This document shows, piece after piece, positions 1 through 57,381 of a stretch of DNA of 57,381 nt (positions are counted from its first letter, which is position 1; the number at the start of each line of letters is the position of its first letter). The notes beneath the pieces were generated by a model. The model was not told where the DNA came from. It did not search any database and worked only from the letters and a program-made list of their open reading frames with translations. Source of the stretch: an uncultured Spirochaetaceae bacterium (GTDB lineage Bacteria > Spirochaetota > Spirochaetia > Sphaerochaetales > Sphaerochaetaceae); assembly GCA_944392975.1 (NCBI GenBank), contig CALXYN010000007.1, positions 1 to 57,381 of the forward strand. Reading direction: 5' to 3'. A program made the translations under genes and the position numbers.

Positions 1-223
1 AAAGAATCTGATCGATGGAATCCCATTTTTTCTCACACTCTCCAGCAGGAAGCACAAGGCTAGTAACATTCTTAGGCAAATAATGCATAGTATTGCTGTC
101 CGCAACAAAAAGTGCATTATTCATGATATCTTCTAAACTCTCCCAGATATCATCAATATTCGCGCTGCTATATACATCCGTTATCTGACCACTTTTGAGC
201 GGTACGCTGAAAATCCTTTCCAT
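1..223 (-). CDS. aroB: 3-dehydroquinate synthase, N-terminal part (runs off the window)
   Basis: The minus-strand frame from the ATG at 223 is open to the window edge (74 codons). It ends in a stretch containing LVLPAGE, the conserved part of the NAD-binding domain of 3-dehydroquinate synthase, the second enzyme of the shikimate pathway (DAHP to 3-dehydroquinate). The N-terminal part is poorly conserved, as expected for this family. A -10-like TATTAT lies at 230-235, leaving exactly 6 nt before the ATG, so the mRNA may be leaderless. A GGTGG-like stretch upstream sits too far away for a normal ribosome site. It diverges from the cysteine desulfurase gene. Only the first fifth or so of the protein is visible. 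Confidence 0.75.
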   Translation of the reverse strand, partial: MERIFSVPLKSGQITDVYSSANIDDIWESLEDIMNNALFVADSNTMHYLPKNVTSLVLPAGECEKKWDSIDQIL

Positions 224-278
224 ACCATGATAATACCCACCTTGCAAAACAAGGTGAATATCTATCTAATCTATTGCC
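224..278. promoter_or_regulatory. divergent promoter region with a 7-bp hairpin
   Basis: This 55-bp gap serves both aroB (minus) and the cysteine desulfurase operon (plus). On the minus strand TATTAT (230-235) is 6 nt from the aroB ATG. On the plus strand TAATCT (267-272) is 6 nt from the ATG at 279. A perfect inverted repeat, CACCTTG (238-244) and CAAGGTG (250-256) with a 5-nt loop, lies between the two -10 elements and could be an operator. Assignments are by eye. Confidence 0.4.
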
Positions 279-1406
279 ATGGATCTCTATTTTGATAATG
301 CAGCAACCACAAAAATCTCAGAAAGAGCACTTTCAGCTTATACAGAAACAGCTAGAACGGTCTGGGCGAACCCATCATCCGTACATAAACCAGGACTGGA
401 AGCAAAAAGAAAGCTTGAAGAGGAAAGAACAAAATGTGCCGCTCTCTTAGGAATCAAGAGCGAACAGCTTTTCTTCACTTCAGGAGCTACAGAATCAATC
501 GCAGCAGTATTTTCCTCCCTTCTTTTCACTACTCCTAGGAAAATCATCATATCGAAAATAGAACATGAAGCGCTTGCTTCATGGCTTACCATCCTCAAGC
601 AATATGGATGGAAAACCACAGAACTGAAAGCGAAAAATGGTTTTGTTTCTCCTGCTGAACTGGAGAAAGAACTGACACCGGACACAAAGATGGTAGCTGT
701 AATGGCTGTAAACAATGTCACAGGGGCAATCCAGCCAATAAAAGAGCTCGTCTCAATTGCCCGGGAATATGAGAAAACATCAAAAAGAAAGATATTCTTC
801 TTTTCTGATTCTGTTCAGGCACTTGGAAAAATACCATACAACATGACAGAGCTAGGAATTGATGGAGCGTCGTTTTCCGGCCATAAAATAAATGGCCCAA
901 GAGGTATTGGCATGCTGTATCTTAAAAATCCGTCATCATTCAGACCCCTTGCTCCAGCGGGAGGACAGGAGAAAGGAAAACGCGGAGGAACAGAGAATCT
1001 TCCAGCAATCTCGGCACTTAGAGTGGCCATTGAAGAATGGATGGACGGACAGGAAGAGAAAAACCAGAGAGTACAGAGAATGAAGGAAAGTATTATCGCC
1101 GCAATAAAGGAAACAGGGTTTGAAATCCTCTCTCCAGAAAAATCTTCTCCGTATATAATCTCATTTTCCTCTTCCCTTCCATCAGAAGTTTATACAAGAA
1201 TACTCTCTGATAAAGGCGTATATGTATCTTCGGGATCTGCCTGCTCTAACAATGCCAAAGGTGAAGGAGAGAAAATACTTCTTGGTATGGGCATAAGACC
1301 GGAGAAAGCAAGGAATGCTGTCCGTATCTCTCTTTCCAACAGTACTACGGAAGAAGAAACAGAGGCACTCATAAAAATCATCAAGGAGACAGGAAATGGC
1401 AAGTAA
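279..1406 (+). CDS. cysteine desulfurase (IscS/NifS family, ThiI partner type)
   Basis: PLP enzyme of 375 aa that moves sulfur from L-cysteine to its own cysteine as a persulfide. Visible features are the N-terminal DNAATT, His96 in the KIEHEA segment, the D177/Q180 pocket (SDSVQ), the PLP lysine Lys203 in SGHK, and the active-site loop SSGSACS with Cys322. The loop is extended with NNAKGEGEK. The 3' end overlaps thiI by 11 nt, which implies translational coupling, so its main job is probably to feed sulfur to ThiI for tRNA 4-thiouridine. A general Fe-S cluster role cannot be excluded. No Shine-Dalgarno site precedes the ATG; TAATCT lies 6 nt upstream. Confidence 0.93.
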   Translation: MDLYFDNAATTKISERALSAYTETARTVWANPSSVHKPGLEAKRKLEEERTKCAALLGIKSEQLFFTSGATESIAAVFSSLLFTTPRKIIISKIEHEALASWLTILKQYGWKTTELKAKNGFVSPAELEKELTPDTKMVAVMAVNNVTGAIQPIKELVSIAREYEKTSKRKIFFFSDSVQALGKIPYNMTELGIDGASFSGHKINGPRGIGMLYLKNPSSFRPLAPAGGQEKGKRGGTENLPAISALRVAIEEWMDGQEEKNQRVQRMKESIIAAIKETGFEILSPEKSSPYIISFSSSLPSEVYTRILSDKGVYVSSGSACSNNAKGEGEKILLGMGIRPEKARNAVRISLSNSTTEEETEALIKIIKETGNGK

Positions 1407-2592
1407 GCTTTATCTTATAAAAGAAGGAGAGATTTCCCTCAAAGGAGGCAACAGAAATCTTTTCGAGAAGCAGCTTAGACACAACATCAAGAACAAGATA
1501 AGACCTTATCATTCTGATATCACAAAGCAGAAAGGAAGGCTCTATGCGCGCTTTGCAGAGGATGTTCCAGAAGAGCTGATAGAAAAAGCTCTGAAAACAA
1601 CACCGGGAATCACCGGTTTTGCAAGAGCCCACAGAGCGGAAAAAAGCATTGAGGGAATCATTGCCAAAGCAAAAGAAATACTTCCTTCATCATCTTTCAA
1701 AAACGGAGAAAGCTTCCGTGTGACTGTAAAGAGAGAGGATAAGGCCTTTCCTTTGAATTCACATGACACGGCCTGTGAACTTGCAGATGCTGTATTCTCA
1801 CTCTTTCCAGACATGACTGTAGACCTTAAGCATCCTGACCATATTCTTACCTGCGAGATAAGAAATGATGTCTATCTTTATACAGGTGAAGAAAAAGGTG
1901 AAGGAGGTCTTCCATATGCCACGGCAGGAAAAGGCATGCTGCTGCTTTCAGGTGGTATTGATAGCCCTGTTGCAGGATATATGATGGCAAAACGTGGCAT
2001 GAAGCTTGATGCGATTTATTTTCATGCTTATCCATATACTTCTGAGATGGCCCTCGAAAAGGTCAAAAAGCTAGCTTCAATCATTGCACCATATCTTGGA
2101 GGCCTGAGACTTTTCGTCGTGCCATTCACTGACGGACAGATCCACATACGTGACAATGGTTATGAAGAAGAAGCAACGCTGATGTTCCGTGCTGCTATGA
2201 TGCAGACAGCAACAAGAATTGCAAAGGAAAACGGTGGAATTTCAATCGTCACCGGAGAAGCCCTGTCGCAGGTTGCCTCACAGACACTGGATGCGATGAG
2301 CTTTACTGACAGCATGACTGATCTACTCGTTCTGAGACCTCTTGTAGGCATGGACAAGGAAGAGATCATAGAGAAGGCAATCAGTATCGGATCATATGAG
2401 ACATCTATTCTTCCATATGAGGACTGCTGTGTTGTGTTCTCCCCAAAACACCCTGTGACAAGACCTGTAAAAGAAGTTGCTAGGCGACACTTTGAGGAAC
2501 TGAACATGGCCTCAATCATAGATGAGGCTGTGAGAAATACTGCGGTATATGCTTTTGACCCGATGGGAAAGGAAATCAGAGATGAGCATTAA
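1396..2592 (+). CDS. thiI: tRNA 4-thiouridine synthase ThiI
   Basis: A 398-aa protein with an N-terminal ferredoxin-like/THUMP region (about residues 1-165), the GLPYATAGKG linker, and a PP-loop adenylation motif SGGIDS at 185-190. It adenylates U8 of tRNA and replaces the oxygen with sulfur. The C-terminal rhodanese domain of enterobacterial ThiI is absent, as in the shorter Bacillus-type enzymes (about 400 aa); a CC pair occurs near the C-terminus (YEDCCVVFSP). The start overlaps the cysteine desulfurase gene by 11 nt and the stop overlaps the next ATG, so three genes form one operon. A role in thiamine thiazole synthesis is possible but not shown. Confidence 0.93.
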   Translation: MASKLYLIKEGEISLKGGNRNLFEKQLRHNIKNKIRPYHSDITKQKGRLYARFAEDVPEELIEKALKTTPGITGFARAHRAEKSIEGIIAKAKEILPSSSFKNGESFRVTVKREDKAFPLNSHDTACELADAVFSLFPDMTVDLKHPDHILTCEIRNDVYLYTGEEKGEGGLPYATAGKGMLLLSGGIDSPVAGYMMAKRGMKLDAIYFHAYPYTSEMALEKVKKLASIIAPYLGGLRLFVVPFTDGQIHIRDNGYEEEATLMFRAAMMQTATRIAKENGGISIVTGEALSQVASQTLDAMSFTDSMTDLLVLRPLVGMDKEEIIEKAISIGSYETSILPYEDCCVVFSPKHPVTRPVKEVARRHFEELNMASIIDEAVRNTAVYAFDPMGKEIRDEH

Positions 2593-3664
2593 GGGCTTTT
2601 TGAAAGCACATCTTCTTCCTGTCGTATCGCTAATTCTGATGCTGCTCTCCTTCTTTGTATCAGTACCCACTGGAGAGATGATAGTTTCACTGCAATGGAA
2701 CGGCATTGCAATGGTAGCAGTAATGACAATGGTTGTTGCCGGCTTAAAGAAGGAACGCGTCGTAGAAGGAATTGGCAAGGCCGTTGATGCATTTTCCCAT
2801 ACAGCTTCACTTCTTGCATTCTTTGCAGCTTTTGCATTTATTCTCTCTCCTTTCATAACATCGCTTTTTGCTGTTATTGCAATTCTTCCGATTGCCATCA
2901 GTATTCTGAAGGAAAAGGAAAGAGAGGAACTGACAAGTTCATTTGCAGCAGTCATAACCCTTGCTGCAATTGCTGGAGGAACAGTTTTTCCAGGTGGCAG
3001 CCATCACAATATGGTTCTGCATACAGCACTTGGAGAAACTTCATTTCTTGATACGACACTGCCATATTTCATTGCTTCAATCCCAGTTGTGATCTTGTCA
3101 ATTCCCATTCTACTCGGGAAAAGGATAACGGAGAAAACATACATAAAAGATGAAGAAAGAGAAGTTGTACAAGGAAACAAGGGCATGAGAATGCTCTATG
3201 TATGTTTTGCTTTTATAGCCTTTCTGACATCGTTCTCTCTTTTTAAATGGGTAGACATTGTCATATTCACAATTGCAATATTACTGGTTTTCGACAAAGA
3301 AGTATTTCTGAAAGCAGACTATTCCTTCCTGCTTTCAACAATCTTCCTTCTCATTGCAGGAAAATGTCTTTCCCCAATCCTTAATGAGCTTATAGCAACA
3401 GGTGAAATGTGGAAATCAATCGTATTGACTGAACTTGTCGGAGGGCTACCAGTTTCGGCACTTCTAACATCTACAGGCATAAATCAGAGGATTCTCTTAC
3501 AAAGTGTAAATATTGGCTCAGTTGGAACACTGCTATCTCTTCCAGCTCTTACTGCTTTGAAAATCGTAAGAAAAGAACACAGAAAAGCTTTTGCTGTTAA
3601 ATACAGCATCATTTCCGTACTTCTTCTTGCTGTATTCATTATTGTCTCTGTTTTCATAAATTAA
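2582..3664 (+). CDS. polytopic membrane protein, ArsB/NhaD-like permease (tentative)
   Basis: About 360 aa and almost entirely hydrophobic, with roughly 10-11 predicted membrane spans. I chose the ATG at 2582 because an AAAGGAA ribosome site precedes it and it overlaps the thiI stop codon; an upstream start at 2549 would lie deep inside thiI. Two halves show the re-entrant-loop style of the ion transporter superfamily: GGSHHNM in the first half, and LLQSVNIGSVGTLLS in the second, which resembles the VNIGGxGT motif of ArsB/NhaD/SLC13-type permeases. The substrate is unknown. Its place in a sulfur-transfer operon could hint at a sulfur-related anion, but that is inference only. Confidence 0.6.
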   Translation: MSIKGFLKAHLLPVVSLILMLLSFFVSVPTGEMIVSLQWNGIAMVAVMTMVVAGLKKERVVEGIGKAVDAFSHTASLLAFFAAFAFILSPFITSLFAVIAILPIAISILKEKEREELTSSFAAVITLAAIAGGTVFPGGSHHNMVLHTALGETSFLDTTLPYFIASIPVVILSIPILLGKRITEKTYIKDEEREVVQGNKGMRMLYVCFAFIAFLTSFSLFKWVDIVIFTIAILLVFDKEVFLKADYSFLLSTIFLLIAGKCLSPILNELIATGEMWKSIVLTELVGGLPVSALLTSTGINQRILLQSVNIGSVGTLLSLPALTALKIVRKEHRKAFAVKYSIISVLLLAVFIIVSVFIN

Positions 3665-3910
3665 CGAAACGCAGGCTTCATCAAGAGGTCTGCGTTCTGC
3701 AAATCAAATTGTGTATACTTTTTGCGATAACCACCTTTTTTAAACAAACAAAAGCAATATGAAATGATTTCGACTACAAAATTCTAATAAAATACCAGGC
3801 AAACCTGTCATAGATAAATCGATTAAATCATGCAGGAATCCATTACAACAAAGAGAAATAAGAGAAAAGCACTTGCTCATTATCTCGTTTTTCTATAATT
3901 TCTTACTGTT
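3665..3910 (+). promoter_or_regulatory. intergenic: weak terminator hairpin, then promoter for the activator gene
   Basis: AACGCAG (3668-3674) and CTGCGTT (3690-3696) form a stem just after the permease stop, without a strong U-tract. Farther down, TTGCTC (3873-3878) and TATAAT (3894-3899), spaced 15 nt, form a plausible sigma-70 promoter. The -10 ends only 11 nt before the ATG at 3911, leaving a leader of about 5 nt and no Shine-Dalgarno site. Nothing else recognisable lies in the A/T-rich middle. Confidence 0.45.
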
Positions 3911-6841
3911 ATGCTAAAAGTCGGTATCGATGTTGGTTCAACCACTATGAAGGCTGTGGCACTAAGGGAGGATAACACCCTCGTCTACAGTGATTACCAG
4001 CGCCATCGTTCCCAGATTATAGAAAAAGGAAGAGAAATGCTTTCCAAAATGATGGAAAGCATTGGGGATGAAGAAGTTACAATTTCATTATCAGGGTCTG
4101 CAGGCATGGGTCTTGCGGAAGCCGCTTCTATTCCGTTTGTTCAGGAAGTCTATGCAACAAGAACAGCTGCAAAGACATTCATTCCGGAAACAGACACAAT
4201 CATTGAACTCGGTGGAGAAGACGCCAAAATCCTCTTTTTGAAACATGGTCTTGAAGTGAGGATGAACGGTACATGCGCAGGCGGTACTGGAGCTTTCATT
4301 GATCAGATGGCAACGCTACTAGGCATTGGCATGGAAGACATGAACGAGCTGAGTGAGAAATCAACGGAAATCTATACGATTGCCTCCCGTTGCGGTGTAT
4401 TCGCGAAGTCTGACATTCAACCACTGATCAACCAAGGTGCGAAAACAGAGGATATCGCTTCATCCATTCTTGTTGCTGTTGTCAATCAGACAATTGCAGG
4501 TCTTGCCCAAGGAAGAAAGATTGAAGGAAATGTGGTATATCTTGGAGGACCTCTCACATTCATACCACGTCTCAGGTACTTCTTCGATGAAGCTATAAAG
4601 ACAAAGGGAATCTGCCCTGAAAATTCTCTTTATTATGTGGCAATGGGATCAGCCCTTTCTCCAGGTGGAAAGGTCATGAAAGTTTCCGATGTCATCAAAG
4701 CGCTCGAAAGCTACAGAGGAAAATCAAGCTTCATAAAACTTGAACCCCTTTTTAAATCAAAAGAAGAGTATGAGGAATTCAAAGCTCGCCATGCAAAGGC
4801 TTCGGTACCTGTAAGGGATCCACGTACTTATTCCGGAAGAGCATACCTTGGAATCGATGCGGGTTCTACTACAATCAAGACCTGCCTTCTTGCGGAAAAC
4901 GGGGACTTGCTGCTTTCAAGATACAGTCCAAATAATGGCAATCCCGTACAGGCAATACACTCCTTCCTTTCATCTCTCTATGAGGAATTCCCAGACATCA
5001 CGATAGCTTCATCCGCTTCTACCGGATATGGAGAGGATCTGATGAAGTCCGCATTCTCTCTCGATTATTCGCTTGTAGAGACAGAGGCACACTTCATCGG
5101 AGCGCAGCACTTCATGCACGATGTGGATTTCATCATCGATATCGGAGGACAGGACATTAAATGCTTCCGCATTCGTGATGGTGTCATTGACGATATATTC
5201 CTTAACGAGGCATGTTCATCCGGATGTGGCTCATTCCTGCAGACATTTGCAAACGCGCTTGGCAAATCTGCTGAAGAATTTGCAAAGCTTGCAATCACAG
5301 CAGAATCTCCGGTAGACCTCGGCTCAAGATGTACAGTCTTCATGAATTCATCTGTAAAACAGGCTCAGAAAGATGGTGCCTCTGTCAATGATATCTCGGC
5401 AGGACTTGCAATCAGTGTTGTCAAGAATGCCCTGTATAAAGTCATCAGAACATCCAATCCAGAAGAACTTGGAAAGAGAATCGTCGTTCAGGGTGGAACC
5501 TTCCTCAACGATGCTGTGTTAAGAGCGTTTGAAAAGGAACTTGATCTTGAAGTTGTCAGGCCACAGATTGCAGGCCTCATGGGTGCTTATGGAGCGGCTC
5601 TGTATTCTCAGATTATGGCTAAACGTAATGATTTGAGAATCTCAAGCATAGTCAAGAAAGAAGAACTCGATGCCCTCACCCATACTGTAAAGAACATAAG
5701 GTGCGGAGGGTGTACAAACCACTGTCTGCTTACAATCAATTCATTTGGTTCAAAGAGACGCCTTATTTCTGGAAACAGATGCGAACGCCCTATCACAGGC
5801 AAAGCTCCGGCTTCAGAGGATATCTACAATCTCTATGCCTATAAGCAAGAACTTCTGGAAGGTTACAGACAACGGAAAGAAGGAACAAAAGGAACACTGG
5901 GCCTTCCACTTGCGTTGGGAATCTATGAGTTGTTGCCTTTCTATGTGACACTATTCCAGAGTCTTGGATATGACACTGTAGTATCCCCGTTCTCATCGAG
6001 GAATCTGTATATTCATGGACAGGCTTCAATCCCATCAGACACCGTGTGTTTCCCGGCAAAGCTTATGCATGGACATGTACAGTATCTGGTTGACCAGAAG
6101 GTCGACAGGATCTTCATTCCATGTTCAAGCTACAACATCGATGAAAGGAAGGGAAACAACCACTTCAACTGTCCTGTAGTCGCATATTATGGAGAAGTTA
6201 TCAAGGGAAATCAGGATCTGGAGGGTATTCCTCTTACGCTTGGCTATCTCTCCCTTGAGCACAAAGGACACCTCGCAAAACGTATTGCTGAACTTTTTGA
6301 TGTGAAAAAGCACGATGCTGTGAAAGCTGTCGATAAGGCCTTTGCGGAACTTGAATCCTACAGAAAAAAAATCACTGAAAAAGGAGAGGAAATCATAAAG
6401 CTGTCCAGAGCGGAGAAGCGTCCTATCATCGTGCTTGCAGGAAGGCCATACCATACAGATCCGGAAATCAATCATGGAATTGACCGCATGATTGTCCAGC
6501 TTGGAGCATCCGTAATAACAGAAGATTCGATTGCTCCGCTTACGGATAAAGGAAACTATGGCGTCCTCAATCAGTGGACATACCATGCGAGAATGTACGA
6601 TGCTGCCCGTTACGTAAGAAACGAAAAGGATATGAATCTTGTTCAGCTTGTCTCATTCGGCTGTGGTCTGGATGCAGTCACAACTGATGAGGTGAAGGAT
6701 GTCCTGAGAGAAAAAGACAAGATATACACACAGATAAAGATTGATGAAATTACAAACCTCGGAGCGGTGAGAATCAGGATGAGAAGCCTCTTTGCTGCTC
6801 TGGAGATGGAAGAAGAGAATGGAGAAAAGAGTATTCACTGA
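3911..6841 (+). CDS. 2-hydroxyacyl-CoA dehydratase activator, duplicated ASKHA ATPase plus DUF2229 region
   Basis: A 976-aa protein related to HgdC-type archerases, which use ATP to inject an electron into 2-hydroxyacyl-CoA or benzoyl-CoA-type enzymes. It holds two ATPase modules, starting with GIDVGSTT (residues 5-12) and GIDAGSTT (314-321). Each keeps the pair of cysteines expected to hold the bridging 4Fe-4S cluster: Cys122/Cys161 and Cys435/Cys474. A further Cys cluster (Cys598, 601, 605, 624) leads into a DUF2229-like C-terminal part. In clostridia this architecture is usually one protein of about 1400 aa that also contains the dehydratase-like part; here that part is the next gene, overlapping by 23 nt. 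The physiological substrate is unknown. Confidence 0.85.
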   Translation: MLKVGIDVGSTTMKAVALREDNTLVYSDYQRHRSQIIEKGREMLSKMMESIGDEEVTISLSGSAGMGLAEAASIPFVQEVYATRTAAKTFIPETDTIIELGGEDAKILFLKHGLEVRMNGTCAGGTGAFIDQMATLLGIGMEDMNELSEKSTEIYTIASRCGVFAKSDIQPLINQGAKTEDIASSILVAVVNQTIAGLAQGRKIEGNVVYLGGPLTFIPRLRYFFDEAIKTKGICPENSLYYVAMGSALSPGGKVMKVSDVIKALESYRGKSSFIKLEPLFKSKEEYEEFKARHAKASVPVRDPRTYSGRAYLGIDAGSTTIKTCLLAENGDLLLSRYSPNNGNPVQAIHSFLSSLYEEFPDITIASSASTGYGEDLMKSAFSLDYSLVETEAHFIGAQHFMHDVDFIIDIGGQDIKCFRIRDGVIDDIFLNEACSSGCGSFLQTFANALGKSAEEFAKLAITAESPVDLGSRCTVFMNSSVKQAQKDGASVNDISAGLAISVVKNALYKVIRTSNPEELGKRIVVQGGTFLNDAVLRAFEKELDLEVVRPQIAGLMGAYGAALYSQIMAKRNDLRISSIVKKEELDALTHTVKNIRCGGCTNHCLLTINSFGSKRRLISGNRCERPITGKAPASEDIYNLYAYKQELLEGYRQRKEGTKGTLGLPLALGIYELLPFYVTLFQSLGYDTVVSPFSSRNLYIHGQASIPSDTVCFPAKLMHGHVQYLVDQKVDRIFIPCSSYNIDERKGNNHFNCPVVAYYGEVIKGNQDLEGIPLTLGYLSLEHKGHLAKRIAELFDVKKHDAVKAVDKAFAELESYRKKITEKGEEIIKLSRAEKRPIIVLAGRPYHTDPEINHGIDRMIVQLGASVITEDSIAPLTDKGNYGVLNQWTYHARMYDAARYVRNEKDMNLVQLVSFGCGLDAVTTDEVKDVLREKDKIYTQIKIDEITNLGAVRIRMRSLFAALEMEEENGEKSIH

Positions 6842-8069
6842 GGAGATGAAGAAGGAAGGCTGGACGATAGTCGTGCCTAATATGTCTCCAATACATTTCA
6901 ATATCATGAAGAGGATTTTCCTCAACCATGGCTTCAATGCCCTGCTTCTTGAGAATTCCTCTCCTTCAGTCATTCAGGAAGGCCTCAAATACGTGCACAA
7001 CGATATGTGTTACCCATGTCTTCTCGTTATCGGACAGATGATAGACGCAATACATCGAGGTCTTGTGGATAAGGATCATGCAGCCCTCATAATCTCTCAG
7101 ACAGGAGGTGGCTGCAGGGCTTCAAATTATTACTTCCTGCTTCTCAAAGCACTCGAAAGAGCTGGACTTGGAAACATTCCTGTAATATCTGCAAACCTTC
7201 AGGGAATGAATTCAAACCCAGGCTTCAAAATCACATTTCCGATGCTTGTCCAGGCTTTCACGGCTCTCGTCTATGGAGACCTCATAATGCTTCTGTCCAA
7301 TCAGACGAAACCATATGAGATCAACAAGGGAGACACCGATGCCATGATAGAAAAATGGACAGCCATACTTGGAGACTGCTATGAGAAAAACAGAGGATAC
7401 TTCTGGGGCAACATGAAAAAGAAGCTCAATCAGATATCCGATGATTTCGCCTCTATTCCTGTAAAGAGGGTTCCACGTGTCAAAGTCGGTGTCGTTGGCG
7501 AAATCTATATGAAGTATTCGCGCCTAGGAAACAGCAATCTGCAAGGACTTCTTGAGGATGAAGGCTGCGAGGTAATGCTGCCACCGATGATGGGCTTTGT
7601 TCTCTATTGTTTCTCAAATGGCATCAAAGACGAGGAATACTATGGCGGAAGAGGAAAATATGCATTCATTATGAAGCATTTCGGCATGCCGATTCTTTCA
7701 ATCGTTGAGAAATGGTCAGATGAGGCTGTGAAGCGTCACAAGGAATTCCACCCCGCCGCCACATTCAAGGAACTTGAGAAATATGGAGAGAGATTCATTG
7801 ATCGTGGATGCAAGATGGGAGAAGGCTGGCTGCTGACAGCAGAGATGGTGGAGCTTATCGAAAAAGGCTATGACAACATAGTATGTACGCAGCCCTTTGG
7901 CTGCCTTCCAAATCATATCTGTGGAAAAGGCATGATAAGACCATTGAAGGAAGCATATCCAGATTCCAACATCGTACCAATCGATTATGATCCTTCAGCA
8001 ACTAAGGTAAATCAGGAAAACAGAATCAAGCTGATGCTTGCAGTTGCAAAAGAAAAGCTTGAAGCGTGA
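6819..8069 (+). CDS. 2-hydroxyacyl-CoA dehydratase D-component-like protein
   Basis: A 416-aa protein of the HgdB/FldC-like family, which binds a 4Fe-4S cluster and receives the electron from the activator. Cysteines at NDMCYPC, GGGCRAS and FGCLPNHICGKG are likely cluster ligands. I prefer the ATG at 6819 (purine-rich GGAAGAAGAG upstream) to a TTG at 6792. It overlaps the preceding activator gene, so the two are co-translated and almost certainly form one complex. The protein corresponds to the C-terminal third of the long single-chain homologues of Firmicutes. No separate alpha subunit is nearby, so the pair may belong to the poorly characterised group whose substrate is not known. Its stop codon abuts the glf stop codon with no gap. 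Confidence 0.8.
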   Translation: MEKRVFTEEMKKEGWTIVVPNMSPIHFNIMKRIFLNHGFNALLLENSSPSVIQEGLKYVHNDMCYPCLLVIGQMIDAIHRGLVDKDHAALIISQTGGGCRASNYYFLLLKALERAGLGNIPVISANLQGMNSNPGFKITFPMLVQAFTALVYGDLIMLLSNQTKPYEINKGDTDAMIEKWTAILGDCYEKNRGYFWGNMKKKLNQISDDFASIPVKRVPRVKVGVVGEIYMKYSRLGNSNLQGLLEDEGCEVMLPPMMGFVLYCFSNGIKDEEYYGGRGKYAFIMKHFGMPILSIVEKWSDEAVKRHKEFHPAATFKELEKYGERFIDRGCKMGEGWLLTAEMVELIEKGYDNIVCTQPFGCLPNHICGKGMIRPLKEAYPDSNIVPIDYDPSATKVNQENRIKLMLAVAKEKLEA

Positions 8070-9170
8070 TCAGAGCACGCTCTGGACTTTGTTCAGAGCG
8101 GCTTTGACTGTCTTGTCCATATCGTAGTATGCATAATCTGCTAAACGACCACCAATAATGAGCTTGCCATCAGCTTCTGCCATTGTCCTGTAAATACCAT
8201 ATAGATCTTTGTTTCTCTTATCATTTACAGGATAAAAAGGCTCTCCTGTCTTTTCATAGTCCACAGGATACTCACGGCTGATCCAGGAGACAGGAGAAGA
8301 AGAATTCTCAAAATGCTTGTGCTCTATTATCCTGGTCCAAGGTGTCTCCTTGTCAGTATAGTTCACTACAGCGTTTCCCTGGAAATTCTCTGTTTCCAGC
8401 CTTTCCTCCTCGAAAATTTCAGAGCGGTATTCAAGCTTTCCTTCTCTATAACCGAAAAGTGAATCTAGGCAACCTGTGTAGAGAACGATATCTGCCATTT
8501 CATCCCAGCGTTCACGCTCTGGAACATAATCTGTATCCAAAAGAATATCAGCACCATCTATAAGTCTTTCCGCAAGTGCTGTATACCCTTCATCTGGAAT
8601 ACCCTGGAATCTGTCGGAGAAATAGTTGTTATCATATGTGAAACGGACTGGAAGCCGTTTGATTATTTCTGGAGGGAGCTTTGTGCAAGGACGTCCCCAT
8701 TGCTTTTCCGTGTACCCTTTTACCAACGTATCATAAATGTCCCGTCCAACAAGGGAAATAGCCTGCTCTTCCAGATTTTCAGGAACTCCTTTAACTTCCT
8801 TTCTCTGCTCCGAGATAATCCTCATAGCCTCCTCCGGTGTCGAGATATCCCACATTCTGGCAAAGGTGTTCATATTGAAAGGCATGTTATAGATATGTCC
8901 ATGAAAATTCGCAATAGGAGAATTTATGAAAGGATGGAAAGGCACAAGACCAGTCACATAGTCCCAGATCTCTTTATCAGAAGTGTGAAAGATATGAGCG
9001 CCATAGCAATGAATCGTGATTCCATCACGTTTCTCAGTATAGATATTCCCGCCAATGTGAGAACGCTTCTCAAGCATCAGAACAGATTTTCCTCTTTTAA
9101 GTGCTTCATGCGCAAAAACATCACCGTAGAGGCCTGTACCGACAATAAGTATATCGTAGTGATTTCTCAT
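8070..9170 (-). CDS. glf: UDP-galactopyranose mutase
   Basis: A 366-aa flavoenzyme that converts UDP-galactopyranose to UDP-galactofuranose for surface glycans. It begins with a Rossmann FAD site (IVGTGLYG then EKRSHIGGN). Family segments include GAHIFHT, YNMPFNM, GYTEKQWG, TYDNNYFSDRFQGIP, YTGCLDSLFGY and a C-terminal GGRLADYAYYDMD, which carries the substrate-facing Arg and Asp. Length matches the bacterial family. It is a single-gene unit between a terminator and the convergent dehydratase gene. AGGAG precedes the ATG and TATAAT (9183-9188) lies just upstream, so the leader is very short. No other galactofuranose gene is in the window. Confidence 0.93.
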   Translation of the reverse strand: MRNHYDILIVGTGLYGDVFAHEALKRGKSVLMLEKRSHIGGNIYTEKRDGITIHCYGAHIFHTSDKEIWDYVTGLVPFHPFINSPIANFHGHIYNMPFNMNTFARMWDISTPEEAMRIISEQRKEVKGVPENLEEQAISLVGRDIYDTLVKGYTEKQWGRPCTKLPPEIIKRLPVRFTYDNNYFSDRFQGIPDEGYTALAERLIDGADILLDTDYVPERERWDEMADIVLYTGCLDSLFGYREGKLEYRSEIFEEERLETENFQGNAVVNYTDKETPWTRIIEHKHFENSSSPVSWISREYPVDYEKTGEPFYPVNDKRNKDLYGIYRTMAEADGKLIIGGRLADYAYYDMDKTVKAALNKVQSVL

Positions 9171-9204
9171 AGCTCCTAAGTATTATACACAATTGCGGGG
9201 AACA

Positions 9205-9229
9205 AAGAATCCTCCCGAAGGAGGACTCC
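9205..9229 (-). terminator. rho-independent terminator after trpS
   Basis: On the minus strand a GTCCTCC/GGAGGAT stem with a stable UUCG loop is followed by a T-rich tail. It lies directly after the trpS stop codon and just before the glf promoter. Confidence 0.75.
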
Positions 9230-9230
9230 A

Positions 9231-10217
9231 TCAATGAAGGACAATATGCATCTTATCCTTGATTTCGGCAATGTTCCTGTTTCCGATTTCATTGGCTTTT
9301 GCAGTCCCTGAGTGAATGATATCCTTCACTTCATCAAGATGCGCTTCATAATAATGGCGCTTCTCCCTGATAGGATTAAGTATTTCATTCATCTTCTTCA
9401 TTAGAAGCTTTTTACAGGCAACACAGCCAATCTCTGCATTCTTACACATCGAACATACATTTCCAGCTTCTTCAGGATTAAAGGCCTTGTGATATGTATA
9501 TACAGTGCAGACATCAGGATTGCCAGGGATCTTCACTGAAATTCTGTTTGTATCGGTGACTGCATTCCTGATTTTCTCATTCAGCACATTCTCATCATCG
9601 GAAAGATAGACAGCATTTCCCATGCTCTTTCCCATCTTTGCATTGCCATCAAGACCAGGAAGTCTGGATACGCTTGAAAGCTTATATTCAGGCTCCGTGA
9701 TTGATGTACCATAAAGATCATTGAACTTCCTTACAATCTTACGGGCAAGTTCAATATGAGGAATCTGATCCTCTCCTACAGGCACAAGATCTGCATTACA
9801 GAATGTGATATCAGCAGTCTGAGATACAGGATAGCCAAGGAAGCCATATGTAAGCTCTTTGTATCCGTAATTCTTTGCTTCGGTCTTTATCGTTGGGTTA
9901 TGTCCCAGCTGATTGACTGTGACAAGCATCGAATAGAAAATAGTAAGCTCTGCAATTGAAGGTATCATCGACTGCTGAACGAATGTAACCTTTTCAGGGT
10001 CAAGCCCAACAGCAAGGTTATCCATTGCCACATCGTAAATCGATCCATTGATGAGCTCCGGATTGCTGAAATGAGTTGTCAGAGCCTGTACATCAGCAAG
10101 AAGGATGAATTCCTCGTAATCATCCTGAAGCTGGACACGTGATAACAAAGAACCAGCATAGTGACCAAGATGGAGTTTTCCCGTAGTTCTATCGCCTGTA
10201 AGAATCCTTTTTTTCAT
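9231..10217 (-). CDS. trpS: tryptophanyl-tRNA synthetase
   Basis: A 328-aa class I synthetase that charges tRNA-Trp. TGDRTTGKLHLGH carries the HIGH motif (residues 16-19) and KMGKS, near residue 195, is the KMSKS variant. A Cys-rich segment (CSMCKNAEIGCVACKK) precedes the C-terminal helices, a feature of one TrpRS subgroup that may bind metal. The start has an AGGA ribosome site within the end of fmdB, 3 nt away. It is the last gene of the ileS-lipoprotein-fmdB-trpS run and is followed by a terminator. Confidence 0.95.
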   Translation of the reverse strand: MKKRILTGDRTTGKLHLGHYAGSLLSRVQLQDDYEEFILLADVQALTTHFSNPELINGSIYDVAMDNLAVGLDPEKVTFVQQSMIPSIAELTIFYSMLVTVNQLGHNPTIKTEAKNYGYKELTYGFLGYPVSQTADITFCNADLVPVGEDQIPHIELARKIVRKFNDLYGTSITEPEYKLSSVSRLPGLDGNAKMGKSMGNAVYLSDDENVLNEKIRNAVTDTNRISVKIPGNPDVCTVYTYHKAFNPEEAGNVCSMCKNAEIGCVACKKLLMKKMNEILNPIREKRHYYEAHLDEVKDIIHSGTAKANEIGNRNIAEIKDKMHIVLH

Positions 10218-10220
10218 AAA

Positions 10221-10433
10221 TCAGTCCTTTTTGCAGTTACTGCATGCACTTCCTTTATGGTCTGTGCAATAATATCCTGAACCATGATAAACAACGGCAG
10301 GTGCCTCTGAGAATACTCTTTCAGCAGGGCTCTTGCAATCAGGACATACATCGTGGTCGGCATCTTCGGAAAATCCTTTGATTACCTCATAATCCTTACC
10401 ACAGTTTGTGCATTTATATTCATAAAGCGGCAT
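10221..10433 (-). CDS. FmdB-type zinc ribbon protein
   Basis: A 70-aa protein with the typical start MPLYEYKC and four metal-binding cysteines (Cys8, Cys11, Cys30, Cys33). The C-terminus has three more cysteines (Cys56, Cys64, Cys67). This family of small putative regulatory zinc ribbons is widespread, and the molecular role is not established. It sits 1 nt after the lipoprotein gene and 3 nt before trpS, with AAGGAG upstream of its start, so it is an internal operon gene. Confidence 0.88.
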   Translation of the reverse strand: MPLYEYKCTNCGKDYEVIKGFSEDADHDVCPDCKSPAERVFSEAPAVVYHGSGYYCTDHKGSACSNCKKD

Positions 10434-10434
10434 A

Positions 10435-11295
10435 TCATATCTCCTTCGTGAGCAAAGTGCTCATTTTATCAAAAGGCAATTCATATCCTGAGATTCTGAG
10501 TACGGAATTCTCATATCTGAAAATACCGGAAAGCGCCCTGACGTCAAGAGGCTCCCCATTTCTTCTCACTTCCTGAATAAGAAGATTCCGGAGGAATGTG
10601 CAAAGCGTACGCGCACTCTGCTCGTTCTCCATTGAAATCTCCCCTGAAATGGAAAAACCTGATTCATCAACATCCTCGACATAGAGAATGATACGATTCA
10701 TCTTATCCAGTGTTTCCTTTGGAAGATCGAAACCCAGAGATGGCAGGGTCAGAGGAGAATTCATATAGAGAGCAGCATACGAATTCTCCATTTTAAAAGC
10801 TGTTTCCTCTTCAATCATTATCTCTGAGCTGTCATACAAAGAAGTATAAGCGCTGTCATAATCCGAGGTTGTGAAGAGAATTATTCCATCCTTAGGGATA
10901 CCTGCAGAAACACCAAGCGCTTTATTCACATAGTGTTTCTGACCTGCGTTCCGGCCTCTGACAAAGCCAGAATCCCAGATTAGGAGAGTACCGACTTCTG
11001 TAGATGAAAGCCTGCCATTCACCGTTCCAGTCACATCCCAATCAGACAAAGCAAGAGGATAAGCATCATTTCCCGGTGTAAGTTCCAGAGCGATGAAATC
11101 AATACGCTCCATCGTCTCTCCTGAAGGAAGAATGGATGAGGCATCTGTCGTTCTCAGCAAAGCAGTATTCAGCGTAATAACAGCACTTCCCTCTTTTCCC
11201 ATGTGCATCAGAGCAGAGGTATCATCTCTCCATGTATACACACAGGATGAAAGAAGCACTGTTACAATAAGAATGACAGCCAGTTTCCTTATCAT
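10435..11295 (-). CDS. lipoprotein of unknown function
   Basis: A 286-aa protein that begins with a lipoprotein signal peptide (MIRKL..., lipobox LSSC with Cys18), so it is expected at the outer face of a membrane. The mature part is mixed alpha/beta with no family I recognise; it contains no obvious catalytic motif. Its ATG overlaps the ileS stop codon (ATGA), showing coupling to ileS. The link between a surface lipoprotein and two tRNA synthetases is probably only positional. Function unknown. Confidence 0.8.
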   Translation of the reverse strand: MIRKLAVILIVTVLLSSCVYTWRDDTSALMHMGKEGSAVITLNTALLRTTDASSILPSGETMERIDFIALELTPGNDAYPLALSDWDVTGTVNGRLSSTEVGTLLIWDSGFVRGRNAGQKHYVNKALGVSAGIPKDGIILFTTSDYDSAYTSLYDSSEIMIEEETAFKMENSYAALYMNSPLTLPSLGFDLPKETLDKMNRIILYVEDVDESGFSISGEISMENEQSARTLCTFLRNLLIQEVRRNGEPLDVRALSGIFRYENSVLRISGYELPFDKMSTLLTKEI

Positions 11296-14200
11296 GCCTT
11301 TACGACGCTTATAACTACTGTCTCATCTCCGATTTCAGTGCTGCAGCCATCATTTTCAGCAAATGATAGAGAATCTGAGAGTGTCTCATCATTGATATAT
11401 GTTCTGAACTCCTCTACAGCTTTTCTGAGGTTCTCTCCTCCCCAGACAGTAAGATTGATATGATCTGCAACCTCGAAGTCCTTCTCCTTTCTCTCTGTCT
11501 GCACGAAACGTACAAGGTCTCTTGCAATTCCTTCAAGAAGGAGGCTCTCAGTGATCTCTGTATCATATCCGACAGTGATTGATCCCTCATTCAGGACCTT
11601 CACATGCTCTTTCTCGGCTCTCTGTACAACGAGATCTCCCTCTGTAAGCGCAATCTCACCATCAGAATACTTAACTGTATAAGCAGTGCCGTCAAGAATG
11701 GAAGAGATTGTCTCTGAAGAGAACTTCTGAATCTCTGCAGCAACCTCCTTCATATTCTTTCCAAGCTTTGAACCAAGAACCTTGAAATTAGCCTTTGCAG
11801 AATATGTGACAATCGAAGATTCATCACTTCTGATTGTTACTTTCTTAACATTAAGCTCTTCAGCGATGATGGAAGAGTTATCCTCCAGTATCTTTCTATC
11901 CTCTTCCTTGCGATCAACGATGAGGAACTCAGAAAGCGGCTGTCTGATTTTGATGTTCGAGGAGGAGCGGAGCGCACGACCCATGGCAATGGTTTTCATT
12001 GTCAGGCTCATCTCATTCTCCAGCTTCTCATCCCTTTCGCTTTCGTTATATGCAGGATAATCACAGAGATGCACAGATTCCTTCATGTCATCGGTGCGAA
12101 GATTGAGATAGATGGCATCTGTGATAAAAGGAACAAAAGGAGCTGCTGTCTTTACAAAGGTAAGAAGAACACGATAAAGCGTATCGTAAGCCTCTTTCTT
12201 GTCTCCATCATTCTCAGATTTCCAGAATCTTCTTCTGGAGCGTCTGATGTACCAGTTGTTCAGATCATCAATGAAAGCTGTGAGCGCAGAACAAGCTGCC
12301 TGGACATCATAACTATCCATAGCATCAGAGACAGTTCTTACAAGCTTGTTAAGATCTGAGATAATCCATCTATCAAGCGAATTCTGAAGCTTCTCATAAG
12401 GAGTGGAAGATGGTTCATAACCATCGATGTTCGCATATGTCACAAAGAAGGAATATGCATTCCAGAGAGGGATCAGAAGGCTCTTGAGCACATCTTTCAC
12501 GATTTCATCTGAGAATTTGAGATCATCAGCTTTGACAAGTGTGGAATCAATAAGCGCAAAGCGCAGAGCATCGGCTCCATACTTGTTTATAATCTCCATT
12601 GGGTCCGTGAAATTTCGTTCGCTCTTGCTCATCTTCCTGCCATCTGCAGCGAGAACGATTCCACTGACGATACAGTTATAGAAAGCTGGCTTTCCGAAAA
12701 GTGCAGCGGCAAGAATTGTCAGCGAATAGAACCATCCTCGAGTCTGATCAAGTCCTTCATTGATGAAGTCTGCAGGGAAGATTGATTCAAACCTTTCCTT
12801 GTTCTCAAAAGGATAATGTTCCTGTGCATATGGCATAGAACCTGATTCAAACCAGCAGTCAAGGACGTCAGGGATTCTTCTCATTGTACCCTTTCCATCC
12901 GGAGATGGCCATGTAAGCTCATCGACATACTGTTTGTGAAGATCCTCAACCTTCTTTCCGCATTTCTTTTCAAGCTCTTCTACAGAACCAATGACCTCGA
13001 TGTAGTCTGAGCCATCACACTTCCAGACTGGAATCGGATTACCCCAGAACCTATTGCGGCTTATTGCCCAGTCTCTGGCACCTTCTAGCCACTTGCCAAA
13101 GCGGCCATACTTGATGTGATCAGGGACCCATCGGATCTGATCATTGCACTCGAGCATTGTTTTCTTGATTTTCTGGATATCCACAAACCAGCAGCTCATT
13201 GCACGATAAATCAAAGGCATATGAGTGCGGTAGCAGTATGGATATGCATGGAGATAATTTTCCTTCTTTACCAGGCTTCCATGCTCTTTGAGCCACTGGA
13301 TGATGTCCTTATCGGTATCTTTTACGAAACGACCCTTGAAATCTGGAACCTCATCTGTGAAACGGCATTCAGCATCGATCGGGCAGACAACAGGGATACC
13401 AGTTCCCTTAAGCACATTATAGTCATCCTCACCAAAACCCGGAGCGGTATGAACGATACCACAACCATCTTCTGTTGTGACGTAATCACCACAAACAACA
13501 ATGAAGGCACCTTTTTCCTTGAGGGAAGCAAAGTATGGGAAGAGAGGCTCGTAAGTTCTACCCTTGAGCTCACTGCCCTTCATTCTGGCTACAATCTCAC
13601 AGCCCTTGCCATCCTTGTAGTATTTTCCAAGGAGTTTTTCAGCAAGGTAGTAATAATCACCACCATCATCATCCTTTACCTTTACGTAGTCGATATCTGG
13701 ACCTACAGCAAGAGCAAGGTTTGAAGGAAGAGTCCATGGTGTTGTTGTCCAGGCAAGGAAGTATGTATTTTCCTCACCATCTGCCTTGAAACGGACTGTC
13801 ACAGCAGGATCTGTTACATCCTTATAGCCTCCGAGGCTAACTTCCATATTGGAAAGAGGTGAAGCAAGCTGTGGTGAATATGGCAGGATGTTGTAACCTT
13901 CATAGATTAGACCCTTGTCATAAAGTGTCTTGAATACCCACCATACAGACTCCATGTAATCCTTGTCCATTGTGCGGTATCCATGCTCAAAGTCCACCCA
14001 GCGGCCCATTCTCGTGATTGTATGCTTCCATTCGCTTGTATATCTGAGAACGATTGAACGGCATGCCTCATTGAACTTGGCAACGCCATAATCCATTACC
14101 TGGAAGTATCCTTTGATTCCCAAAGTCTTCTCAACCTCAGCTTCAACAGGAAGGCCATGGCAATCCCAGCCAAAGCGCCTGATTACCCTCTTGCCCTTCA

Positions 14201-14420
14201 TTGCCTGATAGCGAGGAACGGCATCCTTGATGGTACCAGGTACAAAATGTCCGAAATGCGGAAGTCCTGTCGCAAACGGAGGTCCGTCATAGAATACATA
14301 CTCATTGTCTGCGGGACGCTGCTTTATAGATTTATCGCAGATGTCATTATCTTCCCAGAATTTCAGGATATCTTCTTCCATCTTAGGGAAATCAACTTTG
14401 TTGCTTACAGGTTTGAACAT
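11292..14420 (-). CDS. ileS: isoleucyl-tRNA synthetase, eukaryote-like (type 2)
   Basis: A 1042-aa class I synthetase. The HIGH motif is HFGH (residues 55-58) within GPPFATGLPHFGHF; KMSKS occurs near residue 595 (GRKMSKSERNF). The editing domain is present, with the TWTTPWTLPSN-like and CGIVHTAPGFGEDD segments. The N-terminal signature, including RRFGWDCHGLPVE, resembles eukaryotic cytosolic enzymes. This type 2 clade generally tolerates mupirocin. The start has a TAGGAG ribosome site, and a promoter (TTGAAT, 18 nt, TATATT) is visible upstream. It leads the operon with a lipoprotein, fmdB and trpS. Confidence 0.95.
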   Translation of the reverse strand: MFKPVSNKVDFPKMEEDILKFWEDNDICDKSIKQRPADNEYVFYDGPPFATGLPHFGHFVPGTIKDAVPRYQAMKGKRVIRRFGWDCHGLPVEAEVEKTLGIKGYFQVMDYGVAKFNEACRSIVLRYTSEWKHTITRMGRWVDFEHGYRTMDKDYMESVWWVFKTLYDKGLIYEGYNILPYSPQLASPLSNMEVSLGGYKDVTDPAVTVRFKADGEENTYFLAWTTTPWTLPSNLALAVGPDIDYVKVKDDDGGDYYYLAEKLLGKYYKDGKGCEIVARMKGSELKGRTYEPLFPYFASLKEKGAFIVVCGDYVTTEDGCGIVHTAPGFGEDDYNVLKGTGIPVVCPIDAECRFTDEVPDFKGRFVKDTDKDIIQWLKEHGSLVKKENYLHAYPYCYRTHMPLIYRAMSCWFVDIQKIKKTMLECNDQIRWVPDHIKYGRFGKWLEGARDWAISRNRFWGNPIPVWKCDGSDYIEVIGSVEELEKKCGKKVEDLHKQYVDELTWPSPDGKGTMRRIPDVLDCWFESGSMPYAQEHYPFENKERFESIFPADFINEGLDQTRGWFYSLTILAAALFGKPAFYNCIVSGIVLAADGRKMSKSERNFTDPMEIINKYGADALRFALIDSTLVKADDLKFSDEIVKDVLKSLLIPLWNAYSFFVTYANIDGYEPSSTPYEKLQNSLDRWIISDLNKLVRTVSDAMDSYDVQAACSALTAFIDDLNNWYIRRSRRRFWKSENDGDKKEAYDTLYRVLLTFVKTAAPFVPFITDAIYLNLRTDDMKESVHLCDYPAYNESERDEKLENEMSLTMKTIAMGRALRSSSNIKIRQPLSEFLIVDRKEEDRKILEDNSSIIAEELNVKKVTIRSDESSIVTYSAKANFKVLGSKLGKNMKEVAAEIQKFSSETISSILDGTAYTVKYSDGEIALTEGDLVVQRAEKEHVKVLNEGSITVGYDTEITESLLLEGIARDLVRFVQTERKEKDFEVADHINLTVWGGENLRKAVEEFRTYINDETLSDSLSFAENDGCSTEIGDETVVISVVKA

Positions 14421-14440
14421 CTCTATTCTCCTACCGGTTT

Positions 14441-14492
14441 AATATACAGAAAACATGCCGTCACATTCAAGCTTTATTAACAATAGCATGTT
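14441..14492 (-). promoter_or_regulatory. ileS promoter with flanking inverted repeat
   Basis: On the minus strand TTGAAT (14465-14470) and TATATT (14441-14446) are spaced 18 nt. A 7-bp inverted repeat (AACATGC at 14452-14458 and GCATGTT at 14486-14492) brackets the -35 box and could be a regulator site. Confidence 0.5.
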
Positions 14493-14497
14493 CCATC

Positions 14498-14522
14498 AAA
14501 AAGGCCCGTGTTTCCACGAGCC
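14498..14522 (-). terminator. terminator upstream of the ileS promoter (orphan)
   Basis: The minus-strand transcript would fold GGCUCGUG/CACGGGCC with a GAAA tetraloop, an 8-bp stem with one G-U pair, followed directly by five T residues. It points the same way as ileS but lies upstream of the ileS promoter, so it must end some other minus-strand transcript. Confidence 0.7.
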
Positions 14523-14765
14523 ATATCAAATAAGCAAGAGATGAATCAGATTTCGATGCTAGGAAGAACAGGAAGGCCATGCCATCAAGAGAATCATTAA
14601 TTGCACCAATTACATTCTGTCACACTGAGACATATGAAAATGTATTCTGCTTTTTTCTCAATCTCTCAGCAAAGTGTGGTAGAAGGGAGAACCAGCCACT
14701 AGAGATGAAGCATGCACTCATGATTTGATATTCAAGCTTGGTCATGATTCTGCTATTCTTTCAGT
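14523..14765 (-). other. 243-bp gap: possible small RNA on the minus strand; cca promoter on the plus strand
   Basis: No convincing protein gene is present; a 37-codon minus frame starting at 14580 runs through the terminator and is probably chance. The minus strand can pair CTGAGA with TCTCAG and ends at the orphan terminator, so a small RNA or attenuated leader is possible. No T-box consensus was found. On the plus strand an extended -10 (TGC then TATTCT, 14751-14759), with TTCAAG 17 nt upstream, directs cca. Confidence 0.35.
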
Positions 14766-16124
14766 ATGCGGATGAAGTTTTCCAAAGACATTACAGAACT
14801 TGCAACGGTTTTCAATGAATCTGGATTCTCTCTTTATCTTGTGGGAGGCGCTGTAAGAGACTATATCCTCGGCAAGGAAAACAATGATTATGACTTCACA
14901 ACCGATGCAGAGCCACAGGATGTCAAGAAACTCTTCAAACGCACGATAGATACAGGGATAAAGCATGGTACTGTTACTGTCATCTTCCATGGCCATCACT
15001 ATGAGATAACCACATTCCGCACAGAAGGAGACTATCTGGATTCAAGACATCCAGAGAGCGTGCATTTTGTAAAATCATTGGAAGAGGATTTGATGCGACG
15101 TGATTTCACCATCAATGCATTCGCGGCCTCTCTCCCAGATGGAAAGATTATAGACCTTCATGACGGGATGAAGGATTTACGTCATAAGACAATAAGGGCA
15201 ATCGGGAATCCGGAAAAGCGATTCAAAGAGGATGCACTCCGGATGATGAGAGCAGCACGATTTTCATCACAGCTTGGATTCAGAATCGAAAAAGAGACGC
15301 TCAAGGCAATGCATGAGCTTCACGGCACAATAACACATGTATCTGCAGAACGAATCAGGGAAGAACTCTGGAAACTTGTGAATGGAAAGAATCCGAGAAA
15401 TGGACTGGAAGCCATGAGAGAGACAGAGATCATGGATGAAATACTGCCAGAACTTTCAGAAACATATGGTTTCGAACAAGGTGGAATGCATCGAGAAACT
15501 CTCTATGAACACCTAGTGCTTGCTCTCGAATGTGCCAGAGATCATGACTATTCCCTTACTGTAAAGCTTGCAGCCCTTCTCCATGATATAGGAAAAGTAA
15601 GAACAAGAGAGGAAGGAGACGGAGAAAGGGAGTGGACATTCTATGGACATGATACAGTCTCTGCAGAGATGGCAGACAGAGTCTTCCGCCGTCTGAAAGC
15701 TTCAAACGATGAAAGAGAAAGTGTTGTACATCTAATCCGCAACCATATGTTTTCATATACTCCGGACTGGACGGATAGCGCAGTAAGAAGGTTTATAAAC
15801 AGAATAGGAACCGAGAATATTAATTCACTGTTCTTCCTACGTGTCTGTGATATATCAGCGACAGTCGGACATAAGCCAGTACCAGATAATCTCCTTGCAT
15901 TTTCAGAGCGAATAAATGCAGAACTCGACAAAGAAAACGCACTGACAATTAAAGATCTCAGGATTAATGGGAACAGGCTTAGGGAGCTGGGGATAAAACC
16001 AGGGCCTGCTATGGGAGAAATATTGAAGCGTCTCCTCGATGAAGTGATAGAGACGCCTGAAAAGAATAATGAGGATTATCTTGAGAAAAGGGCAATCAGC
16101 CTCGCTCAATCCCTAGAGCAATAA
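14766..16124 (+). CDS. cca: CCA-adding tRNA nucleotidyltransferase with HD domain
   Basis: A 452-aa class II nucleotidyltransferase. LVGGAVRD (residues 25-32) and the metal-binding DYD (41-43) form the nucleotidyltransferase site. The tRNA-binding region follows (RRDFTINAFA, then RFKEDALRMMRAARF). An HD phosphohydrolase domain has its HD pair near residue 273 (LLHDIGK). It adds or repairs the 3' CCA; the tRNA-Val at the window's end has no encoded CCA, so this activity is needed. There is no Shine-Dalgarno site; the extended -10 TGCTATTCT ends 6 nt before the ATG. The 3' end overlaps the convergent rnc gene by 29 bp. Confidence 0.93.
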   Translation: MRMKFSKDITELATVFNESGFSLYLVGGAVRDYILGKENNDYDFTTDAEPQDVKKLFKRTIDTGIKHGTVTVIFHGHHYEITTFRTEGDYLDSRHPESVHFVKSLEEDLMRRDFTINAFAASLPDGKIIDLHDGMKDLRHKTIRAIGNPEKRFKEDALRMMRAARFSSQLGFRIEKETLKAMHELHGTITHVSAERIREELWKLVNGKNPRNGLEAMRETEIMDEILPELSETYGFEQGGMHRETLYEHLVLALECARDHDYSLTVKLAALLHDIGKVRTREEGDGEREWTFYGHDTVSAEMADRVFRRLKASNDERESVVHLIRNHMFSYTPDWTDSAVRRFINRIGTENINSLFFLRVCDISATVGHKPVPDNLLAFSERINAELDKENALTIKDLRINGNRLRELGIKPGPAMGEILKRLLDEVIETPEKNNEDYLEKRAISLAQSLEQ

Positions 16125-16839
16125 GAGCCATCCGGGCGGCAGCCTGTTCTGCGGCTTTCTTGTTTCTTCCCTCGCCTGGACCAAAGACCTTTGTTCCCAT
16201 CTCAACATTGACACGGAATGTCTGAGCATGATCAGGCCCTGTCTGAGAAACAATCACATAGCGAGGCACCTTGCCACGACGTTTCTGCAGATATTCCTGA
16301 AGCTCGGTCTTATAATCCTTGTAACTGAGCTTGTTCTCAAGCATCTTCTCAACCTGCTGAGGAATGAATGAAAGCACAAAGCGCTTTGCCGTATCCAGTC
16401 CCTGATCAAGGTATAGAGCGGCAATGACGGCCTCAAGCGCATCTGCAAGAATCGCCTTCTTCATCATACCCTGCTGACTGCGTTCTCCTCGCCCGACAAG
16501 TATGTACTTATCAAAATGAAACGACATCGCAATCTCGGAAAGGCTTTCTTCTGAAACAACGACCGCTTTGATTTTCGAGAACTCACCTTCATGAAAACGA
16601 GTAAAGGAAGAGAAGAGATACTCAGCCGTAATCATGCCGAGAATACTATCTCCCAGAAACTCAAGGCGCTCGTTGTTATCAACTTCACCCTTGCACTCAT
16701 TGGCATAGGATGTATGAGTAAAAGCAAGATTGAGCAATCTGTAATCCTCAAACTTGAGTCCGAGGCTTTCTGTGAATGAAAAAAGCTCCCCTTTTCTCTC
16801 AGTGGAGAGCGCGGGAGCCTTCTCTAAGTAAGAGAGCAA
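16096..16839 (-). CDS. rnc: ribonuclease III
   Basis: A 247-aa dsRNA endonuclease. The signature ERLEFLGDSIL lies at residues 57-67, with downstream catalytic acidic residues (DALEAVIAAL). A double-stranded RNA-binding domain occupies the C-terminal 75 residues (YKTELQEYLQ to the GRNKKAAEQAAA segment). The most upstream start is TTG at 16839, with AAAGGA about 11 nt before it and no internal ATG ahead of conserved sequence, so a TTG start is likely. It starts 1 nt after the acpP stop. Its 3' end overlaps cca on the other strand, so antisense transcription is possible there. Confidence 0.94.
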   Translation of the reverse strand: MLSYLEKAPALSTERKGELFSFTESLGLKFEDYRLLNLAFTHTSYANECKGEVDNNERLEFLGDSILGMITAEYLFSSFTRFHEGEFSKIKAVVVSEESLSEIAMSFHFDKYILVGRGERSQQGMMKKAILADALEAVIAALYLDQGLDTAKRFVLSFIPQQVEKMLENKLSYKDYKTELQEYLQKRRGKVPRYVIVSQTGPDHAQTFRVNVEMGTKVFGPGEGRNKKAAEQAAARMALIALGIERG

Positions 16840-16840
16840 T

Positions 16841-17083
16841 TTAGTTCAGTTCCTTTGCAAGGTAGCGAACGGCATCTCCTACCGTCTCGAACTCATTTGC
16901 CATATCGTCAGAAATCGTGATGCCGGTCTCTTCCTCAATAGCGTAAACAAGTTCATAAGTATCGAGGCTGTCTGCTCCAAGGTCCTTGCGGAAATTTGCA
17001 TCCATTGTAATCTTCGCCGGATCGATGTTCAGCTTCTCAACTACAAGTGCCTTTACTTTCTCGAATACTTCATTCTCAGTCAT
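16841..17083 (-). CDS. acpP: acyl carrier protein
   Basis: An acidic 80-aa protein with the phosphopantetheine attachment site DSL (Ser39) in GADSLDTYELV. It carries acyl chains in fatty acid synthesis. It lies 3 nt after rpmF and 1 nt before rnc, an arrangement common in bacteria where rpmF, fatty acid genes, acpP and rnc cluster. The plsX/fabH/fabD genes that often intervene are missing here. Confidence 0.97.
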   Translation of the reverse strand: MTENEVFEKVKALVVEKLNIDPAKITMDANFRKDLGADSLDTYELVYAIEEETGITISDDMANEFETVGDAVRYLAKELN

Positions 17084-17086
17084 TGT

Positions 17087-17272
17087 TTACTCCTCGTCTT
17101 TGACTACAACCGGTTTTCCTGCATAGTAGCCACACTTAGGGCATACACGATGCGAAGGAATAAGGTTTCCACATGTCTGGCACTCTGAGAGAGTCGGTGC
17201 CGAGAGCTTCATGTTAGCAGCTTTCCTGGATGCTGCCTTAGACTTGGATGTTTTATACTTAGGCGTTGCCAT
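17087..17272 (-). CDS. rpmF: 50S ribosomal protein L32
   Basis: A 61-aa basic protein with a zinc-ribbon type CQTCGNLIPSHRVCPKCG (two CxxC pairs), typical of the zinc-binding L32 form. AGAGAGGTGA precedes the ATG. It is first in rpmF-acpP-rnc. A -35-like TTGACG occurs about 60 bp upstream on the minus strand with a weak TACCAT 17 nt away. Confidence 0.96.
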   Translation of the reverse strand: MATPKYKTSKSKAASRKAANMKLSAPTLSECQTCGNLIPSHRVCPKCGYYAGKPVVVKDEE

Positions 17273-17495
17273 TTTTCACCTCTCTATTCTGTAATACCAT
17301 CCGCCGATGGTAACAGAAGAGACCATTACCGTCAATATCGGATACTGTAAGAACATAACTTGAATCAAAACTCTCCGTCAAGTAGCCATTTCAATTAATG
17401 ATACCATAGCAGAAAGAAAGAACTCAACCATAAGTTTTCCAAGCAAACCAGATGCTGATTCACACCAGCTATATCTTCACTATATTGTTGTAATC
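17273..17495. promoter_or_regulatory. divergent promoter region between rpmF and the CPBP protease gene
   Basis: The minus strand carries the weak TTGACG/TACCAT promoter of rpmF and short inverted repeats built on GGTAA/TTACC and CCATC/GATGG. The plus strand has TTCACA (17459-17464) and TATATT (17481-17486) spaced 16 nt, ending 9 nt before the protease ATG. Nothing else is seen. Confidence 0.45.
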
Positions 17496-18359
17496 ATGAA
17501 TAGCGAAAGAAAAGCAGAAAGACCGGTTCTCCTTGTTTACTTACCGATTGTCTTCATCATTCCCTGGACAATCTGGATTTTAATGAATGAAAACGGTTTG
17601 TATGGAAAACCTATCTACATGATGGTTTCTGCTATTCTCATGTGGACACCTGCCCTAGCTTCATTTATCTGCCATGTTATTTTCAAAAGAAAAACGATTG
17701 CCTTTTCATGGAAGCCACATGTGAAAATGAACGCAAAATATTACATCCAGAGTATTTTAATACCAGTCTTGCTAACTATTACAGGCACGATTGTTTTCTT
17801 TTTGTGTTTTCCCCAATCCTTTTCTTTCAAGCAATTTGAAAGCATAGATATCCCATTGTCACCTTCGGTATATATTCTCTTGATGCTTTGCACTGTAATT
17901 CTCAGTGCAGTCATCAATATGTTCTTTGCACTTGGAGAAGAAGCCGGGTGGAGAGGCCTTTTATACCCCATTCTGAAGAACAGGATGGGAACCGTGCAAT
18001 CATGCATTGTCGGAGGTGTAATATGGGGACTCTGGCATACTCCAGTCAATGCAAACGGATACAACTATGGCACAGCGTATCCAGGCTATCCATGGTTCGG
18101 TATCCCTACAATGTGTTTGTTTTGCATTGCCATGGGCATATGGTGCATGTATCTGGCAGAAAAGACAGGATCCATATGGGCTCCTGCCCTGTTTCATGGA
18201 GCTGTGAATGCTGTCGCAGCCATCGGAGTCCTGTTCCTAAACGATGCTTCCCTGATGCTTTTGGGGCCCACGCTTTCGGGTATTATCCCCTCACTCATAA
18301 GTCTTTTGTTTTTCATTCCATTTGCCAGAAAGAAAAGCCATATTCCCTATGGAAAATAA
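17496..18359 (+). CDS. CPBP family intramembrane glutamic protease (CAAX/ABI type)
   Basis: A 287-aa protein with about eight membrane spans. It has the three family motifs: EExxxR (GEEAGWRGLLYP, near residue 148), the first His motif (WGLWHTPVN) and HxxxN (LFHGAVNAV). Members cleave within the membrane or process peptides, and some give bacteriocin self-immunity. The substrate is unknown, and the neighbour is a MATE exporter 27 bp downstream. There is no Shine-Dalgarno site; TATATT lies 9 nt before the ATG, so the message is probably leaderless or nearly so. Confidence 0.88.
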   Translation: MNSERKAERPVLLVYLPIVFIIPWTIWILMNENGLYGKPIYMMVSAILMWTPALASFICHVIFKRKTIAFSWKPHVKMNAKYYIQSILIPVLLTITGTIVFFLCFPQSFSFKQFESIDIPLSPSVYILLMLCTVILSAVINMFFALGEEAGWRGLLYPILKNRMGTVQSCIVGGVIWGLWHTPVNANGYNYGTAYPGYPWFGIPTMCLFCIAMGIWCMYLAEKTGSIWAPALFHGAVNAVAAIGVLFLNDASLMLLGPTLSGIIPSLISLLFFIPFARKKSHIPYGK

Positions 18360-18385
18360 TCAAAGAGCGCGCATAATATGCAGGT

Positions 18386-19777
18386 ATGAAGCGCTCATAT
18401 GAAATCGATATGTGTTCAGGTCCCCTGCTTCCAAAAATCCTGCTCTTTTCCGTACCGTTGATGCTCTCAGGAATTCTGCAGCTGTTATTCAATGCTGCAG
18501 ATATCATTGTCGTAGGACAATTCACTGGAAGCCAGGCAATGGCAGCAGTAGGTTCTACTGGTTCCCTTAACAACCTTATCATAAACATTTTCCTTGGTTT
18601 CTCAATTGGCAGCAGTGTTCTCATGGCCCGCTATTATGGAGCTAAGGAAGATGGAAACATAAAGGAACTGGTACATACATCAGTGCTACTGGCTATTATC
18701 AGTGGCTGTTTTTTAATTGTCATAGGTATAATACTTGCCCGTCCTCTGCTTTCACTTATGGGAACTCCGGATGATGTTATAGATCAGGCTGTGCTTTACA
18801 TGCGGATAGTATTTCTTGGCATGCCCGCACTCATCACATATGACTTCGGCGCAGGTATTCTGAGAGCTATAGGAGATACAAGGCGTCCTCTTGTCTATCT
18901 TTTCACAGCTGGTATCATCAATGTCTGTCTCAATCTTTTCTTTGTCATCGTATTCGGCCTTGGTGTGGCAGGAGTTGCCCTTGCGACAATCATCTCCCAA
19001 TACACATCTGCAATTCTTGTATTAAGATGCATGATGAAAAGCGATAGCTCATATAAGTTGTCAATCAAAGCTTTACGGATAAACAAACAGAAGCTGAAAC
19101 AAATAATCAGAATAGGTCTTCCTGCAGGTATACAAGGCGCCGTATTCAATATCTCAAACGTACTTATACAATCCTCGATAAACTCTTTCGGATCCATTGC
19201 AATGGCTGGAAATACTGCGGCATCCAACATTGAGGGATTTGTCTATACATCGATGAACTCGCTCTATCAGGCCTCGACAAGCTTCACAAGCCAGAACGTC
19301 GGAGCGAAGAAAACAGAGAGAGTTGTACCTGTTCTTCTTACATGTCTGGGAATTGTTACTGCCGTTGGTTTGATATTATCAAGTATAGCCGTTGGCTTTG
19401 GAAGAGAACTTCTCGGTATCTATTCTTCTGATGCATCGGTTATAGAATATGGCCTGCAGAGACTGCACGTCGTCTGTTTCACGTATTTTCTTTGCGGTCT
19501 GATGGATGTTGCATGCGGCTCTATACGAGGCATGGGATATTCTATCACCCCGACAATCGTTTCCCTCACAGGAGCCTGTGGTCTCAGGATTCTCTGGATT
19601 TACACGGTATTCAGGGTAGATCATACTCTTTTCAACCTTTACCTTTCCTACCCTGTTTCATGGTTAGTCACATTCATTGCACATATAATCTGCTTCATTG
19701 TTTTTTACAGGAAATGGAAGCATGGAAACACAAAACAGCACAAGCTATTCAGAATGGCAATGCATTCAAGTCACTAG
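18386..19777 (+). CDS. MATE family efflux transporter
   Basis: A 463-aa, 12-span cation-coupled drug/metabolite exporter. The start MCSGPLLPKILLFSVPLMLSG and the ADIIVVGQFTG segment are typical of the DinF/NorM-like MATE family, and the second half repeats the fold (GLPAGIQGAVFNISN). It probably extrudes cationic or xenobiotic compounds; the real substrate is unknown. CATAAT lies 8 nt before the ATG with no proper Shine-Dalgarno site. It is followed closely by the cyclophilin-like gene, whose ribosome site overlaps this stop codon. Confidence 0.92.
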   Translation: MKRSYEIDMCSGPLLPKILLFSVPLMLSGILQLLFNAADIIVVGQFTGSQAMAAVGSTGSLNNLIINIFLGFSIGSSVLMARYYGAKEDGNIKELVHTSVLLAIISGCFLIVIGIILARPLLSLMGTPDDVIDQAVLYMRIVFLGMPALITYDFGAGILRAIGDTRRPLVYLFTAGIINVCLNLFFVIVFGLGVAGVALATIISQYTSAILVLRCMMKSDSSYKLSIKALRINKQKLKQIIRIGLPAGIQGAVFNISNVLIQSSINSFGSIAMAGNTAASNIEGFVYTSMNSLYQASTSFTSQNVGAKKTERVVPVLLTCLGIVTAVGLILSSIAVGFGRELLGIYSSDASVIEYGLQRLHVVCFTYFLCGLMDVACGSIRGMGYSITPTIVSLTGACGLRILWIYTVFRVDHTLFNLYLSYPVSWLVTFIAHIICFIVFYRKWKHGNTKQHKLFRMAMHSSH

Positions 19778-19786
19778 GAGACCGAT

Positions 19787-20125
19787 ATGAAAGTTATAAT
19801 CAACGGAAAGGAATTCACAGCAGAACTTTCAGAAACGAAGGCTGCAACAGAGTTTTCAGAACTTCTTCCACTCACATTTGAAATGGAAGAACTGAATGGA
19901 AATGAGAAATGCCGTTATCTGTCGAAAAAGCTCACAGAAGAAAGCAAAAAAGTCGGGAAGATTGAAAAAGGAGATATTATGCTCTTCGGAAAATCCTGCC
20001 TTGTTATTTTCTATAAATCATTCGAGACACCATACAGCTACACAAGAATCGGAAAGATCCTGAACCCGGATGGACTCGAAAAAGCTGCCGGAAGCTGGGA
20101 TGCAGAAGTATCTTTCAGAGAATGA
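19787..20125 (+). CDS. cyclophilin-like fold protein
   Basis: A 112-aa cytoplasmic protein. The start (MKVIINGKEFTAELSETKAATEF), the central KGDIMLFGKSCLVIFYKSF segment and the YSYTRIGKI segment match the small bacterial cyclophilin-like family that lacks proven prolyl isomerase activity. TAGGAG precedes the ATG and overlaps the end of the MATE gene, so the two are co-transcribed. Its biochemical role is unknown. A bidirectional terminator follows. Confidence 0.75.
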   Translation: MKVIINGKEFTAELSETKAATEFSELLPLTFEMEELNGNEKCRYLSKKLTEESKKVGKIEKGDIMLFGKSCLVIFYKSFETPYSYTRIGKILNPDGLEKAAGSWDAEVSFRE

Positions 20126-20129
20126 GAAA

Positions 20130-20149
20130 CCGGGCTCAGAAGAGCCCGG
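20130..20149. terminator. bidirectional terminator
   Basis: A perfect 8-bp stem CCGGGCTC/GAGCCCGG with an AGAA loop sits between two convergent genes. T-rich tails occur on both sides, so it can serve both strands. Confidence 0.85.
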
Positions 20150-20157
20150 AAATTGTT

Positions 20158-20892
20158 TTAGTTTCTATAGTCAAGATATTCACGGCTTACGGAAGCCACA
20201 ACACCTGTTCCTGAGATATCAATCTCATATGCATAATCACCGATGATGGCCTTTGCTTCATACCAGTAGCGTCCGTCATCAAAATCCTCCCATACAGAGA
20301 GACGTTCCACATCCTCCCCAAGGATATCCATTGCAATATTTTCCACTTCAGCATCACTGAGACGGGCATCTCTATCTCCACTGATTCTGCCACGGAGTGA
20401 CCAGGAAGCCTTGAGAATCACACCATCATTTCCATTTATTTCATACTCATATTCAGAATCATCTGAATTGAACTCAATTTCATAAACAACACGGCCATGG
20501 TCCCTGTCCATCTCTGTTCTAAGGCGAGATACATCATTCTCTGAAAGGTTTGCATCTCTGAGTGCGATATTTTCTGCCCCTGCCCTGTCAACTGAACCTG
20601 AAGCTGAAGGAGTTCTTCTTACTTCCTCATAATCAAAACCCACAATGCGGCCGCTCTCGCTGTCTATTGAATACTCCCACTTACCTTCATCGCTACGGAA
20701 TTCCACGTCATAAAGCAGACGTCCGTCATCTCTATCAGGATGGGAATTAAGCCATGCTGCCTCCTCTCTTGTGATTCCTGCATCAGAAAGAGCAATGCCA
20801 ACAGCCTCTTTCTCTGTTACAGCTGCGAAAGCCATTCCCATTGTCATAGCAACCAGTGATACTGCGATTGTCTTCTTTATCATTCTTTTCAT
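20158..20892 (-). CDS. secreted protein with three PepSY-like repeats
   Basis: A 244-aa protein with a Sec signal peptide ending around ...MGMAFA. The mature part holds three PepSY-like units, each with an IALxDAxI/L helix followed by a YDVEF- or YEIEF-type strand and a 'YSIDSESGRIV'-type hairpin. PepSY domains are thought to bind peptides or inhibit proteases at the cell surface. I chose the ATG at 20892 because GGAGG ends 5 nt before it; the GTG at 20904 lies inside that ribosome site. Single-gene unit ending at the bidirectional terminator. Confidence 0.85.
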   Translation of the reverse strand: MKRMIKKTIAVSLVAMTMGMAFAAVTEKEAVGIALSDAGITREEAAWLNSHPDRDDGRLLYDVEFRSDEGKWEYSIDSESGRIVGFDYEEVRRTPSASGSVDRAGAENIALRDANLSENDVSRLRTEMDRDHGRVVYEIEFNSDDSEYEYEINGNDGVILKASWSLRGRISGDRDARLSDAEVENIAMDILGEDVERLSVWEDFDDGRYWYEAKAIIGDYAYEIDISGTGVVASVSREYLDYRN

Positions 20893-20997
20893 TTTTTCCT
20901 CCACACTCAGAAAGATAACACATCAACATTAAAGAAAAATGAGAAAATAAACTGCCATAACAAAAAAAGAGAAAAACTGATGATTATGCAACAAGTG

Positions 20998-21027
20998 AAA
21001 AAAACGGCTCTCCCATCTGGAAGAGCC
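20998..21027 (-). terminator. terminator after tyrS
   Basis: On the minus strand GGCTCTTCC pairs with GGGAGAGCC across an AGAT loop, and seven T residues follow one base later. It ends the gltX-glyS-tyrS operon. Confidence 0.85.
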
Positions 21028-21033
21028 TGCTAC

Positions 21034-22281
21034 TCATTCTGGAATGACACGCATGAATCGTTTCTTCCCAGCTTTCAGAAGGAACTCACCGTCTTCAGCA
21101 GCGGAGAGATCTATTATGGCTTTCGGATCCGATATCTTCTTTCCATTGATCTCCGCTCCACCCTGCATAACAAGGCGTCGTGCCTCTCCGTTTGAGGATG
21201 TAAGACCTGACTTCGTATAGAGATCAAGTACACCGATACCTTTCTCTACATCCTCCTTTGGAATTGAAACAGAAGGAATGCCTTCTTTGTTTCCAGCAGA
21301 ACCAGGAGCGAAGAGGGATGCAGCTGCATCCTTTGCTTTTTCCGCTTCCTCTTCTCCATGCACGATCTTTGTCACTTCATAAGCAAGCCTTGCCTTTGCA
21401 TCATTGATGTTCCTTGCAGGGTCTTCATATTCCTTAATCTCATCAAGACTCATGAACGTGAAGAGCTTCATGAAGCGTACAGCATCGGCATCTGCGACGT
21501 TTCTCCAGTACTGGAAGAAGTCATAAGGAGAATAGAGTTCAGGAGAAAGGAATACAGCCCCCTTCTCACTCTTTCCCATCTTTTTGCCATCTGCACGCAT
21601 GATGAGATTGAATGTGAGACCATAGCACTGCTCACCGCCCATGCGCTGAATCAGATCGATACCGGCAACAATATTACCCCACTGATCTGCACCACCAATC
21701 TGCAAGCGGCAACCAGTCTTTTCATTCAGCATATGAAAATCATATGACTGCAGAAGCTGATAATTGAACTCGATGAATGAAAGTCCTCTCTCAAGACGCT
21801 GTTTCACACCTTCGAATGTAAGCATTCTGTTTACAGAGAAGTAAACACCTACATCGCGCAGGAACTTGATATAGTTAAGATCTACAAGCCAATCCGCATT
21901 ATTCATCATTCTGGCTTTTCCAAGACCCTCTCTTGGAGTCTCTGAAAAATCCACGATAGTTCCCAGCTGTCCTTTTATCTTCTCAACATTCGAAGCAATT
22001 GTCTCTTCTGAGAGAATCTTTCTCATCTCGGTCTTTCCAGAAGGATCACCGATAAGGCCAGTCCCTCCACCTACAAGAGCTATAGGATTATGTCCTGCCT
22101 CCTGCAGATGATGCATGGCAAAGAACGGTACTATATGGCCAACATGAAGAGACGGACCTGTCGGATCAACACCACAGTAGAATGTTACCGGTGTCTTATC
22201 CATCAAATCAGAAAGGCCATCGAAATCAGTGCAGTCCTTGACAAATCCTCTGTCAATAAGTGTCTGAAGCGCTTTATTCAT
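21034..22281 (-). CDS. tyrS: tyrosyl-tRNA synthetase
   Basis: A 415-aa class I synthetase. The HIGH motif is HVGH (residues 46-49) and KMGKS lies near residue 234. A C-terminal S4 RNA-binding domain (GLTSSNGEARRLVMQGG) is present. The ATG at 22281 shares its A with the glyS stop codon (TGATG), so translation is coupled; a TTG one codon upstream is less likely. It is the third gene of gltX-glyS-tyrS. Confidence 0.96.
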   Translation of the reverse strand: MNKALQTLIDRGFVKDCTDFDGLSDLMDKTPVTFYCGVDPTGPSLHVGHIVPFFAMHHLQEAGHNPIALVGGGTGLIGDPSGKTEMRKILSEETIASNVEKIKGQLGTIVDFSETPREGLGKARMMNNADWLVDLNYIKFLRDVGVYFSVNRMLTFEGVKQRLERGLSFIEFNYQLLQSYDFHMLNEKTGCRLQIGGADQWGNIVAGIDLIQRMGGEQCYGLTFNLIMRADGKKMGKSEKGAVFLSPELYSPYDFFQYWRNVADADAVRFMKLFTFMSLDEIKEYEDPARNINDAKARLAYEVTKIVHGEEEAEKAKDAAASLFAPGSAGNKEGIPSVSIPKEDVEKGIGVLDLYTKSGLTSSNGEARRLVMQGGAEINGKKISDPKAIIDLSAAEDGEFLLKAGKKRFMRVIPE

Positions 22282-23609
22282 CAAAGGACCCTCTCATAGT
22301 TCTTCATAGCGTTATGAATGAATGGAACGAGCTGATCCACAGCAACTCTCTCCTGCTTCATGGAATCGCGGAAGCGGACTGTAACACTCTGATCTTCCAA
22401 TGTCTGATAATCTACAGTAATACAATATGGTGTTCCAACTTCATCCATTCTTCTGTAACGGCGGCCTACAGCTCCGCTCTGATCGTAGAATGTAACAAAG
22501 TCCTGTCTCAGATCATGTTCGAGCTTTGTAGCATACTCTGCAAGACCATCCTTCTTGACAAGAGGAAGAACAGCTACCTTGACAGGAGCAATTGCCGGAT
22601 GGAAGTGAAGAACTGTACGGGTATCGCCTTCTGGAGTTGCTTCCTCATCATATGCATCGCAAAGAGCCATGAGCACATTTCTCGTAAGTCCTGCAGATGT
22701 TTCAACAACATATGGCACATATCTTTCATTTGTCTCTGGATCGAGGTATGTAAGATCTTTGCCAGAGAACTTCTGATGCTGGGAAAGATCATAGTCAGTA
22801 CGGGAATGAACACCCTCAAGCTCCTGCCATCCCATCGGGAAGAGGAACTGAATGTCATAAGCATCCTTTGCATAGAATGCAAGCTCATCCGGTCCATGCT
22901 GGTGCCATCTGAGGTGCTCTGGATGAATACCCATCTTCTTGTAATAGTTCATCCTCTGTTCTCTCCAGTAAGGGAACCACTCCTCATCAGTTCCAGGCTT
23001 GCAGAAGAACTGCATCTCCATCTGTTCGAACTCACAGGAACGGAAAATGAAGTTCTTGGTTGTTATCTCATTACGGAATGACTTTCCAACCTGTGCAATT
23101 CCAAAAGGAATCTTCACACGTGAAGACTGAACGACATTCTTGAAGTTTACATAAATACCCTGAGCTGTCTCCGGCCTGAGATAAACAATTGAAGCATCAT
23201 CACTTGTCGGTCCGATATGAGACTGGAACATGAGGTTAAAATTTCTCGGTTCTGTAAAGGATCCCTTGTTACCACAAACAGGACAAGGAGCATTAAGGTC
23301 AATCTGATCTGCCCTGAAGCGGGAATGGCATACTTTGCAGTCAACCATCGGGTCTGTGAAGTTTGAAACATGACCAGAAGCTTCCCATACCCTTGGATGC
23401 ATCAGGATTGCAGCATCAAGTCCGACAATGCTGTCATGAAGCTGTGTCATCTCCTTCCACCAGAAATCACGGATGTTATTTTTCAGCTCCACACCCATCG
23501 GACCATAGTCATAAGCGCCATTGAGACCTCCATAAATCTCACTTGACTGGAAAATAAAACCACGGCGACGGCATAGAGATACGATTTTATCCATTGTTAC
23601 TTCAGCCAT
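22281..23609 (-). CDS. glyS: glycyl-tRNA synthetase (class II, dimeric type)
   Basis: A 442-aa enzyme of the single-chain alpha2 type, unlike the alpha2-beta2 form. It begins near YGGLNGAYDYGPMG, has a zinc-finger-like insertion (CKVC then CPVC), motif 2 around SFRNEITTKNFIFRSCEFEQ, and the C-terminal anticodon-binding domain (VAVLPLVKKDGLAE). The ATG at 23609 follows GAGGAG with good spacing and begins one base after the gltX stop; a TTG at 23624 would lie inside gltX and upstream of the ribosome site. Confidence 0.96.
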   Translation of the reverse strand: MAEVTMDKIVSLCRRRGFIFQSSEIYGGLNGAYDYGPMGVELKNNIRDFWWKEMTQLHDSIVGLDAAILMHPRVWEASGHVSNFTDPMVDCKVCHSRFRADQIDLNAPCPVCGNKGSFTEPRNFNLMFQSHIGPTSDDASIVYLRPETAQGIYVNFKNVVQSSRVKIPFGIAQVGKSFRNEITTKNFIFRSCEFEQMEMQFFCKPGTDEEWFPYWREQRMNYYKKMGIHPEHLRWHQHGPDELAFYAKDAYDIQFLFPMGWQELEGVHSRTDYDLSQHQKFSGKDLTYLDPETNERYVPYVVETSAGLTRNVLMALCDAYDEEATPEGDTRTVLHFHPAIAPVKVAVLPLVKKDGLAEYATKLEHDLRQDFVTFYDQSGAVGRRYRRMDEVGTPYCITVDYQTLEDQSVTVRFRDSMKQERVAVDQLVPFIHNAMKNYERVL

Positions 23610-23610
23610 T

Positions 23611-25089
23611 TCAATTCTCCTCAAATAGCTTTACAGCCCTCATCAGGCGTTTTTCTGTTTCATCAATTCCCAAAAGCCTAATCGAATCAAAAAGCGGCAG
23701 GGAAACAGTAGAATTCGTGATCGCCACCCTTATTGGCTGGAACACGCCATTTACCTTAATACCAAGTTCCTGAGAAAGAGCTGTAAGCTTCTCCTCAATG
23801 CTCTCCTCCTTCTCTCCGTTCTTGAGACCTGAAAGAAGGATATCGGAACCGCGCTGCAGAGCTTCTCCTGTCTTCTCTTCATCCGAACCCTTGGCAACAT
23901 ATACAGCCTTGTCTGTAACCGGCTTATCCTCAAAAAGGAAAGCTGTCAGTGGAACAACATCTGAAAGTACTTTCATTCTTTCTTTTACAGGCGGCACTAT
24001 CTTTGAAATAAGGTCTGCATCTTCAGCTGAAAGAGGATTCTTTACATATCCAGCTTCCTGAAGATATGGCGTGATAAGAGAAGCCAGACGGCTGTCGTCA
24101 GCTTGCCTTATATATTGACCATTGAACCAGTCAAGCTTCTTGTAATCAAAGACAGCAGGCGCTTTATGAATACCTTCCATTGTGAAGCACTTCTCCAGTT
24201 CCTCCTTGGAGAAGAATTCAGTTGAACCATCAAGAGACCAACCTACAAGCGTGACATAGTTAATGATTGCTTCCGGCAGATAACCTTTTGCCCTGAAATC
24301 GCGCACAGCAGTAGAACCATGACGCTTTGAAAGCTTCTGCCCATCCTTTCCCATGACCATCGGCAAATGGCAGTACTGAGGGATTTCCCATCCGAAAGCT
24401 TCGTAAAGAAGCACATGAAGAGGGCCTGAAGGAATCCACTCCTGAGCACGCATTATATGTGTGATGCCCATCAGATGGTCATCAACGACATTAGCAAGAT
24501 GGTATGTCGGGAATCCGTCACTTTTGAGAAGAATCGGATCTGGGGACACATCGCGGTTTCTGCGCGTGATATCACCCATCAGGATATCGTGGAATGTAGT
24601 CTTTCCTTCAGTAGGTACACGAAGACGGATAACAGGTTTTATACCCTGTCTCAGATATTCCTTAATCTCGGAATCGGAAAGGTGGGCACAATGTCTGTCA
24701 TACCCCTGATACTCGCTCTTGGATTCAACCTGCTGCTTCCTGACTTCTTCAAGTCGTTCCGGAGTACAGAAGCAATAATATGCCTTACCCTTTTCAACGA
24801 GCTCTTCTGCATATTTTTTATACAGATCAAAGCGCTCTGACTGGATGTAAGGACCACAAGGGCCACCTACAACAGGGCCTTCATCCCATTTGATGCCAAG
24901 CCATTCAAGAGTACTATAAAGATCCTCAAGTGATTCGTCAGAGTATCTTTCCCTATCTGTATCCTCAACGCGAAGAATGAACTTGCCGCCATTTGCGCGT
25001 GCAAAGAAATAATTGAAAAGCGCTGTACGGATACCGCCTATATGCTGTAGCCCAGTTGGAGACGGGGCATAGCGAACACGAACTTCCAT
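23611..25089 (-). CDS. gltX: glutamyl-tRNA synthetase
   Basis: A 492-aa class I synthetase. YAPSPTGLQHIGG contains the HIGH variant (from residue 16) and KLSKRHG is the KMSKS equivalent near residue 255. A C-terminal helical anticodon-binding region completes the bacterial architecture. No glutaminyl-tRNA synthetase or GatCAB is in the window, so whether this enzyme also charges tRNA-Gln is unknown. AGGAGC precedes the ATG. It is the first gene of gltX-glyS-tyrS, starting 72 bp after the hydrolase gene, so read-through from that operon is possible. Confidence 0.95.
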   Translation of the reverse strand: MEVRVRYAPSPTGLQHIGGIRTALFNYFFARANGGKFILRVEDTDRERYSDESLEDLYSTLEWLGIKWDEGPVVGGPCGPYIQSERFDLYKKYAEELVEKGKAYYCFCTPERLEEVRKQQVESKSEYQGYDRHCAHLSDSEIKEYLRQGIKPVIRLRVPTEGKTTFHDILMGDITRRNRDVSPDPILLKSDGFPTYHLANVVDDHLMGITHIMRAQEWIPSGPLHVLLYEAFGWEIPQYCHLPMVMGKDGQKLSKRHGSTAVRDFRAKGYLPEAIINYVTLVGWSLDGSTEFFSKEELEKCFTMEGIHKAPAVFDYKKLDWFNGQYIRQADDSRLASLITPYLQEAGYVKNPLSAEDADLISKIVPPVKERMKVLSDVVPLTAFLFEDKPVTDKAVYVAKGSDEEKTGEALQRGSDILLSGLKNGEKEESIEEKLTALSQELGIKVNGVFQPIRVAITNSTVSLPLFDSIRLLGIDETEKRLMRAVKLFEEN

Positions 25090-25161
25090 GAAATCTGCTC
25101 CTAAACATCCGGAGTTTATTATCTTTACGTTTTTACTGCAATGGATGAACGCAATAAGCTA

Positions 25162-26007
25162 TTACGAAAGCCAGTCAAGAACAGCTCTCACAGCTTTTTC
25201 CTCTCCGTTCTTGTCCGGGTCATAGAAAAGGAAATGCGTACACTCCGGAATATGAACATGCTTGCTCTCTCCTTTCACATTCTCCGCGGCATATAAAGCA
25301 GGTTTTTCACCAGCAATCATGTCCTTTCCTGCTGATATGGAAAGAAGCGGAGCTTTAATTGTATTCAAAACAGCTGAGGCTTCATCCATCAGCTTATAAA
25401 GCTCATAAAGCTGACGAAGATATACCCACGACCAGTATTCACCGCCAAGGTAATCATCATCAGCAGGAGCATTTTCATAGTACAGCACATACTCGCTCTG
25501 ATGATGCCATGGCGTTGATATGCGTTTTCTCAGAAGTGAATAGAGATAAAGGACAGGAAGTGGTTTGGGTGGTTTAATTCCCGGACAGGAAAGTGCAGGA
25601 GCTGCAAGCACGATTCTCTCAACAGGAATTTCCTTAGCTGCAAGCAATGCAAGAGCGGCACCCATTGAATGTCCTACAATACTTATGTTGCCATAATCTG
25701 CTTTAAGCGACTCTAAAGCATTTTTCACAACAGTCAGCCAGTCCTTTCTGCGGGATAATGCAAAGTCATTACCAGATGTTCCGCAGCCAGGAAGTCTTGG
25801 GACAAAGACATCGAAACCTGCCGCATGAAGATCACGAGCAGGACGTACCATCTCTCCAGGATACCCCGCATAACCATGAACAAGAAGAACTGCTTTGCTG
25901 CTTTTTTCCTCATGAAGCATCGAGAAAGAACGACCAGCATTGCAAGGACTTTTCCCATCATGGAAAACCCCTTCATACCATGAAATAGGAACACTGTAGG
26001 AAATCAC
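25162..26007 (-). CDS. alpha/beta hydrolase (carboxylesterase/monoacylglycerol lipase-like)
   Basis: A 281-aa cytoplasmic serine hydrolase. VHGYAGYPGEM forms the oxyanion region, GHSMG holds nucleophile Ser114, Asp lies in SAGKD, and His258 is in PECTHF, so the triad looks complete. It resembles Est30-type carboxylesterases. The start is a GTG overlapping the luxR stop codon (GTGA), with AGGAGG 8 nt upstream, so it is translationally coupled to the regulator. It is the last gene of the RloA-RloB-LuxR-hydrolase operon. Whether the hydrolase acts with these genes is unknown. Confidence 0.85.
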   Translation of the reverse strand: MISYSVPISWYEGVFHDGKSPCNAGRSFSMLHEEKSSKAVLLVHGYAGYPGEMVRPARDLHAAGFDVFVPRLPGCGTSGNDFALSRRKDWLTVVKNALESLKADYGNISIVGHSMGAALALLAAKEIPVERIVLAAPALSCPGIKPPKPLPVLYLYSLLRKRISTPWHHQSEYVLYYENAPADDDYLGGEYWSWVYLRQLYELYKLMDEASAVLNTIKAPLLSISAGKDMIAGEKPALYAAENVKGESKHVHIPECTHFLFYDPDKNGEEKAVRAVLDWLS

Positions 26008-26900
26008 CAGGAAGCCTCCTGCAAAAGATTCAGCAAATCGATACGGCTGCCGACATCGGTTTTGGCGAATATATTCGCAATATGATTGTTAACGGTATTC
26101 ACGGAAATGCCAAGTTCCGCCGCAATCTCTTTATTTGTAAGCCCTTTTTTGATAAGCGATACAACTTCGAATTCCCTCTCCGTGATGTGATAAAGGGAAC
26201 TTGCTGTCTCAAAAGAGAATTCAGGACGTTCTGCAGCTGGTGTCACAACACTCTGATGAGAAATTGCGGTAAAGAGGAACACAAGCTCAGCAATGGTGTA
26301 TGCAAGGCAGATAATGGGAATAGAAATCATCCTGAAAAATGAAAAGAATATGGCAAGAATTACAAAAGGTATCATCGAAAAGGAGATGATAATCAAAGCA
26401 AAGCACGCCGTTCTTACAGATTTTTCCTTAATACTCTTCCTTTCATGCAAAAGAAGAATGACGCAATAGAGCACGGCAAGTGTCCAGATTGCATATTGAA
26501 GTATTGAGAAAAGAGGAATATTAAGGATTAGCCAGACAACGGACACTCCAAGATAAAGCCCTCCGGCAATGAAGGCTCCAACTTTCTCAGCAGTGCTCAT
26601 AGGACGAGCTATGATCCAGTTAATGGCAAACAGAAGCAAAACGAGAATAAAAGCAGAGTCAGCCACCATCAGGCCCTCCCAAATATAATGGAGGACCATA
26701 CGGGCCGTTCCCGTAAATGCAAGATAAGCCGCGCTATCAAGCGCAAAGGCAACAACTGCCCCCAATAACGATGCTGAGAAAGCTATCAGTGCCCAGGACC
26801 ATGAGTACCGGGCACGATGTGTCCATACTATCGACAGAGCAAGGTCCATGCTTACTATCGATAGTGCTAGAAATGACAGAAGAAGAGGGACTGCATCCAT
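26004..26900 (-). CDS. membrane-anchored LuxR-type regulator (seven-TM sensor plus HTH)
   Basis: A 298-aa protein. Residues 1-220 form about seven hydrophobic spans without a recognisable sensory domain. The C-terminal part (about 235-295) is a LuxR/GerE helix-turn-helix, including LTNKEIAAELGISVNTVNNHI. No receiver domain is present, so the membrane part probably senses a signal directly and the HTH acts on nearby DNA from the membrane. The ATG begins 2 nt after the rloB stop codon, and its end overlaps the hydrolase start. The likely target, given the context, is its own operon. Confidence 0.85.
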   Translation of the reverse strand: MDAVPLLLSFLALSIVSMDLALSIVWTHRARYSWSWALIAFSASLLGAVVAFALDSAAYLAFTGTARMVLHYIWEGLMVADSAFILVLLLFAINWIIARPMSTAEKVGAFIAGGLYLGVSVVWLILNIPLFSILQYAIWTLAVLYCVILLLHERKSIKEKSVRTACFALIIISFSMIPFVILAIFFSFFRMISIPIICLAYTIAELVFLFTAISHQSVVTPAAERPEFSFETASSLYHITEREFEVVSLIKKGLTNKEIAAELGISVNTVNNHIANIFAKTDVGSRIDLLNLLQEASW

Positions 26901-26902
26901 CT

Positions 26903-27541
26903 CTAGCGGCGAACCTTCTGATTGTGAGACATATCTGCAAGACCGCAGATTTCTGTCAGATTCTCATTGAAGTCCGGCATTGTAGTTGCTTTAAGTCCTG
27001 TTGCAGCGAGAGCTACAGAATTGTAGTTTCTTGCATTGAGGTCTGCAGCACTGTGCCTAGGGAAGAGCTTGATATGAAGATTGAGACCCTTTGTCAGGAA
27101 ATACTCAGGTGTAAGCTCATACCCCGGAATCGCGCTCTGCAGCTTCTCCCTCAGTGGCGAAATATCGCTGACGAATGCACCAGGAGCACCAAGGTGAAGG
27201 ATGAACCAGAGCTCGAATGAGGGATTGAAATAAAGCATCTTCACTTTCTTCTTTCCTGCGTAGCTCTCCATCTCCTTCACACCGGCAACATCTGTTTTCA
27301 CATCATCGAAACCAAAAAGAGCCCATGCGGAATCGAAACGGCCTTTGCTCCTCTGCTTGCCAGTCCAGTCTATAAGTGATTGCAAATCCTTTACCTGTCC
27401 TGCAGGTGCCTGGAGGACGGTAAGATTTACGTAACGGCAGTCCTTTCTCATCTGGGAGAAGTAAAGAGCCTCAGCCTCTGTTGCACAGACAAGAAGCAGC
27501 ATTCTCTTCGGTTCTGTGGTGTTCTTCTTACGCGTTTTCAT
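26903..27541 (-). CDS. RloB-like TOPRIM-family protein
   Basis: A 212-aa protein with a basic N-terminus. Visible family marks are an acidic turn CATEAEALYF, a DD pair in FGFDDVKTD, and NPSFELWFILHLGAP, a hallmark of RloB. RloB proteins are predicted TOPRIM-fold nucleases found beside an RloA ATPase, often in restriction or phage defence loci. The ATG follows AAGGAGG and overlaps rloA by 14 nt. Codon use looks similar to neighbouring genes, so transfer, if any, is not recent. Function not demonstrated. Confidence 0.75.
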   Translation of the reverse strand: MKTRKKNTTEPKRMLLLVCATEAEALYFSQMRKDCRYVNLTVLQAPAGQVKDLQSLIDWTGKQRSKGRFDSAWALFGFDDVKTDVAGVKEMESYAGKKKVKMLYFNPSFELWFILHLGAPGAFVSDISPLREKLQSAIPGYELTPEYFLTKGLNLHIKLFPRHSAADLNARNYNSVALAATGLKATTMPDFNENLTEICGLADMSHNQKVRR

Positions 27542-28811
27542 CCGTTGCCTCCTTCTTTTCAGCCTCTACAGGTGTGCCGTCATGCACAAACCAGAACTCG
27601 CTGATAATAGGAAGAGAACCATAGGCACCCTGCATATAGCGCTGCGATGTCGGGATCCTGCCCTTTGCACCCTTGAAATCTGAAAGCGAGTAATAGACAG
27701 TGGAGCTCTCCTGATCTTTCTGTGCGAACCACACAGCATCGCGGCGGAGGAGTCCGTCTCTGAGAAGAGATGGGTTGCAATCGACAACGAGCATCTGGCT
27801 CTGCTTGTCGCAGTTCTCGAAAATCTCTACAAGATGGCAGAGTACATCCGGATGCAGAAGCTGACCGAAATCATCGATGACAAGCACCTTCTCTGTAATG
27901 AACGCCTCAAAGAATGCAAAGCCCATTACAACCAGACGGCGAAGCGAAAGGCTCTCTCCTGAGAACATATTCGCATAACCTTCTGCTTTCTTATCATTGA
28001 CATAAATATGCGTGAATCTGAGATGATCCTCGCCTTTATCGTTCGTCCTTACCTCAATACGGCTTATATCTGTAATATCAACAGCCCAGAGATAATTCAG
28101 GATCTGTTCGCCCCAGCCCGGATGAGCCTTGAGCATCTCACAAGCATAAGCCTCAGCCTTTGTAGAAACACCCATCGGAAGGATGTTAAGGGTCTTGTCA
28201 AACCAGGTATAAAGCTCTAGTGATGTCTGTCCACCCTTTCTAGCAGAACCAGCAAGGAACGTTCTGTTCTCAGGGAGCTTTGCAGCCTGTCTCTTCTTCT
28301 CGCCACGGTAGTATTTACCAAAGCGATAAGCATACCCTTCATCCGTGAGCTTTCTTTCGAACATGAGCTTCTTGGAAGTTCCGATTACATAATACAAGGA
28401 CTCCTCAAAGATCTTTTCCTTGTTGGCGCTCAGGGTGTAGATAGCAATGACCATTGGCTTTTCTTCATTGCCTTCCTCGCCTTTATCGAGCAGGACCTCA
28501 ATAGAAATAGTTGCAGGTGTAGCTTTATCTATACCGTATGCGAATGTTGTTCCTGTGAGGGCACCCTGAAGAGGGTTCTCAGGACCTTCCTCCGCCATGA
28601 CTATCCTTTTCAGAACTTCAAGTGCTCTGACAAAAGAGCTTTTTCCTGCTCCGTTAGGACCGATGATGGCGCTTGTCTTGATTACATTAAGACGATCATT
28701 GACTTCCATCACCTTGGAAGCAGAGAGGCGTGCATCTTTTACAGCCTCGAAACTGATCGTCTGGGGAGACTTCACGGACTTAAAGTTCGCAATAGTCATG
28801 TTTAGCAGCAT
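27528..28811 (-). CDS. RloA-like AAA ATPase (AAA_15/AAA_21 type)
   Basis: A 427-aa SMC/ABC-like ATPase. Walker A is GPNGAGKS (residues 51-58), a SGESLSLRRL segment takes the place of the ABC signature, and the Walker B region reads VLVIDDFGQLLHP near residue 313. The expected catalytic glutamate after the Walker B aspartate is replaced by aspartate. I chose the ATG at 28811 because GAGGAGGTGG ends just before it. It is the first gene of a four-gene operon and overlaps rloB. Known RloA/RloB-like pairs are linked to phage defence; this one is inferred to be similar. Confidence 0.78.
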   Translation of the reverse strand: MLLNMTIANFKSVKSPQTISFEAVKDARLSASKVMEVNDRLNVIKTSAIIGPNGAGKSSFVRALEVLKRIVMAEEGPENPLQGALTGTTFAYGIDKATPATISIEVLLDKGEEGNEEKPMVIAIYTLSANKEKIFEESLYYVIGTSKKLMFERKLTDEGYAYRFGKYYRGEKKRQAAKLPENRTFLAGSARKGGQTSLELYTWFDKTLNILPMGVSTKAEAYACEMLKAHPGWGEQILNYLWAVDITDISRIEVRTNDKGEDHLRFTHIYVNDKKAEGYANMFSGESLSLRRLVVMGFAFFEAFITEKVLVIDDFGQLLHPDVLCHLVEIFENCDKQSQMLVVDCNPSLLRDGLLRRDAVWFAQKDQESSTVYYSLSDFKGAKGRIPTSQRYMQGAYGSLPIISEFWFVHDGTPVEAEKKEATDENA

Positions 28812-29061
28812 AAGCCACCTCCTCAATGTGAATGGGCGTCCCCATCCCTTTCCTTCTGATTATAGCCAAAGAGCAAAGAAATATGCAGGAAAATCGTTCA
28901 ATGTAGGATTTTCGAAGAATAATTGCCCCTTTGCTACTAAAAATACCATGAAAATGATGGAATACAGCCCAAGAAAACTGCATTTGCTTGCAATGAATAT
29001 GCTTTAGTAGGATATCAAATGAAAAAATGTTACAAAATCATCTTAACATTTGGTAAGTATT
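28812..29061 (-). promoter_or_regulatory. 250-bp gap: rloA promoter and the terminator of the lipoprotein gene
   Basis: A TATAAT (28859-28864, minus strand) lies about 48 bp before the rloA ATG, giving a leader of roughly 40 nt; the -35 box is poor. The far side holds the terminator listed separately. Nothing else is recognised. Confidence 0.4.
29022..29050 (-). terminator. terminator after the lipoprotein gene at 29062
   Basis: On the minus strand an AATGTTA/TAACATT stem is followed by a run of T residues, 12 bp after the lipoprotein stop codon. Confidence 0.65.
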
Positions 29062-30162
29062 TTATATTCCCATCACCAAAGCATAGATATCATTACCACT
29101 ACTGCTGCTTGTCTGATGGATACTGCTCTCTCCAGAAACCTGACCCATAGCCTGTTCATTGCGGCTTCTTATTGAAAGAAGATCACGGTAAAGATTCCGT
29201 GATTTCTCATCACTGTAGACCGAAGTCACTTCGCCAAGCAGGGATATCGCATCATCGTAGTCACCGGTTGCAGCAATAAGAAGGGCAGCATTATAACCAG
29301 AAGGAAGATGTTTTGCATTCTGCCATTCTTCAAGGAAAACTTCCCTAGCAAGGTCAAGATTTCCATCTTTGGCTGCATCATATGCCTTATCTGCATTTTC
29401 ATCTTCAGGCTTATTCTTCATCAGTGAAACACTGTATACATGCACTGTCGGCACAAGAAGGCGGATTATCGAATAATCGAAAGAACTGATCATTCTCCGG
29501 AAAAGATATGATACATCATTCAGATGAGACCAACGCCTGTCCAGAACATCCTCTCTTGTTTCTGTATCAGAGAATGTACGCTGACCAATGATACGACCGC
29601 TTTCTGTATCGATAAGCGTTATCGTATAGTCAATTGAAGCAACCTGTTTGTAATAATAGTTGAACTCAATACGGCTGTGCCTGTTTCCATCCTCATCAAC
29701 CCACCAGTCCTCATAGGGTTTGGAATAGAGTGTTTCACTGACAGACATACCAGTAATTCGTGGTATCAGCACAGCATCATATCCCATACTCTTGAAATCC
29801 TTGGAGATATCTCCTCCAAAACGACCCCTTTCAATGATTCCATCAGTTATTTCAGGAGGAAGAATGTTGAAGAATTCCGTTGAGGAAAGCGTTGATATAA
29901 GCTCGTCTGTTGCATAAGAAGCGATATTATCTGCAGTTGATGCTGTATAGCCGGAAAATATATGGAATCCCGCAACCTGAATATCTGCACCAACAACATA
30001 TGTCGGGGAGACATATCCTCGATAAGGCACGACCGATGCAACTGCCAGATTCCTGTACCCACCCATATCAATAATAGACGGCTGCATATATGGAACTTCA
30101 ATAGTCGTACTGCAGGAAAAAAGCAGGAATACGGAAACTAATAAAAGAAACAATCTTTTCAT
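29062..30162 (-). CDS. lipoprotein with CsgG-like and TPR-like parts (tentative)
   Basis: A 366-aa protein with a lipoprotein signal (lipobox LFSC, Cys17). The N-terminal two thirds has repeated strand-helix units with segments such as GYRNLAVASVVPYRG, GYDAVLIPRITG and YTITLIDTESGRIIGQRTF, reminiscent of CsgG/outer-membrane accessory lipoproteins. The region after about residue 265 has TPR-like helices (AYDAAKDGNLDLA, NAALLIAATGDYDDAISLLG). Probably a surface or periplasmic assembly factor; function unknown. AGGAGG precedes the ATG, 8 bp after the PdxA-like gene, so they share an operon. Confidence 0.7.
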   Translation of the reverse strand: MKRLFLLLVSVFLLFSCSTTIEVPYMQPSIIDMGGYRNLAVASVVPYRGYVSPTYVVGADIQVAGFHIFSGYTASTADNIASYATDELISTLSSTEFFNILPPEITDGIIERGRFGGDISKDFKSMGYDAVLIPRITGMSVSETLYSKPYEDWWVDEDGNRHSRIEFNYYYKQVASIDYTITLIDTESGRIIGQRTFSDTETREDVLDRRWSHLNDVSYLFRRMISSFDYSIIRLLVPTVHVYSVSLMKNKPEDENADKAYDAAKDGNLDLAREVFLEEWQNAKHLPSGYNAALLIAATGDYDDAISLLGEVTSVYSDEKSRNLYRDLLSIRSRNEQAMGQVSGESSIHQTSSSSGNDIYALVMGI

Positions 30163-30170
30163 AAAGCCTC

Positions 30171-31184
30171 CTAAGCCATAAGTGAGGCAGACCGGAGTAT
30201 CAAAGCAAGAGCAATTGCTGCCTCCATTCTCTCAGAATCCGCAATACCCTTTCCAGCATCTTTTAGCCCCGCATCGAGAAGAGGCCCGACTCTCATGAAA
30301 GGAAGGCCCCAGGTAATTACAGAAGCTTTGTCGGGGGCAGCTGCGGCCACTGCGGAAAAACCAACACCAGCTGTCATTACAAGAATACACGAATACTTTC
30401 CCTGTACGCCACCTGCAAATACATTCTCTGCAGGAAATGGTCCCTCAACATCTATTCCAAGTCCCTTTACTATCTCAACAGCAGGGATTATGGCCTCTTC
30501 TTCCTCTGGTCCAGTCCAAGTACCATCTGGATTCATAGGATTGAGCGAAACGACCGCAATAGGCTTCGAGCGGTCAAAATATGAAGACATGATTATTGAA
30601 TCAATCTCGACCAGTGCAGAGATTATGTTTTCCCGCTTCACCGCAGAAACTGCCGAAGAGACTGAACAGCGCTGTGTCAGTCCGAAAATATTCAATTCTC
30701 CGCCCCTAAGCATATTGCAAAGGCGCGCAGAGGAAGCAAACACAGAGAGCAATTCAAAAACAGATCTTTCTTTATATCCAGCAGCTTTCAGCGCTTCTCC
30801 ACTGACAGGGGATGTGACAAGGGAATGTCCTAATCCATTTTGAATGATTTCGGTTGCCATCCTCAGAGCTTCATATGAAGCTTTTCCTGTATCAGCAGAG
30901 ATCTCACCATATCTGAAGTTATCCATATCGATAGCAGAAGAAGAGAAGAAAATAAGTTTTTCACCATTCTCCTCAGCCTCCTCCAGAGAAGCATTGTCAT
31001 CAGCATAATATGTAAATGGAAGAGATAATGAGAGATCCGCTGCTGTTTTGCGGAAAATACCATCATCGCCAACTACAATCAGCCAGACAGAAGGGTCAGA
31101 AGCAAGCGACCTGACAGCCTTGATAATCATCTCAGGAGAGTTCCCTGCGCCCTCTCCCATCGCAATTACGGTGTATCTCTGCAT
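30171..31184 (-). CDS. PdxA-family protein lacking the metal-binding histidines
   Basis: A 337-aa protein with the PdxA (4-hydroxythreonine-4-phosphate dehydrogenase) scaffold: GKASYEALRMA, TSPVSGEALKAAG, NPMNPDGTWTGPEEEEAI, GPFPAENVF and GLPFMRVGP...GKGIAD. The three metal-ligand His of PdxA are replaced: the TTH site reads QRC (Arg172), NPH reads NPM (Met217), and YHDQ reads VMTA. The whole protein has a single histidine (His120). The nucleotide loop is also altered (MGEGAGNSPE). It cannot be a normal dehydrogenase; a binding or regulatory role is inferred. No Shine-Dalgarno site; an extended -10 ends 6 nt before the ATG. Confidence 0.85.
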   Translation of the reverse strand: MQRYTVIAMGEGAGNSPEMIIKAVRSLASDPSVWLIVVGDDGIFRKTAADLSLSLPFTYYADDNASLEEAEENGEKLIFFSSSAIDMDNFRYGEISADTGKASYEALRMATEIIQNGLGHSLVTSPVSGEALKAAGYKERSVFELLSVFASSARLCNMLRGGELNIFGLTQRCSVSSAVSAVKRENIISALVEIDSIIMSSYFDRSKPIAVVSLNPMNPDGTWTGPEEEEAIIPAVEIVKGLGIDVEGPFPAENVFAGGVQGKYSCILVMTAGVGFSAVAAAAPDKASVITWGLPFMRVGPLLDAGLKDAGKGIADSERMEAAIALALILRSASLMA

Positions 31185-31199
31185 AATCGGATTATATCA
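31185..31199 (-). promoter_or_regulatory. extended -10 promoter of the PdxA-like gene
   Basis: On the minus strand TGA is followed by TATAAT (31191-31196), then exactly 6 nt, then the ATG at 31184. There is no purine-rich ribosome site, so transcription probably begins at or next to the ATG. Confidence 0.65.
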
Positions 31200-31260
31200 T
31201 CTGCAAAGCATCTTGAACAGAAAATCAGACAAAGAACCAATGATGATATATTATTTACAT

Positions 31261-31407
31261 ATGTGTATCGAATATGACGACGAAGAAGCAATCGAGGAGT
31301 TCGAAGAGCTCTACTCCATCATTCCTGAACTCGATGAAAATGATGAAGAGGAAGAAGAAGCCCAATACGACGACTTCGATGACGAGCAGTTTGATATAGA
31401 TTTCTAA
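31261..31407 (+). CDS. very acidic small protein (48 aa)
   Basis: This frame encodes a 48-aa protein in which more than half of residues are Asp or Glu (EEFEELYSIIPELDENDEEEEE...DFDDEQFDIDF). In-frame ATGs also occur at 31240 and 31243. The ATG at 31261 is preferred because an extended -10 (TGA then TATATT, 31247-31252) lies 8 nt upstream, matching other leaderless starts here. A nucleic-acid mimic or metal-binding peptide is conceivable, but no family is recognised. It stands alone between the PdxA-like gene and the ABC importer. Confidence 0.45.
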   Translation: MCIEYDDEEAIEEFEELYSIIPELDENDEEEEEAQYDDFDDEQFDIDF

Positions 31408-31426
31408 TGTTTCTACAAATAGTATC

Positions 31427-31469
31427 TTGACATCAGGTATGGTTCTTTTCTATAGTAACAACTGTTACT
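31427..31469 (+). promoter_or_regulatory. strong promoter with a palindromic operator-like site, first binding-protein gene
   Basis: TTGACA (31427-31432) and TATAGT (31451-31456), spaced 18 nt, make a near-consensus sigma-70 promoter. A 16-bp palindrome, AGTAACA-AC-TGTTACT (31454-31469), starts inside the -10 box and covers the expected start site. That is a typical repressor position. Aagg-type ribosome site AAGGAG follows before the ATG at 31484. Confidence 0.7.
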
Positions 31470-31483
31470 AAGGAGAGAAACAA

Positions 31484-32464
31484 ATGAAAAAACTCATCGT
31501 CTTTATCACAATCTCGCTCATCATAGCGGCATCGTTCACTGTACTATCTGCAAATGCAACACCGGAAAAGAGCGATGAGAACCTCCAAATCGGAATTTCA
31601 AAACTCATCTCTCACCCAGCCCTCGATGCTATAGAAAAAGGCATAAAGGATTACCTCAATGAAAACGGAGTAGTTGCAGCATATGAAACACAGACTGCGA
31701 ACGGAGAAATAAGCACAGCTTCTTCCATTGCTCAGCTATTCAAAACAAAAGGAAAGGATCTGGTTGTCGGTATTGCAACCCCGACTGCACAGGCACTTGC
31801 AAATGTATTTACGGATATTCCTGTCGTCTTTGCCACAGTAACTGACCCAGAAGCTGCCGGGCTCATGGGAATTGAAAACGTTGCAGGGACTTCAGATATG
31901 GTACCTGTAAAAGAACAGCTCAACCTGATAGATCGGATTACTGGAGCAAAAAGCATCGGCATGGTCTATACATCTGCCGAATCAAATGGAATCACGCTGA
32001 TGGAGACAATGAGAAAAGCATGCGAGGAAAAAGGAATAGAACTCGTGACTGCCTCAGTCTCGAACTCTGCAGAAGTGATGATGGCAGCCCAGTCAATAAT
32101 CGACAGAGTCGATGCAATGTATGTGTCGACAGACAATACCGTAATATCAGCAATCGCATCTCTATCAGAAGTCTGCAGCAGTAACAACGTACCTCTCTTC
32201 TCCTCCGATACGACATCCTCTTTTGGAACTGAGGTTCTGGTGGCAGGAGGATTTGATTACTATCAGTCAGGGCGCCTTACCGGAGAAATCATCAAGAGAG
32301 TCCTCGATAGAGAAAAACCTGAGGATATTGGAACTGTATATCTCGACAAGCTTGAAATCTACATTAATCTTGATGTTGCAGAGAAGCTTGGAATCTCAAT
32401 ACCGGACGATATCCTCACGGATGCTGTATATATTATTGAAAACGGAAGCGAAATTACAAAATAA
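31484..32464 (+). CDS. ABC importer substrate-binding protein (TrpX-like family), copy 1
   Basis: A 326-aa periplasmic protein with a Sec signal peptide ending near LSANA. It belongs to the PF04392/TrpX group: ISKLISHPALDAIEKG, TPTAQALANVFTDIPVVFATVTDP, and IIDRVDAMYVSTDN. TrpX relatives feed branched-chain-type permeases and are thought to bind tryptophan or other aromatic compounds; the substrate here is inferred only. It is a paralogue of the next gene, and each has its own promoter. AAGGAG ribosome site. The importer parts lie 1.2 kb downstream. Confidence 0.87.
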   Translation: MKKLIVFITISLIIAASFTVLSANATPEKSDENLQIGISKLISHPALDAIEKGIKDYLNENGVVAAYETQTANGEISTASSIAQLFKTKGKDLVVGIATPTAQALANVFTDIPVVFATVTDPEAAGLMGIENVAGTSDMVPVKEQLNLIDRITGAKSIGMVYTSAESNGITLMETMRKACEEKGIELVTASVSNSAEVMMAAQSIIDRVDAMYVSTDNTVISAIASLSEVCSSNNVPLFSSDTTSSFGTEVLVAGGFDYYQSGRLTGEIIKRVLDREKPEDIGTVYLDKLEIYINLDVAEKLGISIPDDILTDAVYIIENGSEITK

Positions 32465-32511
32465 GATGCAAAATTTTCTGCATAAATATTCAAGATAATG
32501 CATACAGAATG

Positions 32512-32540
32512 TTGAAAAGAGAACTCTCATTAGCTATAGT
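32512..32540 (+). promoter_or_regulatory. promoter of the second binding-protein gene
   Basis: TTGAAA (32512-32517) and TATAGT (32535-32540) are spaced exactly 17 nt. GGAGG precedes the ATG at 32563. The palindrome seen before copy 1 is absent. Confidence 0.7.
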
Positions 32541-32562
32541 CTAAGAAAACACTGGAGGACAT

Positions 32563-33570
32563 ATGAGAAAATACATTGCTCTTTTCCTAGTATTGATTGC
32601 AGCCTTCGGACTTGCCGCTGGTGGAAGCAGTGAAGCTGCTGCAGCTGATGATGGAACAATTCTCATCGGCGTTTCCAAACTTCTTTCACATGCAGCTCTC
32701 GATGCTGTAGAAACTGGTCTGCAGGATTATCTTGCAACAACAGATCTTAATGTAAGATACGATTTCCAGAATGCTAATGGCGACATCTCAACAGCCGCCT
32801 CAATTGCACAGCAATTTGACAGCGAAAACTGCGATGTTGTAGTAGGAATCGGTACAGCTTCTGCTCAGGCTCTTGCAAATGTATTCACAGATATTCCTGT
32901 ACTCTTTGCAGCAGTCACGGATCCTGTTGATGCAGGTCTTGTTGCCTCCAATGAAGGAAGTCCTGACTCAAACGTATGCGGTGTATCTGACATGAACCCT
33001 GTAGAAGAACAGATCAAGCTTCTTCACGACATCACAGGCGCGACAAGAATCGGCAACGTATACTCATCTGGAGAGCAGAACGGTGTTGTTCTGATGGAAC
33101 AGGCACAGGCTGCATGCGACAAACTTGGACTTGAACTCGTGACAGCAGCGGTTTCCAACTCATCTGAAGTAAGAACAGCTCTGCAGTCAATAATTGACCG
33201 CGTTGATGCTGTATATATTGCAACGGACAACAATGTCATTTCCGCAATTGCGACAATTGATGATGTCTGCAACAGCGCTGGTGTTCCTCTTTTTGCAGCT
33301 GACCCATCCGGAATTGATGGCCTTGAATGCATGATTGCATGGGGCTTCAATTATTACTCAATCGGTACTGCAACAGGAAAGCTTATTGAGGATATCTTCC
33401 AAAATGGTGCAAATCCTGGAGAACAGGGAACTGTGTTCCTTACAGACCCTTCAGACTTCGAACTCTGGTTCAATCTCGACACTGCTGAAAAACTTGGATA
33501 TACAATTCCTCAGGAGTATCTTGATACTGCCGCGGTTATAATCGAAAATGGCGTAAAGACAGAACGCTGA
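32563..33570 (+). CDS. ABC importer substrate-binding protein (TrpX-like family), copy 2
   Basis: A 335-aa paralogue of the preceding gene: VSKLLSHAALDAVETG, TASAQALANVFTDIPVLFAAVTDP, IIDRVDAVYIATDN. The signal peptide runs to about FGLAAGGSSEA; a lipobox Cys is absent at the position where many binding proteins have one, so it is either a soluble periplasmic protein or held in another way. It has its own promoter and GGAGG ribosome site, and a terminator follows before the permease gene, which would set more binding protein than permease. Confidence 0.88.
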   Translation: MRKYIALFLVLIAAFGLAAGGSSEAAAADDGTILIGVSKLLSHAALDAVETGLQDYLATTDLNVRYDFQNANGDISTAASIAQQFDSENCDVVVGIGTASAQALANVFTDIPVLFAAVTDPVDAGLVASNEGSPDSNVCGVSDMNPVEEQIKLLHDITGATRIGNVYSSGEQNGVVLMEQAQAACDKLGLELVTAAVSNSSEVRTALQSIIDRVDAVYIATDNNVISAIATIDDVCNSAGVPLFAADPSGIDGLECMIAWGFNYYSIGTATGKLIEDIFQNGANPGEQGTVFLTDPSDFELWFNLDTAEKLGYTIPQEYLDTAAVIIENGVKTER

Positions 33571-33591
33571 AAATCCGTATAATGGAAAAGG

Positions 33592-33612
33592 AGGCCGCCT
33601 TCTGGTGGCCTT
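33592..33612 (+). terminator. attenuator-like terminator between binding protein and permease
   Basis: GGCCGCC pairs with GGTGGCC (one G-U) across a TTCT loop, followed by a T/C-rich tail. Partial read-through would supply the downstream permease and ATPase at a lower level. Confidence 0.7.
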
Positions 33613-33635
33613 CTCTTCTGTTTAAGAGGTGAAAA

Positions 33636-34571
33636 ATGATTGAAGGAATACTTGTAGAAGGTCTTATCTTTGCAATCATGGCACTGGGAATCCTCATCAG
33701 CTACAGGATTCTTGACATGGCTGATCTTACTTGTGATGGTTCAGTCGCAACAGGTGCAGCAGTTGCCACGATGTGCATTGTCAATGGCCTTGGTATAACA
33801 GTCGGACTCATTCTGAGTTTCCTTGTTGGAGTTCTCTGTGGTCTCGTTACAGCAACGATTCACAACAAACTGAAACTGCCCGTGCTTCTTGCCGGAATTC
33901 TGACAATGACGATGCTTTATTCTGTGAACCTGAGGATTCTCGGAAACAAGGCGAATGTTTCCCTTGTCAGGGTCGAGACACTCTACAGACTTTTCCCAGA
34001 GTGGTTCTCATTTGTTCCTAGCGATGTCGCAGCGCTTCTCGGAACCCTCATCTTCGTCATTGTGGTTACAGCCCTCATGGACCTCTTCTTCCGATCTGAT
34101 ATGGGTATGGCCATCGGAGCAATGGGAGGCAATGAGCAAGTAATCATTTCCCAGGGAATGAATCCAGCAACTCTGAAACTCATAGGTCTCGGACTCTCAA
34201 ACGGTCTCATCGCACTCTCTGGCGGACTTCTTGCACAGTATCAGGGCTTTGCAGATGCAAATCTTGGACAGGGCATGGTTGTACAAGGTCTTGCAGCTGT
34301 CATGATTGGAGAATTCCTTTTCTCATCAAATAAGATTTCACTCATTACTCTTCGCTGTATTCTCGGAGGCATCATATACAAAGGACTTATGTTCCTCGGC
34401 AGAAAATATGGATACCTTGTAGGAATCACACCGAATGATTTCAAGCTCCTGACAGGTATTCTTGTCATCATTTCGCTTACTATCGCAAAAACAAGAACAC
34501 TCGCCTCTGATAAGGCTGCAAGAAAGAAATCAATTGAGCGAACAATGAAGAAGGAGGAGTCCAATGCTTGA
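33636..34571 (+). CDS. ABC importer permease (branched-chain type, TrpY-like)
   Basis: A 311-aa integral membrane protein with about nine spans in the BPD_transp_2 fold. Family marks are DLTCDGSVATGAAV near the N-terminus and the cytoplasmic coupling segment (MGGNEQVIISQGMNPATLK), plus LSNGLIALSGGLLAQYQGFAD. It forms the channel for the two binding proteins upstream. AGAGGTG precedes the ATG. Its 3' end overlaps the ATPase gene by 8 nt. Confidence 0.88.
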   Translation: MIEGILVEGLIFAIMALGILISYRILDMADLTCDGSVATGAAVATMCIVNGLGITVGLILSFLVGVLCGLVTATIHNKLKLPVLLAGILTMTMLYSVNLRILGNKANVSLVRVETLYRLFPEWFSFVPSDVAALLGTLIFVIVVTALMDLFFRSDMGMAIGAMGGNEQVIISQGMNPATLKLIGLGLSNGLIALSGGLLAQYQGFADANLGQGMVVQGLAAVMIGEFLFSSNKISLITLRCILGGIIYKGLMFLGRKYGYLVGITPNDFKLLTGILVIISLTIAKTRTLASDKAARKKSIERTMKKEESNA

Positions 34572-35352
34572 TATACAACACGTGACAAAGGTATTCTTCC
34601 CAGGCACAGTAAATGAGAAAGTTGCTCTTGAGAATATCAATCTGCATGTGAACAAGGGTGATGTTGTCTGTGTTATCGGTTCCAATGGCTCTGGAAAATC
34701 AACGCTTTTCAATATGATTGCCGGAACATTTCCTGTTACTAACGGAAAAATCATTGTCGATGGCAAGGACGTAACAAATGCCCCTGAGTATAAAAGAGCT
34801 TTCTATATTGGAAGAATTTTCCAGGATCCGACGAAAGGCACAAGCGCCAATATGTCAATTGAAGACAATATGAACCTGGCATATACAAAGGGAATGAAAG
34901 GAATCAAGTTCGGATTGACTGCTGAAAGGAGAAAGGAATTCAGAAAACTTCTTGAACCAATTGGTCTGGAAGACAGGATGGCTGATAATGTAGGTCTTCT
35001 ATCTGGCGGACAGAGACAGGCGCTCACGCTTCTTATGACAACTCTCTCCCACCCCTCTTTGATGCTTCTTGATGAGCATACAGCAGCCCTCGACCCAAGA
35101 AATGCCGAGATAGTCATGGATCTGACAAAAAAATATATCGAGGAAGGGCAGCTTACGGCAATGATGGTCACTCACAACATGCAATTTGCCATCGATTATG
35201 GCAACAGGCTCATAATGATGGATGAAGGACATATCATTCTGGATATTGCCGGAGAGGAAAAGAAGAAGCTTACTGTTCAAGCTCTCGTTGATAAATTCAG
35301 GGAAATAAGGAAGAAGGATTTCACATCCGATGAAGGTCTTTTGACAGAATGA
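34564..35352 (+). CDS. ABC importer ATP-binding protein (TrpZ-like)
   Basis: A 262-aa ABC ATPase: Walker A GSNGSGKST near residue 40, signature LSGGQRQ, Walker B LMLLDEHTAALD with the catalytic Glu, and switch His in MVTHNM. AAGGAGGAG precedes the ATG inside the permease gene, and its stop overlaps the MATE start (ATGA). It energises the importer together with the permease. Confidence 0.92.
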   Translation: MLDIQHVTKVFFPGTVNEKVALENINLHVNKGDVVCVIGSNGSGKSTLFNMIAGTFPVTNGKIIVDGKDVTNAPEYKRAFYIGRIFQDPTKGTSANMSIEDNMNLAYTKGMKGIKFGLTAERRKEFRKLLEPIGLEDRMADNVGLLSGGQRQALTLLMTTLSHPSLMLLDEHTAALDPRNAEIVMDLTKKYIEEGQLTAMMVTHNMQFAIDYGNRLIMMDEGHIILDIAGEEKKKLTVQALVDKFREIRKKDFTSDEGLLTE

Positions 35353-36686
35353 ACGGACACCAGTTCTCAGCCCGGGACCTCCGGGCTTTGATAATCCCTC
35401 TGATTGCGGATTCATTTTTATCAATACTTATCGGAATGGCAGATACTGTCATGGTATCCACCTGTGGAGAGGCAGCTGTTTCAGGAGTATCACTTGTAGA
35501 TACAATCTCAAATCTTCTGATAACCCTGTTCTCTGCATTTGCAACAGGTGGTGCGGTTGTTGTTTCACAATACCTGGGACATGGCGAGACAGATAAAGCG
35601 AAGGACGGAGCGAAGAACCTTATTTACATTTCCGTCATAATCTCTGTCCTGATGACAATCATCATTCTCCCAATAAGATTTCATATCATAGATCTGCTTT
35701 TCGGTTCCATTGAACAGGATGTAAAGATCTATACAGACCAGTATTTTGTACCAATTCTTATTTCCTATCCATTCCTTGCAGTCTACTCTGGTCTGACTGC
35801 AATATCCCGCTCAGAAAGAAAGAGCTTCAGGACAATGATGGTCTCGATATTGATGAATGTCATCAACATCGGAGGAAATGCAATACTTATCTACATCGTA
35901 GGCCTTGGACCAAGGGGCGCTGGCATTGCTTCCCTTGCATCAAGAATCGCAGGTTGTGTTGTAATGGCAACTCTGATGATGAACAAGAAAGAGGAACTGA
36001 ATATCCGGGGTCTCTTGAAAGGTCCTTTCTCGCCGTATCTTATCAAGAGGATTCTGCGCATCGGTATTCCTTCAGGAGTGGAAGGAGCTGCATTTCATAT
36101 CGGAAAAATCATGGTACAGTCCCTTGTTGCCTCACTTGGAACATCTGCAATTGCCATTAATGCTGTTGCCGGCAACTATAATTCATATGCAAATATTCCA
36201 GGGAACGGTATCAATCTTGCAATGATTACAATAGTAGGACAATGCAGGGGACAGGGAAATATCAAAGATGTACGCTATTACACGAAGCTTCTTACAGGCC
36301 TGGTATTCATTTCCACGATAATCCTATGCATACCTTTCTATATCATCACACCTCAGGTCGTCAGCTTCTATGGTCTCGAAAACAGTTCCATAGACATAGC
36401 AATTCCAATCTGCAGACTTTGTCTTGTTATGTGCTTCACGCTCTGGCCATTTGCATTCTCTCTGCCCAATATGCTGAAAGCAGTAGGAGATGTGAAATTC
36501 ATCCTTCTTGCCTCTTTCACTTCAATGTGGCTCTGCCGTGTCGGAGGTGCATACTTCATGGTACGCGTACTGGGAATGGGTGTAGAAGCCATCTGGTATG
36601 CAATGTACCTTGACTGGTTCTTAAGAGGAAGCCTGTACCTCTGGAGAGTTATCAGTGGAAGATGGGAAAAAATGCAGGTTATATGA
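35349..36686 (+). CDS. MATE family efflux transporter (importer-linked)
   Basis: A 445-aa protein with 12 spans. The first helix pair reads RDLRALIIPLIADSFLSILIGMADTVMVS and the second half repeats GIPSGVEGAAFHIGKI. It is closely related to the MATE gene at 38102. Its ATG overlaps the stop of the ABC ATPase, so it is translated from the importer message; an exporter co-expressed with an amino-acid-type importer may balance the same compound or a relative. This is inference. A strong terminator follows. Confidence 0.9.
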   Translation: MNGHQFSARDLRALIIPLIADSFLSILIGMADTVMVSTCGEAAVSGVSLVDTISNLLITLFSAFATGGAVVVSQYLGHGETDKAKDGAKNLIYISVIISVLMTIIILPIRFHIIDLLFGSIEQDVKIYTDQYFVPILISYPFLAVYSGLTAISRSERKSFRTMMVSILMNVINIGGNAILIYIVGLGPRGAGIASLASRIAGCVVMATLMMNKKEELNIRGLLKGPFSPYLIKRILRIGIPSGVEGAAFHIGKIMVQSLVASLGTSAIAINAVAGNYNSYANIPGNGINLAMITIVGQCRGQGNIKDVRYYTKLLTGLVFISTIILCIPFYIITPQVVSFYGLENSSIDIAIPICRLCLVMCFTLWPFAFSLPNMLKAVGDVKFILLASFTSMWLCRVGGAYFMVRVLGMGVEAIWYAMYLDWFLRGSLYLWRVISGRWEKMQVI

Positions 36687-36694
36687 AAAACAGA

Positions 36695-36718
36695 GGCAGG
36701 AAACACCTGCCTTTTTTT
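36695..36718 (+). terminator. terminator after the importer-MATE operon
   Basis: GGCAGG/CCTGCC stem with an AAACA loop, followed by seven T residues. Confidence 0.92.
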
Positions 36719-36741
36719 CTTGTCGACGTTATGCTTATATT

Positions 36742-38043
36742 ATGAAGCGTTTAACAGAGCTGTTACTTTTTCTTTTTGTTATCATTGCTGTCTCTTGCAA
36801 AAGCGATGGTGTATCACAAATCATAGAGGCCGATAGAATCAATCTGCAGCAATCATCTATCAAAGATAAATATAAAATCAGCAGTACATCTCTCATCCAT
36901 ATTGAAGGACTTGAAAAAGATGAACTCTATGCGATATTCCCAGAGGGAAAAACTGGAAAAAGTCGTGCTGGAAAAAATTTCATCTCAACAAACAGCGGAA
37001 CATTCCTAACTATTGCTGATGGAGAGGAACTACAATTAACCGGCTCTGATTTAAGCTTAGAAGACGGTTTTTTCAGAATAACAAAGCTTGAAACGGAAAC
37101 AGGAGCTGCAGTCATCGATGAAAATACAGATACACCGCTTTTCATAGATAGCGAGGGACGGAGGGTCTATGAAAAGAAATATTCCGTGAATCCAGCTGAC
37201 GAAGAAGGCCTTAATACAGAAGCAACCACTCTCCTTGCCATTTTGAATGGTTCAGGAACGCTCAGCAGCGATTATGGAATAATCACACCGGAAGGAAAAA
37301 AAGAATCAGGAAAACATCTCATGGATCTTTCCTCAACTGACAACCTTACGATTTACAGTCAGCTTCATATTACTGAAAGCAGAAAACCAATATCTTATGA
37401 AATAAGACTTGTATCTCCTGTCAGAATAGAGAAGAACATGCCATTCACACTCTCATCCCCTACTGTATATATGGTGGAACCTGATAATGAAGAACTTGTA
37501 CTTGAAATTGATATGCAAGACAAGAATTTCTCTGATTATAGTATCGCAAATGCAGTACCAGACGGTCGTTATGCAGACACAGGGCTCAGAAAACAATACA
37601 TATTTCCAATCACAGTAAAGAATGGAAAGCTCATCATATACATTGGAAGAGTAGAAAAGAACATCATTTTCAATTTCATCTCCGGAACAGGTTCCGCAGT
37701 CCTCAGAAACATTACAGAAGAAGAAAAGGACAGCATACTGATACACAATGCAAACTCACCATCTCTTGATATCACAATACCCGCAGGAAATGACCAGCTG
37801 ATAATACCATTCCTTTTTACAGGAAAACAGACCGGCAGAACTGTGAATTTAAATGGTGATATCCCAGATGTAGCAACGATTTCCATTGTTGCTGGCAGTA
37901 CTGATGGAAACGGGTACAGTGAGCGGGCTCTAAAAAAAGGACAAACAACTGTAACATTCAGTGATTATCGTGAACTGGAATACGGTTTTGTAAAAATAAG
38001 CGGAGAAAGAGAAGAAAGCACAATCACACTGACATTTTCATAG
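36742..38043 (+). CDS. large lipoprotein of unknown function
   Basis: A 433-aa protein that starts MKRLTELLLFLFVIIAVSC; the lipobox is AVSC with Cys19, so it is a predicted lipoprotein. The mature region is rich in beta strands and Ig-like repeats with no family I recognise (for example LTGSDLSLEDGFF, YEIRLVSPVRIEK, FPITVKNGKLII). No catalytic motif is seen. The ATG at 36742 is preferred over an upstream in-frame ATG at 36655, which lies inside the MATE gene and before the terminator. TATGCT (36730-36735) is 6 nt from the ATG, with no Shine-Dalgarno site. Confidence 0.75.
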   Translation: MKRLTELLLFLFVIIAVSCKSDGVSQIIEADRINLQQSSIKDKYKISSTSLIHIEGLEKDELYAIFPEGKTGKSRAGKNFISTNSGTFLTIADGEELQLTGSDLSLEDGFFRITKLETETGAAVIDENTDTPLFIDSEGRRVYEKKYSVNPADEEGLNTEATTLLAILNGSGTLSSDYGIITPEGKKESGKHLMDLSSTDNLTIYSQLHITESRKPISYEIRLVSPVRIEKNMPFTLSSPTVYMVEPDNEELVLEIDMQDKNFSDYSIANAVPDGRYADTGLRKQYIFPITVKNGKLIIYIGRVEKNIIFNFISGTGSAVLRNITEEEKDSILIHNANSPSLDITIPAGNDQLIIPFLFTGKQTGRTVNLNGDIPDVATISIVAGSTDGNGYSERALKKGQTTVTFSDYRELEYGFVKISGEREESTITLTFS

Positions 38044-38101
38044 ATAATCAGGCGCTTACTCTTTTTTACTATTTCTGAATATAGCTTGTGTTCCATCTCC
38101 G

Positions 38102-39463
38102 ATGGATTATCATTTGAATATGCAAAACCAAAAGCTGATGTTTGATAACAAATACCTGAGAGCCCTGATTATCCCTCTTCTGATTGAAACACTGCTTTCC
38201 GTCACTATCGGCATGATGGACACCATAATGGTTGCAACCGACGGTGAGCATGCTGTTTCCGGTGTCTCTCTTGTAGATTCAGTATCGAATCTTTTTGTAT
38301 TTCTTTTCTCGGCCTTCTCCACCGGTGGTGCAGTTATCGCATCTCAATATCTTGGGAAAAAAGACAAGGAAAGTGCATGCTTTTCTGCAAAACAGTTGCT
38401 ATATCTGTCTGCGGCATTCTCAATTCTGGTATCCCTTGTTCTTCTCTTCTTTAAACGCCCGATAATGCACCTTGTCTATGGTCATATTGAAGAGAATGTA
38501 ATGTCCTCTGCTTTGGATTATTTCACTCCTATTGTCATCTCTTACCCATTCCTTGCTATTCTGAACAGCTGTAATGCGATTTTCAGGTCCATGGGAAAAA
38601 GCAAGATAACAATGACAGTTTCAATAATCATGAATCTGATCAATGTCTCAGGGAACTCAATTCTGATCTATATTTTCGACATGGGTGCAGAAGGTGCCGG
38701 AATCGCCTCTCTTCTTTCAAGAACCGTTGCCTGCGCTTTCATGCTTTATAAGGTCACCAGAAAAAAAGAGGAAGTTCATGTTGAGAAAATAATGCAGGTT
38801 TCAATAGATTCCAATATGATAAAGCGTATTCTGAGGATTGCGCTTCCTTCAGGTATCGAAAACAGTGTATTCCATATCGGAAAGATTCTGGTGAGTTCCA
38901 CAGTTGCCTCTCTCGGCACGGCTTCAATTGCAGCAAATGCAGTATTTAATGCACTGTCAACATTTGCAAATATTCCGGGAACAGCAGTAGGCATGGCCGC
39001 TGTAACTGTCATCGGTCAATGCTGCGGAGCAAGGCAATACGATGCCGCGTCTTATTATGGCAAAAAACTTCTCAAGCTCACTTATCTGATGATGGGCGTC
39101 ACATGTACCGTAATGTACATTCTTACACCTGAACTCACCCTGCTTTACAATCTCTCCCCGAGTGCTCATGAACTGGCCATTGAAACAACAAGGCTCAACA
39201 TGTTCCAGACCGTGATATTCTGGCCATTTGCATTTACCATCCCGAACTATCTTAGAGCTGCAGGCGATGCACGCTTTACAATGGTCGTCTCTATCTTCTC
39301 AATGTGGGCTTTCAGAGTATTGCTGTCACGTATACTGGGACTTGTACTGGGATTTGGCCTCATGGGCGTCATGTGGGGAATGTTCATAGACTGGTACTTC
39401 AGAGGAATCGTATTCACAATAAGGTTCCTGAAAGGAAAATGGAAAACGAAAACAGTTGTCTGA
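38102..39463 (+). CDS. MATE family efflux transporter
   Basis: A 453-aa paralogue of the MATE at 35349: LRALIIPLLIETLLSVTIGMMDTIMVA and ALPSGIENSVFHIGKIL. The start is uncertain: ATG 38102 has no ribosome site, and later in-frame Met codons (MQNQKLMFDN...) fit the paralogue's N-terminus equally well. TATAGC at 38080-38085 may be the -10. Substrate unknown. A terminator-like stem follows. Confidence 0.88.
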   Translation: MDYHLNMQNQKLMFDNKYLRALIIPLLIETLLSVTIGMMDTIMVATDGEHAVSGVSLVDSVSNLFVFLFSAFSTGGAVIASQYLGKKDKESACFSAKQLLYLSAAFSILVSLVLLFFKRPIMHLVYGHIEENVMSSALDYFTPIVISYPFLAILNSCNAIFRSMGKSKITMTVSIIMNLINVSGNSILIYIFDMGAEGAGIASLLSRTVACAFMLYKVTRKKEEVHVEKIMQVSIDSNMIKRILRIALPSGIENSVFHIGKILVSSTVASLGTASIAANAVFNALSTFANIPGTAVGMAAVTVIGQCCGARQYDAASYYGKKLLKLTYLMMGVTCTVMYILTPELTLLYNLSPSAHELAIETTRLNMFQTVIFWPFAFTIPNYLRAAGDARFTMVVSIFSMWAFRVLLSRILGLVLGFGLMGVMWGMFIDWYFRGIVFTIRFLKGKWKTKTVV

Positions 39464-39470
39464 TGCAAAA

Positions 39471-39490
39471 CGCCCGACTTCTGTCAGGCG
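39471..39490. terminator. terminator between convergent genes
   Basis: CGCC(C)GAC pairs with GTC(A)GGCG around a TTCT loop; on the minus strand the mismatch becomes a U-G pair, and four T residues follow. It ends the minus-strand rplU-to-39496 run and can also serve the MATE gene. Confidence 0.7.
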
Positions 39491-39495
39491 CTTAT

Positions 39496-39876
39496 TCATT
39501 TTCTTCTTCTGATGTCCTGTGCTTTCCAGGGATCGAGATAATGTGTTGAATAAAGGCGCTCCCTTACAGGATCACCGCTTTTAGTGAATCTGAGAGGAAC
39601 AGAACCCTTTCCCTCCCTGATATATTTGTTTATGGAAGGCTTAAGCCCTGTCTCCTCAGCATACGCCTTTACAGCTTTCAGAACGGCATGAAGACGGGGA
39701 AGATCCGAAGAACACTGGTCCTCAAGACAGAAGGCGTTACCCTTTCGCCATTCATCCATCTTCTTTTCATCAAGCATGCCGATTCCGACAAGTACATCAG
39801 GGACAGTACAGTAACCCCGCTCTTCAAGCTGCCGCTCAATTTCCGAGTTGATTTTCTCAGCTCTTTTATCAGCCAT
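39496..39876 (-). CDS. conserved hypothetical protein, operon-linked to rsfS
   Basis: A 126-aa basic, mostly helical protein with no signal peptide or membrane span (ERGYCTVPDVLVGIGMLDEKKMDEW, then a C-terminal LRFTKSGDPVRERLYSTHYLDPW). I do not recognise a family. Its ATG shares a base with the rsfS stop codon (TGATG), so it is translated with rsfS. Function unknown; the context suggests a ribosome or RNA link. Confidence 0.7.
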   Translation of the reverse strand: MADKRAEKINSEIERQLEERGYCTVPDVLVGIGMLDEKKMDEWRKGNAFCLEDQCSSDLPRLHAVLKAVKAYAEETGLKPSINKYIREGKGSVPLRFTKSGDPVRERLYSTHYLDPWKAQDIRRRK

Positions 39877-40220
39877 CAGACAAGATTCTCCGTAGCTTTC
39901 CAGAGTTTCTCAAGGTTATAGAACTCTCTCAACTCTGAGGACATGAGATGAATCACTATATCGCCACAATCGATGAGTTCCCAGCCGCTTGTATCAGGAG
40001 CCTTGTGCCTGTTGCTTACAGTAAGTCCAAGCTCATTGAATTCATCCCAGATCTGATGAACAACACCCTTCAGGTGTCCGACCGATGATACTGTCGCGAT
40101 GATGAAACACTCTGTCCATGTACATTCAGCAGCAACATCTATTACTGCAACATCAGTGCACTTATGATCTTCAAGAAATGCCTTCAGTTTATCTGCATTG
40201 AGTTTTGTCGTATCTTTCAT
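39876..40220 (-). CDS. rsfS: ribosomal silencing factor
   Basis: A 114-aa protein of the RsfS/Iojap family. AECTWTECFIIATVSS corresponds to the conserved DYF(V/I)IATG-like segment, and the C-terminal WELIDCGDIVIHLM is typical. It binds ribosomal protein L14 and blocks subunit joining under starvation. It follows yqeK by 12 nt, with AAAGGATAAC as ribosome site. Confidence 0.9.
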   Translation of the reverse strand: MKDTTKLNADKLKAFLEDHKCTDVAVIDVAAECTWTECFIIATVSSVGHLKGVVHQIWDEFNELGLTVSNRHKAPDTSGWELIDCGDIVIHLMSSELREFYNLEKLWKATENLV

Positions 40221-40232
40221 AGTTATCCTTTA

Positions 40233-40814
40233 TTATAGCTCACCGCCAGATTTTATATAATCATACAGCTCAGTGGAAACAGCTGCGTTTTTCATTCCTT
40301 CCCGCTTAAAATATTCATTCTGCATATCCATGATAGTAGTTATCATGTCCTCAAGCCGAGGTTTAGAAAGAATATTCTTCCTCTCTTCATCATCAAGATG
40401 CTTCCTTCCAGGCTCAATATAGTCTGCAATGTAGAGAATTGCACCATATCTGCCCATCTCTCTATGCCCCAGCGTATGATGCCGTACAGCTGTCTGGAAA
40501 TAGTCAGGAACATCCCCTTCTGCATCGTCTGGGAAATGAATTGCAGCAAGCGCTCCATGTAAAAGCATCGGTTCTTTTTCTTCCTCTGGAAAGACCTCTA
40601 TACCATGACTTATGCAATACGAAGGTGTTTCTTCTGTACAGCTGTAACGATACGCATCATGATATATTCCGATATACGCCGCATCATCTGGAGAGAGTCC
40701 AAAACGTTCTGCAAGCATACGGGAAACAGAGACAACGCCAAGCGAATGCTGAAAGCGTTTTTCCTTTATCATGCTTCTGACTTTATTTTCCAGTTCCGTA
40801 TAGCTTATTCGCAT
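40233..40814 (-). CDS. yqeK: HD-domain nucleotide phosphohydrolase YqeK
   Basis: A 193-aa protein. RFQHSLGV, YHDAYRYS, LLHGALAA, AVRHHTLG and ADYIEPGR form the metal and nucleotide site of the YqeK family, which symmetrically cleaves Ap4A. The classic HDIAK is here HDAYR, a small variation. I chose the ATG at 40814 because GGGAG sits 7 nt upstream; the ATG two codons earlier is too close to it. The gene overlaps nadD by 32 nt and comes before rsfS, the usual bacterial order. Confidence 0.9.
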   Translation of the reverse strand: MRISYTELENKVRSMIKEKRFQHSLGVVSVSRMLAERFGLSPDDAAYIGIYHDAYRYSCTEETPSYCISHGIEVFPEEEKEPMLLHGALAAIHFPDDAEGDVPDYFQTAVRHHTLGHREMGRYGAILYIADYIEPGRKHLDDEERKNILSKPRLEDMITTIMDMQNEYFKREGMKNAAVSTELYDYIKSGGEL

Positions 40815-41373
40815 AAACATACTCCCTTACCCTCGGACTGAGCATTGTCATATCGCCAGCTCTGACCTCCGAAGAAGATGCATGGTAAACACTGCTTTTT
40901 ATGAAGATTACCTCTGCCCCGGATTCGTTTTCTACACTGCCCAGTCTAGTAAAACAGAGAAATCTTGCATGGCTTCTGAGATATTCGATATCATGCCAGT
41001 GCCCAAGAGTCGGAATGATATCATCACCAATGATGAAATTGACTTTCCCATTATCTTCAGCACTGTCGAAGAATTCCCTGATAGTATCCGATGTATAGCT
41101 TATACCGCCCTTTTCACCTTCAAATAGAGAAACAGTTATTTCAAGCTTGTCATCCGGATAAATATCCCTGTAATCCTCAACAGCCAGAGAAAGCATTTTT
41201 ACCCTGTCAGAAAAAGATACAGGATGCGAGCCTCTCTTGAAATTTGAGATATAAGCAGGAATCACGATAAGATTACTGATTCTGCCAGCCTCATAAGCTT
41301 CATGAAAAAGGTGAACATGTCCCATATGCACAGGATTGAATGTTCCCCCCAGAAGCGCTGTCCTACTCTTCAT
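40783..41373 (-). CDS. nadD: nicotinate-nucleotide adenylyltransferase
   Basis: A 196-aa nucleotidyltransferase. GGTFNPVHMGH (residues 9-19) is the nucleotide-binding HxGH motif and SSSEVR near the C-terminus is the ISSTxIR equivalent. It makes deamido-NAD from nicotinate mononucleotide and ATP. I chose the ATG at 41373, directly before ALLGGTF and overlapping the obgE stop codon by 11 nt; a longer frame upstream would run inside obgE. Confidence 0.93.
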   Translation of the reverse strand: MKSRTALLGGTFNPVHMGHVHLFHEAYEAGRISNLIVIPAYISNFKRGSHPVSFSDRVKMLSLAVEDYRDIYPDDKLEITVSLFEGEKGGISYTSDTIREFFDSAEDNGKVNFIIGDDIIPTLGHWHDIEYLRSHARFLCFTRLGSVENESGAEVIFIKSSVYHASSSEVRAGDMTMLSPRVREYVYANKLYGTGK

Positions 41374-42403
41374 CTCTATAATGGGCATCCATATCCATCT
41401 TTGATGTGAAACCTGCTTCTTCTTTTTCACCTGCCAGACGGAAAAGCGCATGCTTCAATGGTTCAAGAAGATCATCACGATAAATTGAAAGAGGGAGAAC
41501 AAGCGTGTCACTGTACTTCTTTTTCAGTTCCTCAAAACGCCCTTCTGTATTTTCCTCATCAATCTTCGTTCCCACGATGATATGCTCTTTTTCTCCTAGC
41601 TCAGCACTATATTTCGAAAGCTCTGCAGAAAGGATGTCATAGGCTTCCAGATAATTGTCGTCAGAAAGATCCACGAGATAGCAAAGACCCTTTGTACGTG
41701 AAATATGGCGGAGGAACTTATAGCCCATTCCACTTCCTTCACTGGCTCCCTCGATTATACCTGGAATATCTGCAATAACGACATCCTGATCACCTTCACG
41801 AAGGACACCAAGAACAGGAATCTTCGTCGTAAAAGGATAACCTGCAACCTTTGAACGTGCATTCGTGTAGAGATTAATCAAAGATGATTTACCGGCATTC
41901 GGGAATCCCACGAGCCCGATATCTGCAATGATCTGCAATTCAAGCCCGACACGCATTTCAGTACCTTTTCCACCAGGCTGAGCAAAGCGTGGAGTCTGCC
42001 TTACTGCTGTACGGAAATGCCAGTTGCCAAGACCGCCCCTGCCACCTTCAAGAAACACATAACGATCAAGTCCGGTAAGGTCCTTGATAAGCTCTCCAGT
42101 TTCTGCATTGCGGATGACAGTTCCAGGAGGAACAGGAATCTCCACATCCTTTCCATCGCGTCCAGCACAGCGCGCACCCTGTCCGGGGCGTCCGTTCTCT
42201 GCCCTGAATGAACGCTGAAGCTTCAGATGCCCAAGTGTACGGAGGTTATCCTTGACAACGAAAACAACGTCCCCGCCGCGCCCACCGTCACCACCGTCGG
42301 GTCCGCCTTTGGGGACGAACTTCTCCCGGCGGAAGGAAACACAGCCGTGTCCTCCATTGCCGGAAGCTATATCAATGTATGTTTCGTCGGAGAAACCGAA
42401 CAT
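41363..42403 (-). CDS. obgE: Obg family GTPase
   Basis: A 346-aa GTPase acting in 50S ribosome assembly. The glycine-rich Obg fold covers residues 1-157 (CVSFRREKFVPKGGPDGGDGG), followed by the G domain with G1 GFPNAGKS, G3 DIPG and G4 VGTKID. It lies 2 nt after rpmA, the conserved rplU-rpmA-obgE order. Confidence 0.97.
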   Translation of the reverse strand: MFGFSDETYIDIASGNGGHGCVSFRREKFVPKGGPDGGDGGRGGDVVFVVKDNLRTLGHLKLQRSFRAENGRPGQGARCAGRDGKDVEIPVPPGTVIRNAETGELIKDLTGLDRYVFLEGGRGGLGNWHFRTAVRQTPRFAQPGGKGTEMRVGLELQIIADIGLVGFPNAGKSSLINLYTNARSKVAGYPFTTKIPVLGVLREGDQDVVIADIPGIIEGASEGSGMGYKFLRHISRTKGLCYLVDLSDDNYLEAYDILSAELSKYSAELGEKEHIIVGTKIDEENTEGRFEELKKKYSDTLVLPLSIYRDDLLEPLKHALFRLAGEKEEAGFTSKMDMDAHYRDEE

Positions 42404-42405
42404 TA

Positions 42406-42675
42406 TTACTCGGCCTTAGCCTCTGTGCACTCAACGATTGAGCAGTACTTGCGGTTCTTTCTCTCGTGGAACTTTACAGTACCTGCAACAAGTGCAAAAA
42501 GTGTATAATCTTTGCCGCATCCGCAGTTTGCACCCGGATGAATCTTTGTTCCTCTCTGGCGAACGATGACCTCTCCAGCCTTTACAACCTGGCCACCGAA
42601 TCTCTTAACGCCAAGGCGCTGTGCATTGGAATCGCGTCCGTTGCGGGATGAACCGCCACCTTTCTTATGTGCCAT
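42406..42675 (-). CDS. rpmA: 50S ribosomal protein L27
   Basis: An 89-aa protein starting [16 protein letters not shown], the conserved L27 N-terminal tail that reaches the peptidyl transferase centre, followed by [22 protein letters not shown]. No N-terminal propeptide that would need cleavage, as found in Firmicutes, is seen. It sits 12 nt downstream of rplU. Confidence 0.97.
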
Positions 42676-42687
42676 TTCTCTCCCTCC

Positions 42688-42999
42688 TTAGCCTTCGATC
42701 TTCTCGACCTTAATTGTAGTATAGGTCTCTCTGTGTCCCTGTGTACGGCGATAGCCCTTTCTTCTGTGGAACTTGTAGACCTTCACCTTCTCGCCTCTGA
42801 ACTCACCGCCGACGGTTGCTGTTACCTTTGCACCTGCAACATAAGGTGCACCGAACTTTGCAGAATCGCCATCAACGACAGCCAGAACCTTCTCGATTTC
42901 ATAGGAAGAACCTTCTTCCATGCTGAGTTTATCGACAACCAGCTCCTTGCCTTCTTCAGCCTTATACTGTTTGCCGAGGATTTCAACTAGTGCGTACAT
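42688..42999 (-). CDS. rplU: 50S ribosomal protein L21
   Basis: A 103-aa protein starting [20 protein letters not shown] and ending with the [19 protein letters not shown]-binding segment. I chose the ATG at 42999, with GAAAGGA 7 nt upstream; a TTG at 43014 lies upstream of that site. It is the first gene of the ribosome/GTPase block and diverges from the TetR gene. Confidence 0.96.
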
Positions 43000-43125
43000 G
43001 TCGTGTCCTTTCAATTTAGTCTGAAGGTTTTTTACCTTTTACGTGGATTCTTTGCAACTGTATATTCATGAAAAATGACCAAAAGAGAGAAAAACAAAAG
43101 AATAAAAACAAACGTTTGGTAGAAA

Positions 43126-43148
43126 ATATTCAGAATGGAGAATATACT
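43126..43148 (+). promoter_or_regulatory. TetR gene promoter with an inverted repeat (possible self-operator)
   Basis: TATACT (43143-43148) ends 6 nt before the ATG at 43155. ATATTC (43126-43131) and GAATAT (43140-43145) form a 6-bp inverted repeat that overlaps the -10, a position typical for a TetR-family autoregulatory operator. Confidence 0.45.
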
Positions 43149-43154
43149 GAGGCC

Positions 43155-43712
43155 ATGAAAATACAAGGCAGAGATGAAATCATCAATACAGCAACCGAAA
43201 TAATCGCGTTCTCCGGTATCGACAAGCTTACAATGCAGAGTCTTGGAGAGGAAATGGGTATAAACAAGGCCTCGATATACCACTGGTTCAAATCGAAGGA
43301 GGAAATACTTGATGAGGTTTTCAGTTACGGACACAAGAAGCTGATGTCAAAAGGTTTCCGTCTTGATCTTGAAGGAAGCAGCGAGAAGGTATTGACCAGA
43401 GCCGCAGATGCATGGACAAGGATTTTCTCAGATGAAGAGCTGCTTCCATATCTTAGAACAGTGTTCTCTCTGTGCTATGCAGATGACAGAGCCGCAGAAG
43501 AAGCAAGAGCTCTGCGCCTCATGATACGAAGCCAGATAGATGTAATTATCACATCTCTGGGATACAACGACGCGTTTCTAGCGGCTCTCTTTTCATCGCT
43601 TCTTCTCCAGCACCTCGAGTCGGTGCTGGATGGAAACGAGGAGGATTTCAGAAAAGATGCAATATCTTTCTCTGCTCTCCTCACATCGATTCAAGATAAG
43701 GAACACCAATGA
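43155..43712 (+). CDS. TetR family transcriptional regulator
   Basis: A 185-aa regulator with an N-terminal TetR HTH (IINTATEIIAFSGIDKLTMQSLGEEMGINKASIYHWFKSKEEIL). The C-terminal ligand domain is short and unrecognised. I chose the ATG at 43155 because the HTH begins there and TATACT lies 6 nt upstream with no Shine-Dalgarno site; an upstream ATG (43068) would add a lysine-rich tail. The 3' end overlaps argS on the other strand by 32 bp. Its target is unknown, though the nearby MATE genes are candidates. Confidence 0.86.
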   Translation: MKIQGRDEIINTATEIIAFSGIDKLTMQSLGEEMGINKASIYHWFKSKEEILDEVFSYGHKKLMSKGFRLDLEGSSEKVLTRAADAWTRIFSDEELLPYLRTVFSLCYADDRAAEEARALRLMIRSQIDVIITSLGYNDAFLAALFSSLLLQHLESVLDGNEEDFRKDAISFSALLTSIQDKEHQ

Positions 43713-45465
43713 GAGAGAAGCCGTTCTTCATTACTGTCCTCAGTGCCTTTATAAGGCAGATACGCGTATAAGAAAGCTCTTTTGTCTCTGCTTTAAGTAT
43801 CTGGTTATCATGATAATAATGACTGAATGTCTTCGCGTTCTCATAAAGGTATGCAGCAATAATGGATGGATCATAGCTAAGAGTGGCCTTCCTCACAGTC
43901 TCAGGGAATGACTCGATAGCCTTAAGCAGAGCCTTCTCATCTTCGTTTGTCAGCAAGGAGCCATTGAAAGCATTCTCATACTCTTCTCCCTCTGCCTTTC
44001 TGAGGATGGACGAAATACGAGCACAGGTATACTGGAGATACGGACCGGTATTGCCATTGAATGCAATGGACTTCTTCGGATCAAAGACCATATCATGCTG
44101 TGGCTGAACCTGCAAAAGGTAATAATTAAGTGCACCAAGGGCAATCTTCCTTGCTGTATCTGCAACATCGCCGACAGCCTCTTCCCTGCCCTTTGCCTCA
44201 ATCTCACCCTTTGCAAGCTCTGTAAGCTCATCAAGAAGATCATCGGCATCAACGACAGTACCTTCACGGCTCTTCATCTTGCCTTCAGGAAGATTGACCA
44301 TACCATATGAAAGATGATGAAGCTCATCCGCCCACTTATAGCCAAGAAGGGAGAGAACATAGAAGAGAACTCTGAAATGGTAATTCTGCTCAGAAGCAAC
44401 AACATAGATAAGCGAGTCAAATGGCCAGTCCTCATGCCGCTTTACAGCAGTCCCGATATCCTGAGTCATATAAAGCGTAGTACCATCGCGTCTGAGAAGG
44501 ACTTTCTTATCAAGGCCAATCGGAGAGAGATCTACCTGCACTGAGCCATCTTCCTCCTTCTTGAACACGCCCATCTCAAGGCCTTTCATGACCTCACTCC
44601 GCCCAAGTTTATATGTATCGCTTTCGTAATAAAGCTTATCGAAGGAAATCCCCATGTTCTTGTAGCTTTCAGAAAGGCCATCAAGAGTCCACTTGTTCAT
44701 CTTCTCCCAAAGAGCCCTAGTCTCTGCATCCCCTGCTTCCCATTTGCGGAGCATTTCCTGAGCAGCTGTATCAGGGTCGACAAATGACGGATCGGAGACT
44801 ATATCAGGATTGTTCTCCTTTTCCTTCTCAGCTTCCTTTTCCCACTGAGCAAAACGCACATAATAGCGTCCGACAAAATGATCCCCTTTCTCACCTGTCG
44901 ATTCCGGAGTCTCACCATTACCAAACAGCTTATAAGCAAGCATGGACTTGCAGATATGCACACCGCGATTATTGATAAGATTCACCTTGAGAACCTCTGC
45001 TCCGGCTTTTGAGAGAAGATTTGAAACAGACTCACCAAGGGAATCATTGCGCATATGACCGAGATGCAATGGCTTATTTGTATTCGGACAGGAGAACTCT
45101 ACCATGATTTTCCGTCCCGAAAGATCATTTACAGCACCATACTCATCCCCAGCTTTATCGACTTCTTCAAGAATTCTGGATGCAAGTGAAGGAATATCGA
45201 AACGTATATTGAGATAAGGTCCAGCAACAAGCATCTCCCCTTCCGGATGCTTTTTGTCTGCAAGCGCTGCCATAATATCCTTAGCAATCAAAGCGGGGGC
45301 CTTTCCAGCAATCTTTGCATACGGGAACATCGGGAATGCTGCATCTCCCATCTCACTCTTTGGCGGTACACCAATGGACAAAACCGGGATATCATCGGTT
45401 CCAAGATAGCTCTTAAGCTCTGTTTCAATTGTATTTTTCCATTCGTTTTTCAATTCGCTAAGCAT
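43681..45465 (-). CDS. argS: arginyl-tRNA synthetase
   Basis: A 594-aa class I synthetase. HLGH occurs at residues 134-137 within SCPNTNKPLHLGHMRND. The KMSKS loop is MKSREGT, normal for this enzyme. The C-terminal DALR anticodon-binding domain is present. The ATG at 45465 follows GAGGTG; a GTG two codons upstream is less likely. It lies 10 nt after birA. The C-terminal end overlaps the convergent TetR gene. Confidence 0.96.
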   Translation of the reverse strand: MLSELKNEWKNTIETELKSYLGTDDIPVLSIGVPPKSEMGDAAFPMFPYAKIAGKAPALIAKDIMAALADKKHPEGEMLVAGPYLNIRFDIPSLASRILEEVDKAGDEYGAVNDLSGRKIMVEFSCPNTNKPLHLGHMRNDSLGESVSNLLSKAGAEVLKVNLINNRGVHICKSMLAYKLFGNGETPESTGEKGDHFVGRYYVRFAQWEKEAEKEKENNPDIVSDPSFVDPDTAAQEMLRKWEAGDAETRALWEKMNKWTLDGLSESYKNMGISFDKLYYESDTYKLGRSEVMKGLEMGVFKKEEDGSVQVDLSPIGLDKKVLLRRDGTTLYMTQDIGTAVKRHEDWPFDSLIYVVASEQNYHFRVLFYVLSLLGYKWADELHHLSYGMVNLPEGKMKSREGTVVDADDLLDELTELAKGEIEAKGREEAVGDVADTARKIALGALNYYLLQVQPQHDMVFDPKKSIAFNGNTGPYLQYTCARISSILRKAEGEEYENAFNGSLLTNEDEKALLKAIESFPETVRKATLSYDPSIIAAYLYENAKTFSHYYHDNQILKAETKELSYTRICLIKALRTVMKNGFSLIGVPYLESM

Positions 45466-45475
45466 ATTCACCTCA

Positions 45476-46411
45476 TCAGATTCTGAGCGTTACCTCTCCA
45501 GAAGAGAGAGCCTCGATACTTCCGTCAGGATACCTTACCACAAGCGCGGCCTTATCATCCACATCTATTGCCACCGCATCTCTAGATATCCCGTTCTTTA
45601 TAACTGTTATAGAACTCCCGAGGATAAAACAACGGGAACGATACTCCTTTATGAAATCCTCTGCCAAGACTGTTTCTATCTCCTTCTCAATCCTAGCACC
45701 AAGTTCAGCCCTTGTTATTGGAGAACCGCCTGATGGATAGAGGTAAATCATCTTATCCTTCAGCTCTTCCGGCATGGATTCAGCCCCTGGCTGGATATTC
45801 ACTCCTATGCCGATTATGGCTTTATCGAGACCACCTTCCTCCATATTCACAAGTCCTTCTGTAAGGATTCCGACAGCTTTTCCTCCATGGATATAAATAT
45901 CATTTACCCATTTTATTGAGCATTCAATACCCGTAAGAGATTCAATGGCCCTTGAAACAGCGAGGGAAGCTGCCGTTGTGAGCATATCAGGAGCAGGAAT
46001 GGATGAACCGGAAAGAACCAGGGACATATACAAACCGCCCTCTGGGGAGAAGAAACTTCTTCCCAATCTTCCCCTTCCGCCTTCCTGTCGTCCCGCAACA
46101 ACCGCGAAAGGAACCTCTGCTCCTTTATTGAGGAGGTCCTTTGCCTCCGTCATAGTGCTCTGGCACACTGCCCTGTAATATACAGGGATTGAAAAATGAT
46201 GCTGCAGGACAGGAAGGGATAGGACATCGCTTTTTTCCAGTCTGTAACCACCGGTTTTGGATACAGAAATACTGTAACCTTCATCAACAAGGCCTGCTGC
46301 GCTTTTCGATATGGCCATTCTTGAGCAGCCAATCCTCTCTGCAAGTTCAGCACCGGATATACCTGAATCTGCTTCAAGAAGAATGGTTATCAGCTCGTCT
46401 TTTACATTCAT
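45476..46411 (-). CDS. birA: biotin-protein ligase with N-terminal HTH (BirA)
   Basis: A 311-aa bifunctional protein. Residues 1-60 form a winged HTH (GAELAERIGCSRMAISKSAAGL), suggesting repression of biotin genes. The ligase domain has GRGRLGR (112-118) and KWVNDIYIHGGKAVGILTE, the biotinyl-AMP site. No biotin genes are in the window. TAGAAT lies 9 nt before the ATG without a Shine-Dalgarno site. It is followed closely by argS. Confidence 0.93.
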   Translation of the reverse strand: MNVKDELITILLEADSGISGAELAERIGCSRMAISKSAAGLVDEGYSISVSKTGGYRLEKSDVLSLPVLQHHFSIPVYYRAVCQSTMTEAKDLLNKGAEVPFAVVAGRQEGGRGRLGRSFFSPEGGLYMSLVLSGSSIPAPDMLTTAASLAVSRAIESLTGIECSIKWVNDIYIHGGKAVGILTEGLVNMEEGGLDKAIIGIGVNIQPGAESMPEELKDKMIYLYPSGGSPITRAELGARIEKEIETVLAEDFIKEYRSRCFILGSSITVIKNGISRDAVAIDVDDKAALVVRYPDGSIEALSSGEVTLRI

Positions 46412-46446
46412 AACAGAATGATTCTATTGGAAAGAGAGGACATTCT

Positions 46447-47777
46447 TCAATTGCCTTTTTCTGCATGCTTAAAATACGAAATGAAACTGAGTGAAAAATA
46501 AATCAACCAACCTGCAGGAACGACTTTCCAGACAACAGAGACACCATAGATGGGAGAAAAAAACATCGAAACTATCACCCTGAAAGAGAGATTAGCAAGG
46601 CTTGCAATCGTAAACAGTTTCATGTCCCCATACCCTCGAAGCACTCCCCCTGTTACCATTGCAAAACCAAGAAGCGAATAGAACCATCCCAGAAAAGAAA
46701 GATAGCCCTCTCCCGTAGAGTACGCCATCGCAGAGCCATTTTCTCCAAGGAATGCTGCTAATATATCATGTGTGAAAAACTCAAGAATGAAACAGGAAAG
46801 AACCCCAAAACCTAAAATAATTAAAAGAGATGCCTTATATCCTTTTTTTATCCTGGCAATCTGTCCCGCCCCCAAATTCTGTGCAGTATAAGGGCTCATT
46901 GCATTTCCAACAGAACTCAACGGGACAGTCACAAGGCTATCCACACGAATGCATACAGAGTATCCCGCAAGGATATCAGAACCAAAGGCATTAACAACAC
47001 TCTGCACAAGCATCATGCCGATAGATATCGTTGACTGCTGGAGGATGGATGGAATCGCGATACCAGCCATTTCAGGTAGCATCTCTTTTGAGAATATGCA
47101 ATTTAAGGAAGAGGAGTATTTTGAAAGCACTCTCAGAAGAATAAGAAAAGAAAGCATGCTGACAGAGCCTGCGAAAAAAGAGTTGCCCATGCAGCCCCCG
47201 CAACACCAAGCCCAATTTCCACAACAGCTACCAGATCCAATACAATATTCAGTAGTGAAGAGAAAAGCAGCAAATAAAGCGGTATCCTTGATTTTCCCAG
47301 AGAGTTAAACACAGAAGAAAGAATGTTATACATAAATAGAAATGGCAGGCCAAGAAAATAAATTCTTAAATATGTGACAGAATCAATGAAGATATTATCC
47401 GGAGTATTCAGGCTAGTCATTATTGCGGGAGAAAGAAAGTATCCGGCAACAGCAAGTACAACTGAGATAATCAAAAAAGAAAAGAGAGCTGTGGATATGC
47501 TTTCTTTCATCGCCTTGTAGTTTCCAGCTCCGAATGCCCGGCTTGTAAGAATGGTTGCACCGGCACCACCACCAATTGCGATGGCAATGAAAACAGATGT
47601 CAATGAATAAGAGGCCCCTACAGCAGCCAGAGCCTCCCCTCCAACGAATCGACCTACGATGATTGAGTCTGCCATTGTATACATCTGCTGGAAGAAATTT
47701 CCAAGCATGATTGGCAGAGCGAAAAGAAAAATAGCTTTCGCCGGTTTATCCGTCACCAGATAATCATCTTTCATCAT
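46447..47777 (-). pseudogene. MATE family transporter, broken by one frameshift
   Basis: The first 214 codons (47777 to 47133) encode the MATE N-terminal half, starting MMKDDYLVTDKPAKAIFLF and reaching FSQALSACFLFLFF. The C-terminal half, in a frame shifted by -1, runs from about 47150 to 46447 (LRVLSKYSSS... SFISYFKHAEKGN). Joined, they make about 445 aa, the normal family length, so a single 1-nt loss in the T/C-rich stretch around 47138-47165 explains the break. Either a pseudogene or a sequencing error. It starts by overlapping the stop of the PF06541 gene (TAATG). Confidence 0.85.
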
Positions 47778-48733
47778 TAATCGGATTCCTGAAACTCCAT
47801 ATTCGGATAAATTCTCTGCATTCGTTCATCAGTGAATCTCTTATCAATGAAACTCTCAAAAGCATTTCCAGGGGCTTTTCCTTCCACGCGTTCAGACCAT
47901 CTGAAGACTGCTACAGCAGAGACAACTGAATTGAAAATCATGAATACGAGAAGCAGCCATACAAGAGTTTTACCGATGCTGTTTGGTATCTTCATCACCC
48001 AGACTGAAAAACGCGGATAAACGGACTTTATCCAGAAAACGCCCAAAAAGCCCCAGAAAATTGAATACAGAAGACAGATTCTGCCATTTATATTCAAAGG
48101 AACAGCAGAATAATCCCAGCTGGTAGAACCGAACATGAGTTCCTGGAAGAACGAACACAGATACTCAACAACACTGCCAGTAACGAATCCACCGATAAAA
48201 GAATAGATTGCTGAGCGGTTCCTGTAATTATAAAGTACAAGGGAAAGTCCTAGAGCTCCAAATCCGTAAACAAGATTGAAAGGTCCATATACAAGACCTG
48301 AACGGCTCTCGAAATAACCATGGCGTAAAAAGCACCAGAGAAGTTCTATGACAACGCCTGCAAAGGAACCTACAAAGAGGATGAGAAAGAGTTTGTATCC
48401 ATTAAGTCCTCTCGCAAAATGCTTGGCCTTCTCTTCCTGATAATCTATTGTACCATTAGCAGGAGCCCTTGATATATTAAAGATCTTTTTCTGGCTATTG
48501 ATTGTATCTTTCATCCTGGCTTTCAATTCATCGCTTGAATCGGAAAGGAATTTAGCCCACTCCTTTGCAGCCTCGCATTCAGCATCAAGCTTTGAAAGAG
48601 TGCGTTTTATGTCTTTGAAAAGCTTCTGCTGCTCTTTCACGCCAAGAGAATCGATATTTGCCAATGCAAAATAGTAGTAGTTCAATTTATCCTGTGTCTT
48701 GATTTCCCGTGGTGTCGGATCTTTTGCCATCAT
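47777..48733 (-). CDS. membrane protein with PF06541-like domain
   Basis: A 318-aa protein: an N-terminal cytoplasmic coiled region (residues 1-110, many Lys/Glu; FKDIKRTLSKLDAECEAAK) followed by about six spans. The membrane part carries the family segment VEYLCSFFQELMFGSTSWDYS and GRICLLYSIFWGFLGV, matching the 'putative ABC-transporter type IV' family PF06541. Function unknown. An extended -10 (TGC then TATGAT, 48740-48748) is 6 nt before the ATG with no Shine-Dalgarno site. Its stop overlaps the broken MATE gene, so the two formed an operon. Confidence 0.78.
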   Translation of the reverse strand: MMAKDPTPREIKTQDKLNYYYFALANIDSLGVKEQQKLFKDIKRTLSKLDAECEAAKEWAKFLSDSSDELKARMKDTINSQKKIFNISRAPANGTIDYQEEKAKHFARGLNGYKLFLILFVGSFAGVVIELLWCFLRHGYFESRSGLVYGPFNLVYGFGALGLSLVLYNYRNRSAIYSFIGGFVTGSVVEYLCSFFQELMFGSTSWDYSAVPLNINGRICLLYSIFWGFLGVFWIKSVYPRFSVWVMKIPNSIGKTLVWLLLVFMIFNSVVSAVAVFRWSERVEGKAPGNAFESFIDKRFTDERMQRIYPNMEFQESD

Positions 48734-48864
48734 GTAGTCATCATAGCATCACGGAATTGTTATTGAAATGAATTAAATAAAAGCAGTCTTAAAGACCTTC
48801 TGGACAACAACTGTATTCAATTGATGGACTTCGGAAGAATCAAATCAGCTTGAGGAGGAATAAA

Positions 48865-49086
48865 ATGGCTGAACGTTATCTTGATTGCCTCGGTGAGGCT
48901 TGTCCAGTACCTCTCATGAAGACTCAGAAAGAGCTTGAGAGCATGCAGAAGGGAGACATTCTCGTTGTCGGAATTGATCATACCTGTGCTATGAAGAATG
49001 TCCCAGATTGGGCTCGCAGCCAGGGATACAATGTCGACATCGATGAAGTCGGCGAAGGCGAATGGGAAGTCACAATCGAGAAGTAA
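48865..49086 (+). CDS. TusA/SirA-like sulfur carrier protein
   Basis: A 73-aa protein with CLGEACPVPLMKT: Cys8 and the CPxP motif with Cys13, the persulfide-carrying cysteine. TusA-like proteins carry sulfane sulfur from transporters or desulfurases to acceptors. I chose the ATG at 48865 because GAGGAGG ends 6 nt before it. It starts the sulfur module with YeeE/TsuA (11 bp downstream) and a TrxR-like protein. In Spirochaeta thermophila a TusA homologue (TsuB) works with TsuA in thiosulfate uptake. Confidence 0.88.
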   Translation: MAERYLDCLGEACPVPLMKTQKELESMQKGDILVVGIDHTCAMKNVPDWARSQGYNVDIDEVGEGEWEVTIEK

Positions 49087-49096
49087 GGACTGGAAA

Positions 49097-50322
49097 ATGG
49101 AAGAGCAGAAGAACCCGACACTTTATGAAAGGCTCCTGAAGACTGAATGGTCTTACTATACAGGTGCTGTAATGATTACAATCCTTGCTCTCTGCCTTGC
49201 GCTTTTCAGCGGCACATGGGGAGCATCCGGCCCGTTTTTTACATGGTTTGGTAAGTTTGTAGGTCTTTTCGGGATTGATACAAACAGCTGGGCTATCTAC
49301 AACGGAAGCCTTGAAGGATACAAATTCTTTGGAAACCAGGCATCGATGACAGATATCGGGCTTCTTCTCGGTGCTCTTATCTCCTGTCTTCTTGCTGCAA
49401 GTGGAAGATCAGGAAGATTAAGCACTGGAAGCAGGTTGCAGCCGCCGTCATCGGAGGTCTCTGCATGGGTTTCGGAGCAAAAATTGCAGGTGGATGTAAT
49501 ATTGGAGCACTTTTTTCATCTCTGCCACAGTTCAATCTCTCCGGATGGATTTTCCTTCTTTTCGTCTTCCTTGGAGCAACAGCAGGTGGAAGACTCCTTA
49601 GAAATTTCTTTGAACCACCTGTAAGCAACAAGAGACCAAACAGAAAGCGTCTCACAGCTGAGCAGAGAAAGCAGAGAAGAATGATTCAGATTGCACTCGG
49701 TGTGGTCCTCACACTGGTAGTGGTCATCGTCAGTTTTGTTGTCGCACCTAGCTATCCGAAAGCACCTGGTATCATTTTTGTAGGTATCGGTCTCGGATAT
49801 GTAATGCAGCGCTCAAGATTCTGCTTCACTGCAGCATATCGCGATCCAGGCCTTACTGGTGAGACAAAACTCACACGTGCTGTTATCGTTGCTCTCGCAC
49901 TTTCCACAATTCTCTTCTTCGGTATTCAGGCTTCAAAATACGGAATCGATCTTGCAGGACTTGAGTCCACACCAGGTGGTACAGTTAACCTTGCTCTTGT
50001 AATCGGATCATTTATTTTCGGAATTGGAGCTGTTCTTGCAGGAGGTTGTGCAAGCGGTACATTCGTAAGAATGGGTGAAGGCTATCTCCAGAACTACATC
50101 GCATTTGTTTTCTTTGCCTGTGGTTCCGCACTTGGTGAATGCTTCAATCTCGCAACGAAGGGAACATTCGTGAAAGCAGGTTCTCCAGTTTATCTGCCAG
50201 AAGTTTTCGGTGGAATGATGCCTGCCCTTTTCATCCAGCTTCTTGCACTTCTTGCACTCTGGATTCTCGCATACTGGTGGGAACAGAAGAAGATTGCACA
50301 GAGGAATGCTCAGAGCAACTGA
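49097..50322 (+). pseudogene. YeeE/YedE (TsuA-like) thiosulfate transporter, broken by one frameshift
   Basis: The frame from the ATG at 49097 encodes MEEQKNPTLYERLLKTEWSYY and the first spans up to LISCLLAA near 49396. It then continues correctly in the -1 frame as KWKIRKIKHWKQ, AAAVIGGLCMGFGAK and IAGGCNIGALF, to the stop at 50322. One missing base near 49390-49402 explains it. The restored protein of about 408 aa has two YeeE domains and the conserved Cys motifs of TsuA (GGCNIG, SRFCF, GGCASG). It would import thiosulfate-like sulfur and hand it to the TusA-like protein. Either a real lesion or a sequencing error. Confidence 0.85.
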
Positions 50323-50329
50323 GGATTAT

Positions 50330-51544
50330 ATGGAAAAAAGAATTGAAGAATATGATGTTGCCGTAATCGGTGGAGGCGCTGCTGGAATGACAGCAGCCCT
50401 CTATGCTGGACGTGCAAGACTTAAGACAATCCTGATTGAGAAATCTCTTATCGGAGGTCTGGCTACCTACACAAGCGAGATTGAGAACTACCTAGGATTT
50501 CCTGAAGGCATAGATGGTACAGAGCTCATGAGGCTCATGGACAAGCAGTTCAGGAAGTTTGGTGTCAAGGTTAAGCTTACAGACGTGAAAAGCGTTGAGG
50601 ACAGACAGAGCTATAAAGTTGTTTCCACATTCCGGACTGATTACCATGTCAAAGCTGTCGTAATTGCAACTGGAGGACGTCCTCGTCTTACAGGCGCAAA
50701 GAATGAAGAACAGTTCTGTGACAAGGGTATTTCATTCTGTGCAACATGTGATGCCGCACGTTATACAGGAAAGAAAGTCATGGTTATCGGGTCTGGAGAT
50801 GCAGCTATTGAAGAAGGCATGTTCCTTACAAAATTCGCAACGGAAGTTCTTGTTTCTGTTATACATGATGAAGGTGTGATGGATGCAAATGAAGTTGCAA
50901 GGGAAAAAGCTCTCAAGAATGAGAAGATGAAATTTCTCTGGAATACTGCCGTTGATTCATTCGAAGGTGATGAGCTTCTCAAGACTGTTGTCCTTAAAAA
51001 CCTGAAAACTGGAGAACTGATGCCTGTAGATGTGGATGGTTGCTTCCTGTTCATTGGATATCTTCCAAACACTGGTATCTTCAAGGATCTCATCGAACTT
51101 GATAACCGCGGTTACATCCTTACAAATGAAGATATGGAGACAAATGTTCCTGGTATCTTCGCGGCAGGTGATGTAAGGCACAAGACTCTCCGCCAGGTCT
51201 CAACAAGTGTCGGAGATGGGGCTGTTGCTGGTTATATGGCAGAACGTTACGTTGATGAAATCAACACACTCAAGAATGGAATCTTACGTGACGGAACTGT
51301 TCTCTGCTATTTCTATAATGCATCCGAAGCAAATGACAGAAATTGTCTGACGCTGATTGAAGATTATGCAAAAAAGAACAATGAAAAACTTGCTCTTGAG
51401 GTCATCGATGTATACAAGAGTGACAAGCTTCAGAAAATGCTTGGCGCACCTGATGTACCATCGGTGATGGTATTCAGGAATGGTGAGAAGATATTCTCCG
51501 CACCATTTACGGATTCAGTCTTTGCTGAGATAGACAAGCTCTGA
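50330..51544 (+). CDS. thioredoxin reductase-like flavoprotein with C-terminal thioredoxin-fold domain
   Basis: A 404-aa protein. FAD site GGGAAGM (residues 14-20), redox pair Cys137-Ala-Thr-Cys140 (FCATCDA), second Rossmann site MVIGSGDAA and FAADGDVR-like GIFAAGDVR. Residues from about 320 form a thioredoxin-like domain (VLCYFYNASEANDRNCL... DVPSVMVFRNGEKI) that lacks a CxxC pair, with one Cys in NDRNC. I chose the ATG at 50330 (GAGG upstream, 7 nt after the transporter stop). It probably reduces a sulfur carrier or persulfide made by the two genes before it; this is inference from operon context. Confidence 0.85.
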   Translation: MEKRIEEYDVAVIGGGAAGMTAALYAGRARLKTILIEKSLIGGLATYTSEIENYLGFPEGIDGTELMRLMDKQFRKFGVKVKLTDVKSVEDRQSYKVVSTFRTDYHVKAVVIATGGRPRLTGAKNEEQFCDKGISFCATCDAARYTGKKVMVIGSGDAAIEEGMFLTKFATEVLVSVIHDEGVMDANEVAREKALKNEKMKFLWNTAVDSFEGDELLKTVVLKNLKTGELMPVDVDGCFLFIGYLPNTGIFKDLIELDNRGYILTNEDMETNVPGIFAAGDVRHKTLRQVSTSVGDGAVAGYMAERYVDEINTLKNGILRDGTVLCYFYNASEANDRNCLTLIEDYAKKNNEKLALEVIDVYKSDKLQKMLGAPDVPSVMVFRNGEKIFSAPFTDSVFAEIDKL

Positions 51545-51568
51545 TTGCAATCAGAAAGTTGACAAAAT

Positions 51569-51605
51569 ACTGCTGCAAAAGCCCGGGCTTTTGTGGCAGT
51601 TTTTC
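51569..51605 (+). terminator. strong terminator after the sulfur module
   Basis: A near-perfect 14 to 16-bp stem (ACTGCTGCAAAAGCC pairing with GGCTTTTGTGGCAGT) followed by six T residues. Confidence 0.93.
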
Positions 51606-51820
51606 TTTAATCATTTTTTTTAATTTTTTTCTATGAAATAAGCATTTGGACTATATTGATCGGTATAAGACAATCTTTTAGCTTACCCAAAAGCAGGACA
51701 ACTGGATGTTAATTAAAATTAACAGGAAATTTTCTTCCAACACAACTATAATTCTGAAATAGCATTACATTTTCAAATAGTTTCGCTCAGTATTACTGCG
51801 AATGATGGACGTCATCTAAA
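51606..51820 (+). promoter_or_regulatory. A/T-rich gap before the EamA gene
   Basis: 215 bp with T-runs, no gene, and a possible -10 TATTAC at 51791-51796. No Shine-Dalgarno site precedes the ATG at 51821. Nothing else is recognised. Confidence 0.3.
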
Positions 51821-52693
51821 ATGTGGTTATTTTTTGCTTTGGGTTCAGCTTTTTTTGCAGGATTATCTACTATACTTGCGAAATGCGGTATAAGAGAGAC
51901 GGATTCAACTGTTGCTACGGCGATACGTACTTTTGTAGTTCTGATTTTCTCATTCATCATTGTCCTTATAGTCGGCTCCGGATCAACGATTACTGAAATC
52001 AGTAACAAAACATGGGTCTTTCTTATTTTATCAGGGCTCTCAACTGGAGCATCATGGCTTTGTTATTTCAAAGCATTGCAGGATGGAGATGTAAACAAAG
52101 TTGTTCCGATAGATAAATCAAGCACAATCCTCTCGATGGTACTTGCTTTTATATTCCTTCGTGAACCATTTACCTTTTCTTCGATAATTGCCGTACTACT
52201 TATCGGAAGCGGAACACTGCTGATGGTTGAGAAAACTGGAAACTATGACAGCACTTCAAAAGACCGGTATTGGCTGATATATGCTTTTCTTTCTGCACTC
52301 TTTGCTGCACTTACATCAATTCTTGGGAAAATAGGAATAGAAGAAGTTGAATCCAATCTGGGGACAGCAATAAGAACTGTAGTTGTTCTCATAATGTCCT
52401 GGATGATGGTTTTCATCAGTGGCAAAAAAGACAAAATACATGGAATACCGAAAAATGATTTTCTCTTTATAATCCTATCAGGATTTGCAACAGGTGCCTC
52501 CTGGCTCTGCTATTACAGAGCGTTGCAGGATGGGCCGGCAAGTGTTGTTGTTCCTATCGATAAACTCAGCCTTCTTGTTACTGTCGCTTTTTCTTATTTC
52601 GTTCTCAAAGAGAGGCTTTCGCTGAAATCCTTAGCAGGACTCATTCTAGTTACTATGGGAACCCTACTGATAACCTTTTCCTCATTTACCTGA
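51821..52693 (+). CDS. EamA/DMT family transporter
   Basis: A 290-aa protein with ten spans made of two repeated EamA halves. Each half has GASWLCYFKALQDG or GASWLCYYRALQDG and a VVPIDK segment, a clear internal duplication. Members export amino acids or metabolites; the substrate is unknown. It is a single-gene unit. Confidence 0.9.
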   Translation: MWLFFALGSAFFAGLSTILAKCGIRETDSTVATAIRTFVVLIFSFIIVLIVGSGSTITEISNKTWVFLILSGLSTGASWLCYFKALQDGDVNKVVPIDKSSTILSMVLAFIFLREPFTFSSIIAVLLIGSGTLLMVEKTGNYDSTSKDRYWLIYAFLSALFAALTSILGKIGIEEVESNLGTAIRTVVVLIMSWMMVFISGKKDKIHGIPKNDFLFIILSGFATGASWLCYYRALQDGPASVVVPIDKLSLLVTVAFSYFVLKERLSLKSLAGLILVTMGTLLITFSSFT

Positions 52694-52958
52694 GCCTCCC
52701 CTTCCCTCTTGGTAAAAACCAATTTCAAAACTATTCAAAGTGAATGATTCTTCACAGAACGTCAAAGAATGAAGGATGTGACGTAAGATACATCAATCAT
52801 ATGGATAGTGTATGATTTTCAATGCAGCAAAAGTATATACGGATGTTTACAAAAAAATCTGTTCCAAAAGTTAAAACTTTAAGAACAGACTCTTTAATAT
52901 CACATGGGCATGGAAGCCTCTGCAACCAGCCCATTATTTTTTAATCTGTAATTCCGTT
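52694..52958. other. intergenic region with terminator and inverted repeat
   Basis: An ACGTCA (52759-52764)/TGACGT (52779-52784) inverted repeat with a 14-nt gap and a 30-bp imperfect palindrome (52859-52888) are the only features. No gene is seen. Confidence 0.4.
52852..52888 (-). terminator. terminator downstream of the choice-of-anchor gene
   Basis: Arms CTGTTC and AAAGTT pair with AACTTT and GAACAG, with a 2-nt mismatch on each side, and the minus strand runs into seven T residues. It lies about 70 bp after the minus-strand stop codon. Confidence 0.65.
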
Positions 52959-54614
52959 TCAGTAAATCTCGTACACTGCAACAGTACCCGATACTTCATT
53001 TGCAACAAGCAACATAGCTCTTCCTGTAACACTGATCTCTGCACTGATGAAAGCAAGACCCTCAGGGGCAACATCACCAGATGTGACCCACTTATCGAGT
53101 TCTCCGTCATCATACTCTTCAGAACCAGGGATAACAGAACAGAAATCTCTTGTATTGAGATAATCCTCAAAAACCGGTTTTTTCGGATTTGTAACATCGT
53201 ACATCATCACGCCACCTGTGCGCTCCAATGCAACGAAAGCATAGATATGCCCATTAACAACACCTGTAGTGACACTCTCAGCCTCCGGCCCTTTCTTTCC
53301 AGACCTATCATCCAGCACAGCATTATCATTGGAGGAATTGTAAAAGTCCGGATAAAGTTCAGCTGTAATAGCCTCAAAATCATCACCGCTTGTGAACACC
53401 TCATATAATCCGTCTTCATTCACTTCATAGACAGTAAATGAGCGTCCACCAAAAATATAATCTTTCTCAGGATCAAGCCCATCAAAATCTGAAGAAGCGA
53501 AGAATACAACCTTTCCGGAAAGACCGCTATCAGCAGTGATTGCTCCTGTTGGAGATGTATCTCCATCCCCGAAATCCCTCTCATCCTCACTAATGTAGAA
53601 TGTACCATCATCCTCATCACCCCACTCTCTTGCATCTCCTTCATTGGCTGTGACAAGGTATGTTTTTCCATCAACACAGAATGCAGCAATGCCATCAGGC
53701 ATTCTGATGCCCCTAAGGCTATCATAATTTGATGGATGATAAGCCTCATCCTTCTTGTCGATGTCAATCACAGTCTTCGAATAGTCCTCAAAACCAGCAC
53801 TATAGATACCTGTAAAACTTGCAGAAGGAATATCAAGATCTGCAATTGCGTTAGCTTCCTGAAGTGTTATATAGGCCTTCGTACCAGAGACTGCAATATA
53901 CTCCGGTTCAAAGTCTTCTGAAGGAAGGCGATTCTTCATGATTACTATATTCTCTGCAACTAATGATGAACGCATGGAAGCTGTATCATAAGATTCAAAT
54001 CCAACCTGGACAGAGGTCATTGAATCAACGTAGGCAATCGTTACAGATCCTTCAGGATCATCAATTCCCTTTCCATAACCTTCTCTAGGTTCTCCTTCAT
54101 CAGCTGTAAGCACTGTATTATTGTCGGCAAAGATAATCATGTCTGGCTGGACGCCACTCTCAATAAGCCCCTCAAAAATGATTAACCCGTCTTCATCGCA
54201 TCTGAAGATTGCAATGCGTCCAGGTTCGTTATATGCCTCTGCCTGAAGAGCCAGTGCAAGATATTTTCCATCAGGGCTTACTGCAACAGATGTCATATCA
54301 CCATAATTGAATGACGGGTCCTCGTTCTCAACAAGTGACTTGATATCAATATCTTCGCCAGAAAGAACAACACCACTTCCATTGCCTCCAAGAACAGACA
54401 GATCCAGAGCTGCGAGAACCCCGCTCTGTCCATTGACAGAATAGGCATGATTATTTGCACTGTTATAGGCAATAATCTCCATCACCCCACCGTCAACATT
54501 ATATTTTCCACTGCTGTATGACGCACTTTTGTGCATAGTCACAGCAGAAAGGGGTGTAAGAACAGCGGCAGAAAGAAGCAGTGCCACGCAGGTATTTCTT
54601 ATCTTTCCATTCAT
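52959..54614 (-). CDS. secreted choice-of-anchor I / beta-propeller-like protein
   Basis: A 551-aa exported protein. MNGKIRNTCVALLLSAAVLT is a Sec signal peptide. The mature part matches the choice-of-anchor I domain: VDGGVMEIIAYNSANNHAYSVNGQSG, the SVAVSPDGKYLALALQAE segment, TANEGDAREWG and EGLAFI near the end. Related proteins are extracellular, often annotated as alkaline phosphatase-like, but no phosphatase residues can be assigned here. I chose the ATG at 54614, with GGAGG 10 nt upstream, instead of an earlier start without ribosome site. Single-gene unit with a terminator. Confidence 0.82.
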   Translation of the reverse strand: MNGKIRNTCVALLLSAAVLTPLSAVTMHKSASYSSGKYNVDGGVMEIIAYNSANNHAYSVNGQSGVLAALDLSVLGGNGSGVVLSGEDIDIKSLVENEDPSFNYGDMTSVAVSPDGKYLALALQAEAYNEPGRIAIFRCDEDGLIIFEGLIESGVQPDMIIFADNNTVLTADEGEPREGYGKGIDDPEGSVTIAYVDSMTSVQVGFESYDTASMRSSLVAENIVIMKNRLPSEDFEPEYIAVSGTKAYITLQEANAIADLDIPSASFTGIYSAGFEDYSKTVIDIDKKDEAYHPSNYDSLRGIRMPDGIAAFCVDGKTYLVTANEGDAREWGDEDDGTFYISEDERDFGDGDTSPTGAITADSGLSGKVVFFASSDFDGLDPEKDYIFGGRSFTVYEVNEDGLYEVFTSGDDFEAITAELYPDFYNSSNDNAVLDDRSGKKGPEAESVTTGVVNGHIYAFVALERTGGVMMYDVTNPKKPVFEDYLNTRDFCSVIPGSEEYDDGELDKWVTSGDVAPEGLAFISAEISVTGRAMLLVANEVSGTVAVYEIY

Positions 54615-54829
54615 TTGGCAAAATCCTCCGTATGGATAATCCCACATAAATGTGAACTCTATAGGTAATGGAAGTTAATTCATGAAAAACTGTGCAAATG
54701 GATAGTCAAATAGAGACAGTTACTTATTTGATGTGTTTCCAGTAAGCAGTACAGAGAAATAAGAAAACTACAGAGGGAGCATCTAAGATTCCTTCAAGGA
54801 TTGAGGATTCTTATGGGGAAGATCTCAAT
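54615..54829. other. gap between the choice-of-anchor gene and repeat copy 1
   Basis: It contains a possible minus-strand -10 (TATAGA, about 40 bp before the choice-of-anchor ATG). No gene is seen. Confidence 0.3.
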
Positions 54830-55018
54830 AAGATCCGCAGGAGCTCCAGAACGTGCACTAATAACACTTTAATTCTGGTTTTTTATATCATTTCCTATGG
54901 TGGATCAGGAAGATTGCGCTCCCTTCCGAGACAAGAAGCCACCGTCTCTCATCTACTGACGACTCGGAGAACCTATCAAATCAATCAGATAAGCTTTGAG
55001 GAGATTTCGAAAGAAATG
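54830..55018. repeat. degenerate 190-bp repeat, copy 1
   Basis: This segment is a diverged direct copy of 55556-55746. Shared blocks include AAGATCCGCAGGAGC, TTTCCTATGGTGGAT, GCCACCGTCTCTCATCT and TATCAAATCAATCAGATA. Identity is high by eye, about four fifths. In copy 2 the last part codes for the C-terminus of the integrase, so copy 1 likely retains the end of a second, lost integrase. Confidence 0.8.
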
Positions 55019-55087
55019 AAGCAGAAACCAGTAAGTGTATATATCATATTATAGATGTAAGCAATTCTTACATAATGTGATTTAAGC

Positions 55088-55353
55088 ATGACTATGCAGC
55101 TTGTGACAGTATCTTCAAAAGGTCTCAGATAGCCATTCCAGTAAGCTATCGTAAAGCCTTGTCAATAAAGGAAGGAAGCCAGCTTGTAATTTATTCAGAT
55201 GGTGAAAATATCATTCTGAAGCCTGTTGAACTTCCATCAGAGGATAAGCTTTCAGCCGCACTAGCAAAAGCCAAGGAATATGCAGAGAACGAAGGGCTTA
55301 CAGAAGAGGATATCAAGAAAGCAATCCTGCAATACAGAAAGAACCTAAGATAA
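55088..55353 (+). pseudogene. AbrB/MazE-type antitoxin with a frameshift
   Basis: The frame from the ATG at 55088 reads MTMQLVTVSSKG and then hits a stop. Two extra bases (CT, near 55124) separate it from the continuing frame QIAIPVSYRKALSIKEGSQLVIYSDGENI...ILQYRKNLR. Together they make a standard SpoVT/AbrB swapped-hairpin antitoxin of about 87 aa. The start codon after the stop (ATG ACT ATT TGT GTG at 55361) resembles the beginning of a PIN toxin but ends after six codons, so the toxin seems to be lost. The gene lies between the two 190-bp repeats. Confidence 0.75.
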
Positions 55354-55555
55354 TAACCCAATGACTATTTGTGTGTTATAAGTGATCTCCATATACGGAT
55401 TTGTTGACGAATAACAACTTCTAGCCGTATTATTGAGATAGAAAGAGTCGCCAGCAAGACGGTGGCCTTAGATTAACGAAGATATCTCCGCTTACCTTTT
55501 GGCTTTTGGACGGCGGAGATCTTTTATATCCTTAATCAGGCCGAGAACCTCTTTC
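55354..55555. other. gap with left arm of a long inverted repeat and a nested hairpin
   Basis: No gene. GAGTCG-C-CAGCA and AGACGGTGGCCT (55445-55468) are complementary to AGGCCACCGTCT, TGCTG and CGACTC (55663-55692) in repeat copy 2. A nested 8-bp stem, ATCTCCGC (55484-55491) with GCGGAGAT (55513-55520), lies in between, so transcripts could form a large folded structure. Confidence 0.55.
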
Positions 55556-55746
55556 AAGATCCGCAGGAGCACCAGAGCAAGCTCTAATACTACTTTCATT
55601 CTGGTCTTTCACCTCCTTTCCTATGGTGGATTAGGAAGATTGCTCTCCCTCTACAGGATCAGAGGCCACCGTCTCTCATCTGCTGACGACTCAGAAATCT
55701 TATCAAATCAATCAGATAGGCTTCAAGATGATTTCGGAAAAGCAAT
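55556..55746. repeat. degenerate 190-bp repeat, copy 2
   Basis: Second copy of the repeat described at 54830. It includes the 3' end of the integrase gene (stop at 55723) and the right arm of the long inverted repeat. Direct orientation relative to copy 1. Confidence 0.8.
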
Positions 55747-57161
55747 GATATTGCTCGAAACCTTCCCAATCTGAAGAAGCCTTTCCCTTACCTCGTGCGT
55801 ATAGTTGTCACTCATTCTCTCGCTCTGGCGTCCTACAATGAAACGGAGATTATTGTCATCAATCTCACCTCGAAGCATCGAATTGAAGAAATGTCTTAGA
55901 GAATGGAAATCTATGTTCCTTTCTTTCCTCTTCTCCTCCGTGATTCCGATAGCAGCAAGAGCCGAATAATAATAATTGTTGATATAGCTTCCTGCTATCG
56001 GAGTATCAATGGAGTTATCAGACCAGAAGATAAGGCCATTCTTATGTGGATTTGAATCAGCCATATTCACAAGCTCCTCAGCCAATGTTTTTGATACAGG
56101 AACGTGCCTTACTCTCTTCCCTTTTGTAGAGTTAAAGCCATCAGTCTTAGCAAAGTTCTCTTTCACTGTAATGATAGCCTAATCCTCATATTCAACGTTG
56201 TTCTCAACGAACTCGATTGCCTCCTTTCTCAGGGCTCGTATCTCTCCTTGTCTCATGCCTGTTGTGGCAGCAAGTGCGACAGCAAGATAGATCTTCATGC
56301 TGATGCGTCCTGCAAATCCTTCTTTTCTCAGATATTCAATAACAGCTTCGACTTCACTCTTAGTCGGAATGCCTCTGTTTTTCTGATCCCTCTGAAGCAT
56401 TTTTACGTTCTGCATCGGATTTGCCTTGATTATTCCTCTTGCAAAAGCCTCATTCAAAGGCTTCTGCACAGAGAGGATGACATTGTTGATTGTCGCTGCG
56501 GATATCTTTCCTTCATCGATGAGCGATACGATTACGGTCTCAATATCGTTCTGGGTAATCTCAGAAAGCTTCAGAGATGGATTGATTCTCGGCATGAAGT
56601 TACGTTTGAATGTTCCAAACATGTTAAGACAGTAATCTCTTCCGATGCTTCCCTTCTTCGTCTTATTCTTAAGCTTGACATAGGATGAGTTATCGAAGTC
56701 CCAGAAGTTTAGGACATACTCAACAAAGTTCGGAGACTTCATTTCCTTCTTTGTCAGACCTTCCTCATAGGCTCTCACAGCGATTGCAGCAGCTGCACTT
56801 CTTGTTCCGATACGACGGAAGCTGTCATCTCCAAGCTTGCTTCTCAGGGTTTCTATACTAAGTCCAGGATCATAGCTCTTTTTCCTGAATTCCCAAATAT
56901 AAACTATGTATTAGCACATACTGAAAATAACTTTTTTCAATATAATAAGATATAAATTTGAGATCTGATTGGTATAGTTAAGAATATCAACTATGCAAAT
57001 TTTAGTTAGTATTCGAGTTAATTTCTTATATATTAATAATTTGGTATTCTGAATCATAGTTATAAAATGGGAATTCAGGTCTTTTTCTCAGGATTCCAGA
57101 AGCGAACATAATAGTAGACACCTTTTGCTCTGCGTCTTTTGTACAATGAAAATCTGACCAT
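55723..57161 (-). pseudogene. tyrosine recombinase (integrase), broken by an amber codon and a 196-bp insertion
   Basis: Reconstructed from three pieces on one strand. The N-terminus (57161-57087) reads MVRFSLYKRRRAKGVYYYV and FWNPEKK; it has AAGGAGG 6 nt upstream. The insertion follows, then SYDPGLSIETLRSK and onward to 55723. An in-frame TAG (56179-56181) sits between VEYED and AIITVKEN. Removing the insertion with one target copy and ignoring the amber codon gives about 411 aa. Catalytic parts: GMRQGEIRAL, HSLRH, and the Tyr in SDNYTHE; the GH motif is GR (VGRQS). It is a non-functional phage-type integrase next to a tRNA gene. Confidence 0.88.
56877..57086. mobile_element. 196-bp MITE-like element with 7-bp target duplication
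   Basis: The element (56884-57079) is A/T-rich, noncoding, and bounded by inverted repeats CCTGAATTCCCA (56884-56895) and TGGGAATTCAGG (57068-57079); the match extends more weakly to 25 bp with ACTATG. Perfect 7-bp direct repeats TCTTTTT flank it (56877-56883 and 57080-57086). Precise excision plus one duplication copy restores the integrase codons. No transposase is encoded, so it must have been moved by a family member elsewhere. Family not identified. Confidence 0.85.
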
Positions 57162-57313
57162 ATATTTCCTCCTTCAAAGAAGCAAAAGGCGGAAATAATT
57201 CCAGACTTTTCGGTTTCAACATGCTACCAAATATGCTACCCGAGGTTTTCAGACCTTGCAACGCATAAAAGAAAAGGCATCTTAATTACTTATACAGCAA
57301 CAAGATGCCTTAA
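57087..57313. other. region between integrase and tRNA with possible attachment-arm sites
   Basis: Two direct copies of ATGCTACC (57221-57228 and 57233-57240) are spaced 12 bp. Integrase arm-type repeats beside tRNA attachment sites often look like this, so this may be the recombination site region. Also holds the integrase start and its AAGGAGG ribosome site. The matching tRNA 3'-end copy at the other end of the element was not found in the window. Confidence 0.4.
57274..57311 (-). terminator. terminator after tRNA-Val
   Basis: Perfect 10-bp stem AAGGCATCTT (57274-57283) with AAGATGCCTT (57302-57311); on the minus strand it is followed by TTTTCTTTT, three bases after the tRNA 3' end. Confidence 0.85.
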
Positions 57314-57381
57314 TGGGCGATGGCAGGATCGAACTGCCGACTTCCACGATGTCAACGTGACACTCTCCCGCTGAGTTAACC
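57314..57381 (-). tRNA. tRNA-Val(GAC), 5' end cut by the window edge
   Basis: On the minus strand the D arm (ACTCAGC... GGGAGAGT), the anticodon stem TCACG/CGTGG with loop TTGACAT (anticodon GAC), the T arm (GGCAGTTCGATCCTGCC) and acceptor strand ATCGCCC with discriminator A can be read. The first few bases of the acceptor stem are outside the window. No CCA is encoded; the cca gene supplies it. It is the probable integration target of the neighbouring recombinase. Confidence 0.92.

Follow-up and report, generated by a model that had tools for sequence, protein, structure and literature searches.

A 196-bp MITE with IS1634-type ends in a tRNA-adjacent integrase pseudogene of a gut spirochaete, and its probable partner transposase

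Several MITEs have been paired with an insertion sequence (IS), such as MITECca01 with ISCca4 of the IS982 family (PMC9769881) and a 187-bp Microcystis MITE with ISL3 (PMC11448079). Elements of the IS1634 family measure 1500-2000 bp, have ends of the form C-----YT and typically generate AT-rich target duplications of 5-6 bp, those of IS1549 and IS1634 being of 8-514 bp (PMC2266710). DDE elements can also be found at a particular genomic landmark, and the transposases of TnGBS / p-MULT target positions 15-17 bp upstream of -35 boxes (PMC3942029). Here we describe a MITE located in the window, which is the whole stretch of DNA analysed (57,381 nucleotides, contig CALXYN010000007.1 of an uncultured Spirochaetaceae bacterium, assembly GCA_944392975.1). 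This MITE of a gut spirochaete is ordinary in kind and apparently new as a family, and its ends suggest that it probably borrows the transposase of an IS1634-family element.

The element and the integrase that it interrupts

The element occupies positions 56884..57079 (plus strand), as seen from the sequence and from its other copies, and is flanked by two copies of the target-site duplication TCTTTTT, read directly at 56877..56883 (left) and 57080..57086 (right). The coordinates, the 196-bp size, the perfect 12-bp ends and the duplications given by the first-pass annotation were exact on re-reading. The left terminal inverted repeat, with its subterminal AACTATG, lies at 56884..56908 (plus) and the right one at 57055..57079 (minus). 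The two ends, CCTGAATTCCCA and TGGGAATTCAGG, match as inverted repeats at 12/12 positions, and 20 of the 25 outer nucleotides pair between them, a value reached by none of 200,000 shuffles of the same composition. The motif AACTATG is found at element positions 19 and 106, and an internal palindrome, TATAGTTAAGAATATCAACTATG, at element positions 90-112 (56973..56995, plus); by alignment, its counterpart in full-length ISs carries the transposase start codon. The interior had been described as noncoding and A/T-rich, and indeed no long open reading frame was found in any of the six frames and the GC content is 23%, versus 42% in the flanks. Terminal inverted repeats, a target duplication, a small size and the lack of a transposase gene together make this element a MITE.

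The interrupted gene is a tyrosine integrase pseudogene (55723..57161, minus strand) that carries the MITE after codon 27 and whose Pfam matches (PF13102 and PF00589) fall in its two open pieces. When the flanks are joined without one of the duplications, the sequence reads ...EKK-SYDPG... within a single 411-codon frame, save a TAG at codon 260, so that the in-frame join previously proposed is borne out. The integrase restored in this way had been called normal, which it is not: the TAG (56179-56181, minus strand, seen by comparing the joined frame with relatives) and a change from His to Arg at residue 377 both persist. In the comparison set, composed of the seven close relatives found in the family, codon 260 encodes Gln in 7/7 and residue 377, in the VGHQSE motif, is His in 7/7. 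Because of the TAG and of H377R, the island integrase is decayed independently of the MITE, whose insertion was not necessarily the earliest lesion.

It had also been asked whether the intact integrases of relatives carry the insert in frame: six intact orthologues (84-91% identical) are devoid of it and align without gap, over 411 amino acids, across the empty site, and the seventh relative (L267), in which the frame has a separate break, also lacks the insert. Of the "recent, precise insertion" initially put forward, the precision is thus established by the empty sites and the duplication; its recency is only plausible, given the perfect duplication and a 94%-identical copy elsewhere. The same empty sites already refute the reading of the element as an immobile sequence, either a chance palindrome or a conserved regulatory or RNA hairpin within the integrase gene. 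Folded as single-stranded DNA, the element does form a strong, long hairpin (z = -3.2), which speaks for such a reading; however, copies are present at unrelated loci, the flanking duplication is exact and no Rfam match was found within the element at the gathering threshold, and we regard its immobility as having a negligible probability.

A tRNA-Val(GAC) gene, whose 5' end is cut by the contig end, is located at 57314..57381 (minus strand). Its 3' end faces the integrase, and 234 bp separate the tRNA gene from the MITE. The loci of four relatives show the same arrangement as the window, with a complete tRNA-Val gene about 150 bp upstream of the integrase. Two small features were noticed by eye on the other side of the integrase. 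At about 55088-55353 (plus strand), a short AbrB/SpoVT-like protein (QIAIPVSYRKALSIKEG...), with an apparently frameshifted start, is a possible antitoxin remnant of the island. At about 55489-55599 (minus strand), a possible 35-residue hydrophobic peptide (MKVVLELALVLLRILKEVLGLIKDIKDLRRPKAKR) is preceded by a strong ribosome-binding site and neighboured by inverted GGCCACCGTCT sequences; it could be a small membrane peptide or a type I toxin of the bacterium's island.

Copies, full-length partners and proposed origin

The genome to which the window belongs (G000) contains one full copy of the MITE and one old half copy. Another species of the same genus (G006) carries, at a locus unrelated to this one, a full copy that is 94% identical and has an 8-bp duplication, ATACCGAT; a divergent copy with a 6-bp duplication (ATACAA) is present in G032, and further copies were found in G069 (two), G067 (one) and G003 (one). 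A profile built from five full copies and searched against 139 genomes of the family added a 196-bp copy of a third kind (G010:C5), whose ends are those of IS subgroup A2. The search for further copies suggested by the first-pass annotation has therefore revealed a family dispersed at unrelated loci in G000, G003, G006, G010, G032, G067 and G069, with few copies per genome. Where these loci appear in named public records, the records are assemblies of metagenome type from Spirochaetaceae/Spirochaetales. A half MITE occupies the same site in two species (L034 in G019:C159 and L035 in G000:C3), behind a degraded tRNA-Asp gene or fragment, which we take as evidence that some copies are old and were either inherited vertically or carried along with an island.

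At several two-ended copies no duplication could be recognised, and long duplications (up to 700 bp) of the kind known for IS1549/IS1634, sought at the copies without short ones, were not found. The end pattern had no match in IMG/VR; a single Saprospiraceae match was returned by the end-pattern search. Some candidates were discarded: a search for the parent in the own genome with the 12-bp end alone gave matches that looked like chance, two loci of G005 (L018 and L020) matched only in the AT-rich interior and missed the ends, and the profile matches G018:C43 and G355:C9 were without proper ends.

Full-length elements bearing ends of this kind had also been proposed as a target of search; they do exist and belong to the IS1634 family. 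Within the starting set, formed by the DDE_Tnp_1 transposase loci of the genus, one IS (G032:C4) has the ends CCTGAATTCCCA and CCTGCATTCCCA, a length of 1797 bp and a 549-codon frame. Homologous ISs, 1774-1797 bp long and bounded by ends like CCTGAATTCTGCTTTAATAACTATG, are present in G000 (the own genome, contig 56), G003, G017, G019 and G071, and the end type CCTGMATTC...AACTATG or AACTAGG is common to these five genomes and G032. Their lengths lie within the 1500-2000 bp range of the family, and their ends (CCTGAATT, CCTGCATT, CCTGAACT), with Y at position 7 and T at position 8, fit C-----YT. The three transposases tested against the NCBIfam model of the IS1634 transposase (NF033559) scored 236.5, 242.6 and 233.9 bits, all more than double the cut-off of 100 bits; the D, D and E positions are conserved in the aligned transposases, and the frames of the full-length ISs are intact. 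Duplications are of 6 bp (CTTTAC) at the IS of G071 and of 6, 7 and 8 bp at three MITEs; no recognisable duplication was seen at the other intact ISs. A weak end match in a different transposase (L068) was rejected.

The left ends of these ISs have a constant order, namely the terminal repeat, AACTATG (AACTAGG in subgroup B), 75-100 bp, and a palindrome ending in AACTATG, the ATG of which is the in-frame start codon of the transposase. Positions 1-112 of the MITE are colinear with these left ends through the start ATG, and a profile made solely from the five MITEs retrieves IS left ends (G019:C144, 7.5e-6; G211:C16, 7.6e-6; G032:C4, 2.9e-4). From this colinear layout and these matches, the MITE would most simply be an internal-deletion derivative of an IS1634 element that has lost its transposase gene. 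Positions 113-171 have no match in the ISs seen, and none of the ISs found is identical to the MITE ends over 25 bp (at best 21/25), so the exact parent is not among them. Different kinds of MITE bear the ends of different IS subgroups, as illustrated by the G010 copy. The MITE itself encodes no transposase and is a derivative rather than a member of the IS1634 family.

The MITE-like nature initially suspected is thus supported by the copies in relatives, the ISs with matching ends and the empty sites, and we consider it highly probable that the element is an IS1634-family shell mobilised in trans by a DDE transposase of this family. According to this proposal, an IS1634-family IS would have lost its transposase gene and kept its left end, its control palindrome and its right terminal repeat, with an AT-rich stretch of about 60 bp linking the kept ends. 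A transposase supplied in trans would recognise the CCTGAATT...AACTATG ends, excise or copy the MITE and insert it with a short target duplication; here, it would have landed at codon 28 of an integrase whose island is inserted at tRNA-Val. That the IS1634-family transposase actually moves the MITE is what we infer.

A MITE belonging to a different DDE family whose ends resemble these (for example an IS4, ISPepr1-type or IS256-type element that is unsampled) would account for the 7- and 8-bp duplications of two MITE copies, as the ISPepr1 subgroup of IS4 makes duplications of 7-8 bp (PMC2266710). However, the ISPepr1 consensus YT-AA-YTT misfits CCTGAATT, which the IS1634 form C-----YT fits (PMC2266710), both the ends and the entire left part (112 bp) correspond to IS1634-family elements found in the same genus, and the other transposases checked in the genus are without such ends. 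We therefore hold an origin from another family to be quite improbable and retain IS1634.

Clustering on the 3' side of tRNA genes

Each distinct IS or MITE site was scored for a tRNA 3' end (34-mer, 28 matches or more) no farther than 500 bp from a visible element end. Such an end was found at 18 of the 34 sites, at a distance of 54-431 bp, with a window size and a threshold that were set after the pattern had been seen. At every positive site the tRNA 3' end faces the element, the opposite orientation never being found. As a control, a tRNA 3' end is present anywhere along the locus in 1/57 loci of other transposases of the same genus (Fisher p = 7e-9 for the IS/MITE group versus other transposases; the test assumes independent sites, an assumption that holds only roughly). 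At random, about 1% of sites would be expected to have one (44 tRNA genes in 2.07 Mb). Later additions, that is the G010 MITE, located 194 bp 3' of a tRNA-Val and the sole hit examined after the settings were made, and two one-sided IS ends without tRNA, bring the count to 19/37. A further two MITEs follow tRNA-Asp 3' ends that are too decayed to reach the threshold. Independent insertions of IS subgroups and of MITEs are found at the same tRNA (Phe, Asp, Val and Ala), in both element orientations. The clustered loci include L001, L030, L031, L033, L074, L076, L077, L159, L170 and L171.

Integrase genes were recognised by Pfam in or beside four sites (the window, G069:C42, G000:C56 and G026:C9), some of the matches being weak, and by reading of the N-terminal sequence in G025:C22 and G035:C25; the second ORF of L135, also considered as an integrase, was rejected as an IS21 IstB gene. 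In G003 and G019, the tRNA 3' ends that precede the sites are duplicated, as is typical where islands attach, and at the tRNA-Phe locus, compared in 30 genomes, the IS/MITE group lies behind terminators unlike the common native one. Because of these integrase genes, duplicated tRNA 3' ends and non-native terminators, the landmark of the group is the tRNA/att/integrase junction of islands.

This clustering could result from target choice, from riding with islands or from better survival at this junction. We give somewhat better than even chances to the absence of any target choice, the elements riding tRNA-integrated islands or surviving best in the dispensable att-integrase region. Many sites (the window, L028, L124, L126, L077, L128, L034, L035, L029, L138 and L139) bear the hallmarks of an integrase or of a tRNA 3' fragment, which is consistent with this, as is, for riding, the identical far flank of the IS in L138 (G003:C40) and L170 (G297:C5), which belong to two genera and whose common flank suggests the transfer of an island between genera with the IS aboard. 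Against it stand the concentration of the sites at 54-431 bp from the tRNA end, with no spread over the length of islands, and the rarity of tRNA 3' ends (1/57) at other IS families of the same genomes, both of which weigh on plain riding in particular. It is tentatively conceivable, with chances that we put at about one in three, that the IS1634 group and its MITEs prefer to insert within the few hundred bp directly downstream of tRNA genes or tRNA 3'-end att sites, and would so recurrently hit the attachment/integrase junction of islands and could disable their excision. No description of a preference of IS1634 elements for tRNA neighbourhoods was found in the open-licence literature searched; the clustering of this IS/MITE group was unexpected and deserves a second look.

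Comparison with known systems

This locus provides an IS1634-derived MITE family in spirochaetes and, as its probable partner, a transposase with one copy in the window's own genome. If target choice were true, the group would be a case of a DDE element in bacteria that is directed to the vicinity of tRNA genes, and would offer a natural route to islands locked in place through the loss of their integrase.

The partners share with the IS1634 family (NF033559; PMC2266710) the C-----YT ends, the length of 1500-2000 bp and the NF033559 transposase; the duplications that could be recognised are, as in the family, short and of variable length. By contrast, the window element has no transposase, the 7- and 8-bp duplications exceed the typical 5-6 bp, and clustering downstream of tRNA genes is undescribed for the family in the literature searched. 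MITECca01 and the Microcystis MITE resemble the window MITE in their size (about 190-240 bp), noncoding nature, ends of a coexisting IS, short duplications and hairpin, whereas the window MITE differs from them by its IS1634 parentage, its low copy number and its presence in several species of a spirochaete genus. Finally, the group has in common with the TnGBS / p-MULT transposases (PMC3942029) that DDE elements are found at a particular genomic landmark, which is here the 3' side of tRNA genes, at a loose distance and with both element orientations.
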